DNA from: Candidatus Nitrosocosmicus agrestis
Lineage (GTDB): Archaea > Thermoproteota > Nitrososphaeria > Nitrososphaerales > Nitrososphaeraceae
Length of the DNA stretch: 64,000 bases
Direction of reading: 5' to 3'
Assembly (NCBI RefSeq): GCF_008389435.1
Contig: NZ_VUYS01000014.1
Coordinates: forward strand, 1 to 64,000
Below the pieces are notes generated by a model. It ran no database searches. It was not told the DNA's origin and saw only the letters and a program-made list of their open reading frames with translations. Made by a program: the position numbers and the translations under genes. Positions 1 through 64,000 of this stretch are shown here, piece after piece (position 1 is the first letter of the stretch; each line of letters starts with the position of its first letter).

Positions 1-180
1 AACCGAAAGCTTTGATGATTACTTTCCCTGTAGAAAACAAAACTGCAAACTAGAACATATCAAACAATGGATTACGGTATTCGCTTGGCATCATAACAAT
101 AACATTAGAGATTAACTTTACAGAGCCCTCATGAGGGAATTTACTGTTTAAATAGTTGAGCTTTTTACTTATTTCTTCAT
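1..180. other. intergenic, no gene seen
   Basis: AT-rich sequence before the first gene. I see no convincing reading frame or RNA. It probably holds the promoter of the rhodanese gene and the end of a neighbour lying outside the window. Confidence 0.4.
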
Positions 181-1029
181 ATGTCAAGTAATTATGCTCA
201 TCCAGAGGTATTGGTAGATACAAATTGGACTAGTCAACATCTAAATGACCCAAACGTTAGAATTGCAGAGGTAGACTATGATCCCACTACTAATTATCAC
301 CTTGGTCATATTCCAGGTTCAGTGTTACTAGATTGGAGAAAAGATATAAACGATCCAATTAGTCGAAACATCCTTTCAAAAGAATCTTGTCAGAATTTAC
401 TTAGATCTATCGGAGTAAATGATGATACCACTTTGATCCTCTATGGTGATTTTAATAACTGGTTTGCAGCTTTTGCTTTTTGGGTATTCAAGTATTATGG
501 GTTTAAAGATGTCAGAATAATGAACGGAGGAAGAAGAAAATGGCTGGAAGAAGATAGGGATTTGGATAAAACAATTCCAAAATATTCTCCAGGAGGATTT
601 GTGGCCAGCGACCCAGACAACAATATAAGAACCTACCTCATGGAAGTGTCTCATTCTTTAAAAGACACAAATAAGGTATTAGTTGATGTCAGATCACCTG
701 CTGAATTTTCAGGTGAAGTTACCGCACCAGCAGAGTATCCAACTGAGCATGCACAGCGAGGCGGACATATACCTGGTGCAAATAATATACCATGGGGAAA
801 AGCTGTTAATGAGGACGGGACATTTAAATCTGCAGAGGAATTAAAGCAACTATATCAAGAAAAAGGGATTGTACCTGAAAAGGAAGTGATAGCATATTGT
901 AGGATTGGTGAAAGATCATCCCATACGTGGTTTGTTTTAAAATATCTACTTGGATATCCAAATGTTAAGAATTATGATGGTTCATGGACGGAATGGGGAA
1001 ATATGATAGGAAATCCGATTGAAAAGTAG
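181..1029 (+). CDS. thiosulfate sulfurtransferase (two-domain rhodanese)
   Basis: Moves sulfane sulfur from a donor such as thiosulfate to a thiophilic acceptor through a cysteine persulfide. The 282 aa hold two rhodanese domains, roughly residues 8-125 and 145-278, the usual size of SseA/CysA-type enzymes. The second domain carries the active loop C240-R-I-G-E-R-S; the first has Asp90 at the equivalent place and is presumably structural, as in the family. The gene runs tail to tail, six bases apart, with a GcvH/TusA fusion gene, which suggests a shared role in sulfur trafficking (inference). A T-run just past the stop, at about 1048-1058, may end the transcript; it lies inside the end of the opposite gene. 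The physiological sulfur donor cannot be told from the sequence. Confidence 0.9.
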   Translation: MSSNYAHPEVLVDTNWTSQHLNDPNVRIAEVDYDPTTNYHLGHIPGSVLLDWRKDINDPISRNILSKESCQNLLRSIGVNDDTTLILYGDFNNWFAAFAFWVFKYYGFKDVRIMNGGRRKWLEEDRDLDKTIPKYSPGGFVASDPDNNIRTYLMEVSHSLKDTNKVLVDVRSPAEFSGEVTAPAEYPTEHAQRGGHIPGANNIPWGKAVNEDGTFKSAEELKQLYQEKGIVPEKEVIAYCRIGERSSHTWFVLKYLLGYPNVKNYDGSWTEWGNMIGNPIEK

Positions 1030-1035
1030 CTAGGT

Positions 1036-1827
1036 CTATTGATCAGATTTTTTTTTTATAATTATGTTAAACAACAAACTGTTAGCCTGGTTATTAATAG
1101 CAACAGGATTTTTTTCCTGCACTATTTCAATAATTTCTTGACTATTTCGCTCTGCCCAGTTCAGTAACTCCAAGTCAGCGGTGGGATCGTCAGATACTAA
1201 CCTGATCACATCACCCTCAAGCATGGATTTGTCCATAAACTCATCTAATTTGGCCAAAGTAGCCGAACATTCTGTTCCCAATTCAAACATTTGATAGTCT
1301 GGAAAAACCTTGAAACATTTAACATTGTATCGCTTTATTTGTTCTTCCAAGTCGTCCTTGCAGTCTTCTATTCTCTTTAAATCCTTCCAACTAGACTCGG
1401 CTATTTCATTCTCAGTTTCGATTTTTGCAAACCATCCTTTACTAAATGGAGAATCATTAACAATTTTTGGACATTTAATCAAATCATTGTTTATATCAAT
1501 TATCCTGCCAGCCATTGGAGAGCGAACGGTACCAAAATGCGTGATGCTAGAAATAGAAGCTACACTCTTGTTCTTTTGGATTGGTGTATTAATGCCTTTT
1601 AATTTCAAACCGGTCAACTTTCCTGCCAAATAGGAATAAATTGGAGTCATTCCAATTATGAATTTCGGCGAATATTTTTTTTGATCATCCATCCTCCCAA
1701 GCTCACCCTTGTTTTTATCCTCAAATTCATTGTTTTCCAAAAATCGTATCCAAGTCAAGTTTTCTAAGTCGTAAAGACAATCAGAAGGAAATGAACAGTT
1801 ATCAATTTTAATATCTGGTTGAGGCAA
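1036..1827 (-). CDS. GcvH-like domain fused to TusA-like sulfur carrier domain
   Basis: A 263 aa protein with two recognisable parts. Residues about 55-140 resemble glycine cleavage H protein: IGMTPIYSYLAG, SPMAGRIIDIN and NDSPFSKGW follow the family order. The lipoylated lysine of the ESVKA-type motif is replaced (Thr96 in my alignment), so lipoylation there looks impossible. Residues about 168-260 resemble TusA/SirA: the motif reads C187-S-A-T-L-A-K193, keeping the Cys and Lys of CPxPxxK but not the prolines, followed by EGDVIRLVSDDPTAD. TusA proteins carry sulfur as a persulfide on that Cys. The tail-to-tail rhodanese gene could be its donor (inference). The N-terminal 50 residues are not recognised. 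I see no other glycine-cleavage gene nearby, so a role in glycine breakdown is unlikely. Confidence 0.75.
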   Translation of the reverse strand: MPQPDIKIDNCSFPSDCLYDLENLTWIRFLENNEFEDKNKGELGRMDDQKKYSPKFIIGMTPIYSYLAGKLTGLKLKGINTPIQKNKSVASISSITHFGTVRSPMAGRIIDINNDLIKCPKIVNDSPFSKGWFAKIETENEIAESSWKDLKRIEDCKDDLEEQIKRYNVKCFKVFPDYQMFELGTECSATLAKLDEFMDKSMLEGDVIRLVSDDPTADLELLNWAERNSQEIIEIVQEKNPVAINNQANSLLFNIIIKKKSDQ

Positions 1828-1884
1828 TATTAAAAATAATCAAATTTTATTTATTTAAACATGAATGTGAATTGAACCAAAACT

Positions 1885-3660
1885 TTATTTAACTGTGACG
1901 GATTTTGCAAGATTTCTTGGATAGTCAGGATCAACTTGTTTTTTTATTGCCAAATAATAAGACATCAACTGTAATGGAATTATTTCTATTACTGGGTATA
2001 GATAATCTGCTACCTTTGGCAACTCTATAAAGGCATCATAAACTTCATTTCGCAAATTTGAAAGCCCAATGATATATGCACCACGAGATTTTATTTCATT
2101 TGCGCTAGAGATTACATCCAAATGAGTTTCATCTACAGGATTAATTACAATAACTACAGATTCTTGGTCAATTAATGCCAACGGTCCATGTTTAAGTTCT
2201 CCTGCTGCAATACCCTCAGCATGAATATAGGCCAATTCTTTGATCTTTAATGATCCTTCCAATGCAATTGGATAGTGAATGGATCGCCCCAGAATATAGA
2301 TGTCTTTAATATTAGAGTCCAAAGAGTTAATCAAATTTCTAATTTTGTCATCTAGTCCAAGGACCTTGCTTATCAAATTTTGCAAATTCTTGAGTTCGGA
2401 TCCTTCAAGGGAAACATACTGATTAGACAAGGTGGACACAATTTTATACAAAATCATTAACTGACTCATGAAACTCTTAGTTGCTGCCACACCTATTTCT
2501 GGACCACAATTTAATGTAACATATGAATCACTCATTCTCGCTAGGGATGATGTAGGTATATTTACTATGGACACAATTTTTGCCCCTGTTTCTTTGGCCT
2601 TTTTGACCGAATGAAGTACATCTGCTGTCTCGCCGCTTTGTGATATAGCAATGACAACAGAATTTGGTTCAATAGTATCAGAAAAATATTGAAATTCACT
2701 AGACATGTACACCTCCGATTTTTTTCTAGCGTATTTTGATAATAACAATTTTCCGAGTAAACCAGAATTATAACTAGTACCACTTCCAGTAATGTAGATG
2801 TTAGATGCCCTTTGGAGGTATTCACAAAAAGTAGCAAAATCATTAGAATCATTTAAGGGTTTTAATAAAGTCGAAGTTTGCTCATGGATCTCCTTTAAAG
2901 TATAATGAGCAAATTTTCCTTTCTCTGATGACCCTAGTTCCCAAGCTACCTGTGTTAATGGTCTTTGTACTACGTTTCCAGAATCGTCAAAAATAGTATA
3001 ATTATCATTTTCTAAAATTACGATGTCGCCATTATCCAAAAATATGGACTTGTCTGTATGTTTTAAAAATCCCAATACATCGCTTGATAAAAAGAGTGCT
3101 TGAGAGCTTATTCCTATTATTAAAGGCTCATCAAACCTTGCTCCAGAGATTATGCCGTTATCAAAGACAGCCACAAACGCAAAAGAACCCTTAAGATTTT
3201 TGCAGGTTTCAATCATGGTTTTCTTAATGTCATTATTTGAAATGCGGGAGTATTTTTCTAAGAGGTGAGCTATGACTTCGCTGTCTGTTTGACTCTTAAA
3301 AATGTGGCCTTCATTTGCAAGTTCTGTCTTTAATTCATGATAATTCTCAATGATACCATTGTGAACAACAGCAATATTTGATGTACATGAGTAATGAGGG
3401 TGTGCATTTTTATCGTTAACTCCTCCATGAGTTGCCCATCTAGTATGTCCTATGCCAATTTGTCCTGGTAAGCGGTTTAAATTTAATTCTTTATCTACTT
3501 CTGCAACTTTTCCAACGCCTTTACTTACCATAATATTCCCGTTATTCAAAGTGGCTATCCCTACGCTATCATATCCCCTATACTCCATTTTTTTCAGACT
3601 ATCCACCAAAAGGGGAGCAGCCAAGTTTAATTTACCACTATAACCTATTATAGAACACAC
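1885..3660 (-). CDS. glmS: glutamine--fructose-6-phosphate aminotransferase (isomerizing)
   Basis: Makes glucosamine 6-phosphate from fructose 6-phosphate and glutamine, the first step to UDP-GlcNAc for glycans and glycoproteins. The protein starts MCSIIGYSG, placing the catalytic Cys at position 2 once Met is removed, as in class II glutamine amidotransferases. The glutaminase domain covers about residues 2-215 (HTRWATHGG and HNGIIENY motifs). Two SIS sugar-isomerase domains follow (SGTSYNSG and SQSGETADV in the first), ending LAKSVTVK as expected. The 591 aa length is normal. A TATA-like TTAAATTC about 26 nt upstream suggests a leaderless transcript from this start. Confidence 0.97.
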   Translation of the reverse strand: MCSIIGYSGKLNLAAPLLVDSLKKMEYRGYDSVGIATLNNGNIMVSKGVGKVAEVDKELNLNRLPGQIGIGHTRWATHGGVNDKNAHPHYSCTSNIAVVHNGIIENYHELKTELANEGHIFKSQTDSEVIAHLLEKYSRISNNDIKKTMIETCKNLKGSFAFVAVFDNGIISGARFDEPLIIGISSQALFLSSDVLGFLKHTDKSIFLDNGDIVILENDNYTIFDDSGNVVQRPLTQVAWELGSSEKGKFAHYTLKEIHEQTSTLLKPLNDSNDFATFCEYLQRASNIYITGSGTSYNSGLLGKLLLSKYARKKSEVYMSSEFQYFSDTIEPNSVVIAISQSGETADVLHSVKKAKETGAKIVSIVNIPTSSLARMSDSYVTLNCGPEIGVAATKSFMSQLMILYKIVSTLSNQYVSLEGSELKNLQNLISKVLGLDDKIRNLINSLDSNIKDIYILGRSIHYPIALEGSLKIKELAYIHAEGIAAGELKHGPLALIDQESVVIVINPVDETHLDVISSANEIKSRGAYIIGLSNLRNEVYDAFIELPKVADYLYPVIEIIPLQLMSYYLAIKKQVDPDYPRNLAKSVTVK

Positions 3661-3826
3661 GAAAATGGTTTGTCAAATTACTTTAAATTCTTTATTAATA
3701 AAATATAATACCGTTATACAAAAATGTATAATGGTTGAGGAATAAATTTTAAAAAATAAGAAGAGTTCATTTCGCCAAATCCTATAAAATTATATACCAG
3801 CAAAAAAAAAATTATAATACCTTGCA

Positions 3827-4810
3827 ATGGGCATTGAAAAAAAGATAATTTATGAAAAAAATGGCAAATTGATGGAGAAAGATATTTTGATCTTTGAGAA
3901 TCAAAAAGAAATCCAGATCTTGTCAAATCCTATTGCATGGAAAATAATCAAGCTTCTCGCCAAAAAACCACTTTACACTGCACAAGTGGCTAAAGAATTA
4001 GCAATCTACGAACAAAGTGCTTATTACTATATCCGAAAATTGGTTGCAATTGGAGCCATAAAAGAATCTGGAATGGATTTCATTAAGGGTGGGACGGCAA
4101 GATTATACACTCCAACATTTTCTGCATTTGGACTGGAGATGGATGGAATGGAAACTGTTTCTGTCAATAATGACTTTGGTGATTCTAAACGAAAAACAGA
4201 AGATGGTTTTACCAGGAGATTCCTAAACGAATTCATAGATAATAAAAACAAGCTGAACGGGCTGTTGATAGTAGGATCTCCAAATCCTCACGGCATATTC
4301 AAGACTTCTGCCAGAGACGGCCACTACGCAATTCAACTAGCATTTTTTTTGGGAAATATCTGTGAATTGCCTCCAGGGTTTATTGTAAAATTGGATGAGG
4401 ATGCGAAGGCTGAGAAAGAACTTGAGGACAACAACCTAATCATAATAGGAGGTCCTGGAACTAACATAGTGTCGTCTGAATTTAATCGATATCTTCCAAT
4501 AAAATTCAATGATGAGAATTATTGGTCAGGTTTAGTCGACAAGAATGGTAGGATATATCATCTAGATAGCCTAGGGATAATAGCTAAATTCAAAAATCCA
4601 TTCAATCCCAATAGACATATCATATTAATAGCAGGTGTACGTTCTATAGGAACAAAATCGGCGGTCATTGCATTCACCAATTATGGAGAGAAGCTGTTTA
4701 GGAATTATTCTGGAAAAGAAAATACTTGGGAAGCACTTGTACAAGGATATGATATGGACAGCGATGGCAAAATTGATTATGTAGATGTTGAAAAAATTGA
4801 GAAAAGCTAA
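3827..4810 (+). CDS. winged-helix regulator with a C-terminal alpha/beta domain
   Basis: The N-terminal part (about residues 25-95) reads as an ArsR-like winged helix: NPIAWKIIKLLAKKPLYTAQVAKELAIYEQS as two shorter pieces, then YYYIRKLVAIGAIKES. The remaining roughly 200 residues form one domain with LLIVGSPNPHG, LIIIGGPGTNIVS and ILIAGVRSIGTKSAV, giving alternating hydrophobic strands and Gly-rich turns. This resembles domains found in archaeal surface or S-layer-associated proteins, but no signal peptide is present, so it should act in the cytoplasm, perhaps as a ligand-sensing module (inference). Met16 is an alternative start. It stands alone, converging on rps4. The ligand and target genes are unknown. 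Confidence 0.7.
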   Translation: MGIEKKIIYEKNGKLMEKDILIFENQKEIQILSNPIAWKIIKLLAKKPLYTAQVAKELAIYEQSAYYYIRKLVAIGAIKESGMDFIKGGTARLYTPTFSAFGLEMDGMETVSVNNDFGDSKRKTEDGFTRRFLNEFIDNKNKLNGLLIVGSPNPHGIFKTSARDGHYAIQLAFFLGNICELPPGFIVKLDEDAKAEKELEDNNLIIIGGPGTNIVSSEFNRYLPIKFNDENYWSGLVDKNGRIYHLDSLGIIAKFKNPFNPNRHIILIAGVRSIGTKSAVIAFTNYGEKLFRNYSGKENTWEALVQGYDMDSDGKIDYVDVEKIEKS

Positions 4811-4831
4811 CCGGAAGGCAATAGTTCAGAA

Positions 4832-5353
4832 TTATTGCTGGCCAGCTTCGACTACTTGAGCGTTTTCAGATGTAGTTGTTGGCATAAAATGAACAAGAAT
4901 TTGAGCCTCTTCTTCTTTTCTCACAAGATATCCAGGCAAATTAATCTTGCGATTACCTATGCTTACATGACCATGAACAACTAACTGGCGCGCTTGATAA
5001 GGAGATTTCAGGTTGGCTTTTTTCATAATGATTGTTTGAAGTCTTCTTTCCAAAATATCTTCTATCTTTAAGTTCAACACATCATCTAATGTAGACTGAT
5101 CAGCTACCAAACCTAATCTAGATAAGTAATTTAACAATTGTGTTTCCTTCTCTTGCCTAATGTCAATCGCCAAAGCCAGTAATGCACGGGCTTGGTTTCT
5201 TATACGGGCTATCTCAGTCTGTGCCTTCCATAACTCTCTTTTGTTTCTCAGGCCGTAAGAACCCACTATATATAACTCGGTACTTATTTGGTCACTAGTC
5301 CAGATACTTCTGGGCCTATTGTAACTTTTCTTTGATTTCCTAGGATCACCCAT
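4832..5353 (-). CDS. rps4: 30S ribosomal protein S4
   Basis: Primary 16S rRNA-binding protein of the small subunit. It starts MGDPRKSKKSYNRP, the usual archaeal N-terminus, and carries an S4 RNA-binding domain at about residues 100-155 (SPYQARQLVVHGHVSIGN). A longer frame with an ATG three codons upstream exists, but a GGTGGT Shine-Dalgarno-like site at 5358-5363 overlaps that codon and sits four bases before the ATG at 5353, so I choose 5353. It lies 15 bases behind rps13, the standard archaeal operon order. The C-terminus ends in a polar VVEAGQQ. Confidence 0.96.
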   Translation of the reverse strand: MGDPRKSKKSYNRPRSIWTSDQISTELYIVGSYGLRNKRELWKAQTEIARIRNQARALLALAIDIRQEKETQLLNYLSRLGLVADQSTLDDVLNLKIEDILERRLQTIIMKKANLKSPYQARQLVVHGHVSIGNRKINLPGYLVRKEEEAQILVHFMPTTTSENAQVVEAGQQ

Positions 5354-5357
5354 TATA

Positions 5358-5363
5358 ACCACC
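5358..5363 (-). promoter_or_regulatory. Shine-Dalgarno-like site for rps4
   Basis: GGTGGT on the minus strand, four bases before the rps4 ATG at 5353 and inside the rps13-rps4 gap. It decides the rps4 start and shows that internal operon genes can use Shine-Dalgarno initiation. Confidence 0.6.
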
Positions 5364-5368
5364 TAGTT

Positions 5369-5875
5369 TTACTTTGATCCGCCAGCACTAGCCGGGGCCT
5401 TTCCTGATGCCTTCTTCACCCCAACAGCAGTTGCTTTTCTGCCAGTGGTTCTCGTACATTGTCCTCTAACCCTCAATCCAAACATATGCCTATATCCTCT
5501 CCAACTCATAACAGATTTTTCTCTTTCCACATCATTTGATTGTGTAAAGTCAAGATCAGACGTTATCAGATGCATGTCAGTACCGGTATCCATATCTTTC
5601 TGCCTATTGAGATACCACTTTGGGACACCAACAGTTGAAATATTCCTTATTGCATTCTCAATATCGGATAACTCCTTATTAGTTAGAAAACCTATTCTCA
5701 AATAGGGATTAATATTTAATGACTGTAAAATAACCTGAGAAAGATTATAACCTACTCCTTTAACTTCACTCAAAGCCACTACCGACTTTCTGCTGCCATC
5801 AATGTCTTTGCCAGCAATTCTTAGAATATGTTTAAACTCTTCGACCGACAACTTGCTTATTCCTTGATTGCTCAT
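5369..5875 (-). CDS. rps13: 30S ribosomal protein S13
   Basis: Small-subunit head protein that contacts the tRNAs and the large subunit. At 168 aa it has the archaeal/eukaryotic S13p/S18e form: VKGVGYNLSQVILQ near the helix-hairpin-helix, and the C-terminal RGQCTRTTGRKATAVGVKK. It is first in a two-gene operon with rps4. The tail KASGKAPASAGGSK is a lineage-specific Ala/Gly/Lys extension. Confidence 0.97.
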   Translation of the reverse strand: MSNQGISKLSVEEFKHILRIAGKDIDGSRKSVVALSEVKGVGYNLSQVILQSLNINPYLRIGFLTNKELSDIENAIRNISTVGVPKWYLNRQKDMDTGTDMHLITSDLDFTQSNDVEREKSVMSWRGYRHMFGLRVRGQCTRTTGRKATAVGVKKASGKAPASAGGSK

Positions 5876-6180
5876 TTTCCTAAATAAAAACTATGCTAGG
5901 CATTACCGAATATGATTATTGAAAAAAGTGAAAATGTTGATTCAAAAATCAAAGTGGCAAACCCAATACCAATTGATAATAATTGATTACACAGACTAGG
6001 CTTATAGAATGCATTCTATATATGAACTGGCCATTTAACTCAGGTTTTTGTCTTGAAGGAGAGAGCCAAAGTGTGTAGTCAACACTAGGACCCAAATTCG
6101 ACGTTCATCTAGCTCACAATTTAGTCTAAAAAATTGAAAGGGAAAATTTTAATAAGTCGCTAGTGATATATATATTCTAG

Positions 6181-6702
6181 ATGATATCTGATTGGTTCTC
6201 TAGGGTTGGAAGTGCTATTCCTAGGGGATTCTCACGTCATTACATTTTACAATTACTTGCAGAACAACCAATGACTGGCAAGGAAATTATCGATAAGGCA
6301 ATACTACAAACAGGGGGAAAGTGGAAACCCTCTCCAGGGTTAATTTATCCTTTATTAGGCAGATTATTGGAAGAGGGTTTGATAGAAGAACACGAAAATG
6401 GCAGATATAGGATAACTAAAAAAGGTATATCTATCGCCTCGGATATTAAATCCGCACATAACATTATGCAAAAACATCTCGAGGTAATGTTTAGAATTGG
6501 GAATATGGGAAGGTTTATGACTATGGATCTAATTGATCGTATTTCTGCAATCGGATCTACCTTGAGTTCTAACTTGGACAGAATGACTGAAGAAGAAAAG
6601 AACAAGTACAAAGACTTTCTGGTGAATGAACTACAGAAATTAAATAACCAAGAAAGTATTCAAGTTGCGGATAGAAAAGTTGACGACAAAACTGTAATTT
6701 AA
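6181..6702 (+). CDS. PadR-family transcriptional regulator
   Basis: A 173 aa protein whose residues about 15-85 match the PadR winged helix: RHYILQLLAEQPMTGKEIID, then SPGLIYPLLGRLLEEGLIEE and GRYRITKKG. PadR proteins usually repress neighbouring genes in response to small molecules. The C-terminal half is helical, likely for dimerisation, with an acidic stretch MTEEEKNKYKD. A zinc-ribbon gene follows six bases later, so the two are probably cotranscribed. A TTTTAATA box near 6147-6154 is a plausible TATA element. The ligand is unknown. Confidence 0.88.
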   Translation: MISDWFSRVGSAIPRGFSRHYILQLLAEQPMTGKEIIDKAILQTGGKWKPSPGLIYPLLGRLLEEGLIEEHENGRYRITKKGISIASDIKSAHNIMQKHLEVMFRIGNMGRFMTMDLIDRISAIGSTLSSNLDRMTEEEKNKYKDFLVNELQKLNNQESIQVADRKVDDKTVI

Positions 6703-6707
6703 CAGGT

Positions 6708-7133
6708 ATGAATAACGACCCTATCAAGCAAGGTGCTTATTATTTACTCCGAGGGGGCACATTACTATCGGAACCATGTGAAAAATGCGGTAATTTACAA
6801 ATCAAATTCAAGGGTAATGTCATTTGTATGACATGCAAAAACGACATTGAAGCTAACACCATCGAGACAGGAGTGCAGCTTACAACCATCACCTCAGAAA
6901 AAAATAAAGAAAACATGGAAAATGATAGCCCCCCTGTCCCTAACATCTCTGAAACAACTACAAACATTCAATCACTTTTGCAAGAAATAGAGATGGGTAT
7001 TGCGAAGAATTTAAGCGCCGCTACCAAAAAACTGTTTACAATATCAGATCTTAGCGAATATCAGCATACAGGCACTATTGTAGAACAATCGTTACGAATT
7101 ATAAAGTTAATTAAAGAGATAAAAAATACCTAA
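6708..7133 (+). CDS. Sjogren's/scleroderma autoantigen 1-type zinc-ribbon protein (UPF0148-like)
   Basis: A 141 aa protein. Residues about 8-45 match the p27-autoantigen zinc ribbon: GAYYLLRGGTLLSEPCEKCG, then CMTCKND, giving a CxxC...CxxC zinc site. The archaeal family has no established biochemical role. Residues 50-90 are a polar linker; residues 95-140 look helical (LLQEIEMGIAKNLSAATKKL). It follows a PadR regulator after six bases, so the two are probably one transcription unit. Confidence 0.8.
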   Translation: MNNDPIKQGAYYLLRGGTLLSEPCEKCGNLQIKFKGNVICMTCKNDIEANTIETGVQLTTITSEKNKENMENDSPPVPNISETTTNIQSLLQEIEMGIAKNLSAATKKLFTISDLSEYQHTGTIVEQSLRIIKLIKEIKNT

Positions 7134-7327
7134 GCATATTTCGAGTACACTGAACCATAAGATACGGCCACCCTAGATCTGGCTACACTCGAACTAATAT
7201 TTTGTTCTAACATATAGATAGTGAAATCTAACGCTTTTAAAACAATCATCTAAGTCATCTTTGTTTACAGGTGCCAGATCTGGTTTAGAAGATGCAATAC
7301 AGAGATTAAAAAGATTATGAAATCCAA

Positions 7328-7789
7328 ATGCAAATTAATTATAAAAGATATTATCCTAACATGGTCCAAATTTCAGCTTTTAAAATAATAAATGCAAATA
7401 AACAAAACATCTGGAAGATAATTTCTGATGTAGACAATGATCCAAATTATTGGTACGGGATAAAGAAAGTAAAAAACTTGAGAAAAGAACAAGATTTTTT
7501 GGAGAGAGAAACGATAATTGCTTTTAGAAAATCTACTTGCATAGAAACTGTAAAATTTAAGGATAATATGCAAATAGATTTTAAAATCATAAAAGGGCCA
7601 ATTATAGGAACCAAGACGTTGAAATTAAGCAAAATCTCAGATTTGAGTTGCAAATTAGAAGCAATCTGGGATATAAAATTGCAGGGGCCCATGAGTATAT
7701 TTACATTTATGGTCAAAAGGCATATTCTGAAAGGAACCAAAGAAGCTTTAGATAGGATAGCACAAAGCTGCGAAAAACTAGAACAATGA
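7328..7789 (+). CDS. SRPBCC/START-like ligand-binding protein
   Basis: A 153 aa protein with the polyketide-cyclase/START-like pattern: an opening strand ISAFKIINANKQNIWKIISD, the WYGIKKV turn, a central set of strands, and a long C-terminal helix IFTFMVKRHILKGTKEALD. Such proteins bind hydrophobic ligands or act as cyclases or dehydratases; the ligand here is unknown. Met12 (7361) is as likely a start as Met1, because most family members begin just before the first strand. There are no clear operon partners. Confidence 0.6.
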   Translation: MQINYKRYYPNMVQISAFKIINANKQNIWKIISDVDNDPNYWYGIKKVKNLRKEQDFLERETIIAFRKSTCIETVKFKDNMQIDFKIIKGPIIGTKTLKLSKISDLSCKLEAIWDIKLQGPMSIFTFMVKRHILKGTKEALDRIAQSCEKLEQ

Positions 7790-7823
7790 TCTAAGGAAAA
7801 GCGAACACAAGGTCAAGCGATTA

Positions 7824-8159
7824 TTGGGCCCTACAGAACAAAAGACAGTCAACTTTTTTAAAAGGCATGAAATGGTACCTGACCCAGAATTCATCAAAAG
7901 ACGGGTTATCATAAAACAGGTTATTGAAACTGACCTATCTGATCTCAATATCTTTGAAGTACCATTATATGACGATAAAGCAAGTAATGAAGAATTTCAG
8001 CTAACCATAACAAGGTTTGCAAAAAAAGTTCAAATATATAAAATAAAAAGTACAAAGTGTTACTTTCCTAACAATAATCACTCAGTGAGAGAGAAAGTAC
8101 TACGACAAATAAAAAAGATAATCTATTTTTACTTCCCATTCCCATTGCAAGATACGTAA
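7824..8159 (+). CDS. hypothetical protein
   Basis: A 111 aa reading frame starting with TTG; the ATG at 7872 (MVPDPEF) is a good alternative and would leave 95 aa. It is rich in Lys and Ile and has no signal peptide or clear membrane span. The pattern RRVIIKQVIETDLSDLNI, then FQLTITRFAKKVQIYKI suggests an alpha/beta fold. I do not recognise a family. Same-strand position 34 bases after the START-like gene allows cotranscription. Confidence 0.5.
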   Translation: MGPTEQKTVNFFKRHEMVPDPEFIKRRVIIKQVIETDLSDLNIFEVPLYDDKASNEEFQLTITRFAKKVQIYKIKSTKCYFPNNNHSVREKVLRQIKKIIYFYFPFPLQDT

Positions 8160-8401
8160 CGTTTTCTAAATCGATGATTTTCAAAATTAAATGGAGACTG
8201 GATTTTATGCGGCACATTATTATAAAATTATTACACCTTTACTAGACACATTTGAGAATAGCGTTAGTACTGTTAGTATGGGCAAGTTATTAGGGCCTTT
8301 CAGTGTCTACAAAACCAATATCGTTGGTCAGGATTACAGTATGTAATATATAAAACAAAATACAATGAATATAGTTCAAAAGTAATGTTTATTTGAACGA
8401 T

Positions 8402-9169
8402 ATGGGAATATTACTCGTCATGTATGTTCGGGATATATCAGTCCCCCAAGCGGTTAAGGAAATAATCACCTCCAATGATCTTTATTTAAAGGCCATAAAA
8501 TCTGGTATAGCGAACTATACTGCCATTGCCAATAAGATACAAAGAGATGTAGAACTAAGCACTGGAACAAAAGTAAATATTGGAACGATAGTGGTAGCAA
8601 TTAAGAGATTTGCAGATTTAACTTTCAGATCAGAGTATTTGTCAAGGAATTCACAAGATAATAATAACAGAGTTGACAACAGCGATGGTAAAAAAAATGA
8701 GGACAAAGATCCTCTTGTATCACACTCATCTCCTCAAGACGCTAAATTGAAATTAACAGGAAGTATTATTGATATTGATTTTGGAGACCAGAATTTTTTC
8801 AAAAGCATATTTGAAGGATTGGACGAATTAGCCGAACAAAAATTATTTGAATATAATTTAATTAGAACTGAGGAGAGAGTACGCATAATAACAGAGGACA
8901 TGTCAAATTCAAGAAGATTAATCACCTCACTGTCTGAAAAATGCCACGGAATAGTAACCGAAGGATTGTCCAAAATCACCATAAAATTGTTTTACAAAGA
9001 TACAAATAATGTTAGACGACTTTTATCCAATATTTTCGAGGTTTTGGGTAACTATAATATAAGTATAAACAACGTATTTTTTACAAGTGATGAAATAGTC
9101 TTGGTGGTTGAAAATGATAAAGCTACTAGAGTCTATGATTTAATCCAAAAACAAATCTTGCGGCAGTAG
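8402..9169 (+). CDS. ACT-domain-like regulatory protein
   Basis: About 255 aa from the ATG at 8402; a TTG at 8393 would add three residues. Residues about 10-85 are helical (VPQAVKEIITSNDLYLKAI, IGTIVVAIKRFADL) and look like a small helical domain. A low-complexity Asn/Asp linker follows near 88-105. The C-terminal part contains two repeats with the ACT beta-alpha-beta pattern, the second being KITIKLFYKDTNNVRRLLSN, then NYNISINNVFF and EIVLVVENDKATRVYDLI. ACT domains bind amino acids and control metabolic enzymes. No enzyme domain is attached, so this is probably a stand-alone regulator. The ligand is unknown. Confidence 0.6.
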   Translation: MGILLVMYVRDISVPQAVKEIITSNDLYLKAIKSGIANYTAIANKIQRDVELSTGTKVNIGTIVVAIKRFADLTFRSEYLSRNSQDNNNRVDNSDGKKNEDKDPLVSHSSPQDAKLKLTGSIIDIDFGDQNFFKSIFEGLDELAEQKLFEYNLIRTEERVRIITEDMSNSRRLITSLSEKCHGIVTEGLSKITIKLFYKDTNNVRRLLSNIFEVLGNYNISINNVFFTSDEIVLVVENDKATRVYDLIQKQILRQ

Positions 9170-9270
9170 GAAAGTGCGTTGAAATCAGTGTCAAGTACTA
9201 TTTCTAGTAACTTTTTAATGATTTTTTCAAATAAAGACAAATATGTAGTCAGTAAAGTAAAGATACACTA

Positions 9271-11070
9271 GTGTCCAATATTTTAAAATTAAAACCCGAT
9301 GTATGGGACTTGTCAGATCTAGTTAAGAGTCACAAGTCAGATGAAATAGAGAATAGATTACGAAAAATAAGTGACAAAATAAAAGCATTTGAGAACAAAA
9401 AGTTACTATTAAAACCCGATATTAAAGCCGCTGAATTCACAAGACTGATTAAAGATTCTGAATCTATAGCTGAGGATTTGAGCATAATATCAGGATATGC
9501 CCATTTAAAATATGCAGAAAATACTTCCGCAAATGATGTCGCTGCTTTGGTAACGAAAACAAACGTCTTCTCAACAGAAGCCTCAAATAGGTTATTATTC
9601 TTTGATTTATGGTTCAAAAAGGTTCTTGATAATGACAACGCCAATAGATTGATTAATGAAGTCCCTCCGGTTTACAAGTCACATCTAAATCATGAACGTT
9701 CTTTATCCAAATATACCTTAGAGGAACCAGAAGAAAGGATCATTAATTTGTTGGATGTAACAGGGATTAGTGCTTTGATCAAGGTGTACGATAGAATGTC
9801 AAATGGTTTTGAATTTGAATATCAAGAAATTCGAGGAAAAAGAAAAATTAACAAAATATTTACAAACAAAGAAAAACTGATGTCGCTTGTAAGAAGCTCA
9901 AAGCCATCAGAAAGAATGGCTGCTTACAAGGCATTATTATCTACCTATAAAAAGAACAGCGGAGTACTGGGAGAAATTTATTTGAATCGTCTGCTAAACT
10001 GGCACAATGAATACATTTTGCTTCGCAAATTTCCTAGCCCTATTTCTGTTAGAAACTTGTCTAATGATATCAGCGACGAGGCTATTTCAGCACTATTAAA
10101 GATTTGCAGAGACAATTCGAAACTGTTCCAGGAATACTTTGTTGAAAAAGCCAAGTTACTGAAGGTCAAAAAGCTTGAAAGATATCATTTGTACGCACCC
10201 CTAAAATCGACAAATCAATCTAAGGTAACGTATGCAAAATCAATGAAAATGGTTTTGGATGCATTCAAAGAATTTGAGCCACAATTTAGTAAAATAGTTG
10301 AAAACTTAATTTCAAAAAAACATATTCACTCCAAGCTACAAAACAATAAACAAGGCGGAGCCTTTTGTTCTACGATCTCCCCAACCATTTCGCCATATGT
10401 CTTGCTAAATTTTGACGGAACCTTGAGGGATATCTCAACAATGGCTCACGAGTTTGGACATGCTATTCATAGCGAGCTTGCTTCACAATTGCCTATAAGC
10501 GTACAACATCCCCCGTTGCCCCTAGCTGAAACTGCCTCTGTTTTTGGTGAAATGATACTAAATGACAAGCTCTTAAAAGATGCAAAGAAAAGAGATAGGA
10601 AAATCATGCTTGCAGAACAAGTAGACGATTTTTATGCCACAATCATGAGACAAGCATTTTTCACCATCTTCGAAATAAATGCTCATGAAATGGTTGGAAA
10701 AAATAGTGCCACCACAGTCGATGAGCTTTGTGATGTTTATCTAAATAACCTGAAGGAACAATTTGGAAAGTCGATGAAGATCTCAGAAGATTTCAAATAT
10801 GAGTGGCTGTATATCCCTCATTTCTATCATTCACCATTCTATTGTTACGCCTACTCGTTTGGAAACCTTATGGTAATGGCTTTGTATCAGCAATACAAAG
10901 AAGAAGGAAATAGTTTCATACCAAAGTATTTGAATATCCTTTCCTCTGGCGGGTCTAAAAAACCAGAAGAATTGTTGTTAGAGAATGAAATAGACATTAA
11001 AAAGGAAAGCTTTTGGCAAAGAGGGTTCGACCTCGTAGGCGAAAAAGTAAAAGCATTAAAAGAAATTTAA
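9271..11070 (+). CDS. pepF: oligoendopeptidase F-like metallopeptidase (M3 family)
   Basis: A cytoplasmic zinc endopeptidase that cuts short peptides left by protein turnover. The 599 aa length is normal for M3B. The zinc motif H393-E-F-G-H397 and downstream E420 (in ETASVFGE) supply the ligands and catalytic Glu. The long helical N-terminal part (residues 1-200) and the C-terminal YIPHFYHSPFYCYAYSFG, which includes the substrate-binding Tyr/His residues of the family, are intact. The start codon is GTG. An 11-base T-run at 11111-11121 is a likely terminator. Confidence 0.93.
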   Translation: MSNILKLKPDVWDLSDLVKSHKSDEIENRLRKISDKIKAFENKKLLLKPDIKAAEFTRLIKDSESIAEDLSIISGYAHLKYAENTSANDVAALVTKTNVFSTEASNRLLFFDLWFKKVLDNDNANRLINEVPPVYKSHLNHERSLSKYTLEEPEERIINLLDVTGISALIKVYDRMSNGFEFEYQEIRGKRKINKIFTNKEKLMSLVRSSKPSERMAAYKALLSTYKKNSGVLGEIYLNRLLNWHNEYILLRKFPSPISVRNLSNDISDEAISALLKICRDNSKLFQEYFVEKAKLLKVKKLERYHLYAPLKSTNQSKVTYAKSMKMVLDAFKEFEPQFSKIVENLISKKHIHSKLQNNKQGGAFCSTISPTISPYVLLNFDGTLRDISTMAHEFGHAIHSELASQLPISVQHPPLPLAETASVFGEMILNDKLLKDAKKRDRKIMLAEQVDDFYATIMRQAFFTIFEINAHEMVGKNSATTVDELCDVYLNNLKEQFGKSMKISEDFKYEWLYIPHFYHSPFYCYAYSFGNLMVMALYQQYKEEGNSFIPKYLNILSSGGSKKPEELLLENEIDIKKESFWQRGFDLVGEKVKALKEI

Positions 11071-11110
11071 AAAATCTGATTCCTAAAATCCATCAACAAC
11101 TTTTTCTGTG

Positions 11111-11121
11111 TTTTTTTTTTT
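11111..11121 (+). terminator. T-run terminator after pepF
   Basis: Eleven consecutive T residues 40 bases past the pepF stop on the coding strand. Archaeal RNA polymerase ends transcripts at such U-tracts. Confidence 0.5.
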
Positions 11122-11337
11122 GGCTACTATGAAAATTTGCACTAGTTTTTCTTTTTATTTAATCATATTATCAGTTTGTAAATTGTTGAGCAGGCTTTAA
11201 AAACAGCAAATAGAAAGAAAAATTCTTTTTTTTGTGAATATGAAAGGATCAAAATTATTAAAGTGAAATTACTCAATCATTAATTGTTTGCTGAGCTTAG
11301 ACTGCATTCGAGGATAATTATTGTGATGAAATACTGG

Positions 11338-11529
11338 CTAGTTATTTGAAGTTTTTTTCTCTCCAATAAATCGAAAGAAGAGAGCAGATACCACGAGAAT
11401 TACAGTTATAAGTATAATGCCAATCATTTGTTGAAATGAGATCTGAAATATCAATCCGAGGATGATAACAATAGCAGCGATTAGTCCAAATATTATGATC
11501 CAATTCTTTATAGCAATATCTTTAAACAT
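11338..11529 (-). CDS. small two-span membrane protein
   Basis: A 63 aa protein with two hydrophobic helices, about residues 8-29 (NWIIIFGLIAAIVIILGLIF) and 33-53 (MIGIILITVILVVSALFF), and a basic end GEKKTSNN. There is no recognised family. The clean hydrophobic pattern, a TTTTAT element upstream and same-strand position before a CBS gene support it as real. It could alternatively belong to the large class of unassigned archaeal mini-membrane proteins. Confidence 0.55.
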   Translation of the reverse strand: MFKDIAIKNWIIIFGLIAAIVIILGLIFQISFQQMIGIILITVILVVSALFFRFIGEKKTSNN

Positions 11530-11584
11530 TGAAAACTATTTCCAGAAATAAAACCAATTAATTACAAATTAGAGAGTGCAATAA

Positions 11585-11998
11585 TTAGTCAATCAATTCC
11601 ACTATACCCTGAGTTAACATTATTCTCCGCAACTCTTTTGCCAAATCTGTAACAGTGATAATGCCCACTACCTTTCCATTTGATATAACTGGTAATCTCC
11701 TAATCCTATTATTTATCATTCGTTGTACAGCGACGTTCACTGGAGTATCGGGCGCTGCAAATGTTTGTATTTTAGACATAAGTTCAGAAATTTTGACTTC
11801 GGAAGATTTCTTGTCATTAGCACAAACTCGTTTAACAAAATCACGTTCAGTAATTATACCGAGGAGTTGTTCGTTATCTTGTACAATCAAAGAGCTAATT
11901 CTTTTCTCCTTCATTAGCAAAGCGGCATCCAGAGCAGTTTTGGTAGGATCAATAGTTACTACTTGATTTGACATGATTTCACTTACCACTTCTTGCAT
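11585..11998 (-). CDS. CBS-domain pair protein
   Basis: A 137 aa stand-alone pair of CBS motifs: EIMSNQVVTIDPTKTALDAA opens the first and ELMSKIQTFAAPDTPVNVAV the second, each ending in GIIT(E/V)xD. CBS pairs bind adenine nucleotides or SAM and act as energy or ligand sensors, often on a partner protein. No enzyme domain is attached. A paralogue of similar layout lies at 27661-28119. The partner is unknown. Confidence 0.88.
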   Translation of the reverse strand: MQEVVSEIMSNQVVTIDPTKTALDAALLMKEKRISSLIVQDNEQLLGIITERDFVKRVCANDKKSSEVKISELMSKIQTFAAPDTPVNVAVQRMINNRIRRLPVISNGKVVGIITVTDLAKELRRIMLTQGIVELID

Positions 11999-12160
11999 AA
12001 CAATTTCTATTCCATTAAATAAAAAAAGATTTCTTTTGTACCAGATGTCAGGCTTCAGTTTTCATAGTAGCTAGCTATTAATTAAAGAATAACAATTTAG
12101 TTTTTTTAAGAAAACCTGCTGCTAGAGTAGCATTTGTAACCCGATAAAACTCGCAAAAGA

Positions 12161-12168
12161 TTTAAAAA
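12161..12168 (+). promoter_or_regulatory. TATA box for the 27-residue frame
   Basis: TTTAAAAA centred 27-28 bases before the ATG at 12192; this matches leaderless promoter spacing elsewhere in the window. Confidence 0.45.
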
Positions 12169-12191
12169 TGACAGGTCAAGAATAAGTGGTA

Positions 12192-12275
12192 ATGGAAACC
12201 AAGAATTTCTTTACCAAAATAATAAGTACTATTCGTCTTATTAGGGCTTCAAGGAAGCATAAGGTAACAGCTTAA
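12192..12275 (+). CDS. candidate 27-residue basic mini-protein
   Basis: A short frame, METKNFFTKIISTIRLIRA then SRKHKVTA, with seven Lys/Arg residues and an amphipathic helical pattern. It begins exactly 27-28 bases after the middle of TTTAAAAA at 12161-12168, the leaderless spacing seen at neighbouring genes, which is the main reason for calling it. I do not recognise the peptide. It lies between the CBS gene and amoB in an otherwise empty 520-base stretch. Confidence 0.4.
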   Translation: METKNFFTKIISTIRLIRASRKHKVTA

Positions 12276-12519
12276 ATTCACAAAGCTCTAGATATTTATT
12301 TCTCACAAGTTTATCTATATACACATATTATTTACCCCTCCATATTATGGGAGTACAGGGATCAAGAATAAATGATTTATAATATGGTCTTATCTAGATA
12401 AAGCGTAAAGTCACATACTAAAAGTACATTAGAGAAAAACCTTCGATAACAAATAATTTATGTTAGTAAATTACAAACCTATATTTACATATTTTTTTAG
12501 AATTAAAAAAAGAAAGAGA
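12276..12519. other. intergenic, T-rich end of amoB transcript
   Basis: AT-rich DNA without a gene. On the minus strand, the T-rich stretch at about 12503-12513 follows the amoB stop and could be its terminator. Confidence 0.4.
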
Positions 12520-13098
12520 TTAGATAACTTGCCAGGGTCTAGTGGCGAACGTAATTCCAAGCCCTGCAGCAATGATGATGCTTTGATAGATTATGTTATT
12601 CCATGGAATGGGCTTTAGTATTGGTTCTCCTACTACTTGAATGGTCTGACCTGGGCCTAATCCTGGTCCTACGGATGCTAGGTTCAACTGAGTATGAACG
12701 TGGTAAATACCTGGTTCAAGGGCTTTAGCTTCAATCCTATATGGTATAGTTTCTTGTGGTTGAATTTCAATTATGTTACCTGGAGGATCTCTGCTGACGA
12801 ATTCCCATCTATTTCCTGCGTTAGTAGATTCACTGAACAAAGATATCCACCCTCTCATTGGTCTGTTGACAAGACTTTGTAGTTCTCCTGTCACCACCAA
12901 AGTATCACCTGTGTTAAGTGATTGGGCCGAGAAGGCTTCATTATTGATTCTGACGAATCTACTTTGAAGTTGTGCCTGAACTCCGTGACCATCAGCCATT
13001 GGAAGTAGTGCAATAATACTGGCTATTATCGATGCTCCTGCAATAAAAGTTACAATTAGAAACACCATAGCGGGTTTGTTGCCGCTCTTCTTATTCAT
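12520..13098 (-). CDS. amoB: archaeal ammonia monooxygenase subunit B
   Basis: One of the membrane subunits of the copper enzyme that oxidises ammonia to hydroxylamine. The 192 aa are typical of archaeal AmoB, which has a single cupredoxin domain where bacterial proteins have two. There is a signal/anchor helix at about 11-33, the family pattern DGHGVQAQLQSRFVRINNE with His38, the motif IYHVHTQLNLASVGPGLGPG with His133 and His135, and a final helix at about 168-188 ending ATRPWQVI. The three His match the copper ligands of bacterial PmoB/AmoB. It is separated from amoA by a 2-oxoacid oxidoreductase. Two TATA-like elements lie upstream. Confidence 0.97.
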   Translation of the reverse strand: MNKKSGNKPAMVFLIVTFIAGASIIASIIALLPMADGHGVQAQLQSRFVRINNEAFSAQSLNTGDTLVVTGELQSLVNRPMRGWISLFSESTNAGNRWEFVSRDPPGNIIEIQPQETIPYRIEAKALEPGIYHVHTQLNLASVGPGLGPGQTIQVVGEPILKPIPWNNIIYQSIIIAAGLGITFATRPWQVI

Positions 13099-13121
13099 CT
13101 AGGGATTCCACTGGTTACATA

Positions 13122-13129
13122 GATAAAAA
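13122..13129 (-). promoter_or_regulatory. candidate amoB TATA box
   Basis: TTTTTATC on the minus strand, centred about 27 bases before the amoB ATG at 13098; the spacing fits a leaderless transcript. Confidence 0.5.
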
Positions 13130-13133
13130 GTTT

Positions 13134-13149
13134 GCTGTTTATAACCAGC
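13134..13149 (-). promoter_or_regulatory. 16-bp near-palindrome upstream of amoB
   Basis: GCTGGTTATAAACAGC on the minus strand. The outer GCTG/CAGC and inner TTATAA are symmetric, with one mismatched pair. It sits immediately upstream of the TTTTTATC box, where an archaeal activator or repressor could act. The TTATAA core could itself be a TATA box. Confidence 0.35.
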
Positions 13150-13368
13150 AGTTATTACATATTAGATTTATTTGATATACAATAACTAAGAAGATATTTG
13201 GATTCAAACAAGTCAAGGGGATGATCCTTTCTACCACATACACAAGACCAGTTATAGTCTACATTGTAACATCATACAGTGAATGATCAAGTCCACATAA
13301 TTTTATTATTAGATATAAAGAAATTAAAAAGTATAAATATATTGTTTTTATATATTTAAACCAAATCA

Positions 13369-13527
13369 TTGGACCAGATTGATGACTTTCGAGCTCAAAA
13401 TATTGAGGATAATGTTTGGTGCGATTTATGTGGCAACGTACTTGACGCTTGTATGTGCGTTTGTCCATATTGTGGCCGAAGTGACAAGTGCGAGTGTTGT
13501 GTGCAAGACTCCATGACTGGTGGATAG
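13369..13527 (+). CDS. 52-residue cysteine-rich zinc-ribbon-like protein
   Basis: A TTG-initiated frame encoding 52 residues with eight cysteines: WCDLCGNVLDACMCVCPYCG then KCECCVQDSMTGG. The CxxC and CxCxCxxC spacing suggests two metal knuckles. TATA-like runs lie upstream (13332-13355). An opposite-strand frame of 69 codons overlaps but has no recognisable features. It lies just before the oxidoreductase operon on the same strand, 62 bases away. Function unknown; metal binding is an inference from the Cys pattern. Confidence 0.65.
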   Translation: MDQIDDFRAQNIEDNVWCDLCGNVLDACMCVCPYCGRSDKCECCVQDSMTGG

Positions 13528-13589
13528 TTATATATAAAATTTTGTTATCGAAACTATATTAAGAACAGTTACAAACTATAAAATAATTA

Positions 13590-15617
13590 ATGTTAAATTC
13601 TAGAGAGTCCATTTCTTGGGTAATTGGTGGGCCTCAGGGAAGCGGAGTTGACTCTGCATCCCACATTTTCCTGAAATCCATTGCAATGGCCGGCTTACAC
13701 ATATTTGGCAAGAGGGAATACCATTCAAATATCAAAGGGGAGCATAGTTATTTTTCGATACGATTCTCTGACAAGATAGTAAGGTCACATGTAGATGAAA
13801 TTGACATCCTCGTAAGCTTCGATGCTGAGACAGTTCTAAGACACTCACCATTTGTAGTAAACGAGGGCGTTCTAATTTATGATCCTGACATCACAAATAA
13901 GAAGATAGAAGAAATACATACTTTGGACTTTTCATCTAAAGAAAGAATAAAGAAAATTCTATCCTCCAGTAAAAAATGTTATGATTTTAAAGGAATTTTA
14001 GAAGATCTTAGAGAGAGGGGTGTAAAACTAATTGAATTACCATATTTCGATTTGATCAAAGAATTTTCGGAAAAGATTCAGGATCACTCTCTAAGCAAAT
14101 TAGCCAGGATTACAAACGTCATGTCATTGTCGGCTTCTTTGGCAATCATGAATTTCGACGTAGAATTAATGAAACGTGGTATACAAGATACATTTTCAAG
14201 CAAACCAAAGATAATGGAAATAAATACGGATGCTGCTATTTTTACATATAACTATGTCAAAGAAAATTTTAAAGATTCTTATTTCAAATATTCTGTAAAT
14301 ACAAAAGACAAAAAGCCAAATGCACAGAATTTGATAATTGCCCAAGGAAACCAAACATCGCCATTGGGCAAGATTGTTGCAGGGTGCAGATTCCAAACTT
14401 ATTATCCAATAACACCCGCTACGGACGACAGCGAATATTTAGAATCAAATCAACTAGTTGAACAGAAGGATGAAAAATATGGATCAGTAGTAGTTGTTCA
14501 GACAGAGGATGAAATAGCTGCGATTACGATGGCAATCGGAGCAGCTTTAACCAGTGTACGGGCATGTACTACTACTTCTGGACCAGGATTTTCCCTCATG
14601 GCAGAAGCATTGGGATGGGCAGGAATCAATGAAGTTCCATTAGTAGTTACCCTATATCAAAGAGCTGGTCCTTCAACTGGCCTTCCCACAAGACAAGAAC
14701 AAGGGGATTTATTGTTTGCCATTAACGCAGGCCATGGTGAATTTCCTAAAATTGTTTATGCGTCGGGTGACATTGAAGAAAGTTTTTACGATACTATAAG
14801 AGTTTTTAACTACGCAGAAATATTTCAAACTCCTGTAATTCACCTCCTAGACAAGTATTTGTCCAACAGCATAATTACGTGTAATCGTTTCAATTATCGT
14901 GAGATTAAAATTAACAGAGGCAAACTCAAACAAACTCAACCTAAAGACGAAACCTTGCCCGAATCTCGATTTAAACGCTTTGACCTAAACGGGGGTGAAA
15001 TTTCAGAAAGGGTTCCTTTAGGTACTGAGAACGCAATTTTTTGGAATACGGGTGACGAACATGACGAGTATGGACACATTACTGAGGATCCAACAATGCG
15101 CAAGGACATGATGGAAAAACGACTTTCAAAATTGGAACTTATCAGTAGTAACATACCAATAGATGAACAAATATCAATCGAATTTGAAAGTGAACTAGAC
15201 TTTAGCTCGGCTACTCTACTCCTAGTTCTAAGTTGGGGATCTACAAAGGGTGCAATACTCGATTCACTTGCAAGGTTGTCGAAAGAAAGAAAACAAATTC
15301 AATTCCTTTACATACAAATCAAGCTCCTGAATCCGTTTCCCGGTAAAGAACTAGAAAATGTAATAATGGATAAGATAGAAAGAATCAAGAAAAATACAAA
15401 AATCTCTTCCAAACTTTTAGTTAAATCTGTTGTAATTGAAATGAACTATTTATCGCAACTAGATCTTTTGATAAAACAGAATACTAATTTAAGGGCAGAT
15501 TACAACGTTTTGAAATACAATGGCAGGCCAATGAGTAATACAGAAATATATGATTCACTTTTAAATATTATAGAAAATAAATCAGAACAAAAGGTGATTT
15601 TGACTAATGGAGTATAG
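13590..15617 (+). CDS. korA: 2-oxoacid:ferredoxin oxidoreductase, fused gamma/alpha subunit
   Basis: Oxidatively decarboxylates a 2-oxoacid to its acyl-CoA, reducing ferredoxin, or runs in reverse. The 675 aa combine the gamma domain (residues about 8-190, GGPQGSGVDSASHIF at the start) with the alpha subunit (about 245-675, GCRFQTYYPITPATDDSEYL and TTTSGPGFSLMAEALGWAG). This fusion is the common archaeal form. The beta-subunit gene overlaps the last 11 bases. Whether it prefers 2-oxoglutarate or pyruvate cannot be decided by eye; korA is the most usual name for this layout. An ATATTA element near 13554-13560 fits a leaderless start. Confidence 0.93.
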   Translation: MLNSRESISWVIGGPQGSGVDSASHIFLKSIAMAGLHIFGKREYHSNIKGEHSYFSIRFSDKIVRSHVDEIDILVSFDAETVLRHSPFVVNEGVLIYDPDITNKKIEEIHTLDFSSKERIKKILSSSKKCYDFKGILEDLRERGVKLIELPYFDLIKEFSEKIQDHSLSKLARITNVMSLSASLAIMNFDVELMKRGIQDTFSSKPKIMEINTDAAIFTYNYVKENFKDSYFKYSVNTKDKKPNAQNLIIAQGNQTSPLGKIVAGCRFQTYYPITPATDDSEYLESNQLVEQKDEKYGSVVVVQTEDEIAAITMAIGAALTSVRACTTTSGPGFSLMAEALGWAGINEVPLVVTLYQRAGPSTGLPTRQEQGDLLFAINAGHGEFPKIVYASGDIEESFYDTIRVFNYAEIFQTPVIHLLDKYLSNSIITCNRFNYREIKINRGKLKQTQPKDETLPESRFKRFDLNGGEISERVPLGTENAIFWNTGDEHDEYGHITEDPTMRKDMMEKRLSKLELISSNIPIDEQISIEFESELDFSSATLLLVLSWGSTKGAILDSLARLSKERKQIQFLYIQIKLLNPFPGKELENVIMDKIERIKKNTKISSKLLVKSVVIEMNYLSQLDLLIKQNTNLRADYNVLKYNGRPMSNTEIYDSLLNIIENKSEQKVILTNGV

Positions 15618-16572
15618 TATTTCCGATTATAAAACAACTGTGCATAACGATTGGTGTGCAGGATGTGGTGACTTTGGAATTCTAAATGCAATTCAAATGA
15701 CACTTTATGAAATGAAAATTTTACCTCACAACGCAGCCATATTCTCAGGAATTGGATGTTCGGGTAAAACACCGCATTTTATAAACACTTTTGGTATTCA
15801 TACGTTACACGGGAGAGTATTGCCATTTGCTCAAGGAGCAAAGTTAGCAAATCCTAGTTTAAATATCATTGCTGTAGGAGGAGATGGAGATGGCCTTGGA
15901 ATAGGCTCTGGACATTTTGTTAATGCAGGTAGAAGGAATATTGATCTAACTTACATTATTTACAATAATGGTGTTTACGGGCTTACAAAGGGTCAAGCTT
16001 CACCCACCTTAAAACTAGGAGTTAAAACCAAATCTTTACCACAGCCTAATGTCAACGAGAGTATTAACCCCATTGCACTCGCTTGTATTAGTGGTTTCAC
16101 ATTTGTGGCAAGGGGTTATTCTTATGATGTAAAATATCTAAAAGAAATAATCAAAAAAGGCATAGTGCATAAAGGACTATCATTTATAGATGTTTTACAG
16201 CCCTGTCCTACTTACAATGATATAAATACTAAAGATTGGTATCAAAGTTACAAGACGGATGAAGACAATCCATCAATAAAGATTCCCAAAATATACAAAT
16301 TAGAAGATCAAGGATATGATGGTACAGTAAAGGAGGAGGGCGATATGGCTACTAAAATCCTTTCTGCAATTGAGAAATCAAGAGAATGGGAAGACAGAAT
16401 ACCCGTAGGAGTTTTTTATGAAAACAAATTAATTCCAACTTTTGGCGAAAGATTGCAAACTAGAATCGAAAATTATTATCAATATCCACCGTCGCAACAA
16501 CAAATCGTTGATAAGGACAGCTACTCAATCACAGATATCGATCGATTGATAGAAGATCTCAAAACTGGTTGA
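15607..16572 (+). CDS. korB: 2-oxoacid:ferredoxin oxidoreductase, beta subunit
   Basis: Holds the thiamine diphosphate and an iron-sulfur cluster. The 321 aa show the cluster motif WCAGCGDFGILNA, then GIGCSGKTPHF, and the TPP/Mg motif GGDGDGLGIGSGHFVNAGR. NNGVYGLTKGQASPT is also typical. It overlaps korA by 11 bases, so the two are translated together as one enzyme. A T-rich tract near 16591-16600 is a plausible terminator. Confidence 0.95.
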   Translation: MEYSISDYKTTVHNDWCAGCGDFGILNAIQMTLYEMKILPHNAAIFSGIGCSGKTPHFINTFGIHTLHGRVLPFAQGAKLANPSLNIIAVGGDGDGLGIGSGHFVNAGRRNIDLTYIIYNNGVYGLTKGQASPTLKLGVKTKSLPQPNVNESINPIALACISGFTFVARGYSYDVKYLKEIIKKGIVHKGLSFIDVLQPCPTYNDINTKDWYQSYKTDEDNPSIKIPKIYKLEDQGYDGTVKEEGDMATKILSAIEKSREWEDRIPVGVFYENKLIPTFGERLQTRIENYYQYPPSQQQIVDKDSYSITDIDRLIEDLKTG

Positions 16573-16885
16573 ATTCTGCAAGACCAGACAAGATTTTTTC
16601 ATCTTCATATTAGACATTTTTTAATAAATGGATTCACAGATTTATTTGCTCTAGTATTGGCATTCTCAATTCAAAGCATATACAATAACCATCCAAGATC
16701 TCATTTTCGTTGCAACCAGATTATTTGCATTTTTTAAAATCTCAGAACAATATTAAAATAAGCTTACTTGTTAATTCTACCCTTCGTTACATCTATGGGT
16801 AATGATAATTGGATAAGCAATTCTATATTATAGAACGTTTAATACAGTATTTCCTAATTTTTGATATAAATAAAAAATTTGGGAT
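16573..16885. other. intergenic between converging korB and amoA
   Basis: AT-rich DNA between two gene ends. I see no frame or RNA. T-rich tracts on each strand near the two stops are likely terminators. Confidence 0.4.
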
Positions 16886-17536
16886 TTAGTCCCATTTACT
16901 CCAGGCGGCCATCCACCTGTAAGTCCAGGTATTGAGTTTCGCACCCAAAGCTGCAATAGGCACACAAAGCACCGCTCCGGCACCGGCTCCTAACGCTACA
17001 GGACTGTTATAGAACTTTCCGACCTGTGGTTCAATAGGAGTCATGTATGGAGGTAGTGTCGGTCTTGGATACTTAAATGCCATTTCCAATGGGTCTGCTA
17101 CCAGCAACAAGTTAATCATATTAAATAGTGGCAGTGACATTCCTACTAGCACACCACCAATTAATATAGCTGCGTGTTTGTTTCGCCTTGTTGCCCAGTA
17201 CGCCAAATCCAATAGCATTGCAGACGGTATCCAAACTGGGACCACGACAAAGTCGTATGGGTATCCCAATGCAAACCAGGCTCCTTTTGCAACCCATGTA
17301 TATATCGTCATTATAGTCGCATAATACGTAGCAGTGCCTGGAACACCTGTAAACAACATATAGTATATAGCTCCTACCACAAGCATTGTGGATTGAGAAA
17401 TCGAGAACACAACAAATGATGTCCATGCCCAGTCAGTGTAGAAGATGTAATCTCCTGCGTTGATTGTAAGCAACGTACTATTAACTGCAACAACAACTAT
17501 GAATAAATAGTGAGTTGTACGTCTTAACCAGACCAT
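16886..17536 (-). CDS. amoA: archaeal ammonia monooxygenase subunit A
   Basis: Membrane subunit of ammonia monooxygenase and the standard marker gene for ammonia-oxidising archaea. The 216 aa start MVWLRRTTHYLFIVVVAV and run through GDYIFYTDWAWTS, GVPGTATYYATIM, YPYDFVVVPVWIPSAMLLDL and PYMTPIEPQVGKFYNSPV to WAAWSKWD-type ending (MAAWSKWD), with five to six membrane helices. A frame with 15 extra residues is open upstream, but a TATATA box at 17560-17566 lies 27 bases before the ATG at 17536, exactly the leaderless distance, and the known family begins here. It lies downstream of amoX on the same strand, with its own promoter. Confidence 0.98.
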   Translation of the reverse strand: MVWLRRTTHYLFIVVVAVNSTLLTINAGDYIFYTDWAWTSFVVFSISQSTMLVVGAIYYMLFTGVPGTATYYATIMTIYTWVAKGAWFALGYPYDFVVVPVWIPSAMLLDLAYWATRRNKHAAILIGGVLVGMSLPLFNMINLLLVADPLEMAFKYPRPTLPPYMTPIEPQVGKFYNSPVALGAGAGAVLCVPIAALGAKLNTWTYRWMAAWSKWD

Positions 17537-17559
17537 TAGTATGCTGTTCTTATAGGTAG

Positions 17560-17566
17560 TATATAA
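17560..17566 (-). promoter_or_regulatory. TATA box of amoA
   Basis: ATATA-type core on the minus strand, centred 27 bases before the ATG at 17536. It indicates that amoA can be transcribed separately from amoX and rules against the longer start at 17581. Confidence 0.65.
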
Positions 17567-17679
17567 GATTTTGTATGTCAAAATTCCTAAATTGGCATAA
17601 TAACAAAGACTAATTGATTAATTAACAGTCAAATAAACACTAAAACTTTAATGGGTTTTAAAAAATGGGGGTAAGGATA

Positions 17680-18018
17680 TTACATTCTAACCGGCTTTTC
17701 ACCGACTATTTTTAACATCCAAATCATACCTAATACTTCAATTACTGTGAGGACAGAGAGTGCATACAGACCACTTGGTAACGGGTAAGCCCATGGATAC
17801 ACGGTGACTCCAACATAAACACCACCAGCTGTAGCAACCCAACATAGAATAAATCCCAAAACTATAATTCCTTTCATATTTTCAACTCTACGGCCTATCA
17901 TCCGTTCAATCTCGTCTCTGCTTGCTCCTGAAGAGCCTCCACCACTACTACTACTACTACCACCACCACTACCAGAACCAGTTTGTCCAGTAGGTTTATA
18001 CCCTTTTGGTAAAGTCAT
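17680..18018 (-). CDS. amoX: AmoX, small membrane protein of the archaeal amo cluster
   Basis: A 112 aa protein found only beside archaeal amoA. Residues about 12-34 are a Gly/Ser run, followed by a short charged helix DEIERMIGRRVENMKG and two membrane spans, about 50-71 and 80-103 (YALSVLTVIEVLGMIWMLKI). AmoX is proposed as an extra structural subunit of the archaeal enzyme; its biochemical role is not established. A TTTAAAAA box centred about 27 bases upstream suggests a leaderless mRNA. The long Gly/Ser linker is a noticeable lineage-specific part. Confidence 0.9.
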   Translation of the reverse strand: MTLPKGYKPTGQTGSGSGGGSSSSSGGGSSGASRDEIERMIGRRVENMKGIIVLGFILCWVATAGGVYVGVTVYPWAYPLPSGLYALSVLTVIEVLGMIWMLKIVGEKPVRM

Positions 18019-18039
18019 TATTTGTAATAAAGGCGGTAC

Positions 18040-18050
18040 CTTTTTAAATT
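18040..18050 (-). promoter_or_regulatory. TATA box of amoX
   Basis: AATTTAAAAAG on the minus strand centred about 27 bases before the amoX ATG at 18018. Confidence 0.55.
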
Positions 18051-18137
18051 TTGCTATCTAATTTCGCCTTTTTGAATTGTGTCAATTTGCAAGGATTGGA
18101 ATTAAAACTAAGAATAGAAAACTAGATAAAAAAATAT

Positions 18138-18147
18138 ACCTATATAT
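18138..18147 (+). promoter_or_regulatory. TATA box of pdxS
   Basis: CTATATATCG region centred about 25 bases before the pdxS GTG at 18168, and divergent from the amoX promoter. Confidence 0.5.
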
Positions 18148-18167
18148 CGTTTTATCTAAGTAGATTT

Positions 18168-19139
18168 GTGACTATTTCACTAATACCATCCGATAGAAAG
18201 TTAAAGGATGAATCAATTTCCCCTGAAGATCAAAATAAGAGAATCAAGGGTAGTATTTTAGTAAAAAGAGGTTTTGCCCATATGCAAAAACACGGAGTGA
18301 TTATGGACGTTACAAATGTGGAACAGGCACAAATAGCTGAAGATTCCGGGGCGGTAGCTGTAATGGTCTTAGACAAGTTACCATTCGACGTTAGAAAAGC
18401 AGGAGGAGTAGCAAGGACTGCAGGAGTTAAAATAATCCAAGACATAATGGATGCGGTCTCTATCCCCATCATGGCAAAATGTAGAATTGGACATATCTCA
18501 GAAGCACAGATGTTGGAAACGTGTGGAGTAGATATGATAGATGAAAGTGAGGTCCTCACCCCAGCTGATGAAGTGAATCACGTTTGGAAATGGGACTTTA
18601 CTACACCTTTTGTAAATGGTGCAAAAAATCTTGGAGAAGCATTAAGGAGAGTAGAAGAAGGATCATCAATGATTCGAACAAAGGGTGAACCAGGTACTGG
18701 AAACGTTGCAGAAGCTGTCAACCATATAAAGATTCTGAATAGAGAGGTGCGATCTGTGCGCTCAGCTTATATAGACAACGATAATCAAGAATTAATCCGT
18801 TTATCACGCGAATTCAAAGTATCGCTAGAGCTGGTAAACGAGGTAGGCAGATTAGGCAGAATACCAGTGGTAAATTTTGCTGCAGGCGGGATAACCACAC
18901 CGTCTGACGCATCATTCTTAATGCGGTTAGGCTGTGACGGTGTCTTTGTAGGATCAGGGATTTTTAAGTCCGAAGATCCTGCGTTGCGAGCACGAGCTAT
19001 AGTTTTGGCCACGACTTTTTATGACGACTCAAAGGTATTATTGGAAGCCCAGAAAATGGTAGACGAAAAGAATTCACTATTGGGACTTGACACCAAGAAT
19101 CTAGATTTAAGAATGCAAGAAAGGGGACCTCAAATTTGA
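18168..19139 (+). CDS. pdxS: pyridoxal 5'-phosphate synthase, lyase subunit PdxS
   Basis: Builds vitamin B6 (PLP) from ribulose/ribose 5-phosphate, glyceraldehyde 3-phosphate and ammonia. The 323 aa contain the hallmarks [51 protein letters not shown] and [17 protein letters not shown], with the sugar-binding lysines in place. It is about 25 residues longer at the N-terminus than most relatives; the TATA position supports the GTG start used here. pdxT overlaps its end by four bases, so the two subunits are made together. Confidence 0.97.
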
Positions 19140-19774
19140 ATAAAAGCATTACCATCGGTATCCTTAGTATCCAAGGAGATGTCGAAGAAAATGTATCAGC
19201 AGTTCAACAATCGATGGATGAATTAAACATTGAAGGTAATGTAATTCCAATTAAAGACATGTCTAAAATAGACATGCTAGACGGACTAGTGATACCTGGC
19301 GGTGAAAGCACAGTGATTGGGACTCTATTGTTTTTGGATGAATCGCAAAAGGAAATATTGAGAAATAAAATCTTAAATGGCTTACCAGTGTTAGGAACAT
19401 GTGCTGGTCTGATTTTTCTTTCAAAGCGCGCCTATGACAAAAGATTAGGAGATACAAAGCAACATCTGTTAGAGCTATTGGATGTAACGGTTGAAAGAAA
19501 TGCTTTTGGAAGACAATATGAATCGTTCGAAAATCAACTATCGGTACCGGCAATTGGAGATGATTTATTTAAGGGAGTATTTATCAGAGGGCCTGTAATT
19601 ACAGAAACAGGAAACGATGTAGAAGTTCTCTGCAGACTGGAAGAAAAAATAGTCGCAGTGCAGCAAAAAAATATTTTAGCTACTTCATTCCACCCAGAGC
19701 TTGCGGATGATTACAGATTTCACAAGAAATTAATAGAATTATGTCTTTCATATAATGAATCAAAAAGCATGTAG
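19136..19774 (+). CDS. pdxT: pyridoxal 5'-phosphate synthase, glutaminase subunit PdxT
   Basis: Hydrolyses glutamine and passes ammonia to PdxS. The 212 aa show GGESTVIG, the nucleophile loop [10 protein letters not shown] and the catalytic SFHPEL. The TTG start overlaps the pdxS stop. The central segment [11 protein letters not shown] is typical of the family. Confidence 0.96.
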
Positions 19775-20109
19775 AAATATTAGTTTTCAACCCGTCATCG
19801 TGAGACGAATTCAAAATAGCTTCTGATGAAAGTAGATATAAAAAGATGAAATATTCAAGGAAAATTTTATCTTTTAAGCCCAAACACTAACCTTAAAAGT
19901 AAAATTACTGAAGATTTAATGTATTTTTTAAAATTAAATTGAGACAAATAATAAGATATCTGTGCTTGATCTTATCTGGAAATTCGAGCAGGATGTAAAT
20001 TGGTAAAATAAAAAATAAATAAATATTTCATTATATTTGTTTATATTAGCTCGTTTGTAATTGATAGAATTTGAAGATATAATTGTCATGTTATGTCCTA
20101 TTCAGAAGG
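19775..20109. other. intergenic, no gene seen
   Basis: AT-rich DNA between pdxT and the tRNA-Leu gene. I see no coding frame; it presumably includes the trailer of both. Confidence 0.4.
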
Positions 20110-20226
20110 TGCGGGAGGTGGGATTTGAACCCACGAACCCCTGAGAGACGGGATCCCTCATAAAGATCTTAAGTCCCGCGTCTCCAAAATTGGAATATTT
20201 ATTTGGCCAGGCTCTACAACCCCCGC
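20110..20226 (-). tRNA. tRNA-Leu (UAA) with two introns
   Basis: The acceptor GCGGGGG pairs with CTCCCGC (one G-U), discriminator A73 at 20110. The T arm is GTGGG-TTCAAAT-CCCAC. The anticodon arm CGGGA-CTTAAGA-TCCCG gives anticodon UAA at 20169-20171. Two insertions must be removed to fold it: 13 bases at 20155-20167 at the usual archaeal site after position 37, and 19 bases at 20181-20199 in the D arm between positions 24 and 25. After removal the D stem GTA/TAC closes and the length is 85 nt, normal for a long-variable-arm tRNA. CCA is not fully encoded. Exact intron borders are inferred from pairing. Confidence 0.85.
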
Positions 20227-20506
20227 GCACTAACAAATATTGCTGAAATACTTGTATATATATCATGAATTCTACTTTTTTGGATATGGATTACATGAAA
20301 TTATCCATGTAAAATAACAAAATCATCAGGATTAAGAATTTTTAATATTTTAGAGCCAAATTGCCAACTAAACTGTATGAATTTAATATGCTAGTCAAGG
20401 AAGCATTAATGTCAGAGGGTATTTGAAAGAGGCATAATTGAAAGAAGGGTTTTGAATACTTGTATAGTATTGATTGGGATCTGAGAATACAATAATAAAA
20501 AAGAGT
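20227..20506. other. intergenic, no gene seen
   Basis: Includes the promoter region of tRNA-Leu (20227-20265 is AT-rich with TATATATAT-like runs). No coding frame with features was found. Confidence 0.35.
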
Positions 20507-21049
20507 TTAGGTGGGAAGACTAAAAACTTCGCATGTCCATTGTTGAATATTATTTCCAAAATGACATCTGACATCAATTTCAGAAATGTTAGATTTTATG
20601 GCGGAATTTAATGCATTTGCCAAGTTATTTGAGACACTTTTAGTAACATCAGCAATATCAACAAAGGGATTCGGTACCGAAGGAAGTGTCACTGTCTTAT
20701 TGCTAGTCAAGTTTGTATCATTGTTTATCTGCATTATGTAGCCAATTGTGGGTGATGAGATAAAATCATTTATAATTGTAGAATTTATCAGATATTGAGA
20801 ATTATTAAGAGAAGAGCTACTTCCACTGATTACGTAGGTAGTGTCAAAGAACGGTTTGATAAAAGCCGTACCATTATCAATACTGTAAGTGTTTGACATT
20901 TGTTTAAATATTAACACATTACTAGATGAATCTTCTAACGGTCTTTGGGCATTTGATGTATTCGTAGTAAATGTTAAAAACAGGAAGGCAATTATACCAA
21001 AAAATATTATAGATGTATTTCCATTCAAAGTATTTTGTATTCTTGTCAA
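20507..21049 (-). CDS. secreted hypothetical protein
   Basis: A 180 aa protein with a TTG start and a TATAAAA box about 30 bases upstream. The N-terminus is a signal peptide or anchor: a hydrophobic stretch TSIIFFGIIAFLFLTFTTNT, then a likely cleavage near SNAQ-RP. The rest is Ser/Asn-rich with several N-glycosylation sequons, and two Cys near the end (DVRCHFGN...WTCEVFSLPT). It is probably outside the membrane. I do not recognise a family. It is the first of several small secreted proteins in this sparse stretch. Confidence 0.6.
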   Translation of the reverse strand: MTRIQNTLNGNTSIIFFGIIAFLFLTFTTNTSNAQRPLEDSSSNVLIFKQMSNTYSIDNGTAFIKPFFDTTYVISGSSSSLNNSQYLINSTIINDFISSPTIGYIMQINNDTNLTSNKTVTLPSVPNPFVDIADVTKSVSNNLANALNSAIKSNISEIDVRCHFGNNIQQWTCEVFSLPT

Positions 21050-21094
21050 ATTATCTTTTACTGTCTAGAAATGCAATATAAAAATCCTTCAGGT

Positions 21095-22539
21095 TGAACA
21101 AGAAAAATGTTTGTCAAATCTCATGGACAAAGAGGTTATCCTTTTCGACTTGTCCACCGAGGATCAACAGAAACGATAAATTCATGTACCTTATTAAAAA
21201 AATCAAGTTGCACATATGCCCATTTAATAAATCATAGATAAGTAACTTAAATATGACGAATTATAATTTAGTAACGATTTACAGATAAAACTCTAATTGT
21301 TAGCTGAATTGAAATCGACAGAAAAATATACCAAAATTATTTTACTCTGTTGGAGATAAATTTTTCAGTAAACAAAAAAAGAGTATATGACACTTACTAG
21401 CAAAAGGTATGGTGTTAATAAATCAAAATAATAATTTTCATGAGGGTTTTAAAGATCTTGTCTCAAGAATGTAAAAAGATTCACATAAACAAGAGATGGA
21501 ACAATACTGAAATATGTAATCCATGTTAGATTGCAATTCTTTGAATATTGACAAGACATTTCACAAAGCAATTAACCGAAACTTAAGTATGGTAAATGCT
21601 TTAGAGGGTTCAAAGATATGCAGACTAAATGTGCCAAACAGTATACTTAAATTAACCTTCAAGAGAGGTACGCCATTACACGTTTATATCTCAGCTTTAA
21701 ACTTATCTAAAAAACTATAATAGTAATTTTATTTTAGATATTAACATATTAAGGTAGTAACATATTTTCATTAAATAAATTATTGGAAGCAGAGGTTGTC
21801 AAGAGACACGATATAGGCCAAAAAATGATTAGGTACATTAGAGAATATACTCAATATTGTATGATTACATCAAATAATCAAAAGAAAGAATTACAAAATC
21901 AAAGTAATTGTTAAGAGGCGAGGTTTATCAATTAGAAAGATTATTTGTAAGCAAGAGCCAAGCTACCCAAGCTCTGCAGGGGTCGATATACAGCATAAAA
22001 TTTGCAGTAGGCTAGTCCAATTAATTAAGAGTTTAAAAAATCATTATTTTTGAAAAGGTAAACAATCAATATAAAAACCTGAAATTTTGTTTATATAGTA
22101 TTTCAATTATCATTTACAGGTACTTTTATTTATGCCAACTCTTACATATTTAAGGTTTTTACAACTATTGTATTGTAAATACGATTTTCAAATCATCTGC
22201 TGCGCTCTGTGGTTATTGAATTCGACTGCTTTGTAAACTGTAACCATCTATGGTCCTAAACCATAATAGCTAGACAGTTTAGTTAGATCTGGATCCAGAT
22301 ATATCCTTGACAAAGACCCTATTGATTAATGAAATAGAAGAAATACGGCTTTTGTGTGAAAAAACTACAAAAAGATCCAGACATTGCTATTACTTCAAAA
22401 TTTTTGAGGTTTCTAGTTCATTCAATTTGTGATTGATGAAATGAAGGTCAAAATAAGATTTCAGTAATTCTTTGTGCCTCAGAACAAAATTATTGAACAA
22501 GGCTATTAGTCATGTAGTCATTTATAATTATGAAGTAAT
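21095..22539. other. 1.4-kb gene-poor stretch
   Basis: Only short frames occur here. One of 65 codons (21523-21720) and one of about 34 codons starting with TTG near 21908 have no motif and no well-placed TATA box. I read the stretch as non-coding or decayed sequence. Confidence 0.4.
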
Positions 22540-22902
22540 ATGGATGACTATGAGTATTTTGAAGACGTAAGAGTTCCATGTGAAAAATGTGGTAAGAATG
22601 ATAGAGCATACTTGTGGTTTAACAAAAATGAAAAAACATATTTCACAAGTTGTGACAATTGTGGTGTAAACGAGAAATCAGATAGTACAGAAATTATAGG
22701 GAACAAAAAACAGGTATTCTGTTGTGAAGGGTTTAAAGAATTTACAAATCAGGAACTATATATAGACAAAAACCCACGAGTATTTGAGCTTAGAAGAAGA
22801 CTATTTTATTATCTTGAAAATAGTTCTAACCCTACGGTTGAACAGATAAAATATTGTCCTTTCTGCGGAGTTAAGTTCGTCGGCGTCGGCGTTGTAGATT
22901 AG
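22540..22902 (+). CDS. zinc-finger hypothetical protein
   Basis: A 120 aa protein with three CxxC knuckles: PCEKCGKND near residue 14, SCDNCGVNE near 38, and YCPFCGVKF near 106, plus a CC at about 61. The first two could form one zinc ribbon, the third pairs with the CC. The middle is acidic and helical (NPRVFELRRRLFYYLENS). It has no signal peptide and looks cytoplasmic. A TTTATAAT element lies about 16 bases upstream, short for a TATA box. Function unknown. Confidence 0.6.
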   Translation: MDDYEYFEDVRVPCEKCGKNDRAYLWFNKNEKTYFTSCDNCGVNEKSDSTEIIGNKKQVFCCEGFKEFTNQELYIDKNPRVFELRRRLFYYLENSSNPTVEQIKYCPFCGVKFVGVGVVD

Positions 22903-23354
22903 TTTGAAATTAGTACTTGCTGTTTCTTCTAACAGGAGAAAAACGATCATAACATCAAGGTAATTTCTACTTTGATGAAGCTCGTAAATTTTTGAAAATC
23001 TGGTAGGCTAGGTTCCGCCGGAATCAGATAAAATCTGAATAAACATCATTTAACGGATTGAACTTGCCATATATAGGTCAAAATTTTATTAATTTATGTT
23101 GCAATGGTTCGGTAATAAGAGTAGTTAATTTAGTTTTGAAGCTAATAATTCTTTTGAAATAGTCATTTTAGGAAAAATTTAGACCTACAGTCTACCAAAT
23201 AAATATTCAATTCTAACGTCAGTTGCTGTATGACATTGATAAAAACAGGAAAGTCCAATAATCTAGAGGATCCTAGGTAACACATATTAATGGTGATGAA
23301 TTTGAAGGTGGAATAAGATATACAAATAAAGGTGTAAACAGGACCGAATAAAAT

Positions 23355-23534
23355 ATGTGTTACGAATTGGGAATGGATAAAGTGTTTATTTCGGAATCAA
23401 ACGAGATTTTCATTGCTCTTCTCAACCGGCATGAACACTACCCCTTGAGGATTATCGAAGATATATTTGAACAATGACAAATAATCCCAACAGTCATCGG
23501 TCACTTCCATCAACTTAGGGAAACATGGGATTAG
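23355..23534 (+). pseudogene. short frame interrupted by an in-frame TGA
   Basis: A frame of 40 codons (MCYELGMDKVFISESNEIF, then IALLNRHEHYPLRIIEDIFEQ in two pieces) meets TGA at 23475, then stays open for 18 further codons (QIIPTVIGHFHQLRETWD) to TAG. Both sides have protein-like composition. It may be the remnant of a longer gene or a true 40-residue protein. No family recognised. Confidence 0.3.
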
Positions 23535-24169
23535 TCATATTATTTAGTGTAAAGTTCAAACTCAATTTTTTTACAGTCAAAAACCTTGGGTTGAGGTATT
23601 TTAACCCCGACCTTTTCCTTTTCAAGGCTTTTAATAGAAATTGATCCTAATACCGGGTTATGATATAATAGTGGTAAGAGATTTTTGATAAATGATAATA
23701 TTTAATGTTCCATAGAATGGTGTAGATCATCTCAAAAGATTTAGAAAAATTCATGTGGTTTTGAAGAAATAGAACTTCAGTCTCTGAAAATATGGAATTA
23801 ATCCTCGGCATTAAAGAAATAATTTTTTTGGTTTTATATTTGCCTTGAGAGATCAGAAAAATGATTAGAAAAATAGCCACAGTAATTGAGCAGGGTTTAT
23901 ATGTTTTTCATGTTGCCATCAAACCCTCAATGATACTACTTCATGGGTTAAGAAACTAAATTTGTCTACAATAAAAAAAATAATTAGCTAATAGTAGATG
24001 TTCCAACATTATATCTTAATAGGCTGATGGATAACAACTTCAGTAAACTACTGAGGTCAATGTAAGAATTGAGGGTTCATAAGGTATTCGAAATAAAATA
24101 TAGTTTTGGAAAATTTCTTGTATTTATGGATCAATTTAATTCAACTTTATATATGAACTATTGCAATAG
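23535..24169. other. gene-poor stretch
   Basis: No convincing gene. A 77-codon minus-strand frame at 23647-23880 is hydrophobic and Tyr/Ile-rich in the manner of AT-rich noise. The last 30 bases hold the promoter of the next gene. Confidence 0.4.
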
Positions 24170-24175
24170 ATGATT

Positions 24176-24889
24176 ATGATTGAGAAAGAATTTGTTTTGG
24201 ATAAGAGGCTAGTGTTTGTATATATTGTTACAATTATTCTAGTAACCGTACCTTTGGTAGGATCATGGACAAGTGCTTTTGGTCAAAATAGTACAGGGAC
24301 AAGTGCTTTTGGTCAAAATAGTACAATTCCCAATGTTGTTAATGAAACGGTTATTGATGATTATGATTACTATGGTCAGCCTATTTACTATTATGAAGAT
24401 GATGATACTGATGATGATACTGATGATGACAACTCTAATGGAGGAAATAATTACTACTATACTGACAATAGTGGTAATGCATACTTCAAGGACGAGAATG
24501 GTAATGCATACTTCAAGGACGAGAATGGTAATGCATACTTCAAGGACGAGAATAACAACTTATACTATAAAGACCTTCAAGGCCACCGCTATTGGTATGA
24601 CAATGATGGTCACAAGTACTATTATGCAGATAACAATCTTAACCAGAAATTCCATTATGATGACAACGGGAATAAAGTAGTCCATGATGAAAGAGGAGAT
24701 AGTAGGACTGCTTATGACAGCCATACAAGTGGAACACATGCCCACTATTCGATTTTTAACAATGGTAATCATGTACAACAAAATGGTAATGGACATTTTA
24801 TCCATCATGAGGGAATTAGCCATGAACACATTGGTGGCTTTTCGCCACAAGCAGGTGGAGGAGAATTTAGAAGCCATGGTGGTAGATAA
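24176..24889 (+). CDS. secreted repeat protein rich in Asn, Asp, Gly, Tyr and His
   Basis: About 237 aa. The start at 24176 (MIEKEFVLDKRL) lies 25 bases after a TTATATAT box; an ATG at 24170 would add two residues. Residues 10-32 form a signal peptide ending near SAFG-QN. Next come two exact copies of TSAFGQNSTG, an acidic stretch with repeated DDDTDDDT, then three exact copies of GNAYFKDEN and degenerate variants (NNLYYKDLQ, GHRYWYDND, GHKYYYADN). These short Tyr-rich repeats resemble the beta-hairpin units of surface wall-binding proteins (inference). The end is His/Gly-rich. Probably attached to the cell surface. Confidence 0.65.
   Translation: MIEKEFVLDKRLVFVYIVTIILVTVPLVGSWTSAFGQNSTGTSAFGQNSTIPNVVNETVIDDYDYYGQPIYYYEDDDTDDDTDDDNSNGGNNYYYTDNSGNAYFKDENGNAYFKDENGNAYFKDENNNLYYKDLQGHRYWYDNDGHKYYYADNNLNQKFHYDDNGNKVVHDERGDSRTAYDSHTSGTHAHYSIFNNGNHVQQNGNGHFIHHEGISHEHIGGFSPQAGGGEFRSHGGR
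24267..24325 (+). repeat. 30-bp tandem repeat, two copies
   Basis: Two direct copies starting at 24267 and 24297, nearly identical, encoding TSAFGQNSTG twice just after the signal peptide of the secreted repeat protein. Recent slippage duplication is likely. Confidence 0.8.
24473..24553 (+). repeat. 27-bp tandem repeat, three identical copies
   Basis: Three identical copies at 24473, 24500 and 24527, encoding GNAYFKDEN three times. Identity at silent positions points to recent expansion. Confidence 0.85.
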
Positions 24890-25644
24890 GTAATTCATTC
24901 ATAGTTTAATGGATTCTGGGTAAATGACCCATTACAACCCTGTGTTGTTCATTAGATAGTTGTTGCGAGTTTGCAAGAATTGGATATCAAAAAATTATTT
25001 GAAAAAGATTCAAAGGATTATTATCAATTTACTTCTTTTGTCACTACGGAATCAAAAGCCAATAGACAATCTCAATCTTTGGTTAATACCCAAGTCCATT
25101 AGTATTCTTCTGGACTTTGCGATTCGAAATGAAGAAAGATAAGAAAGTAGCCAATCACTCATCAGGTATCTTTTATTCTCATACTTTACTGAGTGTCGCA
25201 ATATACCGTCACCAAACCATTTGATTTTATATGGCTAATAAACAACCTCCTTATTACATGGACGTGAAATTTTAAAAAAGATAGAATTCTCGGCTATGGG
25301 TCTGTTACTATAATACCTATGGAAGATCATTATTATGCTTTTATGCTATGAAGGTATTTCTTTCAAAGAGTTAGACATATCCAAACTTTCTCTTTAGTAC
25401 TGAGGACCTTCTTCCCTCAGCAAAAACTCATGAAAATTCCTAAAAAAAACCAGGATATGAATTTTATGATACTTAGAATAGTCATTTATTTTATTTATTG
25501 GCACGAAAAGTCTAATTCAACCACAAATCATTTGGAATAATTGAATTGACAAACTGTAATTACAGATTAATTCATGTCAAATTAGAAAAAAACAGGTTTT
25601 CAAAAATAGTTATAATAAAAAAATTAATGGGGCTTTTATCTAAT
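24890..25644. other. 755-base gene-poor stretch
   Basis: Only short frames. One TTG-started 43-codon frame near 24966 (QELDIKKLFEKDSKDYYQ) looks protein-like but lacks a well-placed promoter. A T-rich tract after the next gene's end lies near 25615-25625 on the minus strand. Confidence 0.35.
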
Positions 25645-25911
25645 TTATTGTTGTGCTGCAGCGTTGTTACCGTCATTCAAGTTGAGTGTAAAAGCCAAGT
25701 TGTTGCATGAAGCTATTGTATTACCTTGTTCGGAAAAACATTCAGAATCCTGACCAGTAATTGAAGATTGTTCTATGAGCTGCAGTAAGTCATTTGATTT
25801 CGTGTTTTTTCCTCCTGCGTATGCCATGTTATCACCAAAAGTTACTACAGAGCCAATGAGAGCTGCTGCAAGAAACATTGATAGAAATGATAGTTTGATT
25901 TTCTTATCCAT
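25645..25911 (-). CDS. small secreted protein
   Basis: From the ATG at 25911 the protein has 88 aa. A longer frame is open upstream, but a TATAAAT box at 25933-25939 lies about 25 bases before 25911 and the signal peptide starts there: MDKKIKLSFLSMFLAAALIG, with cleavage likely after MAYA. The mature part is short and polar with two Cys (DSECFSEQ...IASCNNLAF) that may form a disulfide, and ends NAAAQQ. It resembles a family of small secreted proteins of unknown role that I associate with soil ammonia-oxidising archaea. Confidence 0.7.
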   Translation of the reverse strand: MDKKIKLSFLSMFLAAALIGSVVTFGDNMAYAGGKNTKSNDLLQLIEQSSITGQDSECFSEQGNTIASCNNLAFTLNLNDGNNAAAQQ

Positions 25912-26064
25912 GAATTTATGTATGCAATCCATTATAAATGAGCTCAGCAACCCGTTACCAAAAAGATATTCTTTAACATCATCACAAAAAAATGTACTAT
26001 ATAAGATAATTTGTGGATATAGAAGGATAGATAGAGCGTTCAGCGGATCTGTTTTTAGATAATA

Positions 26065-26388
26065 TTGCATAAGGATTTGTTAGTGATACAATCGTACCAC
26101 TTCCCTCAGCAAAATGTAAGAATACTAGAGAAGATAGATAAAAAACAATTAATCGGTGTGTGTAGGAAAAGGGGACGCCTGGCTCTCATCCACCCTTCAA
26201 GAAATTTTGACACAACGATATCATCCCTAAGTATACAACAAGACCATACTTTAAACAACTATCAAAATTTGCTTAAACACACAATTACCGTCGCCAAAAC
26301 ATTTATCAAATCACCAACAAAAATTTCACCCGTTTTATATTCCGAGATTCTTAAAAATGTCAAAATGACTCACGGGAAATACAAGTAA
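26065..26388 (+). CDS. doubtful hypothetical frame
   Basis: A TTG-started frame of 107 codons with basic composition (VCRKRGRLALIHPSRNF). No motif, no membrane span, and no TATA box at the leaderless distance. It could be real but unassigned; I keep it with low confidence because nothing else occupies the stretch. Confidence 0.25.
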   Translation: MHKDLLVIQSYHFPQQNVRILEKIDKKQLIGVCRKRGRLALIHPSRNFDTTISSLSIQQDHTLNNYQNLLKHTITVAKTFIKSPTKISPVLYSEILKNVKMTHGKYK

Positions 26389-26607
26389 AATCCGGGATAA
26401 AAAGTTCTCAGTATTATTCCTGTAATCTTTCGTTCAAATAACGGCCTAATATCTAGTGCTTAAGATTAATATGGTAAATAAACCAAAGATTTAAAGCAAA
26501 AAAATCTATACCTATTAGTTACATTAAGAATAATAATCAAATATTTCAAAAAACCTTTCTAAACTCAAAAAACATTCATATTTTGTTATTGTTTGGGTCG
26601 AATAGTT

Positions 26608-26871
26608 ATGGAAAATACTAACCAAAAAAAACAAATTTCAATAGCAGTGACGAGAGTAGTCCTGTCAATTCTTATTATAATAGGCATTACAGCAATCTCA
26701 TCTTTGTTTGACCAGAAGGCCGATGCACCCACGGGGAAGCCCGATAAGTTCAACAAATAGTCTGGCGGTAATGGGGGAGACGGTGGCAAAGGTAGCTCAT
26801 GAAATACCGATGTATACCGTGGCGACTCCGGCTCTGGCGGAGTGGATGACAGTGGTGGAACAAACGACTAA
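26608..26871 (+). pseudogene. glycine-rich secreted protein broken by two in-frame stops
   Basis: An ATG at 26608 opens 50 codons: a basic start MENTNQKKQ, a hydrophobic segment VVLSILIIIGITAISSLF, then DQKADAPTGKPDKFNK and TAG at 26758. The same frame continues with SGGNGGDGGKGSS, TGA at 26800, and NTDVYRGDSGSGGVDDSGG up to TAA at 26869. The Gly/Asp-rich reading persists across both stops, so one gene of about 87 codons was probably broken by two nonsense changes. Suppression of the stops is conceivable but unsupported. A truncated 50-residue membrane peptide might still be made. Confidence 0.55.
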
Positions 26872-27245
26872 TTTCAAGACACTCCATTAACTGAAGTATA
26901 ATTTTCGAGACTATTTGAAATAGCCAATTATAAATCAAACTAGATTTTTTTTACTCATGAAGATTAGCCAAAGGTATATATCCCTTTTAATGCCATCACA
27001 TACCATTTTTTACCCTATCAAACCAAGAATTTCATAATAGTTCTTGGAATAAGAGAAGCGCGCCTTTGAAGTATGCTTATTAAAGTTTTTCTCAAGATAT
27101 AGTTCAACACTAACCCAATAAATTTGACTGAGGAGTACACTTCTTACTAAATTTGGTAAGATACTTGCCGATTTTGGAAAGATCGGGTCTCTATTAGCGG
27201 AATCATCAAGGAATACAAAGTGGCTTTCTTATAACCAAACAAAAA
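26872..27245. other. intergenic, no gene seen
   Basis: AT-rich DNA up to the 3' end of tRNA-Thr. No frame with features. Confidence 0.4.
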
Positions 27246-27320
27246 AGCCTTGGGCGGGAATTGAACCCGCGACCTTTGCCTTACCAAGGCAACGCTCTGG
27301 CCAGGCTGAGCTACCAAGGC
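27246..27320 (-). tRNA. tRNA-Thr (GGU)
   Basis: The acceptor GCCTTGG pairs with CCAAGGC and the discriminator is U. The D stem is GCTC/GAGC, the anticodon arm TTGCC-TTGGTAA-GGCAA with anticodon GGU at 27283-27285, and the T arm GCGGG-TTCAATT-CCCGC. There is no intron, unlike the two other tRNA genes of the window. Confidence 0.95.
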
Positions 27321-27660
27321 ATGTCATATTAAAAAAAATGCAGACATAATTTAACCATTTCTTTTTATGTGTACAAAAATCACTAAAATTTCAAGCACAA
27401 TTCAGGAATATTAGGAAAAAAATTCCATCATAGAGGTAGTGAAATATACAGATATAAACTCTTGGGAAAAAATACCCTTTGATAAAAATAATCATATTAT
27501 AAATGGTTACCTCATATTTTTGCTATAAGATGAGGTGCATAAAACGTAAATGAAAATTGACTTCTCTTGAAAGACGAAATATATATGTTATATTTGGTTT
27601 AACGTTCTTACTCAAGTTTCTCAAATTTAATTAAATTACTAGCTTAGCGCTATCCACAAA
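27321..27660. other. intergenic, promoter side of tRNA-Thr
   Basis: No coding frame. It holds the tRNA-Thr promoter and the 3' end of the CBS gene transcript. Confidence 0.4.
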
Positions 27661-28119
27661 TTAATGATAAATATCATTCATTTCCATTACTTTCCTCAAT
27701 GATCTGAACCTATTATGATCATCCATAAGGATTTTTGATAATTTTCTGGTTATGTCAGTTACGCTAATTATTCCCATTAACCGATTGTCAGATTCTAACA
27801 CCGGCAACCGCTTTATTTTATTTGAAAGCATAATCCTAGTTGCGGTATCAACTGAGTCAAAAGTCATGATTGTGATAAGAGGAGACGACATAAGTTCTTC
27901 TACTAACACCTTACTTGGATTGAGTTTTTCAAGGCAAACCCTCTTTACAAGGTCTCGCTCGGTTATAATGCCTATTGGAACCTTATCCCGGTCGATCACT
28001 ATCACAGAACCAATCTTATTTTTAGTCAAAATGGATGCGACATCGTATGCAGTTTTATTTGCATACGCAGACACCGTAACTGGTTCACGATAAGACATTA
28101 TTTCGCTTACTGCGCTCAT
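27661..28119 (-). CDS. CBS-domain pair protein
   Basis: A 152 aa stand-alone CBS pair: MSAVSEIMSYREPVTVSAYA opens the first motif and VEELMSSPLITIMTFDSVDT the second, with GIITERDLVKRVC and GIISVTDITRKLS at the ends. It is a paralogue of the protein at 11585-11998, sharing the N-terminal V-SEIM pattern and the ERDxVKRVC motif. Probably a nucleotide-sensing module that works on a separate partner. It is divergent from the DNA ligase gene. Confidence 0.88.
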   Translation of the reverse strand: MSAVSEIMSYREPVTVSAYANKTAYDVASILTKNKIGSVIVIDRDKVPIGIITERDLVKRVCLEKLNPSKVLVEELMSSPLITIMTFDSVDTATRIMLSNKIKRLPVLESDNRLMGIISVTDITRKLSKILMDDHNRFRSLRKVMEMNDIYH

Positions 28120-28257
28120 CTAGAGAGAATAATCAATTAATACTTTATATAAAATTATGAATTCGTCCAAACCACTATATTGGTTTGTTGGGTAGAGTAA
28201 GCAAATAAAAAAACAAAGGTACATAAATTAAATATTTAGAATTTTAGACATAATTTA

Positions 28258-30018
28258 ATGCTATTCATAGAGCTCGCACAGACCTTCGAAAAAATGGAAA
28301 AAACCCGCAGTAGAATTGAACTTACATATCACTTGGTGGAGCTATTTACCACTACACCAGCTGAGATAATAGACAAGGTAGTATATCTAATCCTGGGGAA
28401 ATTAGGACCAGATCACGAGTCCAGTGAACTTGGAATTGCAGATAAAATTGTGATCAAAACTTTATCTCACTCAAGTCGAATTCCTGTAGACAAAATAATC
28501 AAAGAATATAACTCAATAGGTGACTTAGGTGAAGTAGCCTACAAATTCCTCACAGAAAGAACTCAATCTACATTATTTGCTCAGGTACTAACTGTAGACA
28601 AAGTCTTTTCTACATTGTTAAAGATAGCCCATACATCAGGAGTCGGATCTTTGGATATTAAAATAAGACTTGTTAATAGCTTAATTAACAGTTCCTCCAG
28701 ATTAGAATCAAAGTTCATAGTCAAGTTAATTCTAGGCAATTTAAGGCTAGGAATAGCTAATTTTACATTGTTGGATGCATTAACATTAGCATTCACAAAG
28801 GATAAGAAAAATAGAGTAATATTGGAACGGGCATATAACGTCTCCAGTGATTTAGGGAAAATAGCCGCTACACTTGCTAATGGGTCTCTTTCGGAAGTAC
28901 AGTCAATTTCAATATCCCTTTTCACACCTGTTAGACCAATGCTGGCTGAGCGTGCTGTCGATTCTCCAGAAGCTTTGAAAAAGCTTGATGGTTTTGGACT
29001 AGCGGAATTCAAAATTGATGGTGAGCGAATTCAGATTCACAAACAGGGTGAGAAAATAGAATTGTTTACTAGAAGTTTGGAGAATGTATCTTCAAATTTT
29101 CCAGACATAATCAACATGATTAAACTACTTTCTCCTAAGGAAATGATAGCTGAGGGGGAGATTGTAGCCATTAATCCTAACAATCTAAGATATCTACCCT
29201 TTCAAAATTTAATGCGAAGGAGGAGAAAATACAAAATTCAAGAAGCAGTTAAGGCTTTTCCAGTGATGCTGAATTTATTTGACATTCTCTTTATTGATGG
29301 TAACGATACTACTAATCTACCTTTTTTAGAGAGAAGACGGCTTTTGAAATTCGCTCTGAAAGACAATCGGAGTGACAGAATTAAATTAATTGAACAAACT
29401 CAGGTCTCATGTACAAAAGACATTGATGCTTTTATGACCAAAGCATTAGAAAATGGGTGTGAAGGCTTGATGTTAAAAAATCCCAAAACAGAATACAGAG
29501 CAGGAGCAAGAGGTTGGGCTTGGATTAAACTCAAAAAAGAATACTCTGGAAAGGTCATAGACTCGATGGATTTGGTGGTGCTTGGTGCACTTCATGGAAA
29601 AGGTAGAAGGGTGGGAAAGTACGGAGCCCTCCTATTAGGCGCTTATGATAGAGTTAATGACACTTTTTACACTATAGGAAAAGTTGGTACTGGCTTCACA
29701 GATGAAATTCTTTCATTGTTATCCGACAGGCTGAGCAAGTTAGTGCTACAAGGAAAGAGTCCAAGAGTTGAAGCGGGTTCTTTAATGATGGATGTATGGT
29801 TTGAACCAAGAGTTGTTTTAGAAATTATTTCTCCTGAGATTACACTTAGTCCGATATATACCGCAGCAAGAGATGCCGTAAATCTAGGTAATGGACTAGC
29901 GCTTAGATTTCCTAAATTCTCAGGGAAGATAAGAGAAGATAAACTTCCAGAGGACAGTACCACTATAGATGAAGTCTTGGAACTATATCGAAATCAATTT
30001 AAGCAAAAATCAAATTGA
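28258..30018 (+). CDS. lig: ATP-dependent DNA ligase
   Basis: Seals nicks in replication and repair. The 586 aa length is standard for the archaeal enzyme. An N-terminal helical DNA-binding domain (1-210) precedes the nucleotidyltransferase domain with K252-I-D-G-E-R as the adenylated lysine motif, and GEIVAI, EGLMLK and WIKLKKEY motifs follow. The OB domain occupies the end. An AATATTT element about 26 bases before the ATG fits a leaderless start. Confidence 0.97.
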   Translation: MLFIELAQTFEKMEKTRSRIELTYHLVELFTTTPAEIIDKVVYLILGKLGPDHESSELGIADKIVIKTLSHSSRIPVDKIIKEYNSIGDLGEVAYKFLTERTQSTLFAQVLTVDKVFSTLLKIAHTSGVGSLDIKIRLVNSLINSSSRLESKFIVKLILGNLRLGIANFTLLDALTLAFTKDKKNRVILERAYNVSSDLGKIAATLANGSLSEVQSISISLFTPVRPMLAERAVDSPEALKKLDGFGLAEFKIDGERIQIHKQGEKIELFTRSLENVSSNFPDIINMIKLLSPKEMIAEGEIVAINPNNLRYLPFQNLMRRRRKYKIQEAVKAFPVMLNLFDILFIDGNDTTNLPFLERRRLLKFALKDNRSDRIKLIEQTQVSCTKDIDAFMTKALENGCEGLMLKNPKTEYRAGARGWAWIKLKKEYSGKVIDSMDLVVLGALHGKGRRVGKYGALLLGAYDRVNDTFYTIGKVGTGFTDEILSLLSDRLSKLVLQGKSPRVEAGSLMMDVWFEPRVVLEIISPEITLSPIYTAARDAVNLGNGLALRFPKFSGKIREDKLPEDSTTIDEVLELYRNQFKQKSN

Positions 30019-31238
30019 TTAGATCAGATACCGAAAATCACAAATATTTATTTTACCATCATCGCTGGAGTCACAGCTATGGAGCGCCATTGAAATAATT
30101 CATCAACTTTGAGTTCAAGAGTCAATTTCATCAGTAGTGGAACAACTATGGATACATTTATGGGTATTTTATCCTAAATTTTGTTTTTTTAAGAAAATAG
30201 AAATCACCTATTCATTAGGTATGCTCTTCTCCATTATTTATACGGTCAAATAAGATGGTTTCTGATACAATTCCCTCAAAATTATAGATGATTTAGGTTT
30301 GATTTGGTGATATATCTGATGTCATTTGTAATAATATTCTGAATGGTTATAGGGTCTGATACTTATTGAAACTTTCACTAACATAGACCATTTTTGGAGT
30401 AGGAGAGATTTCAAACAGTTAACAGTCAAGAGTTGAAAGTGTACTAAATGTCATTATTAGACCATTTTTGGAATTAATATAAAATATACCTCTGCAAGAT
30501 CATTTATGACAACTTTTATTTAGTTCCGATCAAGCATAGGTTTATTTTTTCGTAAACAAGCAGTAATAAATAAGTAATAAATGCGACTTCATTATTGGAG
30601 AAATATACCCCATGAGTCTAAAAATCAAGGATTACGAAACATCAAAATTGTATGATAGTTCATCAAATTAAATAATTATCCTAAACGAATGTTGTAATTT
30701 AGAATTTTTAAATCCTTTGGTTAGATTATTCTTACATTATTTTTAATAATAGAAAGAACACTAGCAGGAATTACCAATAGTTGGTATAAAGAATCTGACT
30801 CTTATCGACTTTACCCCGGTCGATTGAGACATAAATCTATAGAGATTTATTCATATGGATATAGATTGAATGATTTATAAAAAAAACCACTATCTGAACG
30901 AATAAATATTTGATTTAGACTAATTGGCAGTTGTTCTTATATTATTTTCCAAAAGGATCGAATCATATAACCGATTTATAACTTTATCCAGGTGATTAAG
31001 ACTATAGATCTTGACCGTTTTTACTAAATTTTTAAGATCAATTCTAGCAAAGTTCTCTAGGATCAAATCAAATCGGAAATGGATATTGATCGTATTAATG
31101 TTACCAACCAGAGTATTCCATTAATCAACTGAAATCGGTAAAATTAAAGACGTAAAATGAATACAAGAATGATATATAATTAATAACTTCTCACATATAC
31201 AACAAAATTTTAATTTGTCTACTTGTTAAAGGCTTTAA
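30019..31238. other. 1.2-kb gene-poor stretch with weak repeats
   Basis: No convincing gene. It contains a stem-loop TAAATCT-ATAG-AGATTTA near 30832-30849 and two diverged copies of a 30-base motif (from 30808 and 30981, ACTTTAxCCxGGT core). The sequence TAGACCATTTTTGGA occurs twice about 75 bases apart, near 30385 and 30458. No transposase fragment recognised. A TTTTAATT box about 28 bases before 31239 belongs to the next gene. Confidence 0.35.
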
Positions 31239-32081
31239 GTGATTAAATTCAATCAGATCTACTGTGAGGATTGTAACTATTTTATGGATAACTTGAAAAA
31301 AGATTATGATACTATAGTAGATGTAATAGTTACCTCTCCTCCATACAATATTGGAAAAAAATATCATACCTATAACGACAATAAGGATAGAAATGATTAT
31401 CTTGATTGGCTTTTTCAAGTTGCAAAAAAAAGCTTTGCAATACTAAAAATTGATGGATCATTCTTTCTCAATGTAGGATCCATTACGTCAGATCCACTTT
31501 TACCTTTTCAAGTCGCTGGCAAATTCATTTTGGCAGGCTTTGTCCTTCAGAATACAATCCATTGGATCAAATCGGTTTCCATTGAAAAAGAAGATGTTGG
31601 AATCCGTAATAGTAGTTGTAGTGATGGTATTTCTGTAGGTCATTTCAGACCCATAAATAGCAATAGGTTCCTGACAAACTTACATGAGTATATATTTCAT
31701 TTTACTAAATCAGGTGACAAATTATTAGACAAACTTTCTATTGGTGTCCCCTATCAAGACAAAACTAATATCAATAGGTGGAAATCCGTTACTATGGATA
31801 AGAGAGATAGAGGAAATGTATGGTTCATTTCTTATCCTACAATTCAACAGAGTAGGCCACATCCAGCTACTTTTCCAGAAAAACTTCCCAGATTATGCAT
31901 AAGTCTACACGGTTACCATAAAAAGAATTTCTTAGTTTACGACCCTTTCATGGGAATTGGAAACACTGCACTAGCATGTTTAGAACTGGGTATAAATTAT
32001 ATCGGAACAGAAATTGATAAAGATTACATCGAATATGCAAATGAAATGATTTTAAAGAAATTACAAAAAGATAGTAAATAA
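31239..32081 (+). CDS. DNA methyltransferase, N4-cytosine/N6-adenine type
   Basis: A 280 aa site-specific DNA methyltransferase. The catalytic motif IV reads VTSPPYNIG (residues about 31-39), and the SAM-binding region comes later (YDPFMGIGNTALACLELG, YIGTEIDKDYIEYA), the order of the beta class. SPPY favours m4C methylation over m6A, but this is not certain. The central region between them should hold the recognition domain. The start is GTG. No restriction endonuclease gene is adjacent, so it looks like an orphan methylase. The gene-poor flanks suggest acquisition by transfer. Confidence 0.88.
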   Translation: MIKFNQIYCEDCNYFMDNLKKDYDTIVDVIVTSPPYNIGKKYHTYNDNKDRNDYLDWLFQVAKKSFAILKIDGSFFLNVGSITSDPLLPFQVAGKFILAGFVLQNTIHWIKSVSIEKEDVGIRNSSCSDGISVGHFRPINSNRFLTNLHEYIFHFTKSGDKLLDKLSIGVPYQDKTNINRWKSVTMDKRDRGNVWFISYPTIQQSRPHPATFPEKLPRLCISLHGYHKKNFLVYDPFMGIGNTALACLELGINYIGTEIDKDYIEYANEMILKKLQKDSK

Positions 32082-32161
32082 AAATTCAAAATTTGTTGGA
32101 ATCTAATTTTGAGGTTCCACAATAAAATGAACCTCGGATTCAACAAGCCAGTTGTGAATCC

Positions 32162-32584
32162 CTATTTGTACTTGAGGACTCTCAAAATACCCATACCCAT
32201 AATCACATACCCAATTACTATTATCCCAAGCGACTGTGGTGCCAAAATTTGGTTTTGACTCTCGCTAGGGCCAGACATTTGAGATTGATCTGAAGGCGTT
32301 AAGAATAGTGATGATAAAAGCACAGTTGTCCCCATAATTGCTCCACCTACTATGAGCAATACGGTAAGCAACTTTGAAACAACATTTATCCCGATACCGA
32401 ACGAGATAATAAATAACAATATTGAGCCACCACCAAATATTATTCCTCTATCTTTTGCTGATAATGGTATAAATCCGCTAGATTCATTAATCATTGAAAC
32501 ACCAACGTCTATAATATATATCAGTAGTAAAGCAAGCGCAAATGCCGCTAGTATTTCAGATGTAATTTTTCTTGTGCTTCCCAT
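32162..32584 (-). CDS. four-helix membrane protein, unknown
   Basis: A 140 aa protein with four hydrophobic segments: about 10-30, 43-65 (GIIFGGGSILLFIISFGIGI), 68-92 (VVSKLLTVLLIVGGAIMGTT) and 117-136 (GIIVIGYVIMGMGILRVL). The loop between spans three and four is Ser/Gln-rich (SDQSQMSGPSESQNQ) and probably outside. No family recognised. The ATG start is preceded by AT-rich promoter-like DNA. Confidence 0.65.
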   Translation of the reverse strand: MGSTRKITSEILAAFALALLLIYIIDVGVSMINESSGFIPLSAKDRGIIFGGGSILLFIISFGIGINVVSKLLTVLLIVGGAIMGTTVLLSSLFLTPSDQSQMSGPSESQNQILAPQSLGIIVIGYVIMGMGILRVLKYK

Positions 32585-32814
32585 AAAGTATCTTTACAGA
32601 TTGGTTATTTAATTATTAAAGATGCAAATCATAAAAAATATTTCAATCATATTTTCATCTTAAACAGCCCTTTAAGACTATTACAAGTTGCTGCTTTTTC
32701 AAGCAGACCTGTCTTTGATTTAAGAGACAACTCCAAGAGGATGACACATTGTTCTTAAAAAATATGATAGTATCCTTTTTTTTAATTGCAATCAAACAAT
32801 GATCACTCTTCTCC

Positions 32815-34077
32815 TTGTCGAGTACAAGTCGCTCTCAATCAGCTCAAAATTATTGTGATAGCCACGAAATCACTTGGAATAATCATATTGATCACATAGA
32901 TATTAGTATAATAATGAAGGTAATAATGGTCAAAGGTCCAATAGTGATAGATATTGTAGGCAGGATCAATATTATTGGAGCATATTATAAAAATCAGAAG
33001 ATACGATGGGATCAGCATAAGGTTCTCCCCATTGAATTTGAAGATTCAACTGAAATTAGGTTTATAGGAAAAACAACTTCGATCTTTGCAACGCATAACT
33101 TAAGGTACAGCAGTTTACGGTTGGGAACTAGAATTTGGGATCCTATATTCAGCGACATTATGTACCAAAAAGGAGATGTAATACTTATATTGGGTTCATC
33201 TAATTCGGGAAAATCATCATTTTCGTTGTTCCTAGTTAACAAGTTCATTAAATTAGGACTACGCACCCTACTAATTGATGGTGACATTGGTCAAGGAGAC
33301 CTTGCACCACCTACTTGTATTGGATCAAGTATTATCAATAAACAGACATACGATATCTCACTTATTGAATCAGAACGAATTTGCTTCGTTGGGGATACTC
33401 AACCTTCAGGACACTTTATTAGCATAATCACTTCAATCCACAAATTGTTAAAGAAATCCAGAGATTTTGACAAATGCATCATAAATACAGATGGGTTTGT
33501 TACAGGGAAAGGAGTATCCTATAAATTCAAGCTTGCTCAAACATTACATCCGGATCTCATCATCTATATGGGAAATGACGCAACAAAAGAGAGGCTAAAA
33601 GCAATGACTAAAGTTCAGAGAAATTACACCCCATCATGGTTAACATGCAAGAACCCTTCGGCTCTTGTCAAGAGATCAAAACACGAAAGGTACTTAATAC
33701 GGCTAGACACTTATTATAGATTTTTTAAGAAATGCAAAATTTACAAATTAAATTTGGATATGAGCGAATTGACAAGGTCGCAAATTATGGAAAAAAATCA
33801 TATTAATAAACTTGGTCAGACAAATATGCGAAATATGCAACTAAACCTACGCAATTGTCAGAATTACATTAAATTGAAAGTTATGATAAATAATTTAAAG
33901 GATGGTCAATTCGTAGGATTGGGGAAATCAAGCAGCAACGGACTCATAAATGGCTTTGGTATTATCAACGTTCTAGAAAACAAAAGATTTCATCTGTATT
34001 GTACCTCGCGGAATTTTGATTGCATTTATCTAAGCAATATAATTTTGAAAGGGATGAAAGAACGTCTTTTGTATTAG
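32815..34077 (+). CDS. polyribonucleotide 5'-hydroxyl kinase, Clp1/Grc3 type
   Basis: Phosphorylates the 5'-OH ends of RNA (and often DNA), as in tRNA and rRNA processing. The 420 aa contain the P-loop GSSNSGKSS at 127-135, LLIDGDIGQGDLAPP (the Clp1 DxDxGQ motif), and GDTQPSGHF. An N-terminal beta domain precedes the kinase core, and a C-terminal domain follows, as in human NOL9/CLP1. The start is TTG and somewhat uncertain. Its presence fits a genome with multi-intron tRNAs, although archaeal splicing itself does not need this enzyme (inference). Confidence 0.85.
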   Translation: MSSTSRSQSAQNYCDSHEITWNNHIDHIDISIIMKVIMVKGPIVIDIVGRINIIGAYYKNQKIRWDQHKVLPIEFEDSTEIRFIGKTTSIFATHNLRYSSLRLGTRIWDPIFSDIMYQKGDVILILGSSNSGKSSFSLFLVNKFIKLGLRTLLIDGDIGQGDLAPPTCIGSSIINKQTYDISLIESERICFVGDTQPSGHFISIITSIHKLLKKSRDFDKCIINTDGFVTGKGVSYKFKLAQTLHPDLIIYMGNDATKERLKAMTKVQRNYTPSWLTCKNPSALVKRSKHERYLIRLDTYYRFFKKCKIYKLNLDMSELTRSQIMEKNHINKLGQTNMRNMQLNLRNCQNYIKLKVMINNLKDGQFVGLGKSSSNGLINGFGIINVLENKRFHLYCTSRNFDCIYLSNIILKGMKERLLY

Positions 34078-34146
34078 TAGTAGAAATTATTCAAAGGCAT
34101 TATATACAAATATCAACATCACTGTTCAAAAATAGATTAGGTTAAC

Positions 34147-34308
34147 ATGACTGAACAAGCAAATCCAAAATCAACCTGTATCATATGTAAAATTATTTTG
34201 AGTAACGAAATTACTAAAGTAGATAAAAATCCAAAGTATCTCAAATATAAGGGCATAGTATGTAACAAATGCTTTGATCAATATTACCCCAAATTTAAGA
34301 CAGATTAA
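34147..34308 (+). CDS. 53-residue zinc-finger protein
   Basis: An ATG frame encoding MTEQANPKSTCIICKIILSN at the start, then CNKCFDQYYPKFKTD. Two CxxC knuckles 26 residues apart make one zinc site. TATATA at 34100-34106 lies upstream with room for a short leader. An opposite-strand hydrophobic frame overlaps and is probably a shadow. Function unknown. Confidence 0.65.
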   Translation: MTEQANPKSTCIICKIILSNEITKVDKNPKYLKYKGIVCNKCFDQYYPKFKTD

Positions 34309-34599
34309 GAATAATTTCAATAATAAAACAATAGTTAATACAACCAAAAACAATTATGAAAATCTGGCCTTGTCTATTTCAGAATTATGTTCCTAAAATT
34401 CTACTTTAAAAAAGTTTAATGAATTCCGAGGATTAAAATTAAATTAAATGGTTAATAGGCAATACGTAAAATCTATTTCATGAAAAATGTATTCTTATCG
34501 AGATTTATTCTTCAATACGTTCGTTGCTTATCTTATCGTTTATCGATTAATTGTCTAAATTTTTGAAATGGACAAGTTATAAACATAGGGGAAATTTAA
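34309..34599. other. intergenic, no gene seen
   Basis: AT-rich DNA carrying the presumed promoter of the TPR protein gene. Confidence 0.35.
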
Positions 34600-35829
34600 A
34601 TGAATTATTTTCATGAATATCCACCAATTTTTGAAATAGCCAATGTTTTAAATGGATATCCAGGTATAAATCAATACATCAAACAGGATCCTTTACGACT
34701 CGAGGGATTTTTAAAAGACATTTATGGTGCGAAATATAAGAAAGAAATATTCCTTATAGTCACGGCCGTAAAAGCAAAGATAAACGAGAGACTTGACAAA
34801 ATATCGAACTCCAAATACCCGGGCCCTATCCTTAAAGATACCATATCTTATTTGAGTTTAACATATTCAATGGAAGAAAAATCAGCTGCTTGGACAACCA
34901 TTGTTTGGGCCATGGGATTGAAAAAATTAACAGAAAGAGAATTTGAGAGATTCATTCGGGAATGGGGGCAAGATAATTCAAGAGCAGAAATAAACAGCAT
35001 ACCTATATTATCAAATTCATCTCGAACTTCTGCACAAATTAAGGAGGAAGTAATAGAAGAAGGTTTTAATTCTCCTTTTGATTATGATACATCGGATTCA
35101 TTATTTGAATTGGGTAACAAAATGCACAACCAAGGCAGGTTTGCAGAGGCAATAGAATGTTATGACAGAGCGCTTATGCTAAACCCCCAAGATCATAATT
35201 TGTTATCTAACAAAGGATTGTCATTGCACAACCAAGGCAGGTTTGCAGAGGCAATAGAATGTTATGACAGAGCGCTTATGCTAAATCATGAGGACCCGAA
35301 TATTTTACGTAGAAAAAAATACGCCATGGAAACTTCACAAAGAACCCAAAATGGTCAAATATCATCCAAATTGGTCCGATCCAAAGAAGTCAGAAGGAGA
35401 TCACCTAATTTATACTTAATAGGAATTATTTTGACATCAGGACTCTTATTTACCGGAGTCTTGGCATATGTTGTCTTGGAACTTCCCAACATCAATAAGC
35501 AATTTCTTTTGGGTGATCAGAATTTAGAGTCGAACAATAATTTAGATAGTACCGACAGCACAGAAATACAGCATTCAGATGTACTTAATAATCCAATCGA
35601 TAAACAATCCATTTCTATATTTACAGATAATATTGCAAATGAGATCAAAAACATCCCACTTAACACAAAAGAAGTTCAACCAGATCCTTCAAATGGAGAC
35701 AAAGAGTCGAAGATTGGAGTAACAGGTAATAATACCCAAAGTAAGAATACAGAGATTGATTTTACCAGTAAAACGGTAGATAATTTTAAATCGGAACTAT
35801 CAAAGGCTATGAAAACCACATTTGATTAG
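34600..35829 (+). CDS. TPR membrane protein next to the kinase/phosphatase cluster
   Basis: A 409 aa protein. Residues 1-125 form a helical domain (YPGINQYIKQDPLRLEGFLK, AAWTTIVWAMGLKKLTEREF) that I do not recognise. Two tetratricopeptide repeats follow (about 165-235), both with HNQGRFAEAIECYDRALMLN unchanged. A single membrane helix at about 268-292 (LYLIGIILTSGLLFTGVLAY) is followed by a roughly 115-residue Ser/Asn/Asp-rich tail, presumably outside the cell. The N-terminal domains would then lie in the cytoplasm. It converges with the PP2C phosphatase gene and may be a substrate or sensor for that system (inference). Confidence 0.75.
   Translation: MNYFHEYPPIFEIANVLNGYPGINQYIKQDPLRLEGFLKDIYGAKYKKEIFLIVTAVKAKINERLDKISNSKYPGPILKDTISYLSLTYSMEEKSAAWTTIVWAMGLKKLTEREFERFIREWGQDNSRAEINSIPILSNSSRTSAQIKEEVIEEGFNSPFDYDTSDSLFELGNKMHNQGRFAEAIECYDRALMLNPQDHNLLSNKGLSLHNQGRFAEAIECYDRALMLNHEDPNILRRKKYAMETSQRTQNGQISSKLVRSKEVRRRSPNLYLIGIILTSGLLFTGVLAYVVLELPNINKQFLLGDQNLESNNNLDSTDSTEIQHSDVLNNPIDKQSISIFTDNIANEIKNIPLNTKEVQPDPSNGDKESKIGVTGNNTQSKNTEIDFTSKTVDNFKSELSKAMKTTFD
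35123..35285 (+). repeat. exact 61-bp duplication inside TPR region, period 102 bp
   Basis: The segment at 35123-35183 recurs without change at 35225-35285, 102 bases (34 codons) later. Identity at silent sites shows recent duplication or gene conversion between the two TPR units. Confidence 0.8.
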
Positions 35830-35916
35830 TATCAAAGGTATGTTGTTAAAGAAGAAAATGAAGTGAAATGGTGTTATATTACGCACATTCATAAATAAAT
35901 TCGTCATTAAACTTAT

Positions 35917-36840
35917 TCAAGGAATTTTTCGATAAAAAAAACCTAATGTGATATCATCCCCACTTCCCTCGTCTGATGTTTTCCTCAGTATTTGGGATAA
36001 TTTTTTTTTCAGGTAAACTGGACCTCTATTATCCAGTAAGTCAAGGTAATCGGTTCCAATCTTTAGAAAACCATTCAAATTCCTAAACGAATTGGAATAT
36101 CCATCAGTTGATGCCAAAACTAATCTTGGTTGTAGTTCCTCTGTGGAATATATTTTAACATCATAATTATTCCAGCTATTATTCATGCATAAAGAATTGG
36201 TTTCATCCATTGAGGATATACTAGGTTTATTGGTTGATAGACTATTAGATGCAAAAGGCCTGACAAGGTTACGCTCCTTATCAACTATAACGATATCCCC
36301 GTCCCCAATTTGAAGGCAAAAGATGAAATTATTTGTCACCACGATTGTAATTGATGTCGACCCATATATCATTAGGGGATTTATGGCGATCATACTCGAA
36401 ATCTCTTCGCGGCATTCACCAAGTTCCTTTATGAGTTCGATATCAGATATAGGATTTTTAATCAAATGACTTGTTACCATTTCATTCCAATTTCTTACAA
36501 TATGTCTTGGAATTGTATACCTTATAATATCTCTTAATTGTGTTATGCTCGTTTGAGTCAAATCAATTGTTCGAAACAAGTTATTAAAAACCTTAACAGA
36601 AACCTTAGTCGCAGCTTGAGATCCTATCTTACTTCTGAAATGTTTTGCACTCCCATGCCCATCTGCAATTGACAATATTTTAACTTCGTTGAAGGGCTCG
36701 TTTAACCACCTAATTGAATCCTGATTTGGACGTTCAGAATATATGTGGGCAAGTCCTTTAACGGTAGCTCCAGATACAATCCAGTCATACAATGACTGAG
36801 GCTTATATTGAGATAAACCTGAGTTCGATGAACCGATCAT
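35917..36840 (-). CDS. PP2C-family serine/threonine phosphatase
   Basis: Removes phosphate from Ser/Thr residues using two metal ions. The 307 aa show the PP2C metal sites: ADGHGSAKHF near residue 60, LASTDGYSNSF near 240, and SGDDITLGFF at the end. It has no membrane span. It follows the kinase gene by 15 bases on the same strand, so it presumably reverses the phosphorylation made by that kinase. Together with the vWA gene these form a TerY-P-like triad. Confidence 0.9.
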   Translation of the reverse strand: MIGSSNSGLSQYKPQSLYDWIVSGATVKGLAHIYSERPNQDSIRWLNEPFNEVKILSIADGHGSAKHFRSKIGSQAATKVSVKVFNNLFRTIDLTQTSITQLRDIIRYTIPRHIVRNWNEMVTSHLIKNPISDIELIKELGECREEISSMIAINPLMIYGSTSITIVVTNNFIFCLQIGDGDIVIVDKERNLVRPFASNSLSTNKPSISSMDETNSLCMNNSWNNYDVKIYSTEELQPRLVLASTDGYSNSFRNLNGFLKIGTDYLDLLDNRGPVYLKKKLSQILRKTSDEGSGDDITLGFFYRKIP

Positions 36841-36855
36841 CGCGAGTATAAAAAC

Positions 36856-38304
36856 TTAGTAACAAATCTTACCACGTGAAAATCCAAAGTTAATCTCGGT
36901 ATTTGTAGTTAAAAGCAAATTTTGTTGAGGATACACTTTAACAGTACCAGTATCAGGTTTAAATACTTCCCAAGTATTTTGAGAAAGATTTCTTAGTCCC
37001 CAAACATTTTTGTCTTTAGGGTGTCTTGTTACCTCTGCAATTGGACTGTTAAAATCATATCTATTGTCAGGATTAATATGATGAGAATACAATTTTGTGT
37101 CATGATTCAAAGTTACCATTAATCTCCCCTCAATTAGAAGAAACATTACATGAATATTGGAATTTCTACATTTTGGATTCCAACAAACCACAAAGCTAGT
37201 ATCCTTTGCACGTACCACTTTTTCAGATCTGGTATTGATAATGGTACTTGTGTTGTCCATGATATCAGATACTACTTTATCATTTCTTTCACAAATTGTT
37301 CTAAATTGAAGAAAATTTTCGGAACCACATTTGTAACAATGGAAAATAGAGTCCCTCAACTCTGACAATGCGATTTTCCATTCCGTTTCTCTAACTCTAC
37401 CATGAAGAGGATCCCGGATGCCTTCAGTAAATGATCGGATAAATAGATTTTTAAATACTTTTGGATATATATCCCAAAAGATTAGGGCATTGTGATGATA
37501 AATAGGATCAGGATAATTAGATTTATCTTCAGGATCGAAAATGAATATAGGATTGACTCCATACAAATGCTCCATCGAGGGAAGATCGAGACTTTTGATC
37601 TCTGTTTCCTTTTTACCTTCAAGAGGATGATTTAAAAACAATATGTAAAACAAAAGAACGGCGAGGGAGTAAAGATCTGTTTGAGTATTTGGCAATGTAT
37701 TTCCAGTTATTACTTCAGGTGCCATAAATTTTGGAGTGCCAATTACGTTTCCCTTATTAGATCCATTAACCACAATATTATCAGTATCCCCTATTCTAAT
37801 GTCACCATTTGCAGGATCGAAATATAAATTATTTAAGGACAAATCCTGGTAACACAAGCCTTTAGAATGCAAGATATGAAAATTTTGACATATCTCAAAG
37901 CATGAAGTCAACAATACTTTGAAAGTAGGTTCGACCTTCCTGGAAAGCCATAAACTAAAACTCTTGAATCGATTATCCTTTCTAGACATAACGTAGCCAA
38001 ATCCACTTTTACTGTAATCTTCAACTATTGCGAGGGGCCAAAGGAATTTTTCACTTGGGGATGGATTGGTGGTCAAGAATTTTAGAATCTCAAACTGTTC
38101 ATCAGTTGCCATATTTGTAAAATACCATTTAAGTACTAGGTCAGAATTATCTGGACAAATCAAGGAGTAAACTTTACCCTGAGTACCCGATCCTAACTCT
38201 TTTTCGATATTGCAAACCATATCAAGATCCCTGATATAAACTGAATCTCCAGGATGATATTCAGAGGCATTAGTCATCACAATTTCCCTCTCATATGTTA
38301 CCAA
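36856..38304 (-). CDS. Ser/Thr protein kinase with zinc ribbon and C-terminal beta domain
   Basis: A 482 aa protein. The kinase domain (about 20-320) has a Gly loop LGSGTQGKVYSL, LVLKWYF with the ATP lysine, catalytic loop CYQDLSLNN (YQD154 in place of HRD), IGDTDN in place of DFG, and the APEV motif. The last two departures suggest altered but possibly still active catalysis. A zinc ribbon follows (CYKCG, then VVCWNPKCRN), then a beta-rich end (NVWGLRNLSQNTWEVF) that resembles FHA-like domains of TerY-P kinases. The start overlaps the vWA gene by seven bases, and the phosphatase gene follows. Confidence 0.88.
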   Translation of the reverse strand: MVTYEREIVMTNASEYHPGDSVYIRDLDMVCNIEKELGSGTQGKVYSLICPDNSDLVLKWYFTNMATDEQFEILKFLTTNPSPSEKFLWPLAIVEDYSKSGFGYVMSRKDNRFKSFSLWLSRKVEPTFKVLLTSCFEICQNFHILHSKGLCYQDLSLNNLYFDPANGDIRIGDTDNIVVNGSNKGNVIGTPKFMAPEVITGNTLPNTQTDLYSLAVLLFYILFLNHPLEGKKETEIKSLDLPSMEHLYGVNPIFIFDPEDKSNYPDPIYHHNALIFWDIYPKVFKNLFIRSFTEGIRDPLHGRVRETEWKIALSELRDSIFHCYKCGSENFLQFRTICERNDKVVSDIMDNTSTIINTRSEKVVRAKDTSFVVCWNPKCRNSNIHVMFLLIEGRLMVTLNHDTKLYSHHINPDNRYDFNSPIAEVTRHPKDKNVWGLRNLSQNTWEVFKPDTGTVKVYPQQNLLLTTNTEINFGFSRGKICY

Positions 38305-39047
38305 ACATCAGTAGTATTTGAGAATAATTCGGGCGGCTTCGGGATAGCAATGTTAGCCTTTTGGTCATCTAATTCTCTATTCTGACTTTTTGGTCTAGCA
38401 GATGCTGACTGTACTACTGTAGAGACCCATCTGATATAGTTTGAGAGCATCTCAGGATTTCGTGCAAGTAATGGTTTTCGATCATCATAACCAATGAACT
38501 TTTGAAGAACATCCAAATTAGCATCTTCTCCAATTGCTATTGAGACTCTGATTGCTTTCCTTCCCCAGGGCTCTTTTAATAATTTATTTAGTCCATCATC
38601 ATAATTATCCGTCGGCTGACCATCAGACAGCAATACCAATACAGGTGGTAAGCCTCGGTCTGTCATTGGAGGTATATGCAATACTTCTGATAACAAGATC
38701 ATAGCTTGGCCCATGTCTGTTTCACCTTTGGCCTGCAAATCTATCCACCTAAAATTAGTTACACTGGTTGGTGGGATAATCCATTGTGCACCAGTTGAAA
38801 ATTTCAAGGCACTTATCAGCAAATTTGCCTGGATATTATTTTCAGCTTCCCTCTGCATGTGAGGAATAGCTTCTCTTATTGCATAATTTAAAGATTGAAT
38901 CTTTCCTTCATCCCTCATGGATCCAGAACAGTCTACAATCCAAATAAAATGTAACTCTCTTTTTGAAATTTCTCCGCCTGGAAGAGTCATTAAAGTCATG
39001 AAAACAAGGTATCCAAAATTAATAACAATTTCACCAAAAAGTTTCAT
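38298..39047 (-). CDS. von Willebrand A (TerY-like) protein
   Basis: Residues about 30-225 form a vWA domain with an intact metal-ion site: D39-C-S-G-S, T109 in KGETDMG, and D141 in LLSDGQPTD. This matches TerY-type stand-alone cytoplasmic vWA proteins. Met17 or Met20 (38999 or 38990) are likelier starts than Met1, because the domain normally begins about 10 residues before the DCSGS strand. It is the first gene of a vWA-kinase-phosphatase operon and overlaps the kinase by seven bases. Confidence 0.88.
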   Translation of the reverse strand: MKLFGEIVINFGYLVFMTLMTLPGGEISKRELHFIWIVDCSGSMRDEGKIQSLNYAIREAIPHMQREAENNIQANLLISALKFSTGAQWIIPPTSVTNFRWIDLQAKGETDMGQAMILLSEVLHIPPMTDRGLPPVLVLLSDGQPTDNYDDGLNKLLKEPWGRKAIRVSIAIGEDANLDVLQKFIGYDDRKPLLARNPEMLSNYIRWVSTVVQSASARPKSQNRELDDQKANIAIPKPPELFSNTTDVW

Positions 39048-39381
39048 AGGTTTATTATTGTGAATTCTATCTAGAATTAAGTTTCATGAAAAATTGACCA
39101 AAGCAGAAAATAAATTGGAAAGGTGACAAAGTACATTTCAATCTAGGATTAAGACAAGTAGAGTAAAGTAAAAAAGTAAAGTAGACACGGTCGGCGATGA
39201 AACAACGTGTGACCAATCATTTGATACAGAGGGTTTAATTGGGCAACTTTTATCACTATAGTTATAATTTTAGGAAACAAGCAATGCAGACAACAAAATC
39301 TATTGCTGATTCCCATCTAGCAGAATTACCAGATACTGAATTAATTCAAAAGAAAATTTGAATATTTAGCCGAATAAAGTA
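39048..39381. other. intergenic, promoter of the vWA operon
   Basis: No clear gene. A 25-codon frame at 39283-39360 on the plus strand (MQTTKSIADSHLAELPDTE) has a TATAATTT element at the leaderless distance but is too short to call. Confidence 0.35.
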
Positions 39382-39741
39382 TTAATCTCTTTTTGTCATA
39401 CTAAAGCTGTTTTTTAATTCGGTAATAGTCTGGATGCCTTCTTTTCCTAAAGAAATAGCTTTTTTGATAAAATGATCTGCATAATTTATCAAAATAGGAA
39501 TCTCTGAAAAAGCGTCATTTGAAATATCAATAACTTGTTTTATAGTTGACGTTGTTTGATCGGGTTCATATTTTTGTGATCTCTCCACAGAAGATCGAAT
39601 AAAGCGAGTTATCTCACTTTCAACAGGTGCTCCCTTAGGATAACTTTCATGTTCATTAATTGGCATACCAAGTTCAGCAGAATTTGAGGTTTTTACATCG
39701 TCGAATTCATCACAAGGATTATCTATACACCGGCCTGTCAT
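39382..39741 (-). CDS. hypothetical protein
   Basis: A 119 aa acidic protein with no membrane span. The N-terminal 50 residues are polar and probably disordered with two Cys (RCIDNPCDEF); the rest looks helical (ITRFIRSSVERSQKYE, then HFIKKAISLGKEGIQTITEL). It lies upstream of the vWA operon on the same strand. I do not recognise it; a link to the triad is possible but unproven. Confidence 0.55.
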   Translation of the reverse strand: MTGRCIDNPCDEFDDVKTSNSAELGMPINEHESYPKGAPVESEITRFIRSSVERSQKYEPDQTTSTIKQVIDISNDAFSEIPILINYADHFIKKAISLGKEGIQTITELKNSFSMTKRD

Positions 39742-39832
39742 AATTTAAACATTCTATTAATCGAAATTATAAAATTTAACAACTTACAATAAAAGTCATA
39801 TAGCAAACTAGCATAACAAAGAATAGTTAAAA

Positions 39833-40152
39833 GATGGGGTAGCCCATTAGTACCAACATGCATAGAAGGCCCCATTTCAAATTCTTCCAAATCCACCACG
39901 TAGACGTAACAGCACGGCTGCGATGCCTTAGGGTTGCTCCCTCCCGGACCTCACCCATTTCAACAATTCGCAGTCAATTTTACACCTTCGTGTAAGTTGC
40001 TGCTCATAGCCATCCGATACGGCATGATTTCATACTAGTCGAATGAGCGGGTATTCTCCCATTCACGAATTTACCTAACGGTTACTGATCTCGACATAAA
40101 GCCGATTTTCGATATGGGGTACGGCTAGCACCCCGATCCTACCTACCCCATC
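39833..40152 (-). ncRNA. signal recognition particle RNA (archaeal 7S)
   Basis: About 320 bases. The ends pair (GATGGGGTAG at the 5' side with CTACCCCATC at the 3' side), forming helix 5. The central part holds the conserved helix 8: GTCCGGGAGGGAGCAACCC, including the GNAR-type and asymmetric-loop bases bound by SRP54. It is transcribed opposite to nothing and stands between the hypothetical and the thermosome genes. The partner receptor gene ftsY is at 51.9-53.3 kb in this window. End positions are approximate. Confidence 0.9.
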
Positions 40153-40244
40153 CACTTTTATTCAGAAATCAAATATAATGTTATTGGATGTAAAAGAATT
40201 AGAAAAATTACTTTCAAATTAAAGAAAATTATTGGATGTATCTG

Positions 40245-41906
40245 CTACATCATGCCATCCATACCCGGAGGCATTCCACCTCCACCACCTGGAGGCATTC
40301 CACCTCCACCACCAGACTTGCTAGATGCGATAACATCATCAATTCTCAGGAGCATTGATGCAACCTCAGTCGATGATTTTATGATTTGTTCTTTGACAGA
40401 CAGAGGTTCCAGAATGTCTAATTTTGCCATATCTGCAATGCGAGAACTTCGAGCATCAATTCCAGCCCATTTTGACCCTTTATTTTGTTTTGAACGTAAA
40501 TCAGCTAAGGTATCTATCTGATTCATACCAGCATTTTCTGCTAATGTCAAAGGTATTACTTCTAATGCCTCTGCAAATTTTTCTGCTGCTAATTGTTCCC
40601 TTCCCGTAAGAGTATTTGTCCATTCTCGTAATTTGCCAGAGACGTATGCTTCGGGCGAACCACCACCTGCAACGATGAATGGTTTTTCGAGAACATCCTT
40701 AGTTACCATCAAAGCATCGTGAACAGAACGTTCGGCTTCATCGACTACTCGTTGTGATCCACCTCGAATTAGTACTGTGACTGATTTGGGATTTTTGCAG
40801 CCTTCTACAAAAACCCATTTATCTGTCTCTACTTTTCGTTCTTCTACGAGATCTGCAGATCCTAAATCCTTTGATGTCAAATCATCCAAATTGTTGATTA
40901 TCCTTGCACCAGTAGCTCTAGATAATTTAGTCATGTCACTTTCTTTGACTCGTCTGACAGTTAACACATTGGCTTTTGCTAAGTAGTGTTGTGCGATGTC
41001 GTCAAGTCCCTTTTGACATATAACAACATTAGCCCCTGTTCCGGTAACCTTATCTACCATGGATTTTAGCATAGTATTCTCTTCATCCAAGAATCTTTTC
41101 ATTTGCTCTGGAGAAGTAATATTTAACTTTGCATCAAATTCCGTCTTTTCAATTTCTAATGCAGAATTGATTAATGCAATTTTTGCTTTTTCCACCCTTT
41201 TGGGCATGCCTCCATGGACCACCTCTTTGTCTAGTACAATTCCTTTTATTAATTTAGTATCTTTTATAGAACCACCAGATTTCTTTTCAACTTTTATATC
41301 ATCTAAATCGACTTTTGTTGTACCATTTCTTGTTTCAGCAACCTGTTGAGATGCCATCACCACTATACTGGCCAGATCGTCAGACTCCTTTGAAACTAAT
41401 TTAGTCTGCATCGATGTTTTTGCAATCTTTACGAGTTGTTCTTTTTCATTGTTTGTTACCTTAATTGCAATATTATTCAAGAGTTCAATTGCTTTTACAG
41501 CACATTTCCTATAACCGTCTACGATTACAGTAGGATGAACATTTTTTGTGATTAATTCTTCAGCCTTTTCTATGAGCGATCCTGCTAAAACTACTACCGA
41601 TGTGGTACCATCACCAACCTCATTATCTGTCGCTTTGCTAATTTCCACCATCATCTTTGCAGCAGGATGCTGAACATCTATTTCTTTGAGAATTGTTGCA
41701 CCATCATTCGTAATAGTAACATCACCCAACGAATCGACAAGCATTTTATCCATACCTCTAGGGCCCAAACTTGTCCTGACAATTTCGGCCACCGTTTTTG
41801 CAGCATTTATGTTGTTTTTCTGAGCTTCCTTACCTTTAGTTTCACTTGCGCCTTCTTTCAAAATTAAAACCGGCATTCCGCCTGCTGAACCTGTTTGAAT
41901 TGACAT
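40245..41906 (-). CDS. thermosome (group II chaperonin) subunit
   Basis: Folds proteins in a double-ring ATP-driven chamber with a built-in lid. The 553 aa (from ATG 41906) show [20 protein letters not shown] and [15 protein letters not shown]-site motifs, and end in Gly/Met-rich repeats [10 protein letters not shown] as usual. The frame is open from a GTG at 41921, but a TATAACTT box at 41930-41937 lies about 27 bases before 41906, so [10 protein letters not shown] is the better start. It is monocistronic. Confidence 0.97.
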
Positions 41907-41929
41907 ACTTTCATCATTCACCTAAAATT

Positions 41930-41937
41930 ATAACTTA
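41930..41937 (-). promoter_or_regulatory. TATA box of the thermosome gene
   Basis: AAGTTATA on the minus strand, 27 bases from the ATG at 41906 but only 12 from the GTG at 41921. It decides the start. Confidence 0.55.
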
Positions 41938-41994
41938 ACATGCAGTTATTGGGATATTTTAAACTTACTTATTAAAATGGAAAAACAAAAAATA

Positions 41995-42477
41995 TCAAGA
42001 CAAAATCGAATCATATTTACCTTCCGAGATATCTCTGTAAACCTCATGTGCCACTTTGTCTTCAACTTTGATACCAAGGCTAAGGCATGTACCTACTATT
42101 TCTTTGGCCGATGATTTGATCGTCTGTGCGTATGAGACATCCAATTTCATTTTTGAGATTTTCACTATGCTTTCCATAGTAATGTTGCCTACAAAATCTG
42201 TCCCCGCGGTTCCTGACCCCTTGTTTATCCCAGCTTCTTTGAAAATCAATGCGGCCGTAGGGGGTATCCCAACTTCAACAACAAATTGTTTAGTTTCTGC
42301 ATCAACTTCAACTTTTACAGGTACTTTCATCCCGGGAAAATCCTTTGTCTTTTCATTAATCGCATTTACAACTTGCAAAATATTGATACCAAGTGGTCCT
42401 AGTGCTGGTCCCAATGGAGGTCCGGCATTTGCCTCCCCTCCACTAACTAATGCGTTTACAACCTTTTTTTCGCCCAT
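41995..42477 (-). CDS. rpl11: 50S ribosomal protein L11
   Basis: Binds the GTPase-centre region of 23S rRNA. The 160 aa contain the family motif SGGEANAGPPLGPALGPLGINI and SAKEIVGTCLSLGIKVED. It follows spt5 by 41 bases on the same strand, the conserved archaeal order spt5-rpl11. The usual next genes rpl1 and rpl10 are absent; the thermosome gene is there instead. Confidence 0.97.
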   Translation of the reverse strand: MGEKKVVNALVSGGEANAGPPLGPALGPLGINILQVVNAINEKTKDFPGMKVPVKVEVDAETKQFVVEVGIPPTAALIFKEAGINKGSGTAGTDFVGNITMESIVKISKMKLDVSYAQTIKSSAKEIVGTCLSLGIKVEDKVAHEVYRDISEGKYDSILS

Positions 42478-42518
42478 AAATAATTACAACTGATAGTTTG
42501 ATTAAACCATTTATAATT

Positions 42519-43265
42519 CTATAAAGATTTTTTCAAATAGTTAGCATCTACAGTTACTGGAATCTGATAGGGAGAATCAAGTAAAACTACAGTAGCTTCT
42601 TGCTTTTCATAGTCAACTCTAGTAATTTTAGCCTTCATAGATTTGAAAGGTCCAGCAATAATTTCAACAGTATCATCAATTATCAACTCAGTCACTACAG
42701 GCTTTTTGATCAAATATCCCTCAAGGTCTTTGAACGGTAATTCACCTCTGATCTGCCCCCTAATATGCCTAATTCCATGAAGAGCCTCGTAGGCAATATT
42801 TGAGTCAATTGCCTCAACAATTACATAACCTTTAAAGCTATCCAAAAAAAGCACAGAATAAATTCCATCAATTTTCTTAGTATTTAAACGCGTTTGTAGC
42901 ATGGATGCAATCATGTTTTCTTGTCCTCCAGCAACTCTTACAACAAAGAATTTTGAGTCATCATCATCTAAAACTGCAGCACCCAAATCGGAAACCGTTT
43001 CATCCTGATCCTCTCCACTAAGGATTTCATTAAATACATCATTTTGATTATTGGAATCCGTCCGCTTTTGATTTGAAGTTGATTTATATTTTTCAGTATT
43101 TTTTTTAGGTAGGTTTTTTTTTGAATGTTCAATCCCTAAAGTATTAGAGTCTTTTATGGGTTTAGTTCCAACATCTGCATTATTGTTGAAGTCGCTGTCT
43201 TCGGCATCCCTATCATAGGCATCAAAGTCAATTTCATCATCATCATATCGGAGGTCTTTAGGCAT
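42519..43265 (-). CDS. spt5: transcription elongation factor Spt5 with acidic N-terminal extension
   Basis: NusG homologue that clamps RNA polymerase during elongation, with Spt4. The NGN domain spans about 103-190 (FFVVRVAGGQENMIASMLQT, RHIRGQIRGELPF) and the KOW domain about 200-245 (DTVEIIAGPFKSMKAKITRV). An extra 90-100 residue N-terminal region is rich in Asp, Asn and Lys (DDDEIDFDAYDRDAEDSDF). Most archaeal Spt5 proteins lack this; eukaryotic Spt5 has an acidic N-terminus. The usual upstream secE is absent here. Confidence 0.93.
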   Translation of the reverse strand: MPKDLRYDDDEIDFDAYDRDAEDSDFNNNADVGTKPIKDSNTLGIEHSKKNLPKKNTEKYKSTSNQKRTDSNNQNDVFNEILSGEDQDETVSDLGAAVLDDDDSKFFVVRVAGGQENMIASMLQTRLNTKKIDGIYSVLFLDSFKGYVIVEAIDSNIAYEALHGIRHIRGQIRGELPFKDLEGYLIKKPVVTELIIDDTVEIIAGPFKSMKAKITRVDYEKQEATVVLLDSPYQIPVTVDANYLKKSL

Positions 43266-43381
43266 TTAATGAATTCACTAAATGTATCAGGTTCGGAATT
43301 TATAAATTTATAATGGCAAATTAGGAACCTCGTTTCTAGTGGACAACAAAGATTAAATTAATACGGTCTAGTAGGTTCACA

Positions 43382-44281
43382 TTGTACAAACCCGTTATTA
43401 TTGCATCTACACAGGATCAGGCAAGTACTTCAATGGCAAATTATTTATTAGAAAATGAGTTATTTGTCCTTCAAGACTTCCCACTCACTAAAGCAATAAG
43501 GAATAAAGACCTTCAATTTCAAAACCTCATAAAAAATAAGCTTTTGTCTGGGGTCAAAATTTATCAATCTACCAAAAATAATAATATCAATTTACTGATT
43601 TTTAGGCACAATTTGGTGGACCTACCTTATCTAGACTCAATTATGCCAGACAAAAGCATTCTAATCTTTTTATCAAAACATTCGTCTAAGAAAAAAATTC
43701 CTGCACTTACCTCTCATTTCACGGGTAATTTTGGCAATAATACACTATTCGGAGGTAATCCTAATGAAATTGGAATCGCATATCCTTCATTTCAAAAAGT
43801 CTACATGAAACAGCTTTATCTAAATATGCAAAAATTAGATGAATACAAGATAACAATAGAAGCTTCGCACCACGGACCAACTACATCGCAAAATCCAATA
43901 ATATTCATAGAAATCGGTTCTTCAGAGTTAGAGTGGAATAACCAATTTTTGGCTTCCATTGTTTGTAACTCCCTGCTTAGTACTATTACAGAATTTGTTA
44001 ATGATAAACCACTGTCTGCTTCAAAGATTGCTATTGGATTGGGTGGAAATCATTATCCACAAAAATTTAATGATATGATCCTTAGAGACGATATCGCATT
44101 TGCTTCAATTGCCAGTAAGTATAACTTAGATAATATTGATTCGAAAATGCTACAAATGATGAAATCGAGGTCAGTTGAACCTGTAACAGAACTATTTATT
44201 GATAAAAAGACTATTGGATCCGAACGACAAAGACTTTCAAAGATCGCTGAATCATTAGATCTTGAAATAAATTTGGTTTAA
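43382..44281 (+). CDS. dtdA: D-aminoacyl-tRNA deacylase (DTD2 type)
   Basis: Removes D-amino acids wrongly attached to tRNAs. The 299 aa match the archaeal/plant DTD2 (GEK1) type: EASHHGPTTSQNPIIFIEIG and GLGGNHYPQKF carry the conserved His residues. The start is TTG. It is divergent from spt5 with 116 bases between. Confidence 0.94.
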   Translation: MYKPVIIASTQDQASTSMANYLLENELFVLQDFPLTKAIRNKDLQFQNLIKNKLLSGVKIYQSTKNNNINLLIFRHNLVDLPYLDSIMPDKSILIFLSKHSSKKKIPALTSHFTGNFGNNTLFGGNPNEIGIAYPSFQKVYMKQLYLNMQKLDEYKITIEASHHGPTTSQNPIIFIEIGSSELEWNNQFLASIVCNSLLSTITEFVNDKPLSASKIAIGLGGNHYPQKFNDMILRDDIAFASIASKYNLDNIDSKMLQMMKSRSVEPVTELFIDKKTIGSERQRLSKIAESLDLEINLV

Positions 44282-44414
44282 TCAATTGTACAGGTTATAA
44301 AATTTAAGGCCAATCTATGGTAATAAGAACTAATAATTAATTCAGTTCCAGAGCGAATTCAATATTAAGGTTCATAACACCAAAAAAATACAAATACCGA
44401 ATATAACTTGATGG

Positions 44415-44864
44415 ATGAGCGGGTTTATGGGAGAGGAGTCATTAATGTCTATTGAAAACACGACGAGTCTAAAACTTGTGGTAACGGCGATATTACGACA
44501 TCAATCAAAAATATTGATTCTTAAAAGAAGCTCAAAAACAAAGTCAATGCAAAATAAATGGGGATGTATTAGTGGATATTTAGAGTCTTATGAAGATCCA
44601 TTAACACGCGCTTTGACAGAAATAATAGAAGAAACGGGAATTGGATTTGAACAAGTAATTTTGCAAAAAATTCTCTACCCAATTCAAGTTGAATACGAAG
44701 GTAAAGTTACTTTTGTAATTCAACCATTTTGCTTCTCATCGAAGGTAAGCAGTATTACATTAAATTGGGAACATGTAGAATTTAGATGGATAGATATTTT
44801 CGACATCAAGTTATATGATCTAGTTCCAAAACTAGATGAACTAATTAACTGCTGTTTTAAATAA
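44415..44864 (+). CDS. Nudix hydrolase
   Basis: Hydrolyses nucleoside-diphosphate-linked compounds. The Nudix box GYLESYEDPLTRALTEIIEE (then TGI) follows GX5EX7REUXEEXGU, except that the Arg of REUXEE is Thr. The three Glu metal ligands are intact, so activity is likely. Its closest known use is cleaning or salvage of nucleotides; the exact substrate cannot be told. Met5 or Met11 are alternative starts. Confidence 0.85.
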   Translation: MSGFMGEESLMSIENTTSLKLVVTAILRHQSKILILKRSSKTKSMQNKWGCISGYLESYEDPLTRALTEIIEETGIGFEQVILQKILYPIQVEYEGKVTFVIQPFCFSSKVSSITLNWEHVEFRWIDIFDIKLYDLVPKLDELINCCFK

Positions 44865-44885
44865 AAACAAATAAAAAAATTTGGA

Positions 44886-45332
44886 TTAATGAGTCTTGAC
44901 TATCTTGACCAATTCTCTCAAATGAGATAGTGATCTAACTTGTGCACCATTAACCTTCTTATATAGAGCCCAGAATTGCTCATTGGTTATGTCCTTGCGC
45001 TCTTTTAGAATCCTCAAATGTTTGCGCATTGAACGCACCTTAATTACATATACCTCTTTCTTACCAACTCTAGCAGTTTTTTTACCTTTTTTGGATCCGG
45101 GCCCAGTACCATGTTTTCTTTTAGTTTCCAATCTGGCCCTTGCGCGACCTCTTGATGTACCCTTTACTTTTGCCGTCCAGATAGATCCATTATTTATCAA
45201 GGATCGGATATTTTCTCGGGTAATTGAATCAGCAACATCATCTAATTTGTCGGGTTCAAACCTAACACGATTCACTCCTACACCTAGAATCCTTGAAGCC
45301 AATTCCCGTTTCTTATGAATATTTACTACCAA
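44886..45332 (-). CDS. rpl19e: 50S ribosomal protein L19e
   Basis: A 148 aa archaeal/eukaryotic L19e. It starts MVVNIHKKRELASRILGVG and shows RGRARARLETKRKHGTGPGS and RILKERKDITNEQFW. It follows rpl32e by 12 bases on the same strand, the conserved order of the archaeal ribosomal operon, although the flanking operon genes are missing here. Confidence 0.97.
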   Translation of the reverse strand: MVVNIHKKRELASRILGVGVNRVRFEPDKLDDVADSITRENIRSLINNGSIWTAKVKGTSRGRARARLETKRKHGTGPGSKKGKKTARVGKKEVYVIKVRSMRKHLRILKERKDITNEQFWALYKKVNGAQVRSLSHLRELVKIVKTH

Positions 45333-45344
45333 TTTTATCCCTAT

Positions 45345-45776
45345 TTATTGTTCCTCTTTGGATTTACCTTTGTCAGGATCCGAGGGTTTTTGTTCAGTTT
45401 TCTTGCCATTGAGTATCTTAAGTCCCATTGATTCTGCCTTTGAAATAATATCCAATCTTTTTTTGGTTCCAACAGTATGTGCAATTCTAACTGCATCTTT
45501 ATCCTTGTTAAAAAATGATAACTCAGCTACATTATGAACGAGATTATCAGTATAACCAGATGGATGTAAACCCCTTGACATTCGTGGTCCACCATAACCA
45601 ATCTTTACCAATGGCGGCACCCCTGACATTTGTCGCCTCATCTTGTTGTCAATACCCTTAGGCTTTCTCCAGTTAGTAGCTAGCCTTTTATATCTCCAGC
45701 TTTCCTGTCTTTTAAATTTAGGTCTCCGATCCGATACCCTTTTACGCTGTTCAAGGAGATCACTATTGATTACCAT
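45345..45776 (-). CDS. rpl32e: 50S ribosomal protein L32e
   Basis: A 143 aa L32e with RRPKFKRQESWRYKRL-like start (DRRPKFKRQESWRYKRLA), WRKPKGIDNKMRRQMSG and GYGGPRMSRGLHPSG. The polar tail TEQKPSDPDKGKSKEEQ is a lineage-specific extension. First gene of a two-gene unit with rpl19e. Confidence 0.96.
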   Translation of the reverse strand: MVINSDLLEQRKRVSDRRPKFKRQESWRYKRLATNWRKPKGIDNKMRRQMSGVPPLVKIGYGGPRMSRGLHPSGYTDNLVHNVAELSFFNKDKDAVRIAHTVGTKKRLDIISKAESMGLKILNGKKTEQKPSDPDKGKSKEEQ

Positions 45777-45914
45777 AATATCGTTAATTCGATTTAGAAT
45801 AAATAAATATGTTTCTTACGTCTCTTAATTAGTTCCGACACAACTATTCAAATCTTAATCAGAATGAGGATTATATGGAAAAGGATAAAAGGTTTTATCT
45901 AGAAGAATAATTTA

Positions 45915-46538
45915 ATGAAAAAATATGAACTACCTCAGCTTCCTTATGAATTTGATGCATTGGAACCAAATATTGATGCAAAAACAATGGAAATACACTA
46001 TACTAAACATCATCAAACATACACTAACAACTTAAATGCAGCTCTTGAAAAATGCTCAGAAGAAGTTCAGAATATGGATATTACAGACATACTAAAGAAC
46101 TTAAGTACCATACCAGCGGATATTAGAGGAGCAATTAATTTTAATGGAGGCGGATTTGATAATCACAGGATCTTCTGGAGTAATTTAACACCGAATGGAG
46201 GAGGAGAAGCGACTGGAAAGGTCGCAGAAGCAATAAATAATACTTTTGGTAATTTTGCGGCGTTCAAAGACAAATTTACAACAAGTACAGTAGCCATTCA
46301 GGGTAGTGGATGGGGTTGGTTGGTATTTGATCCTTCCTCAAATAAAGTTGATTACAGGGCAATGCCGAATCAAACAAGTCCAAGGACTGAGGGGTTGGTC
46401 CCCTTATTAGGTTGCGACGTATGGGAACATGCATATTATCTAAAATACCAAAATAAAAGACCAGACTATGTAAATGCATGGTGGAATCTCATCAACTGGA
46501 AAGATGTCAATCAACGGTTTGAAGAAGCAAGTAATTAG
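45915..46538 (+). CDS. sod: superoxide dismutase (Fe/Mn)
   Basis: Converts superoxide to oxygen and hydrogen peroxide. The 207 aa include the metal ligands His28 (EIHYTKHHQTY), His in GGFDNHRIFW, and Asp/His in DVWEHAYYLKY. A cytoplasmic enzyme without signal peptide, expected in an obligate aerobe. The archaeal SODs of this clade are mostly manganese-type; the metal cannot be assigned by eye. Confidence 0.96.
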   Translation: MKKYELPQLPYEFDALEPNIDAKTMEIHYTKHHQTYTNNLNAALEKCSEEVQNMDITDILKNLSTIPADIRGAINFNGGGFDNHRIFWSNLTPNGGGEATGKVAEAINNTFGNFAAFKDKFTTSTVAIQGSGWGWLVFDPSSNKVDYRAMPNQTSPRTEGLVPLLGCDVWEHAYYLKYQNKRPDYVNAWWNLINWKDVNQRFEEASN

Positions 46539-46552
46539 CAACTTCCAATTTT

Positions 46553-47302
46553 TTAATTTGAAAAATCGACTCTTGCAAAACCCTGTCGGATGGTAGAATT
46601 CATTTTCATGGTATAATCATAAATAATTTTTGAATATTTTTCTAATCCATGCATCATGTCGTCCACACTATCAGTTAACAAATATCCAGGGCAATCTCCA
46701 GTTAGCTGAAAAGAGGCATGAATTGATATTCGGTTCTTATAGTTTTCACTCCAAGAATAGAAAGGATAAAGATAACATACGCCTGGCTTCGAAGGATGAA
46801 GAGTACATGCTCCCGCATCATCCAAAAATCGACAGGGCAAAGGTTTTCCATTTTCTGTTTCTGTTTCAGTAGGTTTCCGTTTTAAGTTTATCATACTCAA
46901 AGTGGTAATTAATGGAATCCCAGCCTCTTCGTCGGCAGAATAATTTTCCCAAGTCGCGACATATGTTTCATTTCTTAGAAACTCTGATCTATGGATGTAG
47001 CCCAAATTTTCGGAAATTTCACTAATATCCGAGGTAGTTAGAGGGAGTCGTCCTTGCCTGTTACAGCAATTATGACACTCCGGCCAGAGACAATCCCATA
47101 TCATATATTTTGAGATTTCAGATAGATAAGGGATGTGAAATGTTACTTGGTTTATCTTAATAGTAAAATCTTGCAAGTCATGGCGTCTACCTAGGTGTAT
47201 ATCCCTTATGATTGGATCTATTTTCCAACTTTTAGATAAATTATCTAAAGCCGAATAGACCTCGTTGAATTTCTCATTTTGGTTTTCAATTGAGGTCATC
47301 AT
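46553..47302 (-). CDS. YkgJ-type cysteine-cluster protein
   Basis: A 249 aa protein with the CxxxCxxCC cluster CLWPECHNCC at about residues 90-99, followed by PCRFLDDAGACTLHPSKPGV and CYLYPF. The conserved Cys set binds zinc or an iron-sulfur cluster; the family has no proven reaction. It converges on the SOD gene with 14 bases between and is divergent from the next gene. Confidence 0.82.
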   Translation of the reverse strand: MMTSIENQNEKFNEVYSALDNLSKSWKIDPIIRDIHLGRRHDLQDFTIKINQVTFHIPYLSEISKYMIWDCLWPECHNCCNRQGRLPLTTSDISEISENLGYIHRSEFLRNETYVATWENYSADEEAGIPLITTLSMINLKRKPTETETENGKPLPCRFLDDAGACTLHPSKPGVCYLYPFYSWSENYKNRISIHASFQLTGDCPGYLLTDSVDDMMHGLEKYSKIIYDYTMKMNSTIRQGFARVDFSN

Positions 47303-47320
47303 GTAGAATTATAAACCCGG

Positions 47321-47725
47321 ATGTTTAAATGTGACTGTGTTATCAAATCAGAGCATATACATTCAAAAATTGAGAAAATGACTTTAGAGAACTACAAACA
47401 GAAGGAGAAAAAAAAAGGAAAGCACGCCTCATCTACAGAAAATCGTCGACTGGTGTGGGAATTTGTTATTTGGCCACTAATCCTCGAGGTAAATCGAAAT
47501 TATTTTACATTGCACGAGTATCATAAAAAAAGAGATAAAGTTTGTCAAGAGAAAGAGATAATCCCATCTAAAATTGCAGGTGGATTTGTTTCCTTATTAG
47601 TCAAAGGTATAGTAGTTAGAGAAAAAAATATCTACTCCATACATTACAAGTTAATTCCCTATATGAGAAAAAAGGTTCAATTAGATTATGGAACAGTCAT
47701 CAGAGAGATCAATACAAAAAAGTAA
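47321..47725 (+). CDS. hypothetical basic protein, possible winged helix
   Basis: A 134 aa, Lys-rich protein. Residues about 45-115 (RRLVWEFVIWPLILEVNRNY, IIPSKIAGGFVSLLVKGIVV) show the helix-helix-wing pattern of small DNA-binding proteins, but no family is recognised. The first 19 residues carry CDCVIKSEHIH, and the start could be Met20. It is divergent from the YkgJ gene. Confidence 0.5.
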   Translation: MFKCDCVIKSEHIHSKIEKMTLENYKQKEKKKGKHASSTENRRLVWEFVIWPLILEVNRNYFTLHEYHKKRDKVCQEKEIIPSKIAGGFVSLLVKGIVVREKNIYSIHYKLIPYMRKKVQLDYGTVIREINTKK

Positions 47726-47817
47726 ATTACTCATGATTATGATTTCCTAACACATTTCCTATTGATCAGAGATAAAATAAAATATTGGACATTCTCTCCG
47801 ATTATTGTAGCTCGTGA

Positions 47818-47946
47818 AGCCCGGTCGAACCAAATCAATTGGTGCCGAATCTAGCGGTCAACTCCTAAAAGGAGGCTAAGGATTTCAGGCTCTGGATCTT
47901 ATAGAAAAGAAACCTGGAGACAGCAGTTCGAATCTGCTCCGGGCTA
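47818..47946 (+). tRNA. tRNA-Gln (CUG) with three apparent introns
   Basis: The acceptor AGCCCGG (47818-47824) pairs with CCGGGCT (47939-47945), A73 at 47946. The T arm is AGCAG-TTCGAAT-CTGCT. The anticodon arm TCAGG-CTCTGGA-CCTGG gives anticodon CUG at 47892-47894. Three insertions must be removed: 22 bases at 47826-47847 between positions 8 and 9, 18 bases at 47862-47879 in the D loop, and 16 bases at 47896-47911 after position 37. The remainder is exactly 73 nt with a D stem ATCT/GGAT. The first two insertions each contain a self-pairing hairpin (CCAA...TTGG; CTCC...GGAG). Exact borders are inferred from pairing. Confidence 0.8.
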
Positions 47947-47992
47947 CTTTTTTTAAAATATTCATCGTATTTCATTCACTTTTTATAATTGA

Positions 47993-49555
47993 CTAATACT
48001 CTACTGGACCAGCTTTTCGAATTTCTTCTGATACCGGTTCAAATTTTTTGAAATTCTTTATAAATAACTTTGCCAGTCTTTTTGCAGAGAAATCATACTG
48101 GTCCTTATCATGCCAAGTGTTTTTTGGGTTTAACAATGTCGAAGGAATATCTTTACATGATTTAGGATAATTGAGATTAAATATTTCGTGAGTCTCATAT
48201 TCTACATTTTCTAAATCCCCTTTGATTGCCGCGGACACCATGGTACGAGTATATTTCAAGTCAATTCTCTTTCCTATTCCATAAGGTCCACCGGACCAGC
48301 CAGTATTTATCAAGTATACACTTACATTATGTTCTGTTATTTTTTCCCCCAACAGTTTGGCATACTCTGACGCTCTTAATGGCATGAATGGGGCTCCGAA
48401 ACACTGGGAGAATGTTTCTTTTGGTTCAGTAATACCCCTCTCTGTCCCAGCTAATTTACTAGTGTATCCAGACATAAAGTGATACATAGCACCCTCTTTA
48501 CTCAATTTTGAAACAGGAGGTAAGACACCAAAGGCATCTGCAGTCAAAAAAATAATTACAGACGGATGTCCGCAAATACTCGGGATTACAGCATTTGGGA
48601 TAAAGTTAAGTGGGTATACAACCCTTGTATTTTCAGTCAAATTGCCATCAGAAAAATCAGGATCTCTAGACAGGGGATCTACAACTACATTTTCCATTAC
48701 CGATCCAAATTTTATCGCATTCCAGATCTGAGGTTCTTTTTCCTTGTTCAAGTTTATACATTTTGCATAGCAACCACCCTCAAAATTAAAAACTCCAACA
48801 TCCGACCAACCGTGCTCGTCATCACCTACCAGTCTGCGATTTTCATCTGCTGAAAGGGTTGTTTTACCTGTACCAGATAAACCAAAAAACAATGCAGATT
48901 TATTATCATCACCCAGATTGACCGAACAATGCATTGGAAAGATCCTTTTTTTAGGCAAAATGAAATTCATTACAGAAAACATTGATTTTTTAATTTCACC
49001 TGCATACGAAGTTGAACCCATAAGTATTAATTTTTTCTTAAAACTAAGAATAATAAATGTGTCAGAATTTGTACCTTCAAGCTCTGGAATAGAAGCAAAA
49101 TCATTAATTGATAACAAAGTAAATTCAGGCTTAAAATTTGATAGTTCCTCTCGGCTAGCATTAATAAATATCTGAGTTGAAAAAAGGCAATGCCAGGCTT
49201 TGTCAGTAATTACTCTTATTGGCAATCTGGATGTTCTATCAGCACCTACAAACCCATCAAATGTATATAATTTATCCTTTAGGTTGTTATTTTCAATATA
49301 CTGAGCCATGCGAGAATAAATTTTCTCAAAATTATCTTCAGATAATTCATGATTTATTTTGCCCCAGTCCACGGTACCTGATGTCAGGTCATCCCTTACG
49401 ATAAATTTGTCTTCAGGAGACCTTCCAGTAAATTTTCCGGTCCTGACAGAGAGAGATCCAGTAGTTGACAATTTTCCCTCATAACCCAGTACTGCCGCTT
49501 CAACTAATAGAGGCACCGTTAAATTTCTTCGCCCCTCATTAATTGTAAAGTCCAT
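47993..49555 (-). CDS. pckA: phosphoenolpyruvate carboxykinase (ATP)
   Basis: Interconverts oxaloacetate and phosphoenolpyruvate, the entry to gluconeogenesis from the products of carbon fixation. The 520 aa show the P-loop GLSGTGKTTLS, HCSVNLGDD and MFSVMNFILP. NEGRRNLTVPLLVEAAVLG is the typical N-terminal part. Monocistronic. Confidence 0.97.
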   Translation of the reverse strand: MDFTINEGRRNLTVPLLVEAAVLGYEGKLSTTGSLSVRTGKFTGRSPEDKFIVRDDLTSGTVDWGKINHELSEDNFEKIYSRMAQYIENNNLKDKLYTFDGFVGADRTSRLPIRVITDKAWHCLFSTQIFINASREELSNFKPEFTLLSINDFASIPELEGTNSDTFIILSFKKKLILMGSTSYAGEIKKSMFSVMNFILPKKRIFPMHCSVNLGDDNKSALFFGLSGTGKTTLSADENRRLVGDDEHGWSDVGVFNFEGGCYAKCINLNKEKEPQIWNAIKFGSVMENVVVDPLSRDPDFSDGNLTENTRVVYPLNFIPNAVIPSICGHPSVIIFLTADAFGVLPPVSKLSKEGAMYHFMSGYTSKLAGTERGITEPKETFSQCFGAPFMPLRASEYAKLLGEKITEHNVSVYLINTGWSGGPYGIGKRIDLKYTRTMVSAAIKGDLENVEYETHEIFNLNYPKSCKDIPSTLLNPKNTWHDKDQYDFSAKRLAKLFIKNFKKFEPVSEEIRKAGPVEY

Positions 49556-49748
49556 CTTCTAAATTTGCTTCATAATAACAATAGTTATAATCTTTGGGGT
49601 AAATTCTTCCTAAAGATATAGTCAGTATATTCAAAAAAAAAAATTTTCTCAAGAATAATTTTATAATTTATTTTATTTCAAAAATACAAATATTAAAAAT
49701 TTAATAAGATTAAGTTATTCGATCAATATTCAGGTCAATGTCTTCTTG

Positions 49749-50510
49749 TTATTTTATAAATTCGCTCATATCAATGTTAAAAAAGTATCTGAGGATCCCA
49801 ACATAACTCTTGACTGGCGGAGGAACTTCATCTTCACAAGCGATTCCAATTTCACGAGCATTGAACCAGATTATAAGGCTATGAAGGATGTTAAGGAACC
49901 TATAATAACTCTTGTCAACATTGCCAAATGCTTTAATATACTTATCTGCCAAATTCCAAGATGCGGTAAAGTCAATGCAATCACTTGAATAAATCACTTC
50001 TAATTGATCCTTGATAGATTTACCTAATCGGAACGGTTTTTTGCAAATAGTAATTGGAAAATCAACTTTATCGGGCAGAAATAAGCCCGGTGGTGACCAA
50101 ACAGAGATTATTTGGGCTTGGCTTTTCAATTCAGATTGAAACTTGCCTACCAAGATTTCGTTTATTCTTTCATCAATAAACCAGGAAAAAACCACAGTAG
50201 CGTCATTTAATGGTTGTTTAAACATATTTTCAGCTATGAGATCAACATTACCAAGGGGTTCAATCTTTGAAATATTTGAACCTATAACTGATGAATCAAT
50301 ATCTATCCCAATAGCTTTTTTTACTTTAAATTCCTCCGCTGCTATCCTTAGAGTCGAAATATTATTTCCCACCCCCAAGTGATAAAAGGTGTCGGAGCTA
50401 CTAAGGTTGCATAACCTGAACATACGTCTTATAAAATCATCTGGAATTGTGATTTTGTCACCAGCAATAACATTAGAAGGTAATGATGCAATAAACTCGT
50501 CTATGTTCAG
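49749..50510 (-). CDS. SAM-dependent methyltransferase-like protein
   Basis: The frame from ATG 50423 gives 224 aa with the Rossmann motif FYHLGVGNNISTLRIAAEEF, KAIGIDIDSS and VVFSWFIDE. The frame stays open upstream to about 50520 and encodes family-like sequence (NIDEFIASLPSNVIAGDKIT, then IPDDFIRRM), but it has no ATG, GTG or TTG before 50423. The reading would start at CTG 50510, giving about 253 aa. Such 'small methyltransferase-like' proteins are common in this clade; the substrate is unknown. The start needs proof. Confidence 0.6.
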   Translation of the reverse strand: MNIDEFIASLPSNVIAGDKITIPDDFIRRMFRLCNLSSSDTFYHLGVGNNISTLRIAAEEFKVKKAIGIDIDSSVIGSNISKIEPLGNVDLIAENMFKQPLNDATVVFSWFIDERINEILVGKFQSELKSQAQIISVWSPPGLFLPDKVDFPITICKKPFRLGKSIKDQLEVIYSSDCIDFTASWNLADKYIKAFGNVDKSYYRFLNILHSLIIWFNAREIGIACEDEVPPPVKSYVGILRYFFNIDMSEFIK

Positions 50511-50578
50511 GCCGACTTACCTCTCACGTATAAATATATTCAACGACCTTATCACCTTCAAGTTTGCTCGAATTCTGT

Positions 50579-50887
50579 CTAAATTTCGATATACACATTC
50601 TGATCTTCTACTAAGACTGTGTAGATATCTTGGTTATTCAACTTTTGCGGAAACCATATCAAATCTCCAGTTTTTACATCCCACTTTGCCCCATGCCATG
50701 GACATGTAAGTTCGTTTGCCTCTAGAGTGCCCTCGTGCAGTTCGGCGCCAGCATGTGAGCAGATATTACTGATCGCGTAAAAATGACCTTCGATCTTTGC
50801 AACTAGAATTTCTTTACCTCCTAAAGTGACATTCTTCATTTGACCTTCTGAAAAATTTTCGATCTTATCGACAAGAAATTTTGTCAT
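50579..50887 (-). CDS. Rieske [2Fe-2S] ferredoxin-like protein
   Basis: A 102 aa soluble Rieske protein: ISNICSHAGAELHEG and TCPWHGAKWDVKTG give the CxH...CxxH cluster ligands. No membrane anchor, so it is an electron carrier for an oxygenase or reductase, not a bc1 subunit. The partner enzyme is not obvious here. Confidence 0.92.
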   Translation of the reverse strand: MTKFLVDKIENFSEGQMKNVTLGGKEILVAKIEGHFYAISNICSHAGAELHEGTLEANELTCPWHGAKWDVKTGDLIWFPQKLNNQDIYTVLVEDQNVYIEI

Positions 50888-50937
50888 ACGCCTAAATAAA
50901 AAAAAGAGATAATTTTAAAGATTCTATCCGATGGGAT

Positions 50938-51897
50938 TTAATCCGATAAACCAGATATGTTGTAAAACTCAGGTCTCAACAACATTAACAACAACGCTTT
51001 TTGTGTATGAAGTCTATTCTCAGCTTCGCTCCAGACAACCGAATGAAAGCCATCAATAATAGATGAAGATACCTCTTTCTCCCTCTTGGCTGGCAGACAA
51101 TGCATGAATATGAAATCCTTTTTTGCATGCTGTACAAGGTCAGAATTCACTTGATAGGCGGGAAGAAATATTTTCTCCCTTCTATCATGCTCATTTTCCT
51201 TTCCTATTGATATGTATGTATCAGTAACCACCACGTCGGCGTCAGTAATGGCTTCAACAGGATCTGATGTTATTAACAAATCAGTATTATGGAGTATCGC
51301 ATTCTCTCTCGCTATTTCGGTAACCCAGTCAAGCGGTTCAAAACCAATAGGGGTTGCAACTCGAATATCCATGCCCATCTTCGGACATCCGAGTAACAAA
51401 TCGTTACATACATTGTTGCCATCTCCAATGAACGCAAGTCTAAGGTCTTTGAATTTTCTTTTATATTCGAAAATAGTGAGAAAGTCAGCTAAAATTTGAC
51501 AAGGATGAAAAAGATCAGAAAGTCCATTTATAACTGGAATTTTTGCATTTTCTGATAACTTTTCGATATCAGAATGATCATATACTCTCGCCATTAATAT
51601 GTCTAAATACAAAGACAGAGTCCTCGCTGTATCTTCGATAGATTCTCCTCTCGATAATTGCAGGTCATTAAAGGAAAGGTTTATGGCATTTCCCCCCAAT
51701 TGAAGCATCGCTGTTTCAAAACTAATCCTGGTACGAGTCGACGGCTTTTGGAACACCATTCCCAGAATTTTGCCCTCAAGATATTTGGCGTTTGCACCAT
51801 AGGTCAACAATTGTTCTTTTAAATTAGAGGCAAGATCCAAAATATTTAAAATCTGCTTAGCACTAAGATTGCGGAGACTAAGAATATCATTTTTCAA
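50938..51897 (-). CDS. argF: ornithine carbamoyltransferase
   Basis: Makes citrulline from ornithine and carbamoyl phosphate in arginine synthesis. The 319 aa contain the carbamoyl-phosphate motif KPSTRTRISFE, HPCQILADF and the catalytic HCLPAKREKEV. The start is TTG. It is followed by a Rieske gene and preceded by ftsY on the same strand. Confidence 0.96.
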   Translation of the reverse strand: MKNDILSLRNLSAKQILNILDLASNLKEQLLTYGANAKYLEGKILGMVFQKPSTRTRISFETAMLQLGGNAINLSFNDLQLSRGESIEDTARTLSLYLDILMARVYDHSDIEKLSENAKIPVINGLSDLFHPCQILADFLTIFEYKRKFKDLRLAFIGDGNNVCNDLLLGCPKMGMDIRVATPIGFEPLDWVTEIARENAILHNTDLLITSDPVEAITDADVVVTDTYISIGKENEHDRREKIFLPAYQVNSDLVQHAKKDFIFMHCLPAKREKEVSSSIIDGFHSVVWSEAENRLHTQKALLLMLLRPEFYNISGLSD

Positions 51898-51936
51898 TAT
51901 AAAAGTGAAAAAAAATCGTTAATTTATTGCTTTAAG

Positions 51937-53286
51937 TCACTTTTTGCGTTTAAACCAACCAAACCGGCTCTTTTTTTCACTTGATTTGTCTTTTGCTACA
52001 TCATGGCCGTCCAATTCATTATTAGCACTCCTCTCAATGAGCATAGACTTGGATGAATCAAGTGAATAGTCAACTGAAGGCTCTTTCGGTTCCTGCACAT
52101 TTGATGACGAGTCTTTGGTGTCACTATTTTTAGTTTCGTAACTACTATGATCATTAGACGATGTATCTACTGACAATGATGATTCGGCAGGGTCTAGGTC
52201 TGTTATCTTTGGGTTAATTACTGAAGATGAGGTATTTGACCGAATATCAGATACAATTTTCAATTCCGAATTATCCACCCTCTTTTCTATAGGCAGAGCT
52301 GCTGATACAATTAAATCATTTGATTTTTCGGAAAATTTTGAAAACTGAGATTGTCTTTGCGATTCAATCAAAGATGTATTACTAAAAATCGTTTCAACAA
52401 ACTTTTCCTTATCAAATAACAATATATCATCATATCCCTGTCCAATACCCAAATAAATAATTGGTTTGGATGTTATATAAGAAATTGAAATTACTGAACC
52501 ACCCTTTGCGTCAGCATCGGCTTTGGTAAGAATAGCTCCATCAAACGAAGTATAAGAAAAGAACTCCTTAGCTTGATTGATAGTATCATTACCAGAGAGC
52601 GAATCTCCTACAAATAATTTCAAATCTGGCTTTATGACTTTAACTATCTTCCCAATTTCATCCATAAGATTCTTGGCAGTCTGCATACGTCCAGCAGTGT
52701 CAATCAAAACAACATCAACATAGTGTTTTCGAGCATATTCAAGTGCATCCCGAGATACAGCTGAAGGGTCGGCACCATATCTTTGGGATATGACCTTAAT
52801 TGACAATTTCTCAGCATGAGCGGAGATCTGTTCGATAGCTCCAGCTCGATGAGTATCAGCTGCTGCAATAACCACTGAGAATCCAGATTTTCTAAGCATA
52901 TTCGCAACCTTTGCTACGGTAGTAGTTTTTCCAGTTCCGTTTATCCCAAGAAACACAATCTTAAATGGGCCAGATTTACTTTGTTTTTTATCCTGAATGG
53001 CTTTCAGCAAGTCAATTGTACCTGCCTTATCCAAAATCGCGGAAAAATTTCTCCTCAAGGTATCAACAATAATTTCTTCGGTAGATTCATTCTTTTGAAG
53101 TTTCATTCCGACTAAATTTGTTTTTATCTGTGCAGAAAGATCATCAATAACCTCTTGTGATACATCACTTTCTAAGAGGGAGATATTTAGGTCAAAAAGG
53201 CTTTCGTCCAAGTCCTTTGAAGATAGTTCTTTTTGACTAATGCTTCTAGCAGCACTTGAAAAAGCCTTCTTTAATTTATCAAACAT
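51937..53286 (-). CDS. ftsY: signal recognition particle receptor FtsY with long C-terminal tail
   Basis: Receives SRP-ribosome complexes at the membrane. The N domain (1-90) and G domain (about 100-300) are intact: GINGTGKTTTVAKVANML (G1), DTHRAGA, DTAGRMQTAK, TKADADAKGG and LGIGQGYDD. The normal protein ends near residue 310. Here about 140 further residues are Ser/Asp-rich and end in a basic, aromatic stretch EKKSRFGWFKRKK. The N-terminal acidic A domain seen in many bacteria is absent. The SRP RNA gene lies 12 kb away. Confidence 0.95.
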   Translation of the reverse strand: MFDKLKKAFSSAARSISQKELSSKDLDESLFDLNISLLESDVSQEVIDDLSAQIKTNLVGMKLQKNESTEEIIVDTLRRNFSAILDKAGTIDLLKAIQDKKQSKSGPFKIVFLGINGTGKTTTVAKVANMLRKSGFSVVIAAADTHRAGAIEQISAHAEKLSIKVISQRYGADPSAVSRDALEYARKHYVDVVLIDTAGRMQTAKNLMDEIGKIVKVIKPDLKLFVGDSLSGNDTINQAKEFFSYTSFDGAILTKADADAKGGSVISISYITSKPIIYLGIGQGYDDILLFDKEKFVETIFSNTSLIESQRQSQFSKFSEKSNDLIVSAALPIEKRVDNSELKIVSDIRSNTSSSVINPKITDLDPAESSLSVDTSSNDHSSYETKNSDTKDSSSNVQEPKEPSVDYSLDSSKSMLIERSANNELDGHDVAKDKSSEKKSRFGWFKRKK

Positions 53287-53345
53287 TTTGTTACGCCTAA
53301 TACGAAATAAACGAATAGATTAACTCTGATTTAATGTTCTCACTA

Positions 53346-53855
53346 TTAATGAGTGTGAGAGTGTAGCGATGATTCATGGTCGTGAGACTGGGAATTTAAA
53401 TTTGGTCCTCCCCTTTGCATCTGATTCATGTAGGAATTAACGGTATTTTGAATATCCATCATACGTTGAGAAATTTGTTGCTTCTGGGCGGCTAATTGCT
53501 TTGTTGCCAATTCAAATTCCTTGATCCGTTGTTCAACGAAATTGATCGCATCTTCTTTCTTTTTTTCAACTACAACTCCAGCTCCAATATTTACGAGAAC
53601 ACGTCCTAAAGGATAAATCGAGCTTTTGACAAAGACCCCGATGCCCACTGGTACTAGTGAAAGTGTATCAGACTCTGAGGATAAACCAGACAAGGCCTCC
53701 AATGAATTATGAGATTCCTCAAATAATCGGTGCAAAACAGATTCCTTTGATATAATATCATTGTAGTAAGCTTCCAATAATTTTGACTCTTGCATCAAGT
53801 CATTTACAGTCTGCTCAATGCTATTCATTTGTCTGTTGCCGCCATTAATACTCAT
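53346..53855 (-). CDS. pfdA: prefoldin alpha subunit with His-rich tail
   Basis: Co-chaperone that passes unfolded proteins to the thermosome. The 169 aa have two long helices around a short beta hairpin (SLVPVGIGVFVKSSIYPLGR, VLVNIGAGVVVEKKK), and the second helix QLAAQKQQISQRMMDIQNTV. Met10 is an alternative start. The end QSHDHESSLHSHTH is His-rich and not typical. It lies just upstream of ftsY, a common archaeal pairing. Confidence 0.9.
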   Translation of the reverse strand: MSINGGNRQMNSIEQTVNDLMQESKLLEAYYNDIISKESVLHRLFEESHNSLEALSGLSSESDTLSLVPVGIGVFVKSSIYPLGRVLVNIGAGVVVEKKKEDAINFVEQRIKEFELATKQLAAQKQQISQRMMDIQNTVNSYMNQMQRGGPNLNSQSHDHESSLHSHTH

Positions 53856-54312
53856 CTTGCAATATATGCGTGAGGACTTTATTATAACTTTGGCTTGGTT
53901 ATTCTCATGTTATTCAGTTATTTTTGATAATATTCACATTTCCAATCTCTACAATAATGGACTACAAATACCCGGATTGAACACCATTTTACTAGGATTC
54001 CTAAAAAATATTGTGAGGATACTTCAAAAAATAGAAACTATTTCAGTGGAAATAGTTTAACTCGTCTATTTCTTCTAGTTCAAAACATCGCTTATGATAA
54101 AGTGGGAAATAGACGAACATTTGCTGGTTTTCTATAAAAATAAATCTCAATTGATCAAAATGTCTTTGTATAATGTTTCCAAAAAATAGACTATTCTTTT
54201 TTTCCGCATTGAGTTATTCAATAGTATATGTAGGTACCAATGAGAATTGTCTAAGGGTCGTGAGAATAAAACATTAAAAATATATTTAATAAAACTACGT
54301 TCTAAATTAAAA
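53856..54312. other. intergenic, divergent promoters of pfdA and gap
   Basis: No gene recognised. TATATTTAAT at 54281-54290 lies about 29 bases before the GTG of the gap gene and sets its start. Confidence 0.4.
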
Positions 54313-55362
54313 GTGTTTAAAGTTTTCATTAATGGCTACGGTATTATAGGAAGTCGTCTAGCTACTGCAGTTTCAAAAGATAAATCAATTAAACTAATAG
54401 GTATTGCAAAATATTCTCCAGATGGCAAGACCGAAGATGCCATCAAGAGCGGTTTCAATGTATTTGTTCCAAAGGATTCTTACAAAGAATTCAGAAAAAA
54501 CAATTTTGATATTTCAGGCAGTATCGAAGATGCTATTCTTGAGGCAGATCTGGTAATTGATGCATCTTCCGAAGGAAATGGTTACAAGAATAAAAAGAAA
54601 TATTATTTGCCAGCAAAGAAAAAGGCAATTTTTCAAGGTGGAGAAGACAGGTATGGTGAAAAATCGGTAGCAGATATGATTCATAATTCCAGAGTCAACT
54701 ATGAACAGGCAAGGAAAAAAGACTTTGTGATCCAAGGTAGTTGTAATGTTACCGGAATGGGAAAAATAATACAACCTTTAGTAGAAAAATATGGGAAATC
54801 ATTAAAGCGTTTCGATGTTAATTTAATTAGAAGGTGGGCAGACTTGGAGGATAAGAAAGAAGTTAAGGATTCAATAGAATGGGATAAGAATCCTCATCAT
54901 CAAGAAGACTTGAAAGATTTCATTCCAAAAGTCAATTTATTTGTCGATGCGCTCAAGGTCCCCTCAAGGATGATGCACCTCCATCAAATGACAATCAGAT
55001 TCAGAGGGACACCCCCTTCAAAGGATGAAATTCTAGAATTGTTCCAAAATGAATTTGGAGTAGCAGTTTTGAAGAACGTTAAGGGAACTGGAGAATTAAG
55101 AAAACAGGCCATTGAGTTAGGTTTTGAGCATGGAGATACATCGATGGTGCATATTCACGATGAATTGATAAGGGTACAAGATGATATTCTAAAAATTTCC
55201 TATTCAGATGATCAAACCGGAATGGTTATTCCAGAAAATTACATGTTAATACAGGGTATGTTGCTCGATAAACCACGAGAAGAAGCATTGAAGAAAGCAG
55301 ATAGAATATTTAGAATAAATAGAAAAAAGAAAATATTAGAAAGAAAATTTAGAGGGAAATAA
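54313..55362 (+). CDS. gap: type II glyceraldehyde-3-phosphate dehydrogenase
   Basis: Archaeal NAD(P)-dependent enzyme of gluconeogenesis, unlike the bacterial type I. The frame is open from 54247, but the family starts at the nucleotide-binding strand, here VFKVFINGYGIIGSRLA, so I take the GTG at 54313, giving 349 aa. A TATA box about 29 bases upstream supports it. The catalytic Cys lies in QGSCNVTGMGK. The ending RKKKILERKFRGK is normal. Confidence 0.93.
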   Translation: MFKVFINGYGIIGSRLATAVSKDKSIKLIGIAKYSPDGKTEDAIKSGFNVFVPKDSYKEFRKNNFDISGSIEDAILEADLVIDASSEGNGYKNKKKYYLPAKKKAIFQGGEDRYGEKSVADMIHNSRVNYEQARKKDFVIQGSCNVTGMGKIIQPLVEKYGKSLKRFDVNLIRRWADLEDKKEVKDSIEWDKNPHHQEDLKDFIPKVNLFVDALKVPSRMMHLHQMTIRFRGTPPSKDEILELFQNEFGVAVLKNVKGTGELRKQAIELGFEHGDTSMVHIHDELIRVQDDILKISYSDDQTGMVIPENYMLIQGMLLDKPREEALKKADRIFRINRKKKILERKFRGK

Positions 55363-55441
55363 ATGGTGGTACTAGTTTATAGAGTCCTATCCGGCAAAAA
55401 AAACAAATCAAGTATTTGAAAGAAATAATTTATTTTAATAT

Positions 55442-56974
55442 TCATTTGTTTTGACCTTTATCTTGTTTTATCCCAAATATTCTATCAAAATATTCAGATG
55501 ATTCTGCGGCAGACGCATTCAGTGAATTCTCACCTTCAGATATTTTAGCAAGCTTTCGGGCAAGCTTCTTTTTATATTCTAATTGCATCTGTCTTGCTAT
55601 CTGTATCCTCTGTGCCTGTGGTGACCCAGCACCGTGCATTGATTCTGTAAGATATCCCACGGCATTTCTTCCTAAAGTCATGTTTTCAATTAATCGAAGT
55701 ATGCGTACTCTATCTTCTGTAGATACTCCTTTACGACCTTTAAGATATTTATCCAACAGCGGTCCAGTTATCGGACCCCTAAAATCCTTTTCAGAAGGCA
55801 TGGTAACCATGAGACCTCCCGCAATATCTTGTGCAAGGCGACCTATTTCATAAGGAAATCGGGTGACATTATGCTTGCAAACATTGGCAAGCATATCATC
55901 GTTGATATAGTTACCAGAAGGGGTTTTATATGCCTGATAAGAAGATGCAATCCCAGCTGCAAAAATGGTTTCATTTAGGTGTGTCATTTCTATGAGTTTA
56001 TCTTTGATGTGAGAAGCATTTGAAATACCATTATATTCAGCAATTGCAGCTGCAGCACCTATTATAACATCACCTAATCCTGTCTTGCAAACATAACTTC
56101 TTCTATGGTAACATGTAAACCTCTCGACTAGCATTGATGCAAATTCAACCTCACCTTGCATAAATATAAGATCATTTGGAATAAACACATTATCAAAAAT
56201 TATTAAGGCTTCCTGTCCAGAAAATTCCGAATTTCCAGTGTCTAAATTACCCTCTTCCATACTCCTAGTGTCGCACGATTGCCTGCCATAAATATAAGTT
56301 ATTCCCGGTGCATCCACAGGTATGGCTCCCACTATAGCGTAGTCTTTGTCTTCAGGCCTAAGTCTCATTGTCGGCATAACAATCAGCCAATGAGAATTTA
56401 TGCAACCGGTTTGATGAGCCTTGGCGCCCCTGATGTATACACCTTTTTCATCTTTCTTTATAATATGAACAAACATATCAGGGTCTTCTTGTTGGGATGG
56501 GGATAAACTACGATCACCTTTTACATCAGTCATAGTCCCTCCAATGACATAGTTTTCGGATTGAGCTTTTTTAATGAATTCAATCAATCTTGAGTGATAT
56601 GGAGTTTTATATTTTTGATCAATTTCAAATGTGGTAGAATACAATGAATTGAGTGCATCCATTCCCACACAGCGTTGAAAACAAGTTCCAGTATTTTGTC
56701 CAAGCTTACGTTGCATTTTATTTTGGTTAACTAAATCTTGCGGGCTTTCAGCAATATGTAAAAATCTATTAACGTTAATGCCAGTCAACGAAGATTTTGC
56801 AGTCGCTATTTCCGGATCATTAACTGCAATATCATAGGTTGCAGCCACTGCATTGATTGAGGGTCTAATCATTGGATGATCCACTGGTTCCTTGACTAGC
56901 TCTCCAAAAAGATACACTTGTAAATTTCTGTTTCTCAAACTTTCTATGTACTCAGACCCATTCTTGATAGGCAT
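55442..56974 (-). CDS. abfD: 4-hydroxybutyryl-CoA dehydratase
   Basis: Converts 4-hydroxybutyryl-CoA to crotonyl-CoA, a key step in the hydroxypropionate/hydroxybutyrate cycle of ammonia-oxidising archaea. It uses FAD and an oxygen-sensitive [4Fe-4S] cluster. The ligand residues are in GTCFQRCVGMD (two Cys) and CYHRRSYVCKTG (His, Cys). The 510 aa are standard. The frame is open up to 57016, but MPIKNGSEYIESLRNRN at 56974 is the normal start, and an AATAATAT box lies about 22 bases upstream. It is divergent from a trio of small unknown genes. Confidence 0.97.
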   Translation of the reverse strand: MPIKNGSEYIESLRNRNLQVYLFGELVKEPVDHPMIRPSINAVAATYDIAVNDPEIATAKSSLTGINVNRFLHIAESPQDLVNQNKMQRKLGQNTGTCFQRCVGMDALNSLYSTTFEIDQKYKTPYHSRLIEFIKKAQSENYVIGGTMTDVKGDRSLSPSQQEDPDMFVHIIKKDEKGVYIRGAKAHQTGCINSHWLIVMPTMRLRPEDKDYAIVGAIPVDAPGITYIYGRQSCDTRSMEEGNLDTGNSEFSGQEALIIFDNVFIPNDLIFMQGEVEFASMLVERFTCYHRRSYVCKTGLGDVIIGAAAAIAEYNGISNASHIKDKLIEMTHLNETIFAAGIASSYQAYKTPSGNYINDDMLANVCKHNVTRFPYEIGRLAQDIAGGLMVTMPSEKDFRGPITGPLLDKYLKGRKGVSTEDRVRILRLIENMTLGRNAVGYLTESMHGAGSPQAQRIQIARQMQLEYKKKLARKLAKISEGENSLNASAAESSEYFDRIFGIKQDKGQNK

Positions 56975-57078
56975 GTAATAAATTGAACAAGATATTATTT
57001 GAATATTTGTATGCACGGTATATGATAAATGACGCTTTAAATAGGCATTATATTCCTGAACTTTATCTATGAAAGATA

Positions 57079-57450
57079 TTGAAACAATTGGATATTATGA
57101 GAAATCTATTGGTTGAAGAATTGCAAATGAGCAATTTAGAAGTTGAAATTTTTTTAATACTAGTGAGAGAGGAAAAATGTTCGAGAGAGAGGCTTGTATT
57201 TCTAACAAATAATTCTTCGAACGAAATAGTAGAAGTCTCAAAAGAATTAGAAAAAAAAGGCATGGTTATTGAAATAAGTACGGGTGCATATAGATCGCTA
57301 CATCCTAGATTTGCTATTGTTAACCGTTACCGTAGAGTTTGTGAGATAAAGAATGAACCATTCAAGAAGAACCTCAAGATAGATAATTTGGCGATCATGG
57401 TAGAAAAGTATCAAATTGAACAAAATAGAGATAATGCAATGACTAAATAG
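57079..57450 (+). CDS. hypothetical protein, possible winged helix
   Basis: A 123 aa frame starting at TTG 57079, 27 bases after the middle of a TTATATT box at about 57049-57055; ATG 57097 is an alternative. Residues about 15-75 show the pattern of TrmB-like winged helices: MSNLEVEIFLILVREEKCSR, then SSNEIVEVSKELEKKGMVIE. The rest is polar. First of three close genes divergent from abfD. No function can be assigned. Confidence 0.6.
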   Translation: MKQLDIMRNLLVEELQMSNLEVEIFLILVREEKCSRERLVFLTNNSSNEIVEVSKELEKKGMVIEISTGAYRSLHPRFAIVNRYRRVCEIKNEPFKKNLKIDNLAIMVEKYQIEQNRDNAMTK

Positions 57451-57453
57451 GGG

Positions 57454-57897
57454 TTGATTACTAGCATTATATTCAGAATGCAGTCGTCAACCTCATCAAA
57501 TAACAGAGACAAAATAGTATATTTCGGAGTCATAAATATTAATGAGAACGGAAGAAATATTGGGGCAGTCGACATATGGCGCAGTTTAATTACAAAAATA
57601 ATATTTTGTGAAGAAAAGAGACTAGGCATTCTGGATATAACTGATAAGATAGGAATGCCTCAAATCAATGATAATCAAGTTTGGGCGGTTGCAGTGAATA
57701 GATACCGGAAAGGAAAAGACAAATGGCGATTGATAAGCATTATCAAAGATGGAGAGAATCAATTTGTCGATACCGATGAAGAAACAAGAATTACTGTCCA
57801 ATCAGTTGACTTCAAAATAATTGATAAAGAATGGTGGAGCTTTTTAGTGGCAGAAAATGTTAATAAAAGTATCGAAATCACAAATGAAATGAAATAA
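57454..57897 (+). CDS. hypothetical protein
   Basis: A 147 aa protein starting at TTG, three bases after the previous stop; ATG 57478 gives 139 aa. Beta strands alternate with polar loops (IVYFGVININENGRNIGAVD, IVNRYRKGKDKW-like VNRYRKGKDKWRLISI, ITVQSVDFKIID). It has no membrane segment. No family recognised. Part of the tight trio beside abfD. Confidence 0.6.
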   Translation: MITSIIFRMQSSTSSNNRDKIVYFGVININENGRNIGAVDIWRSLITKIIFCEEKRLGILDITDKIGMPQINDNQVWAVAVNRYRKGKDKWRLISIIKDGENQFVDTDEETRITVQSVDFKIIDKEWWSFLVAENVNKSIEITNEMK

Positions 57898-57898
57898 T

Positions 57899-58210
57899 AT
57901 GCTTGGAGAATTTCCCGAAGAATATAACAACCTGAATCTCGAAGTCAATATTAAGAATGTAATTGAGGGTTCAGTAGCAAGTAAATTAACAGGATTCTTT
58001 TTTATTAATGAAAAAAAGTATGTTTTTTCGGCCGTAGCTTTTGGAAGGATCGGGGGCCAAAATGTAAATGTAAAGATTTCCAAAAGCGCTTCAAAGGAAA
58101 TTAAAAAAATGGGATATGATCCCGAAACTATAGTACTCCTTGTTCAAAGTAAAATCATAGAAGGCGATATCAACATATTTGATAGAAAAAAAACAAGTGC
58201 AAACAAGTAA
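57899..58210 (+). CDS. hypothetical protein
   Basis: A 103 aa protein one base after the previous stop. Pattern VASKLTGFFFINEKKYVFSA, VAFGRIGGQNVNVKISKSA, then KEIKKMGYDPETIVLLVQSK suggests a compact alpha/beta fold. No recognised motif. Third of the trio; the next gene converges three bases later. Confidence 0.6.
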   Translation: MLGEFPEEYNNLNLEVNIKNVIEGSVASKLTGFFFINEKKYVFSAVAFGRIGGQNVNVKISKSASKEIKKMGYDPETIVLLVQSKIIEGDINIFDRKKTSANK

Positions 58211-58213
58211 TTG

Positions 58214-59020
58214 CTACAATACTGCATCTTTTAATGCTGTACCACAATTACAATGAGTTCGTTCTTCAGGAATTTCAGGGATCAGGCTGGATAGGATTTT
58301 TTTGGTATTTTCCACATTCTTGTGCAAGGTTTCTATAATTTCCTTTGTTGAAACGGGCTTATCCGCCCAAACATCATAATCAGTTACCGTGGCAACAGAA
58401 AGGTAACATATTTCAGATTCTCTGGCAAGAGTGCACTCGGGGACTAGCGTCATACCAATTATATTTGCTTTGAAGACATCTCTAAAAATTTTTGACTCTG
58501 CCCTGGTTGAAAACCTGGGACCTTCCACACAAATATATGTTCCATTATCGTGGAACTTAATATTTAACTCTCCAATGCATCTGATGGCCAAGGTTCTCAA
58601 TTCATTACAAAATGGATCTGCTGTTGAAACATGACAAACAGTAGGTCCATCAAAAAAAGTATAGTGTCTTTTCTTGGTAAAATCGATAAACTGGTTTGGA
58701 AGCATTACATGTCCTGGTGCAAAATCATAATCCAAGCTTCCAACGGCCGAGGGAGCTATAATTCTCTTTACCCCGAGTTCCTTCAAAGCCCAAATATTAG
58801 CTCTATGGTTTATCATATGAGGGGGTATTTTGTGACCTTTTCCATGTCTTGGAAGAAATGCAATTTTCTTACCCTTAAAACTCCCTATAACAATCGAGTC
58901 GGATGTAGGACCATATGGTGTATGCAGATTTACTAATTTATCCTCTATGAATATATTAGCATCATAGATTCCGGTGCCTCCTATTACAGCTATTTCTACA
59001 GATTCGCCTTTTTGGTTCAT
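58214..59020 (-). CDS. mtnP: S-methyl-5'-thioadenosine phosphorylase
   Basis: Splits methylthioadenosine, the by-product of polyamine synthesis, into adenine and methylthioribose 1-phosphate. The 268 aa show IGGTGIYDANIF, FLPRHGKGHKIPPHMINHRAN, ICVEGPRFSTRAES and NIIGMTLVPECTLARE. The apt gene overlaps its start by four bases (ATGA), so adenine release and reuse are coupled. Confidence 0.95.
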   Translation of the reverse strand: MNQKGESVEIAVIGGTGIYDANIFIEDKLVNLHTPYGPTSDSIVIGSFKGKKIAFLPRHGKGHKIPPHMINHRANIWALKELGVKRIIAPSAVGSLDYDFAPGHVMLPNQFIDFTKKRHYTFFDGPTVCHVSTADPFCNELRTLAIRCIGELNIKFHDNGTYICVEGPRFSTRAESKIFRDVFKANIIGMTLVPECTLARESEICYLSVATVTDYDVWADKPVSTKEIIETLHKNVENTKKILSSLIPEIPEERTHCNCGTALKDAVL

Positions 59021-59553
59021 GGATAAACCACCATCGAGTGAATGGAATAACCTTTTGACTCTAAAAGTCTATTCCCACCTAAAGATGATAACTCAACAAT
59101 AAACGCAAACCCTACTACTATACCTCCTAGCTGTTCTACCAGATTTGCCGCTGCCAAGGCAGTTCCACCCGTGGCAAGCAAATCGTCCGCAATCAAGACT
59201 TTTGTCCCTTTCTTAAAAGTATCCAATTGTATTTCCATTACAGCATTTCCATATTCAATTCCATATTCCTTTTTGACAGTATTTCCAGGAAGTTTTCCAG
59301 CTTTTCTAATCATTATCATGCCCTTATTGAATTTCAATCCAAGAATAGTCGATAAAATGAATCCCCTGGCCTCAATCCCGGCAATAGAATCTATATCAAT
59401 TCTATCAAATTTTTCATGAAAATAATCTCCCAGATAGTGTAAGGATCGTTGATCTCTGAATACCGGAGTTATATCCCTAAATAGTATACCCTTTTTTGGG
59501 AAATCAGGATAATTTCTAATTAAATTTTGAATATAGTTTTTGTCCAATAACAC
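59017..59553 (-). CDS. apt: adenine phosphoribosyltransferase
   Basis: Converts adenine and PRPP to AMP. The 178 aa have the PRPP motif VLIADDLLATGGTALA and the N-terminal FPKKGILFRDITPVF. The start is GTG. First gene of the apt-mtnP unit; the operon turns methylthioadenosine into AMP. Confidence 0.95.
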   Translation of the reverse strand: MLLDKNYIQNLIRNYPDFPKKGILFRDITPVFRDQRSLHYLGDYFHEKFDRIDIDSIAGIEARGFILSTILGLKFNKGMIMIRKAGKLPGNTVKKEYGIEYGNAVMEIQLDTFKKGTKVLIADDLLATGGTALAAANLVEQLGGIVVGFAFIVELSSLGGNRLLESKGYSIHSMVVYP

Positions 59554-59646
59554 GTGAATTCCTAAGATGAAGTCCCATAAAAAACATTTCTAGGTGATCC
59601 AGGAAACAGTTATTACTTCTTTTAGATTAGTCAAAAAGGAAATACT

Positions 59647-60288
59647 TTGAAACTGGCTGATGCTAAGAAAGATCAATATAGAAAGCTCGCAAAGGAGTCA
59701 AACTATCGCAGTCGGGCAGTCTTTAAGTTGGCCCAGTTAAACAAGTCATATCACTTTTTGAAACGTGGAACCAAAGTCGTCGATATAGGAGCAGCGCCTG
59801 GAGGTTGGCTACAGTTGGCGTCAAAAATGGTAGGCCCAGATGGTTTGGTGATTGGAATAGATATTAAAGAAATTGAACCCATATCTAATGTAATTACATT
59901 AATTGGTGATATAACAGAAGAAGAGACTATTTTATTATTGCAAAAAAATTTAGATGGCAAAGCTGATTTAATACTTTCAGATTTGGCTCCCAACGTATCA
60001 GGAATTTGGGAGATGGATCATCTCAAACAAATAGATCTTACAAGAAAAGCAGTTAGGGCAACAATTAAATTACTTCGACAAAATGGAAATGCAATTTACA
60101 AGGTATTTCAAGGTGAAACGACCTCAGAATTTATTTCAGATATGAAAGATGTATTTTTAGAAGTGTTAATAACAAAACCAGATGCGAGCAGAAAACAAAG
60201 TAGCGAAATCTATTTGGTCTGTAAGAAATTTAAACTCAAAAATTCGCAAAAGTTCGATGGAGATAATCACAACACAATTATATCATAA
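59647..60288 (+). CDS. rlmE: FtsJ/RlmE-type 23S rRNA 2'-O-methyltransferase
   Basis: Methylates a ribose of 23S rRNA. The 213 aa carry the FtsJ catalytic tetrad pattern: RSRAVFKLAQLNK (Lys), VVDIGAAPGGWLQLASKMVG, LILSDLAPNVSG (Asp), NAIYKVFQG (Lys) and SSEIYLVCKKF (Glu). The start is TTG. Its end overlaps trpD by six bases from the opposite strand. Confidence 0.92.
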   Translation: MKLADAKKDQYRKLAKESNYRSRAVFKLAQLNKSYHFLKRGTKVVDIGAAPGGWLQLASKMVGPDGLVIGIDIKEIEPISNVITLIGDITEEETILLLQKNLDGKADLILSDLAPNVSGIWEMDHLKQIDLTRKAVRATIKLLRQNGNAIYKVFQGETTSEFISDMKDVFLEVLITKPDASRKQSSEIYLVCKKFKLKNSQKFDGDNHNTIIS

Positions 60289-61410
60289 ATCCAATGTTTT
60301 TTCTGCAATTTCTAATTTAGAGATATCCCCTACATCCTCAATCAAATTTCGTAGCAAAAGTTGGGGACGCCCATTCCTTATACAATCAAGTGATTCGGAC
60401 AACGCATCTTCAAAACTTATTTCACCATTCCCCGCAACAATAGTTGCAGCACTATTTAATAAAACCATATTTTCTTTGGGACTATTAGGAAGGCAGCCAT
60501 AAACGACCCTAAGCGTTTGATTAATTGAATCATTTTTATTTTTAACCGCTATATCACTTATAGAACATTTAGTCAATCCTAAAGAAACTGGATCTAGTAT
60601 TTCTGTTCGGGTATTATAACGTCCGTCTTCTAAGAATACATATTTTACAGTATTTGTACTAGTTATTGAAAGTTCATCCATCCCATCTTGAGAACGAATA
60701 ATTAATGCTCGGTTTAATCCCAGAATGGGAATCAACTTAGGTATTAAATCCAGATCATTTGGATTGGACAATCCAATAACCTGCGAGTGCAGATTTGTGC
60801 AAGGATTGCATAATGGTCCCGCTGTATTGAATACAGTTCTAATACCCAATTCCTTTCTTAACTTTATCACACTTTTTAGACTTGGATGAAACACAGGTGC
60901 ATACAAAAACCCCAGTCCATGTTTTTCTATCGATTTCACATGAGTATCAACTTTGTTATCTTGAATTGGATATCCAATACGTTCAAAGAAGTCAGCACTG
61001 CCACTTACTCCGGAGGATGATTTATTACCATGTTTAGCTACTGCAATTTTTTTGCTAGAACCTGCAACCAAAGCAGCAGCAGTACTTATGTTAAAAGTAT
61101 TTAGCATGTCACCGCCAGTTCCGCAATTATCCACTAACGGCACTGAGGTTTGAGGTGTAATGCGGTTAGACGAAGATCGAATTACGTCAATAATTGCAGA
61201 TAGCTCTTCTTCATTTTCACCATTTAGAATCAAAGACATCAGGAAAGCCGCACTGAAAGTATCGGTACAATTACCATCTTTTAAATTTAATATCACTTTT
61301 TCGGTTTCTTGGAAGGTAAGGTGTTCCTTTTTTGCAAGCTTTCTAAGAACATGTTTCCCGAATGTCTCATCCATTTTTTTATCATGCTTAGGGTCCATAT
61401 CAGAAGTCAT
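60283..61410 (-). CDS. trpD: anthranilate phosphoribosyltransferase
   Basis: Adds PRPP to anthranilate in tryptophan synthesis. The 375 aa show DNCGTGGDMLNTFNIS, VAKHGNKSSSGVSGSADFFE, FLYAPVFHPSLKSV and RTVFNTAGPLCNPC. It follows trpG by 12 bases. No trpE, trpB or trpA lies in the window. Confidence 0.96.
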   Translation of the reverse strand: MTSDMDPKHDKKMDETFGKHVLRKLAKKEHLTFQETEKVILNLKDGNCTDTFSAAFLMSLILNGENEEELSAIIDVIRSSSNRITPQTSVPLVDNCGTGGDMLNTFNISTAAALVAGSSKKIAVAKHGNKSSSGVSGSADFFERIGYPIQDNKVDTHVKSIEKHGLGFLYAPVFHPSLKSVIKLRKELGIRTVFNTAGPLCNPCTNLHSQVIGLSNPNDLDLIPKLIPILGLNRALIIRSQDGMDELSITSTNTVKYVFLEDGRYNTRTEILDPVSLGLTKCSISDIAVKNKNDSINQTLRVVYGCLPNSPKENMVLLNSAATIVAGNGEISFEDALSESLDCIRNGRPQLLLRNLIEDVGDISKLEIAEKTLDL

Positions 61411-61422
61411 GTAACTTTTACT

Positions 61423-62013
61423 CTATTTTTTGACCATGTGAAGAAAGTTTGATAATATCTGCTTTCCTTCAATGGTCATTACAGATTCTGGGTGAAATTG
61501 AATTCCCTCAATTAGATATTTCTCGTGACGTGCACTCATTATCTCTCCATCATCCAAAGATTTAGAAGTGACTTTAATGCAGTTGGGTAGCGTATGTTTA
61601 TCTGCGATTAGGGAATGATATCTAGTTGCAACGAAGGGATTTTTTACGCCTTCAAAAAGTAAAGGATTGCCGTCAAATTTTATCAAACTTGTTTTGCCGT
61701 GTTTTATTTCAACGGCCCTCGTTACCTTACCTCCAAATGCATGAATAATACCCTGATGCCCCAAGCAAATTCCTAAAATAGGGATTGATGGCCCTAGTTT
61801 TCTTATAACATCGGTGCAGATACCAAAGTCACGCTTATACTTTGGGTGTCCTGGGCCAGGAGAAATCACAATAGCATCATAATTATTCTTCTGAATTTCA
61901 GATAGTGTAGTCTCATTATTTCGAATTACTATAGGTAGAGCATTTAGCGATCCTACCAATTGTGCAATATTATAAACAAAAGAATCATAATTATCAAGGA
62001 TTAGAATTTTCAT
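61423..62013 (-). CDS. trpG: anthranilate synthase component II (glutaminase)
   Basis: Supplies ammonia from glutamine to TrpE. The 196 aa carry NYDSFVYNIAQLVG, ILGICLGHQGI with the nucleophile Cys, and FHPESVMT with His/Glu. It is upstream of trpD in one unit; the TrpE gene is not here. Confidence 0.94.
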   Translation of the reverse strand: MKILILDNYDSFVYNIAQLVGSLNALPIVIRNNETTLSEIQKNNYDAIVISPGPGHPKYKRDFGICTDVIRKLGPSIPILGICLGHQGIIHAFGGKVTRAVEIKHGKTSLIKFDGNPLLFEGVKNPFVATRYHSLIADKHTLPNCIKVTSKSLDDGEIMSARHEKYLIEGIQFHPESVMTIEGKQILSNFLHMVKK

Positions 62014-62072
62014 GAATACAAGCAGTCACTAATTATTTTCGCTAATGCAGTAAATAATATTTTCTGCAAAAA

Positions 62073-62981
62073 TTATACTAAAAGCATTTGCTTATATTTG
62101 TTATACCTAGTATGGATATCTTTTATACTTATTGCGAACAATTTTTCTGGGCCAAACGCCTCAATGGCAAATGTGCCCATGACACTTCCCATTAAAATTG
62201 CTTTCTTCATAACCGATAGATCAGAGATTACCTTATCACTCTTGCGGGAAATCAAGTATCCAAAAAATCCGCCCGCGAAAGAATCTCCTGCACCAGTTGG
62301 ATCCACCACAGATTCCAATGGATAGCCTGGTATTGGAATTACGGTATCTTTTGTAAAAAACAGAACACCGTGTTCACCCTTTTTTATTATCGCAAAATTT
62401 GGACCTCTAGAAAGTAACTCCTTTCCACATTTCAAAAGGTTTGAAGTCTCGCAAAGCAAACGTGCTTCCTGATCATTTATCACAACACCATTAGTTTTTT
62501 CGATCATTGAGAATACTGCATCTTTTTTATTTTGAATCCAGTATTCAATAGTATCACAAACCACCAATGACGGTTGTTTGAATTTTTCAATTATTTTGAT
62601 ATTTTGAATAGGATCATTATTTGCCAAATATAAATACTTTGTTTCAGTGTATTCAGCCGGAACAACTGGGTTGTAATCTTCCAAAGCATTAAGTTGGGTT
62701 ACGTTTGTTGTCCGGTGAGACAAATCATAGTCAAACGATGAATCATAAAAGAAACTTTTTTTGTTGTTATTTATCGAAAGGCCCTTTAAATCCACCCTTT
62801 CTTTTAGCATGTCATAATAAGCATTTGGAAAATCGTTACCAACCACCCCAATTAATGAAACAGGAGTAAAGAATGATGCAGCCATAGAAGCGTAGGTAGC
62901 TGCACCCCCCATGATGCGTTCTTTAGTTTCAAACGGAGTTCGGGTAGTATCTAAAGCTACAGAACCAAAAACAGTTAACAC
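62073..62981 (-). CDS. PfkB-family sugar or nucleoside kinase
   Basis: A 302 aa ribokinase-like kinase. The signature VDPTGAGDSFAGGFFGYL carries the catalytic Asp and anion hole; MGGAATYASMAASFFTPVSL is the first substrate-binding motif. The start is GTG. Substrates in this family range from ribose to nucleosides and cannot be read off; it is probably an adenosine- or ribose-type kinase. It sits before trpG on the same strand with 59 bases between. Confidence 0.88.
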   Translation of the reverse strand: MLTVFGSVALDTTRTPFETKERIMGGAATYASMAASFFTPVSLIGVVGNDFPNAYYDMLKERVDLKGLSINNNKKSFFYDSSFDYDLSHRTTNVTQLNALEDYNPVVPAEYTETKYLYLANNDPIQNIKIIEKFKQPSLVVCDTIEYWIQNKKDAVFSMIEKTNGVVINDQEARLLCETSNLLKCGKELLSRGPNFAIIKKGEHGVLFFTKDTVIPIPGYPLESVVDPTGAGDSFAGGFFGYLISRKSDKVISDLSVMKKAILMGSVMGTFAIEAFGPEKLFAISIKDIHTRYNKYKQMLLV

Positions 62982-63037
62982 GAGGATTGTGTAACAGAGT
63001 ATTAAATATAAAATATTGCTTAAAGTCCTATATTATA

Positions 63038-63607
63038 ATGAGTGAGAAATTAAGAATAGTCGTAGGAATTAGTGGAAGTTCCGGAGTAATTTATGGTATC
63101 AGATTTCTTCAGGCATTAGTAAGAATGGAGATAGAAACTCATTTGATCCTGAGTAAATGGGCAGTTCAAAATATAAAAATAGAAACAAATGAAGACATTC
63201 GCACCATTGAAAAAATAGCTAATTTTGTTTACGATGAAAAAGATATGGCAGCATCCATATCAAGCGGCTCTTTTAAAACTGGTGGTATGGCAGTAATCCC
63301 CTGTAGTATGAAAACGTTATCAAGCATAGCGAACGGATATGATGATAATCTTTTATCAAGAGCAGCATCAGTAACCATTAAAGAGAAAAGAAAGCTCGTT
63401 GTAGTCCCAAGGGAAACTCCACTGTCTACTATACACATCGCAAACATGCTGAGATTATCCGAGTTAGGTGTGACCATCTTACCTGCCATGCCTGGTTTCT
63501 ATCACAAACCAAAATCTATTGAGGACTTGATATCCCACATAGTAGGAAAAACACTTGATCAATTTGAGATAAAAAATGATTCCTTTAAAAGATGGGATAC
63601 AAATTGA
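63038..63607 (+). CDS. ubiX: UbiX-family flavin prenyltransferase
   Basis: Prenylates FMN for UbiD-type decarboxylases. From ATG 63038 it has 189 aa: VVGISGSSGVIYGIRFLQAL, AVIPCSMKTLSSIANGYDDN, and KEKRKLVVVPRETPLSTIH are family motifs. A longer frame begins at 62987, but a TTAAATATAAAAT box at 63003-63013 lies about 29 bases before 63038 and supports the shorter start. No ubiD gene is visible. Confidence 0.92.
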   Translation: MSEKLRIVVGISGSSGVIYGIRFLQALVRMEIETHLILSKWAVQNIKIETNEDIRTIEKIANFVYDEKDMAASISSGSFKTGGMAVIPCSMKTLSSIANGYDDNLLSRAASVTIKEKRKLVVVPRETPLSTIHIANMLRLSELGVTILPAMPGFYHKPKSIEDLISHIVGKTLDQFEIKNDSFKRWDTN

Positions 63608-63770
63608 ACTTTTAAAGTCTATTCGTAAATTAGGATTTGACCACAGATTCGAAAACAATTTGAGTATTAAAGAGTAACCTAACTTTGAGAAGAAAGATTG
63701 AGTTGGACAGTTGCTATCCGCATGGTCTTTTGATCCCACTATTTAAACAAACGCGTTATGGCCTATTAGA

Positions 63771-64000
63771 CTATTCGTTATTTTCCCAGAGTTCCAACTT
63801 TTCAAGTTTTTTCTTTCTGTTATATTCTTCAAGCATGCTATAAACGCTCTTGTGAGGGAAACCTTTGCAAATCATTTGTACAGCATTCATTGCCAAAGAT
63901 ATTTCATCAAAAGTTCCTATAAATCCAGCAAAATGACCATATATCGAGATCTCGGCTCCCGAAAAGTCTTCTACATTACGTCTGAATTTTCCACTTTGTC
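63771..64000 (-). CDS. Pno1/Dim2-like KH-domain RNA-binding protein (partial)
   Basis: The C-terminal 75 residues of a gene that continues beyond the window: QSGKFRRNVEDFSGAEISIY and the motif AMNAVQMICKGFPHKSVYSM are the end of the KH domain seen in archaeal Pno1/Dim2 (KRR1-like) proteins. Those bind the 3' end of 16S rRNA precursor. The tail EEYNRKKKLEKLELWENNE is charged. It converges with ubiX 160 bases away. Confidence 0.8.
   Translation of the reverse strand, partial: QSGKFRRNVEDFSGAEISIYGHFAGFIGTFDEISLAMNAVQMICKGFPHKSVYSMLEEYNRKKKLEKLELWENNE

Follow-up and report, generated by a model that had tools for sequence, protein, structure and literature searches.

The gene at positions 47818–47946 (+) of the window (the whole stretch of DNA analysed, 64,000 nt) was identified from its sequence as a real tRNA-Gln(CUG) gene of 129 nt with three bulge-helix-bulge (BHB) introns of 22, 18 and 16 nt, and its first intron was found to be coupled, among Gln genes of the order and class, to a copy of the acceptor 5′ strand in the leader. 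The gene is probably functional, its three introns being cut by an (alpha-beta)2 endonuclease and its exons joined by RtcB, while the leader copy would serve as a stand-in strand. What looks new is the coupling of the leader copy to the intron at 10/11, multi-intron tRNAs being already known; leader–acceptor pairing coupled to a tRNA intron is not mentioned in the open literature searched.

The sequence shows an acceptor, a T arm and an anticodon loop, together with the three insertions. Neither ARAGORN nor the Rfam tRNA model detected the gene. A custom fitter was applied that lists every BHB-compatible intron (a central helix of 4 nt, bulges of 3 nt with the cut behind the second base, and an inner helix) and then scores the joined cloverleaf. 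Its optimum contained exactly three introns, at gene positions 11–32, 45–62 and 79–94, and gave a 73-nt mature tRNA, AGCCCGGTCGTCTAGCGGTCAAGGATTTCAGGCTCTGGACCTGGAGACAGCAGTTCGAATCTGCTCCGGGCTA; none of 3000 dinucleotide shuffles of the gene middle equalled the score of the real sequence. A preliminary description had proposed a tRNA-Gln(CUG) of 73 nt after loss of 22, 18 and 16 bases, with the second and third introns in the D loop and after position 37, and this unbiased search returned three introns of these lengths and both of these positions (the latter as 37/38). Among the checks which that description had named were BHB folds at each junction, which were present (4, 4 and 3 of 4 central-helix pairs), and a tRNA finder, where the answer was divided: the multi-intron fitter recovered the three introns and the two standard models missed the gene. 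All hallmarks of Gln(CUG) were found in the product (anticodon CUG, U33, U8, A14, G18G19, TTC loop, A1–U72 pair and A73); it agrees with orthologues that naturally lack intron 1, and its layout is that of the 73-nt intronless Gln tRNAs of Methanomicrobiales.

Table 1. Features of the tRNA-Gln(CUG) locus (window positions).
Feature	Positions	Strand	Remarks
A/T-rich box AGATAAAATAAAATA	47770..47784	+	Conserved in 13 congeners; 34–48 nt upstream of the tRNA gene; probable TATA/BRE region, a presumed promoter element
Leader copy AGCTCG	47809..47814	+	Copy of acceptor 5′ strand AGCCCG; can pair with 3′ strand CGGGCT, with one G-U
Exon 1	47818..47827	+	tRNA positions 1–10, AGCCCGGTCG
Intron 1	47828..47849	+	22 nt, at 10/11; central helix CGGU/GCCG (acceptor nt 5–8), inner helix ACCAA/UUGGU
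Exon 2	47850..47861	+	D stem 5′ side and D loop, TCTAGCGGTCAA
Intron 2	47862..47879	+	18 nt, in D loop; central helix GGUC/GGCU
Exon 3	47880..47895	+	D stem 3′ side and anticodon stem 5′ side, through position 37; anticodon CTG at 47892–47894
Intron 3	47896..47911	+	16 nt, at canonical 37/38; central helix CUCU/AAAG with C34·A mismatch, inner helix UCU/AGA
Exon 4	47912..47946	+	Position 38 through discriminator A73; CCA not encoded
Seven-T run	47948..47954	+	Directly 3′ of the gene; possible terminator; not conserved in congeners

Intron boundaries (Table 1) were checked by pairing across relatives. For intron 1, the position at 8/9 given in the preliminary description was rejected in favour of 10/11, on BHB pairing and on intronless orthologues: with 10/11 the central helix was paired in 172/172 cells (43 distinct relatives), whereas with 8/9 it was paired in just 43 of the same number; genes of the same family and order without intron 1 run AGCCCGG-TCG-TCTAG uninterrupted, so exon 1 extends to G10. 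The central helix covaried (a G6-C to C6-G swap that tracks the acceptor, and U8-G to U8-A changes), and pairing of the inner helix reached 94.8% of cells, compared with 68.9% when partners were permuted among species (0/5000). The central helix of intron 2 was paired in 168/168 cells (42 relatives); its cut site in the gene is ambiguous by at most 2 nt, with the same product, because of a repeated AA. For intron 3, 159/200 cells were paired across relatives, and the one C34·A mismatch, which makes this a slightly relaxed BHB motif, is kept in 39 of 50 distinct introns. The intron strand AAAG would pair perfectly with CUUU, as in U34 anticodons, and meets C34 here; the conserved mismatch is a hint that intron 3 may have originated in a U34 tRNA. 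Removal of the three introns at BHB motifs is thus supported by structure, covariation and conservation, and this much of the earlier proposal stood, the position of the first intron excepted.

A match to the three-intron gene was present in 58 of the 61 sampled genomes, and most same-family genomes had the full-length three-intron form. Every one of 41 distinct three-intron genes matures to exactly 73 nt, with identities of 96.6% over exons and of 50%, 69% and 71% over the three introns. This combination of conserved exons, divergent introns and constant length excludes a pseudogene; taken together with a chance cloverleaf, such a reading, in whose favour it may be said that standard finders miss the gene, has a negligible probability, since the mature sequence is intact in all these genes and a pattern search found two Gln tRNA genes in the genome, with CUG in this one only. 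The rarity first ascribed to three introns in one gene did not hold in the sense of a single-genome oddity, nearly all sampled family members having the gene, and Pyrobaculum had earlier been reported to have tRNAs with three introns (PMC4390854). Outside the family the intron pattern varies: in some other families (L034, L038, L045, L050, L148) the D-arm intron of Gln(CUG) lies near 24/25, not in the D loop, and these introns share AGGGCTA, possibly through intron sliding or replacement; the Gln(CUG) of another family (L239) has three introns at different positions (about 14/15, D loop and 37/38).

Several other RNA genes were recorded. Within the same genome, loci L196, L201, L203, L214, L219 and L199 include an apparent tRNA-Ser(UGA) with two introns, introns at 15/16 in two Glu, one Asp and one Arg(CCU) tRNA, and one at 30/31 in Pro(GGG). 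A second tRNA-Cys(GCA) (L189, G000:C24:34196-34269) has a broken acceptor stem. An archaeal SRP RNA lies in the window at 39834–40151 (−), with a score just above the Rfam cut-off.

For splicing, the genome holds two PF01974 endonuclease subunit genes and one PF01139 gene (RtcB ligase). The alpha subunit (199 aa) keeps the catalytic His (Ala in the 3ajv chain), has the loop SKPK and matches Sulfolobus tokodaii 2cv8 (E 2e-42) and Aeropyrum pernix 3p1z; its segment YYGKPLGISKPK, aligned to YYGKPIGISKPK, corresponds to the crenarchaea-specific loop. The beta subunit (240 aa) is without the catalytic His. Catalytic and structural subunits are separate, and alpha carries the K-P/V-K/R loop motif defined in PMC12397907; from the genes an (alpha-beta)2 endonuclease is predicted whose alpha subunit has the crenarchaeal broad-specificity loop. 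The Lys of this loop confers broad specificity (PMC6379350, PMC12397907), and relaxed motifs are cleaved by crenarchaeal-type enzymes (PMC6379350). The suggestion that three introns in one gene would be informative about endonuclease specificity was borne out in that alpha has the K-P-K motif known from Crenarchaea. The likeness to crenarchaeal enzymes lies in the alpha match, the loop and the catalytic His; the difference is the source of the predicted enzyme, a genome of the Nitrosocosmicus group.

Acceptor positions 5–8 take part in the BHB of intron 1, which therefore competes with the acceptor stem. During parsing of 5′ ends the sequence of the acceptor 5′ strand was seen to recur just upstream of nucleotide 1, an element that the preliminary description does not mention. 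A leader copy was scored where an uninterrupted run of 6 or more pairs with the acceptor 3′ strand of the same gene could form at most 16 nt upstream, and counts cover the Gln genes sampled in the order and class. Of these, 99/102 with the 10/11 intron had the copy (the three others have imperfect copies by eye) versus 3/55 without it; it was also present in 1/34 other tRNAs of the genome and in 0/16 intronless Gln genes of Methanomicrobiales. The association of intron and copy (INDEPENDENCE) persisted inside groups of these Gln genes: both elements or neither were present in, respectively, 2 and 7 Gln(CUG) genes of genus g12, 1 and 4 Gln(CUG) genes of family f2, 2 and 5 Gln(UUG) genes of f13, and 7 and 8 Gln(UUG) genes of f9, where one more gene had the copy only and four genes with an anticodon left unassigned by the script are included. 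Stratified exact tests gave a product of ~2e-7, a value to be read with the relatedness of genomes in a lineage and without full phylogenetic correction. Where just one of a genome's two Gln genes had the intron, the copy stood at that gene only (20/20; 19 UUG and 1 CUG, from eight lineages). All 42 differences between copy and acceptor in the paired run were C-to-T or A-to-G, so that pairing is kept as G-U; this is partly built in because runs were selected for pairing. The copy helix was weaker than the true acceptor helix in 76/99 genes and equal in 23/99. Most Gln(CUG) genes have lost position 7 of the copy, a point against the stand-in. The A/T-rich promoter peak lies near −37 (CUG) and −34 (UUG) in genes with the intron versus −29 in other tRNAs and intronless Gln genes, an upstream shift which suggests that the copy lies in the transcribed leader. 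The copy was also read as the true 5′ end, with an intron between copy and gene; this was discarded because the BHB geometry did not fit (checked by hand).

Related arrangements were noted at other loci. The other Gln gene of the genome, Gln(UUG) (L204, G000:C38:25313-25401), has a 16-nt intron also at 10/11 and a GCCCGG leader copy, and the combination of this type occurs across many families of the order. Gln(CUG) genes of family f4 without the 10/11 intron (L035, L037, L243) have an AGCCCGG copy 25–28 nt upstream, which in two of the three could form a leader hairpin with GGGCT. In an intronless tRNA-Met (L172, G000:C26:54135-54209) the leader GGCTGGG resembles the acceptor strand GCCGGGG.

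The elements, their conservation and their coupling were observed in the genes themselves, and we infer from them each step of the following route. In the precursor the leader copy would take the place of the true 5′ strand opposite the acceptor 3′ strand, while the true 5′ strand (C5 G6 G7 U8) would pair with GCCG of intron 1 and form the first BHB (BHB1). The (alpha-beta)2 endonuclease would then cut intron 1 and RtcB would ligate the exons; the true 5′ strand would displace the weaker-or-equal stand-in, the acceptor stem would close, and RNase P would trim the leader last. Since the leader would be needed while intron 1 is cut, intron 1 would be spliced before 5′ maturation, and intron gain or loss would be accompanied by gain or loss of the leader copy. 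We lean towards this general form, in which the 5′ leader is a temporary acceptor strand, intron and leader are gained and lost jointly and splicing at 10/11 precedes RNase P.

The cost of forming BHB1 was computed by folding. In Gln(UUG)-type genes with the intron, the native copy cut the cost in 62/62 (two with unassigned anticodon), the means being 0.34 kcal/mol with the native copy, 4.93 with the copy mutated and 5.34 without leader. The corresponding values for Gln(CUG) were 2.34, 4.35 and 6.02 kcal/mol, and the native copy was better than the mutated leader in 26/37 (p=2e-5); whole-leader shuffles gave the native leader of the Gln(CUG) class no folding advantage, and in Nitrosocosmicus Gln(CUG) the effect was essentially absent. 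For the window gene the cost was 6.6 kcal/mol without and 2.7 with leader, a value equalled by 35% of random 6-mers; in its 5′ part alone, as transcribed ahead of the 3′ strand, BHB1 had a probability of 0.93, so that the stand-in may act kinetically there. By these models, folding support for the stand-in is strong for Gln(UUG) and equivocal for the window gene.

The same observations were weighed under other explanations. This could be an ordinary multi-intron tRNA with a copy that either acts in the DNA, as part of the promoter or start site, or remains from intron insertion, and that stays with the intron through shared descent and not through function. Related species do share states, copy spacing is fairly constant within groups and the window gene's own copy has no clear folding advantage; this account is nevertheless unlikely, as copies differ between the two Gln genes (AGCTCG for CUG, GCCCGG for UUG) and track acceptor changes, AGCCCCG copies being carried by AGCCCCG genes (4/4) and not by AGCCCGG genes. 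It is further opposed by the loss of the copy with the intron within one genus (g12), by the same-genome contrasts and by the scarcity of such leaders among the other tRNAs of the genome.

The leader–acceptor pairing could also be real and yet serve to postpone RNase P cleavage, or 3′ processing, to after splicing, and not to free the 5′ strand. Bacterial RNase P is slowed by pairing of the leader with the tRNA 3′ end (PMC9433436), which fits an order of splicing before trimming under either reading, and if nothing delayed it, 5′ trimming would take off the leader early, following the order of Methanopyrus kandleri, where end trimming precedes intron removal (PMC3695527). That order is the reverse of the one predicted for the 10/11 intron and counts against the stand-in. 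A pure delay is still quite unlikely, because it leaves unexplained why the copy is restricted to an intron whose BHB takes acceptor nucleotides; such a leader is missing from all four tRNAs of the genome with a 15/16 intron. Very improbable is a third account, in which a relaxed motif at intron 1, such as U8C9G10 paired with CGA, would be cleaved by the endonuclease without opening of the acceptor stem: RNAfold favours a closed acceptor in the spliced-down precursor and, as noted above, crenarchaeal-type enzymes accept relaxed motifs, but this alternative structure was dropped because its pairing is not conserved (C9 changes to G or A), and CGGU/GCCG is paired in every cell with compensatory change.

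If the stand-in reading is right, a throw-away tRNA leader would be part of the splicing machinery, which would account for intron placement where the splice-site structure would open the acceptor stem. It would also give a sharp prediction of maturation order for ammonia-oxidising archaea, opposite to that of Methanopyrus, and several separate lineages in which intron and leader were gained or lost together would serve as natural replicates for tRNA intron turnover.

Among known systems, the tRNAscan-SE 2.0 survey counted 107 non-canonical tRNA introns in Thaumarchaeota, the same phylum-level group and intron class as the Gln(CUG) introns; the accessible part of this paper, which is about intron finding, does not mention a leader element (PMC8450103). 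In the related archaeon Caldiarchaeum subterraneum multiple introns are likewise reported for a tRNA with a CUG anticodon, tRNA[CUG], printed as tRNA-Glu[CUG] (PMC3293823), whether or not the two genes are homologous. In Thermoproteales, three small BHB introns occur in one tRNA gene, for example in Pyrobaculum calidifontis tRNA-Glu(UUC) and in P. islandicum tRNA-Pro(UGG), the latter with one canonical intron and two elsewhere; no coupled leader copy is described in the accessible portions of these papers (PMC4390854, PMC4090602). As far as these portions go, the likeness lies in three small BHB introns per gene; the gene described here differs in the tRNA concerned, in the intron positions (10/11, D loop and 37/38) and in belonging to a group of soil ammonia oxidisers.
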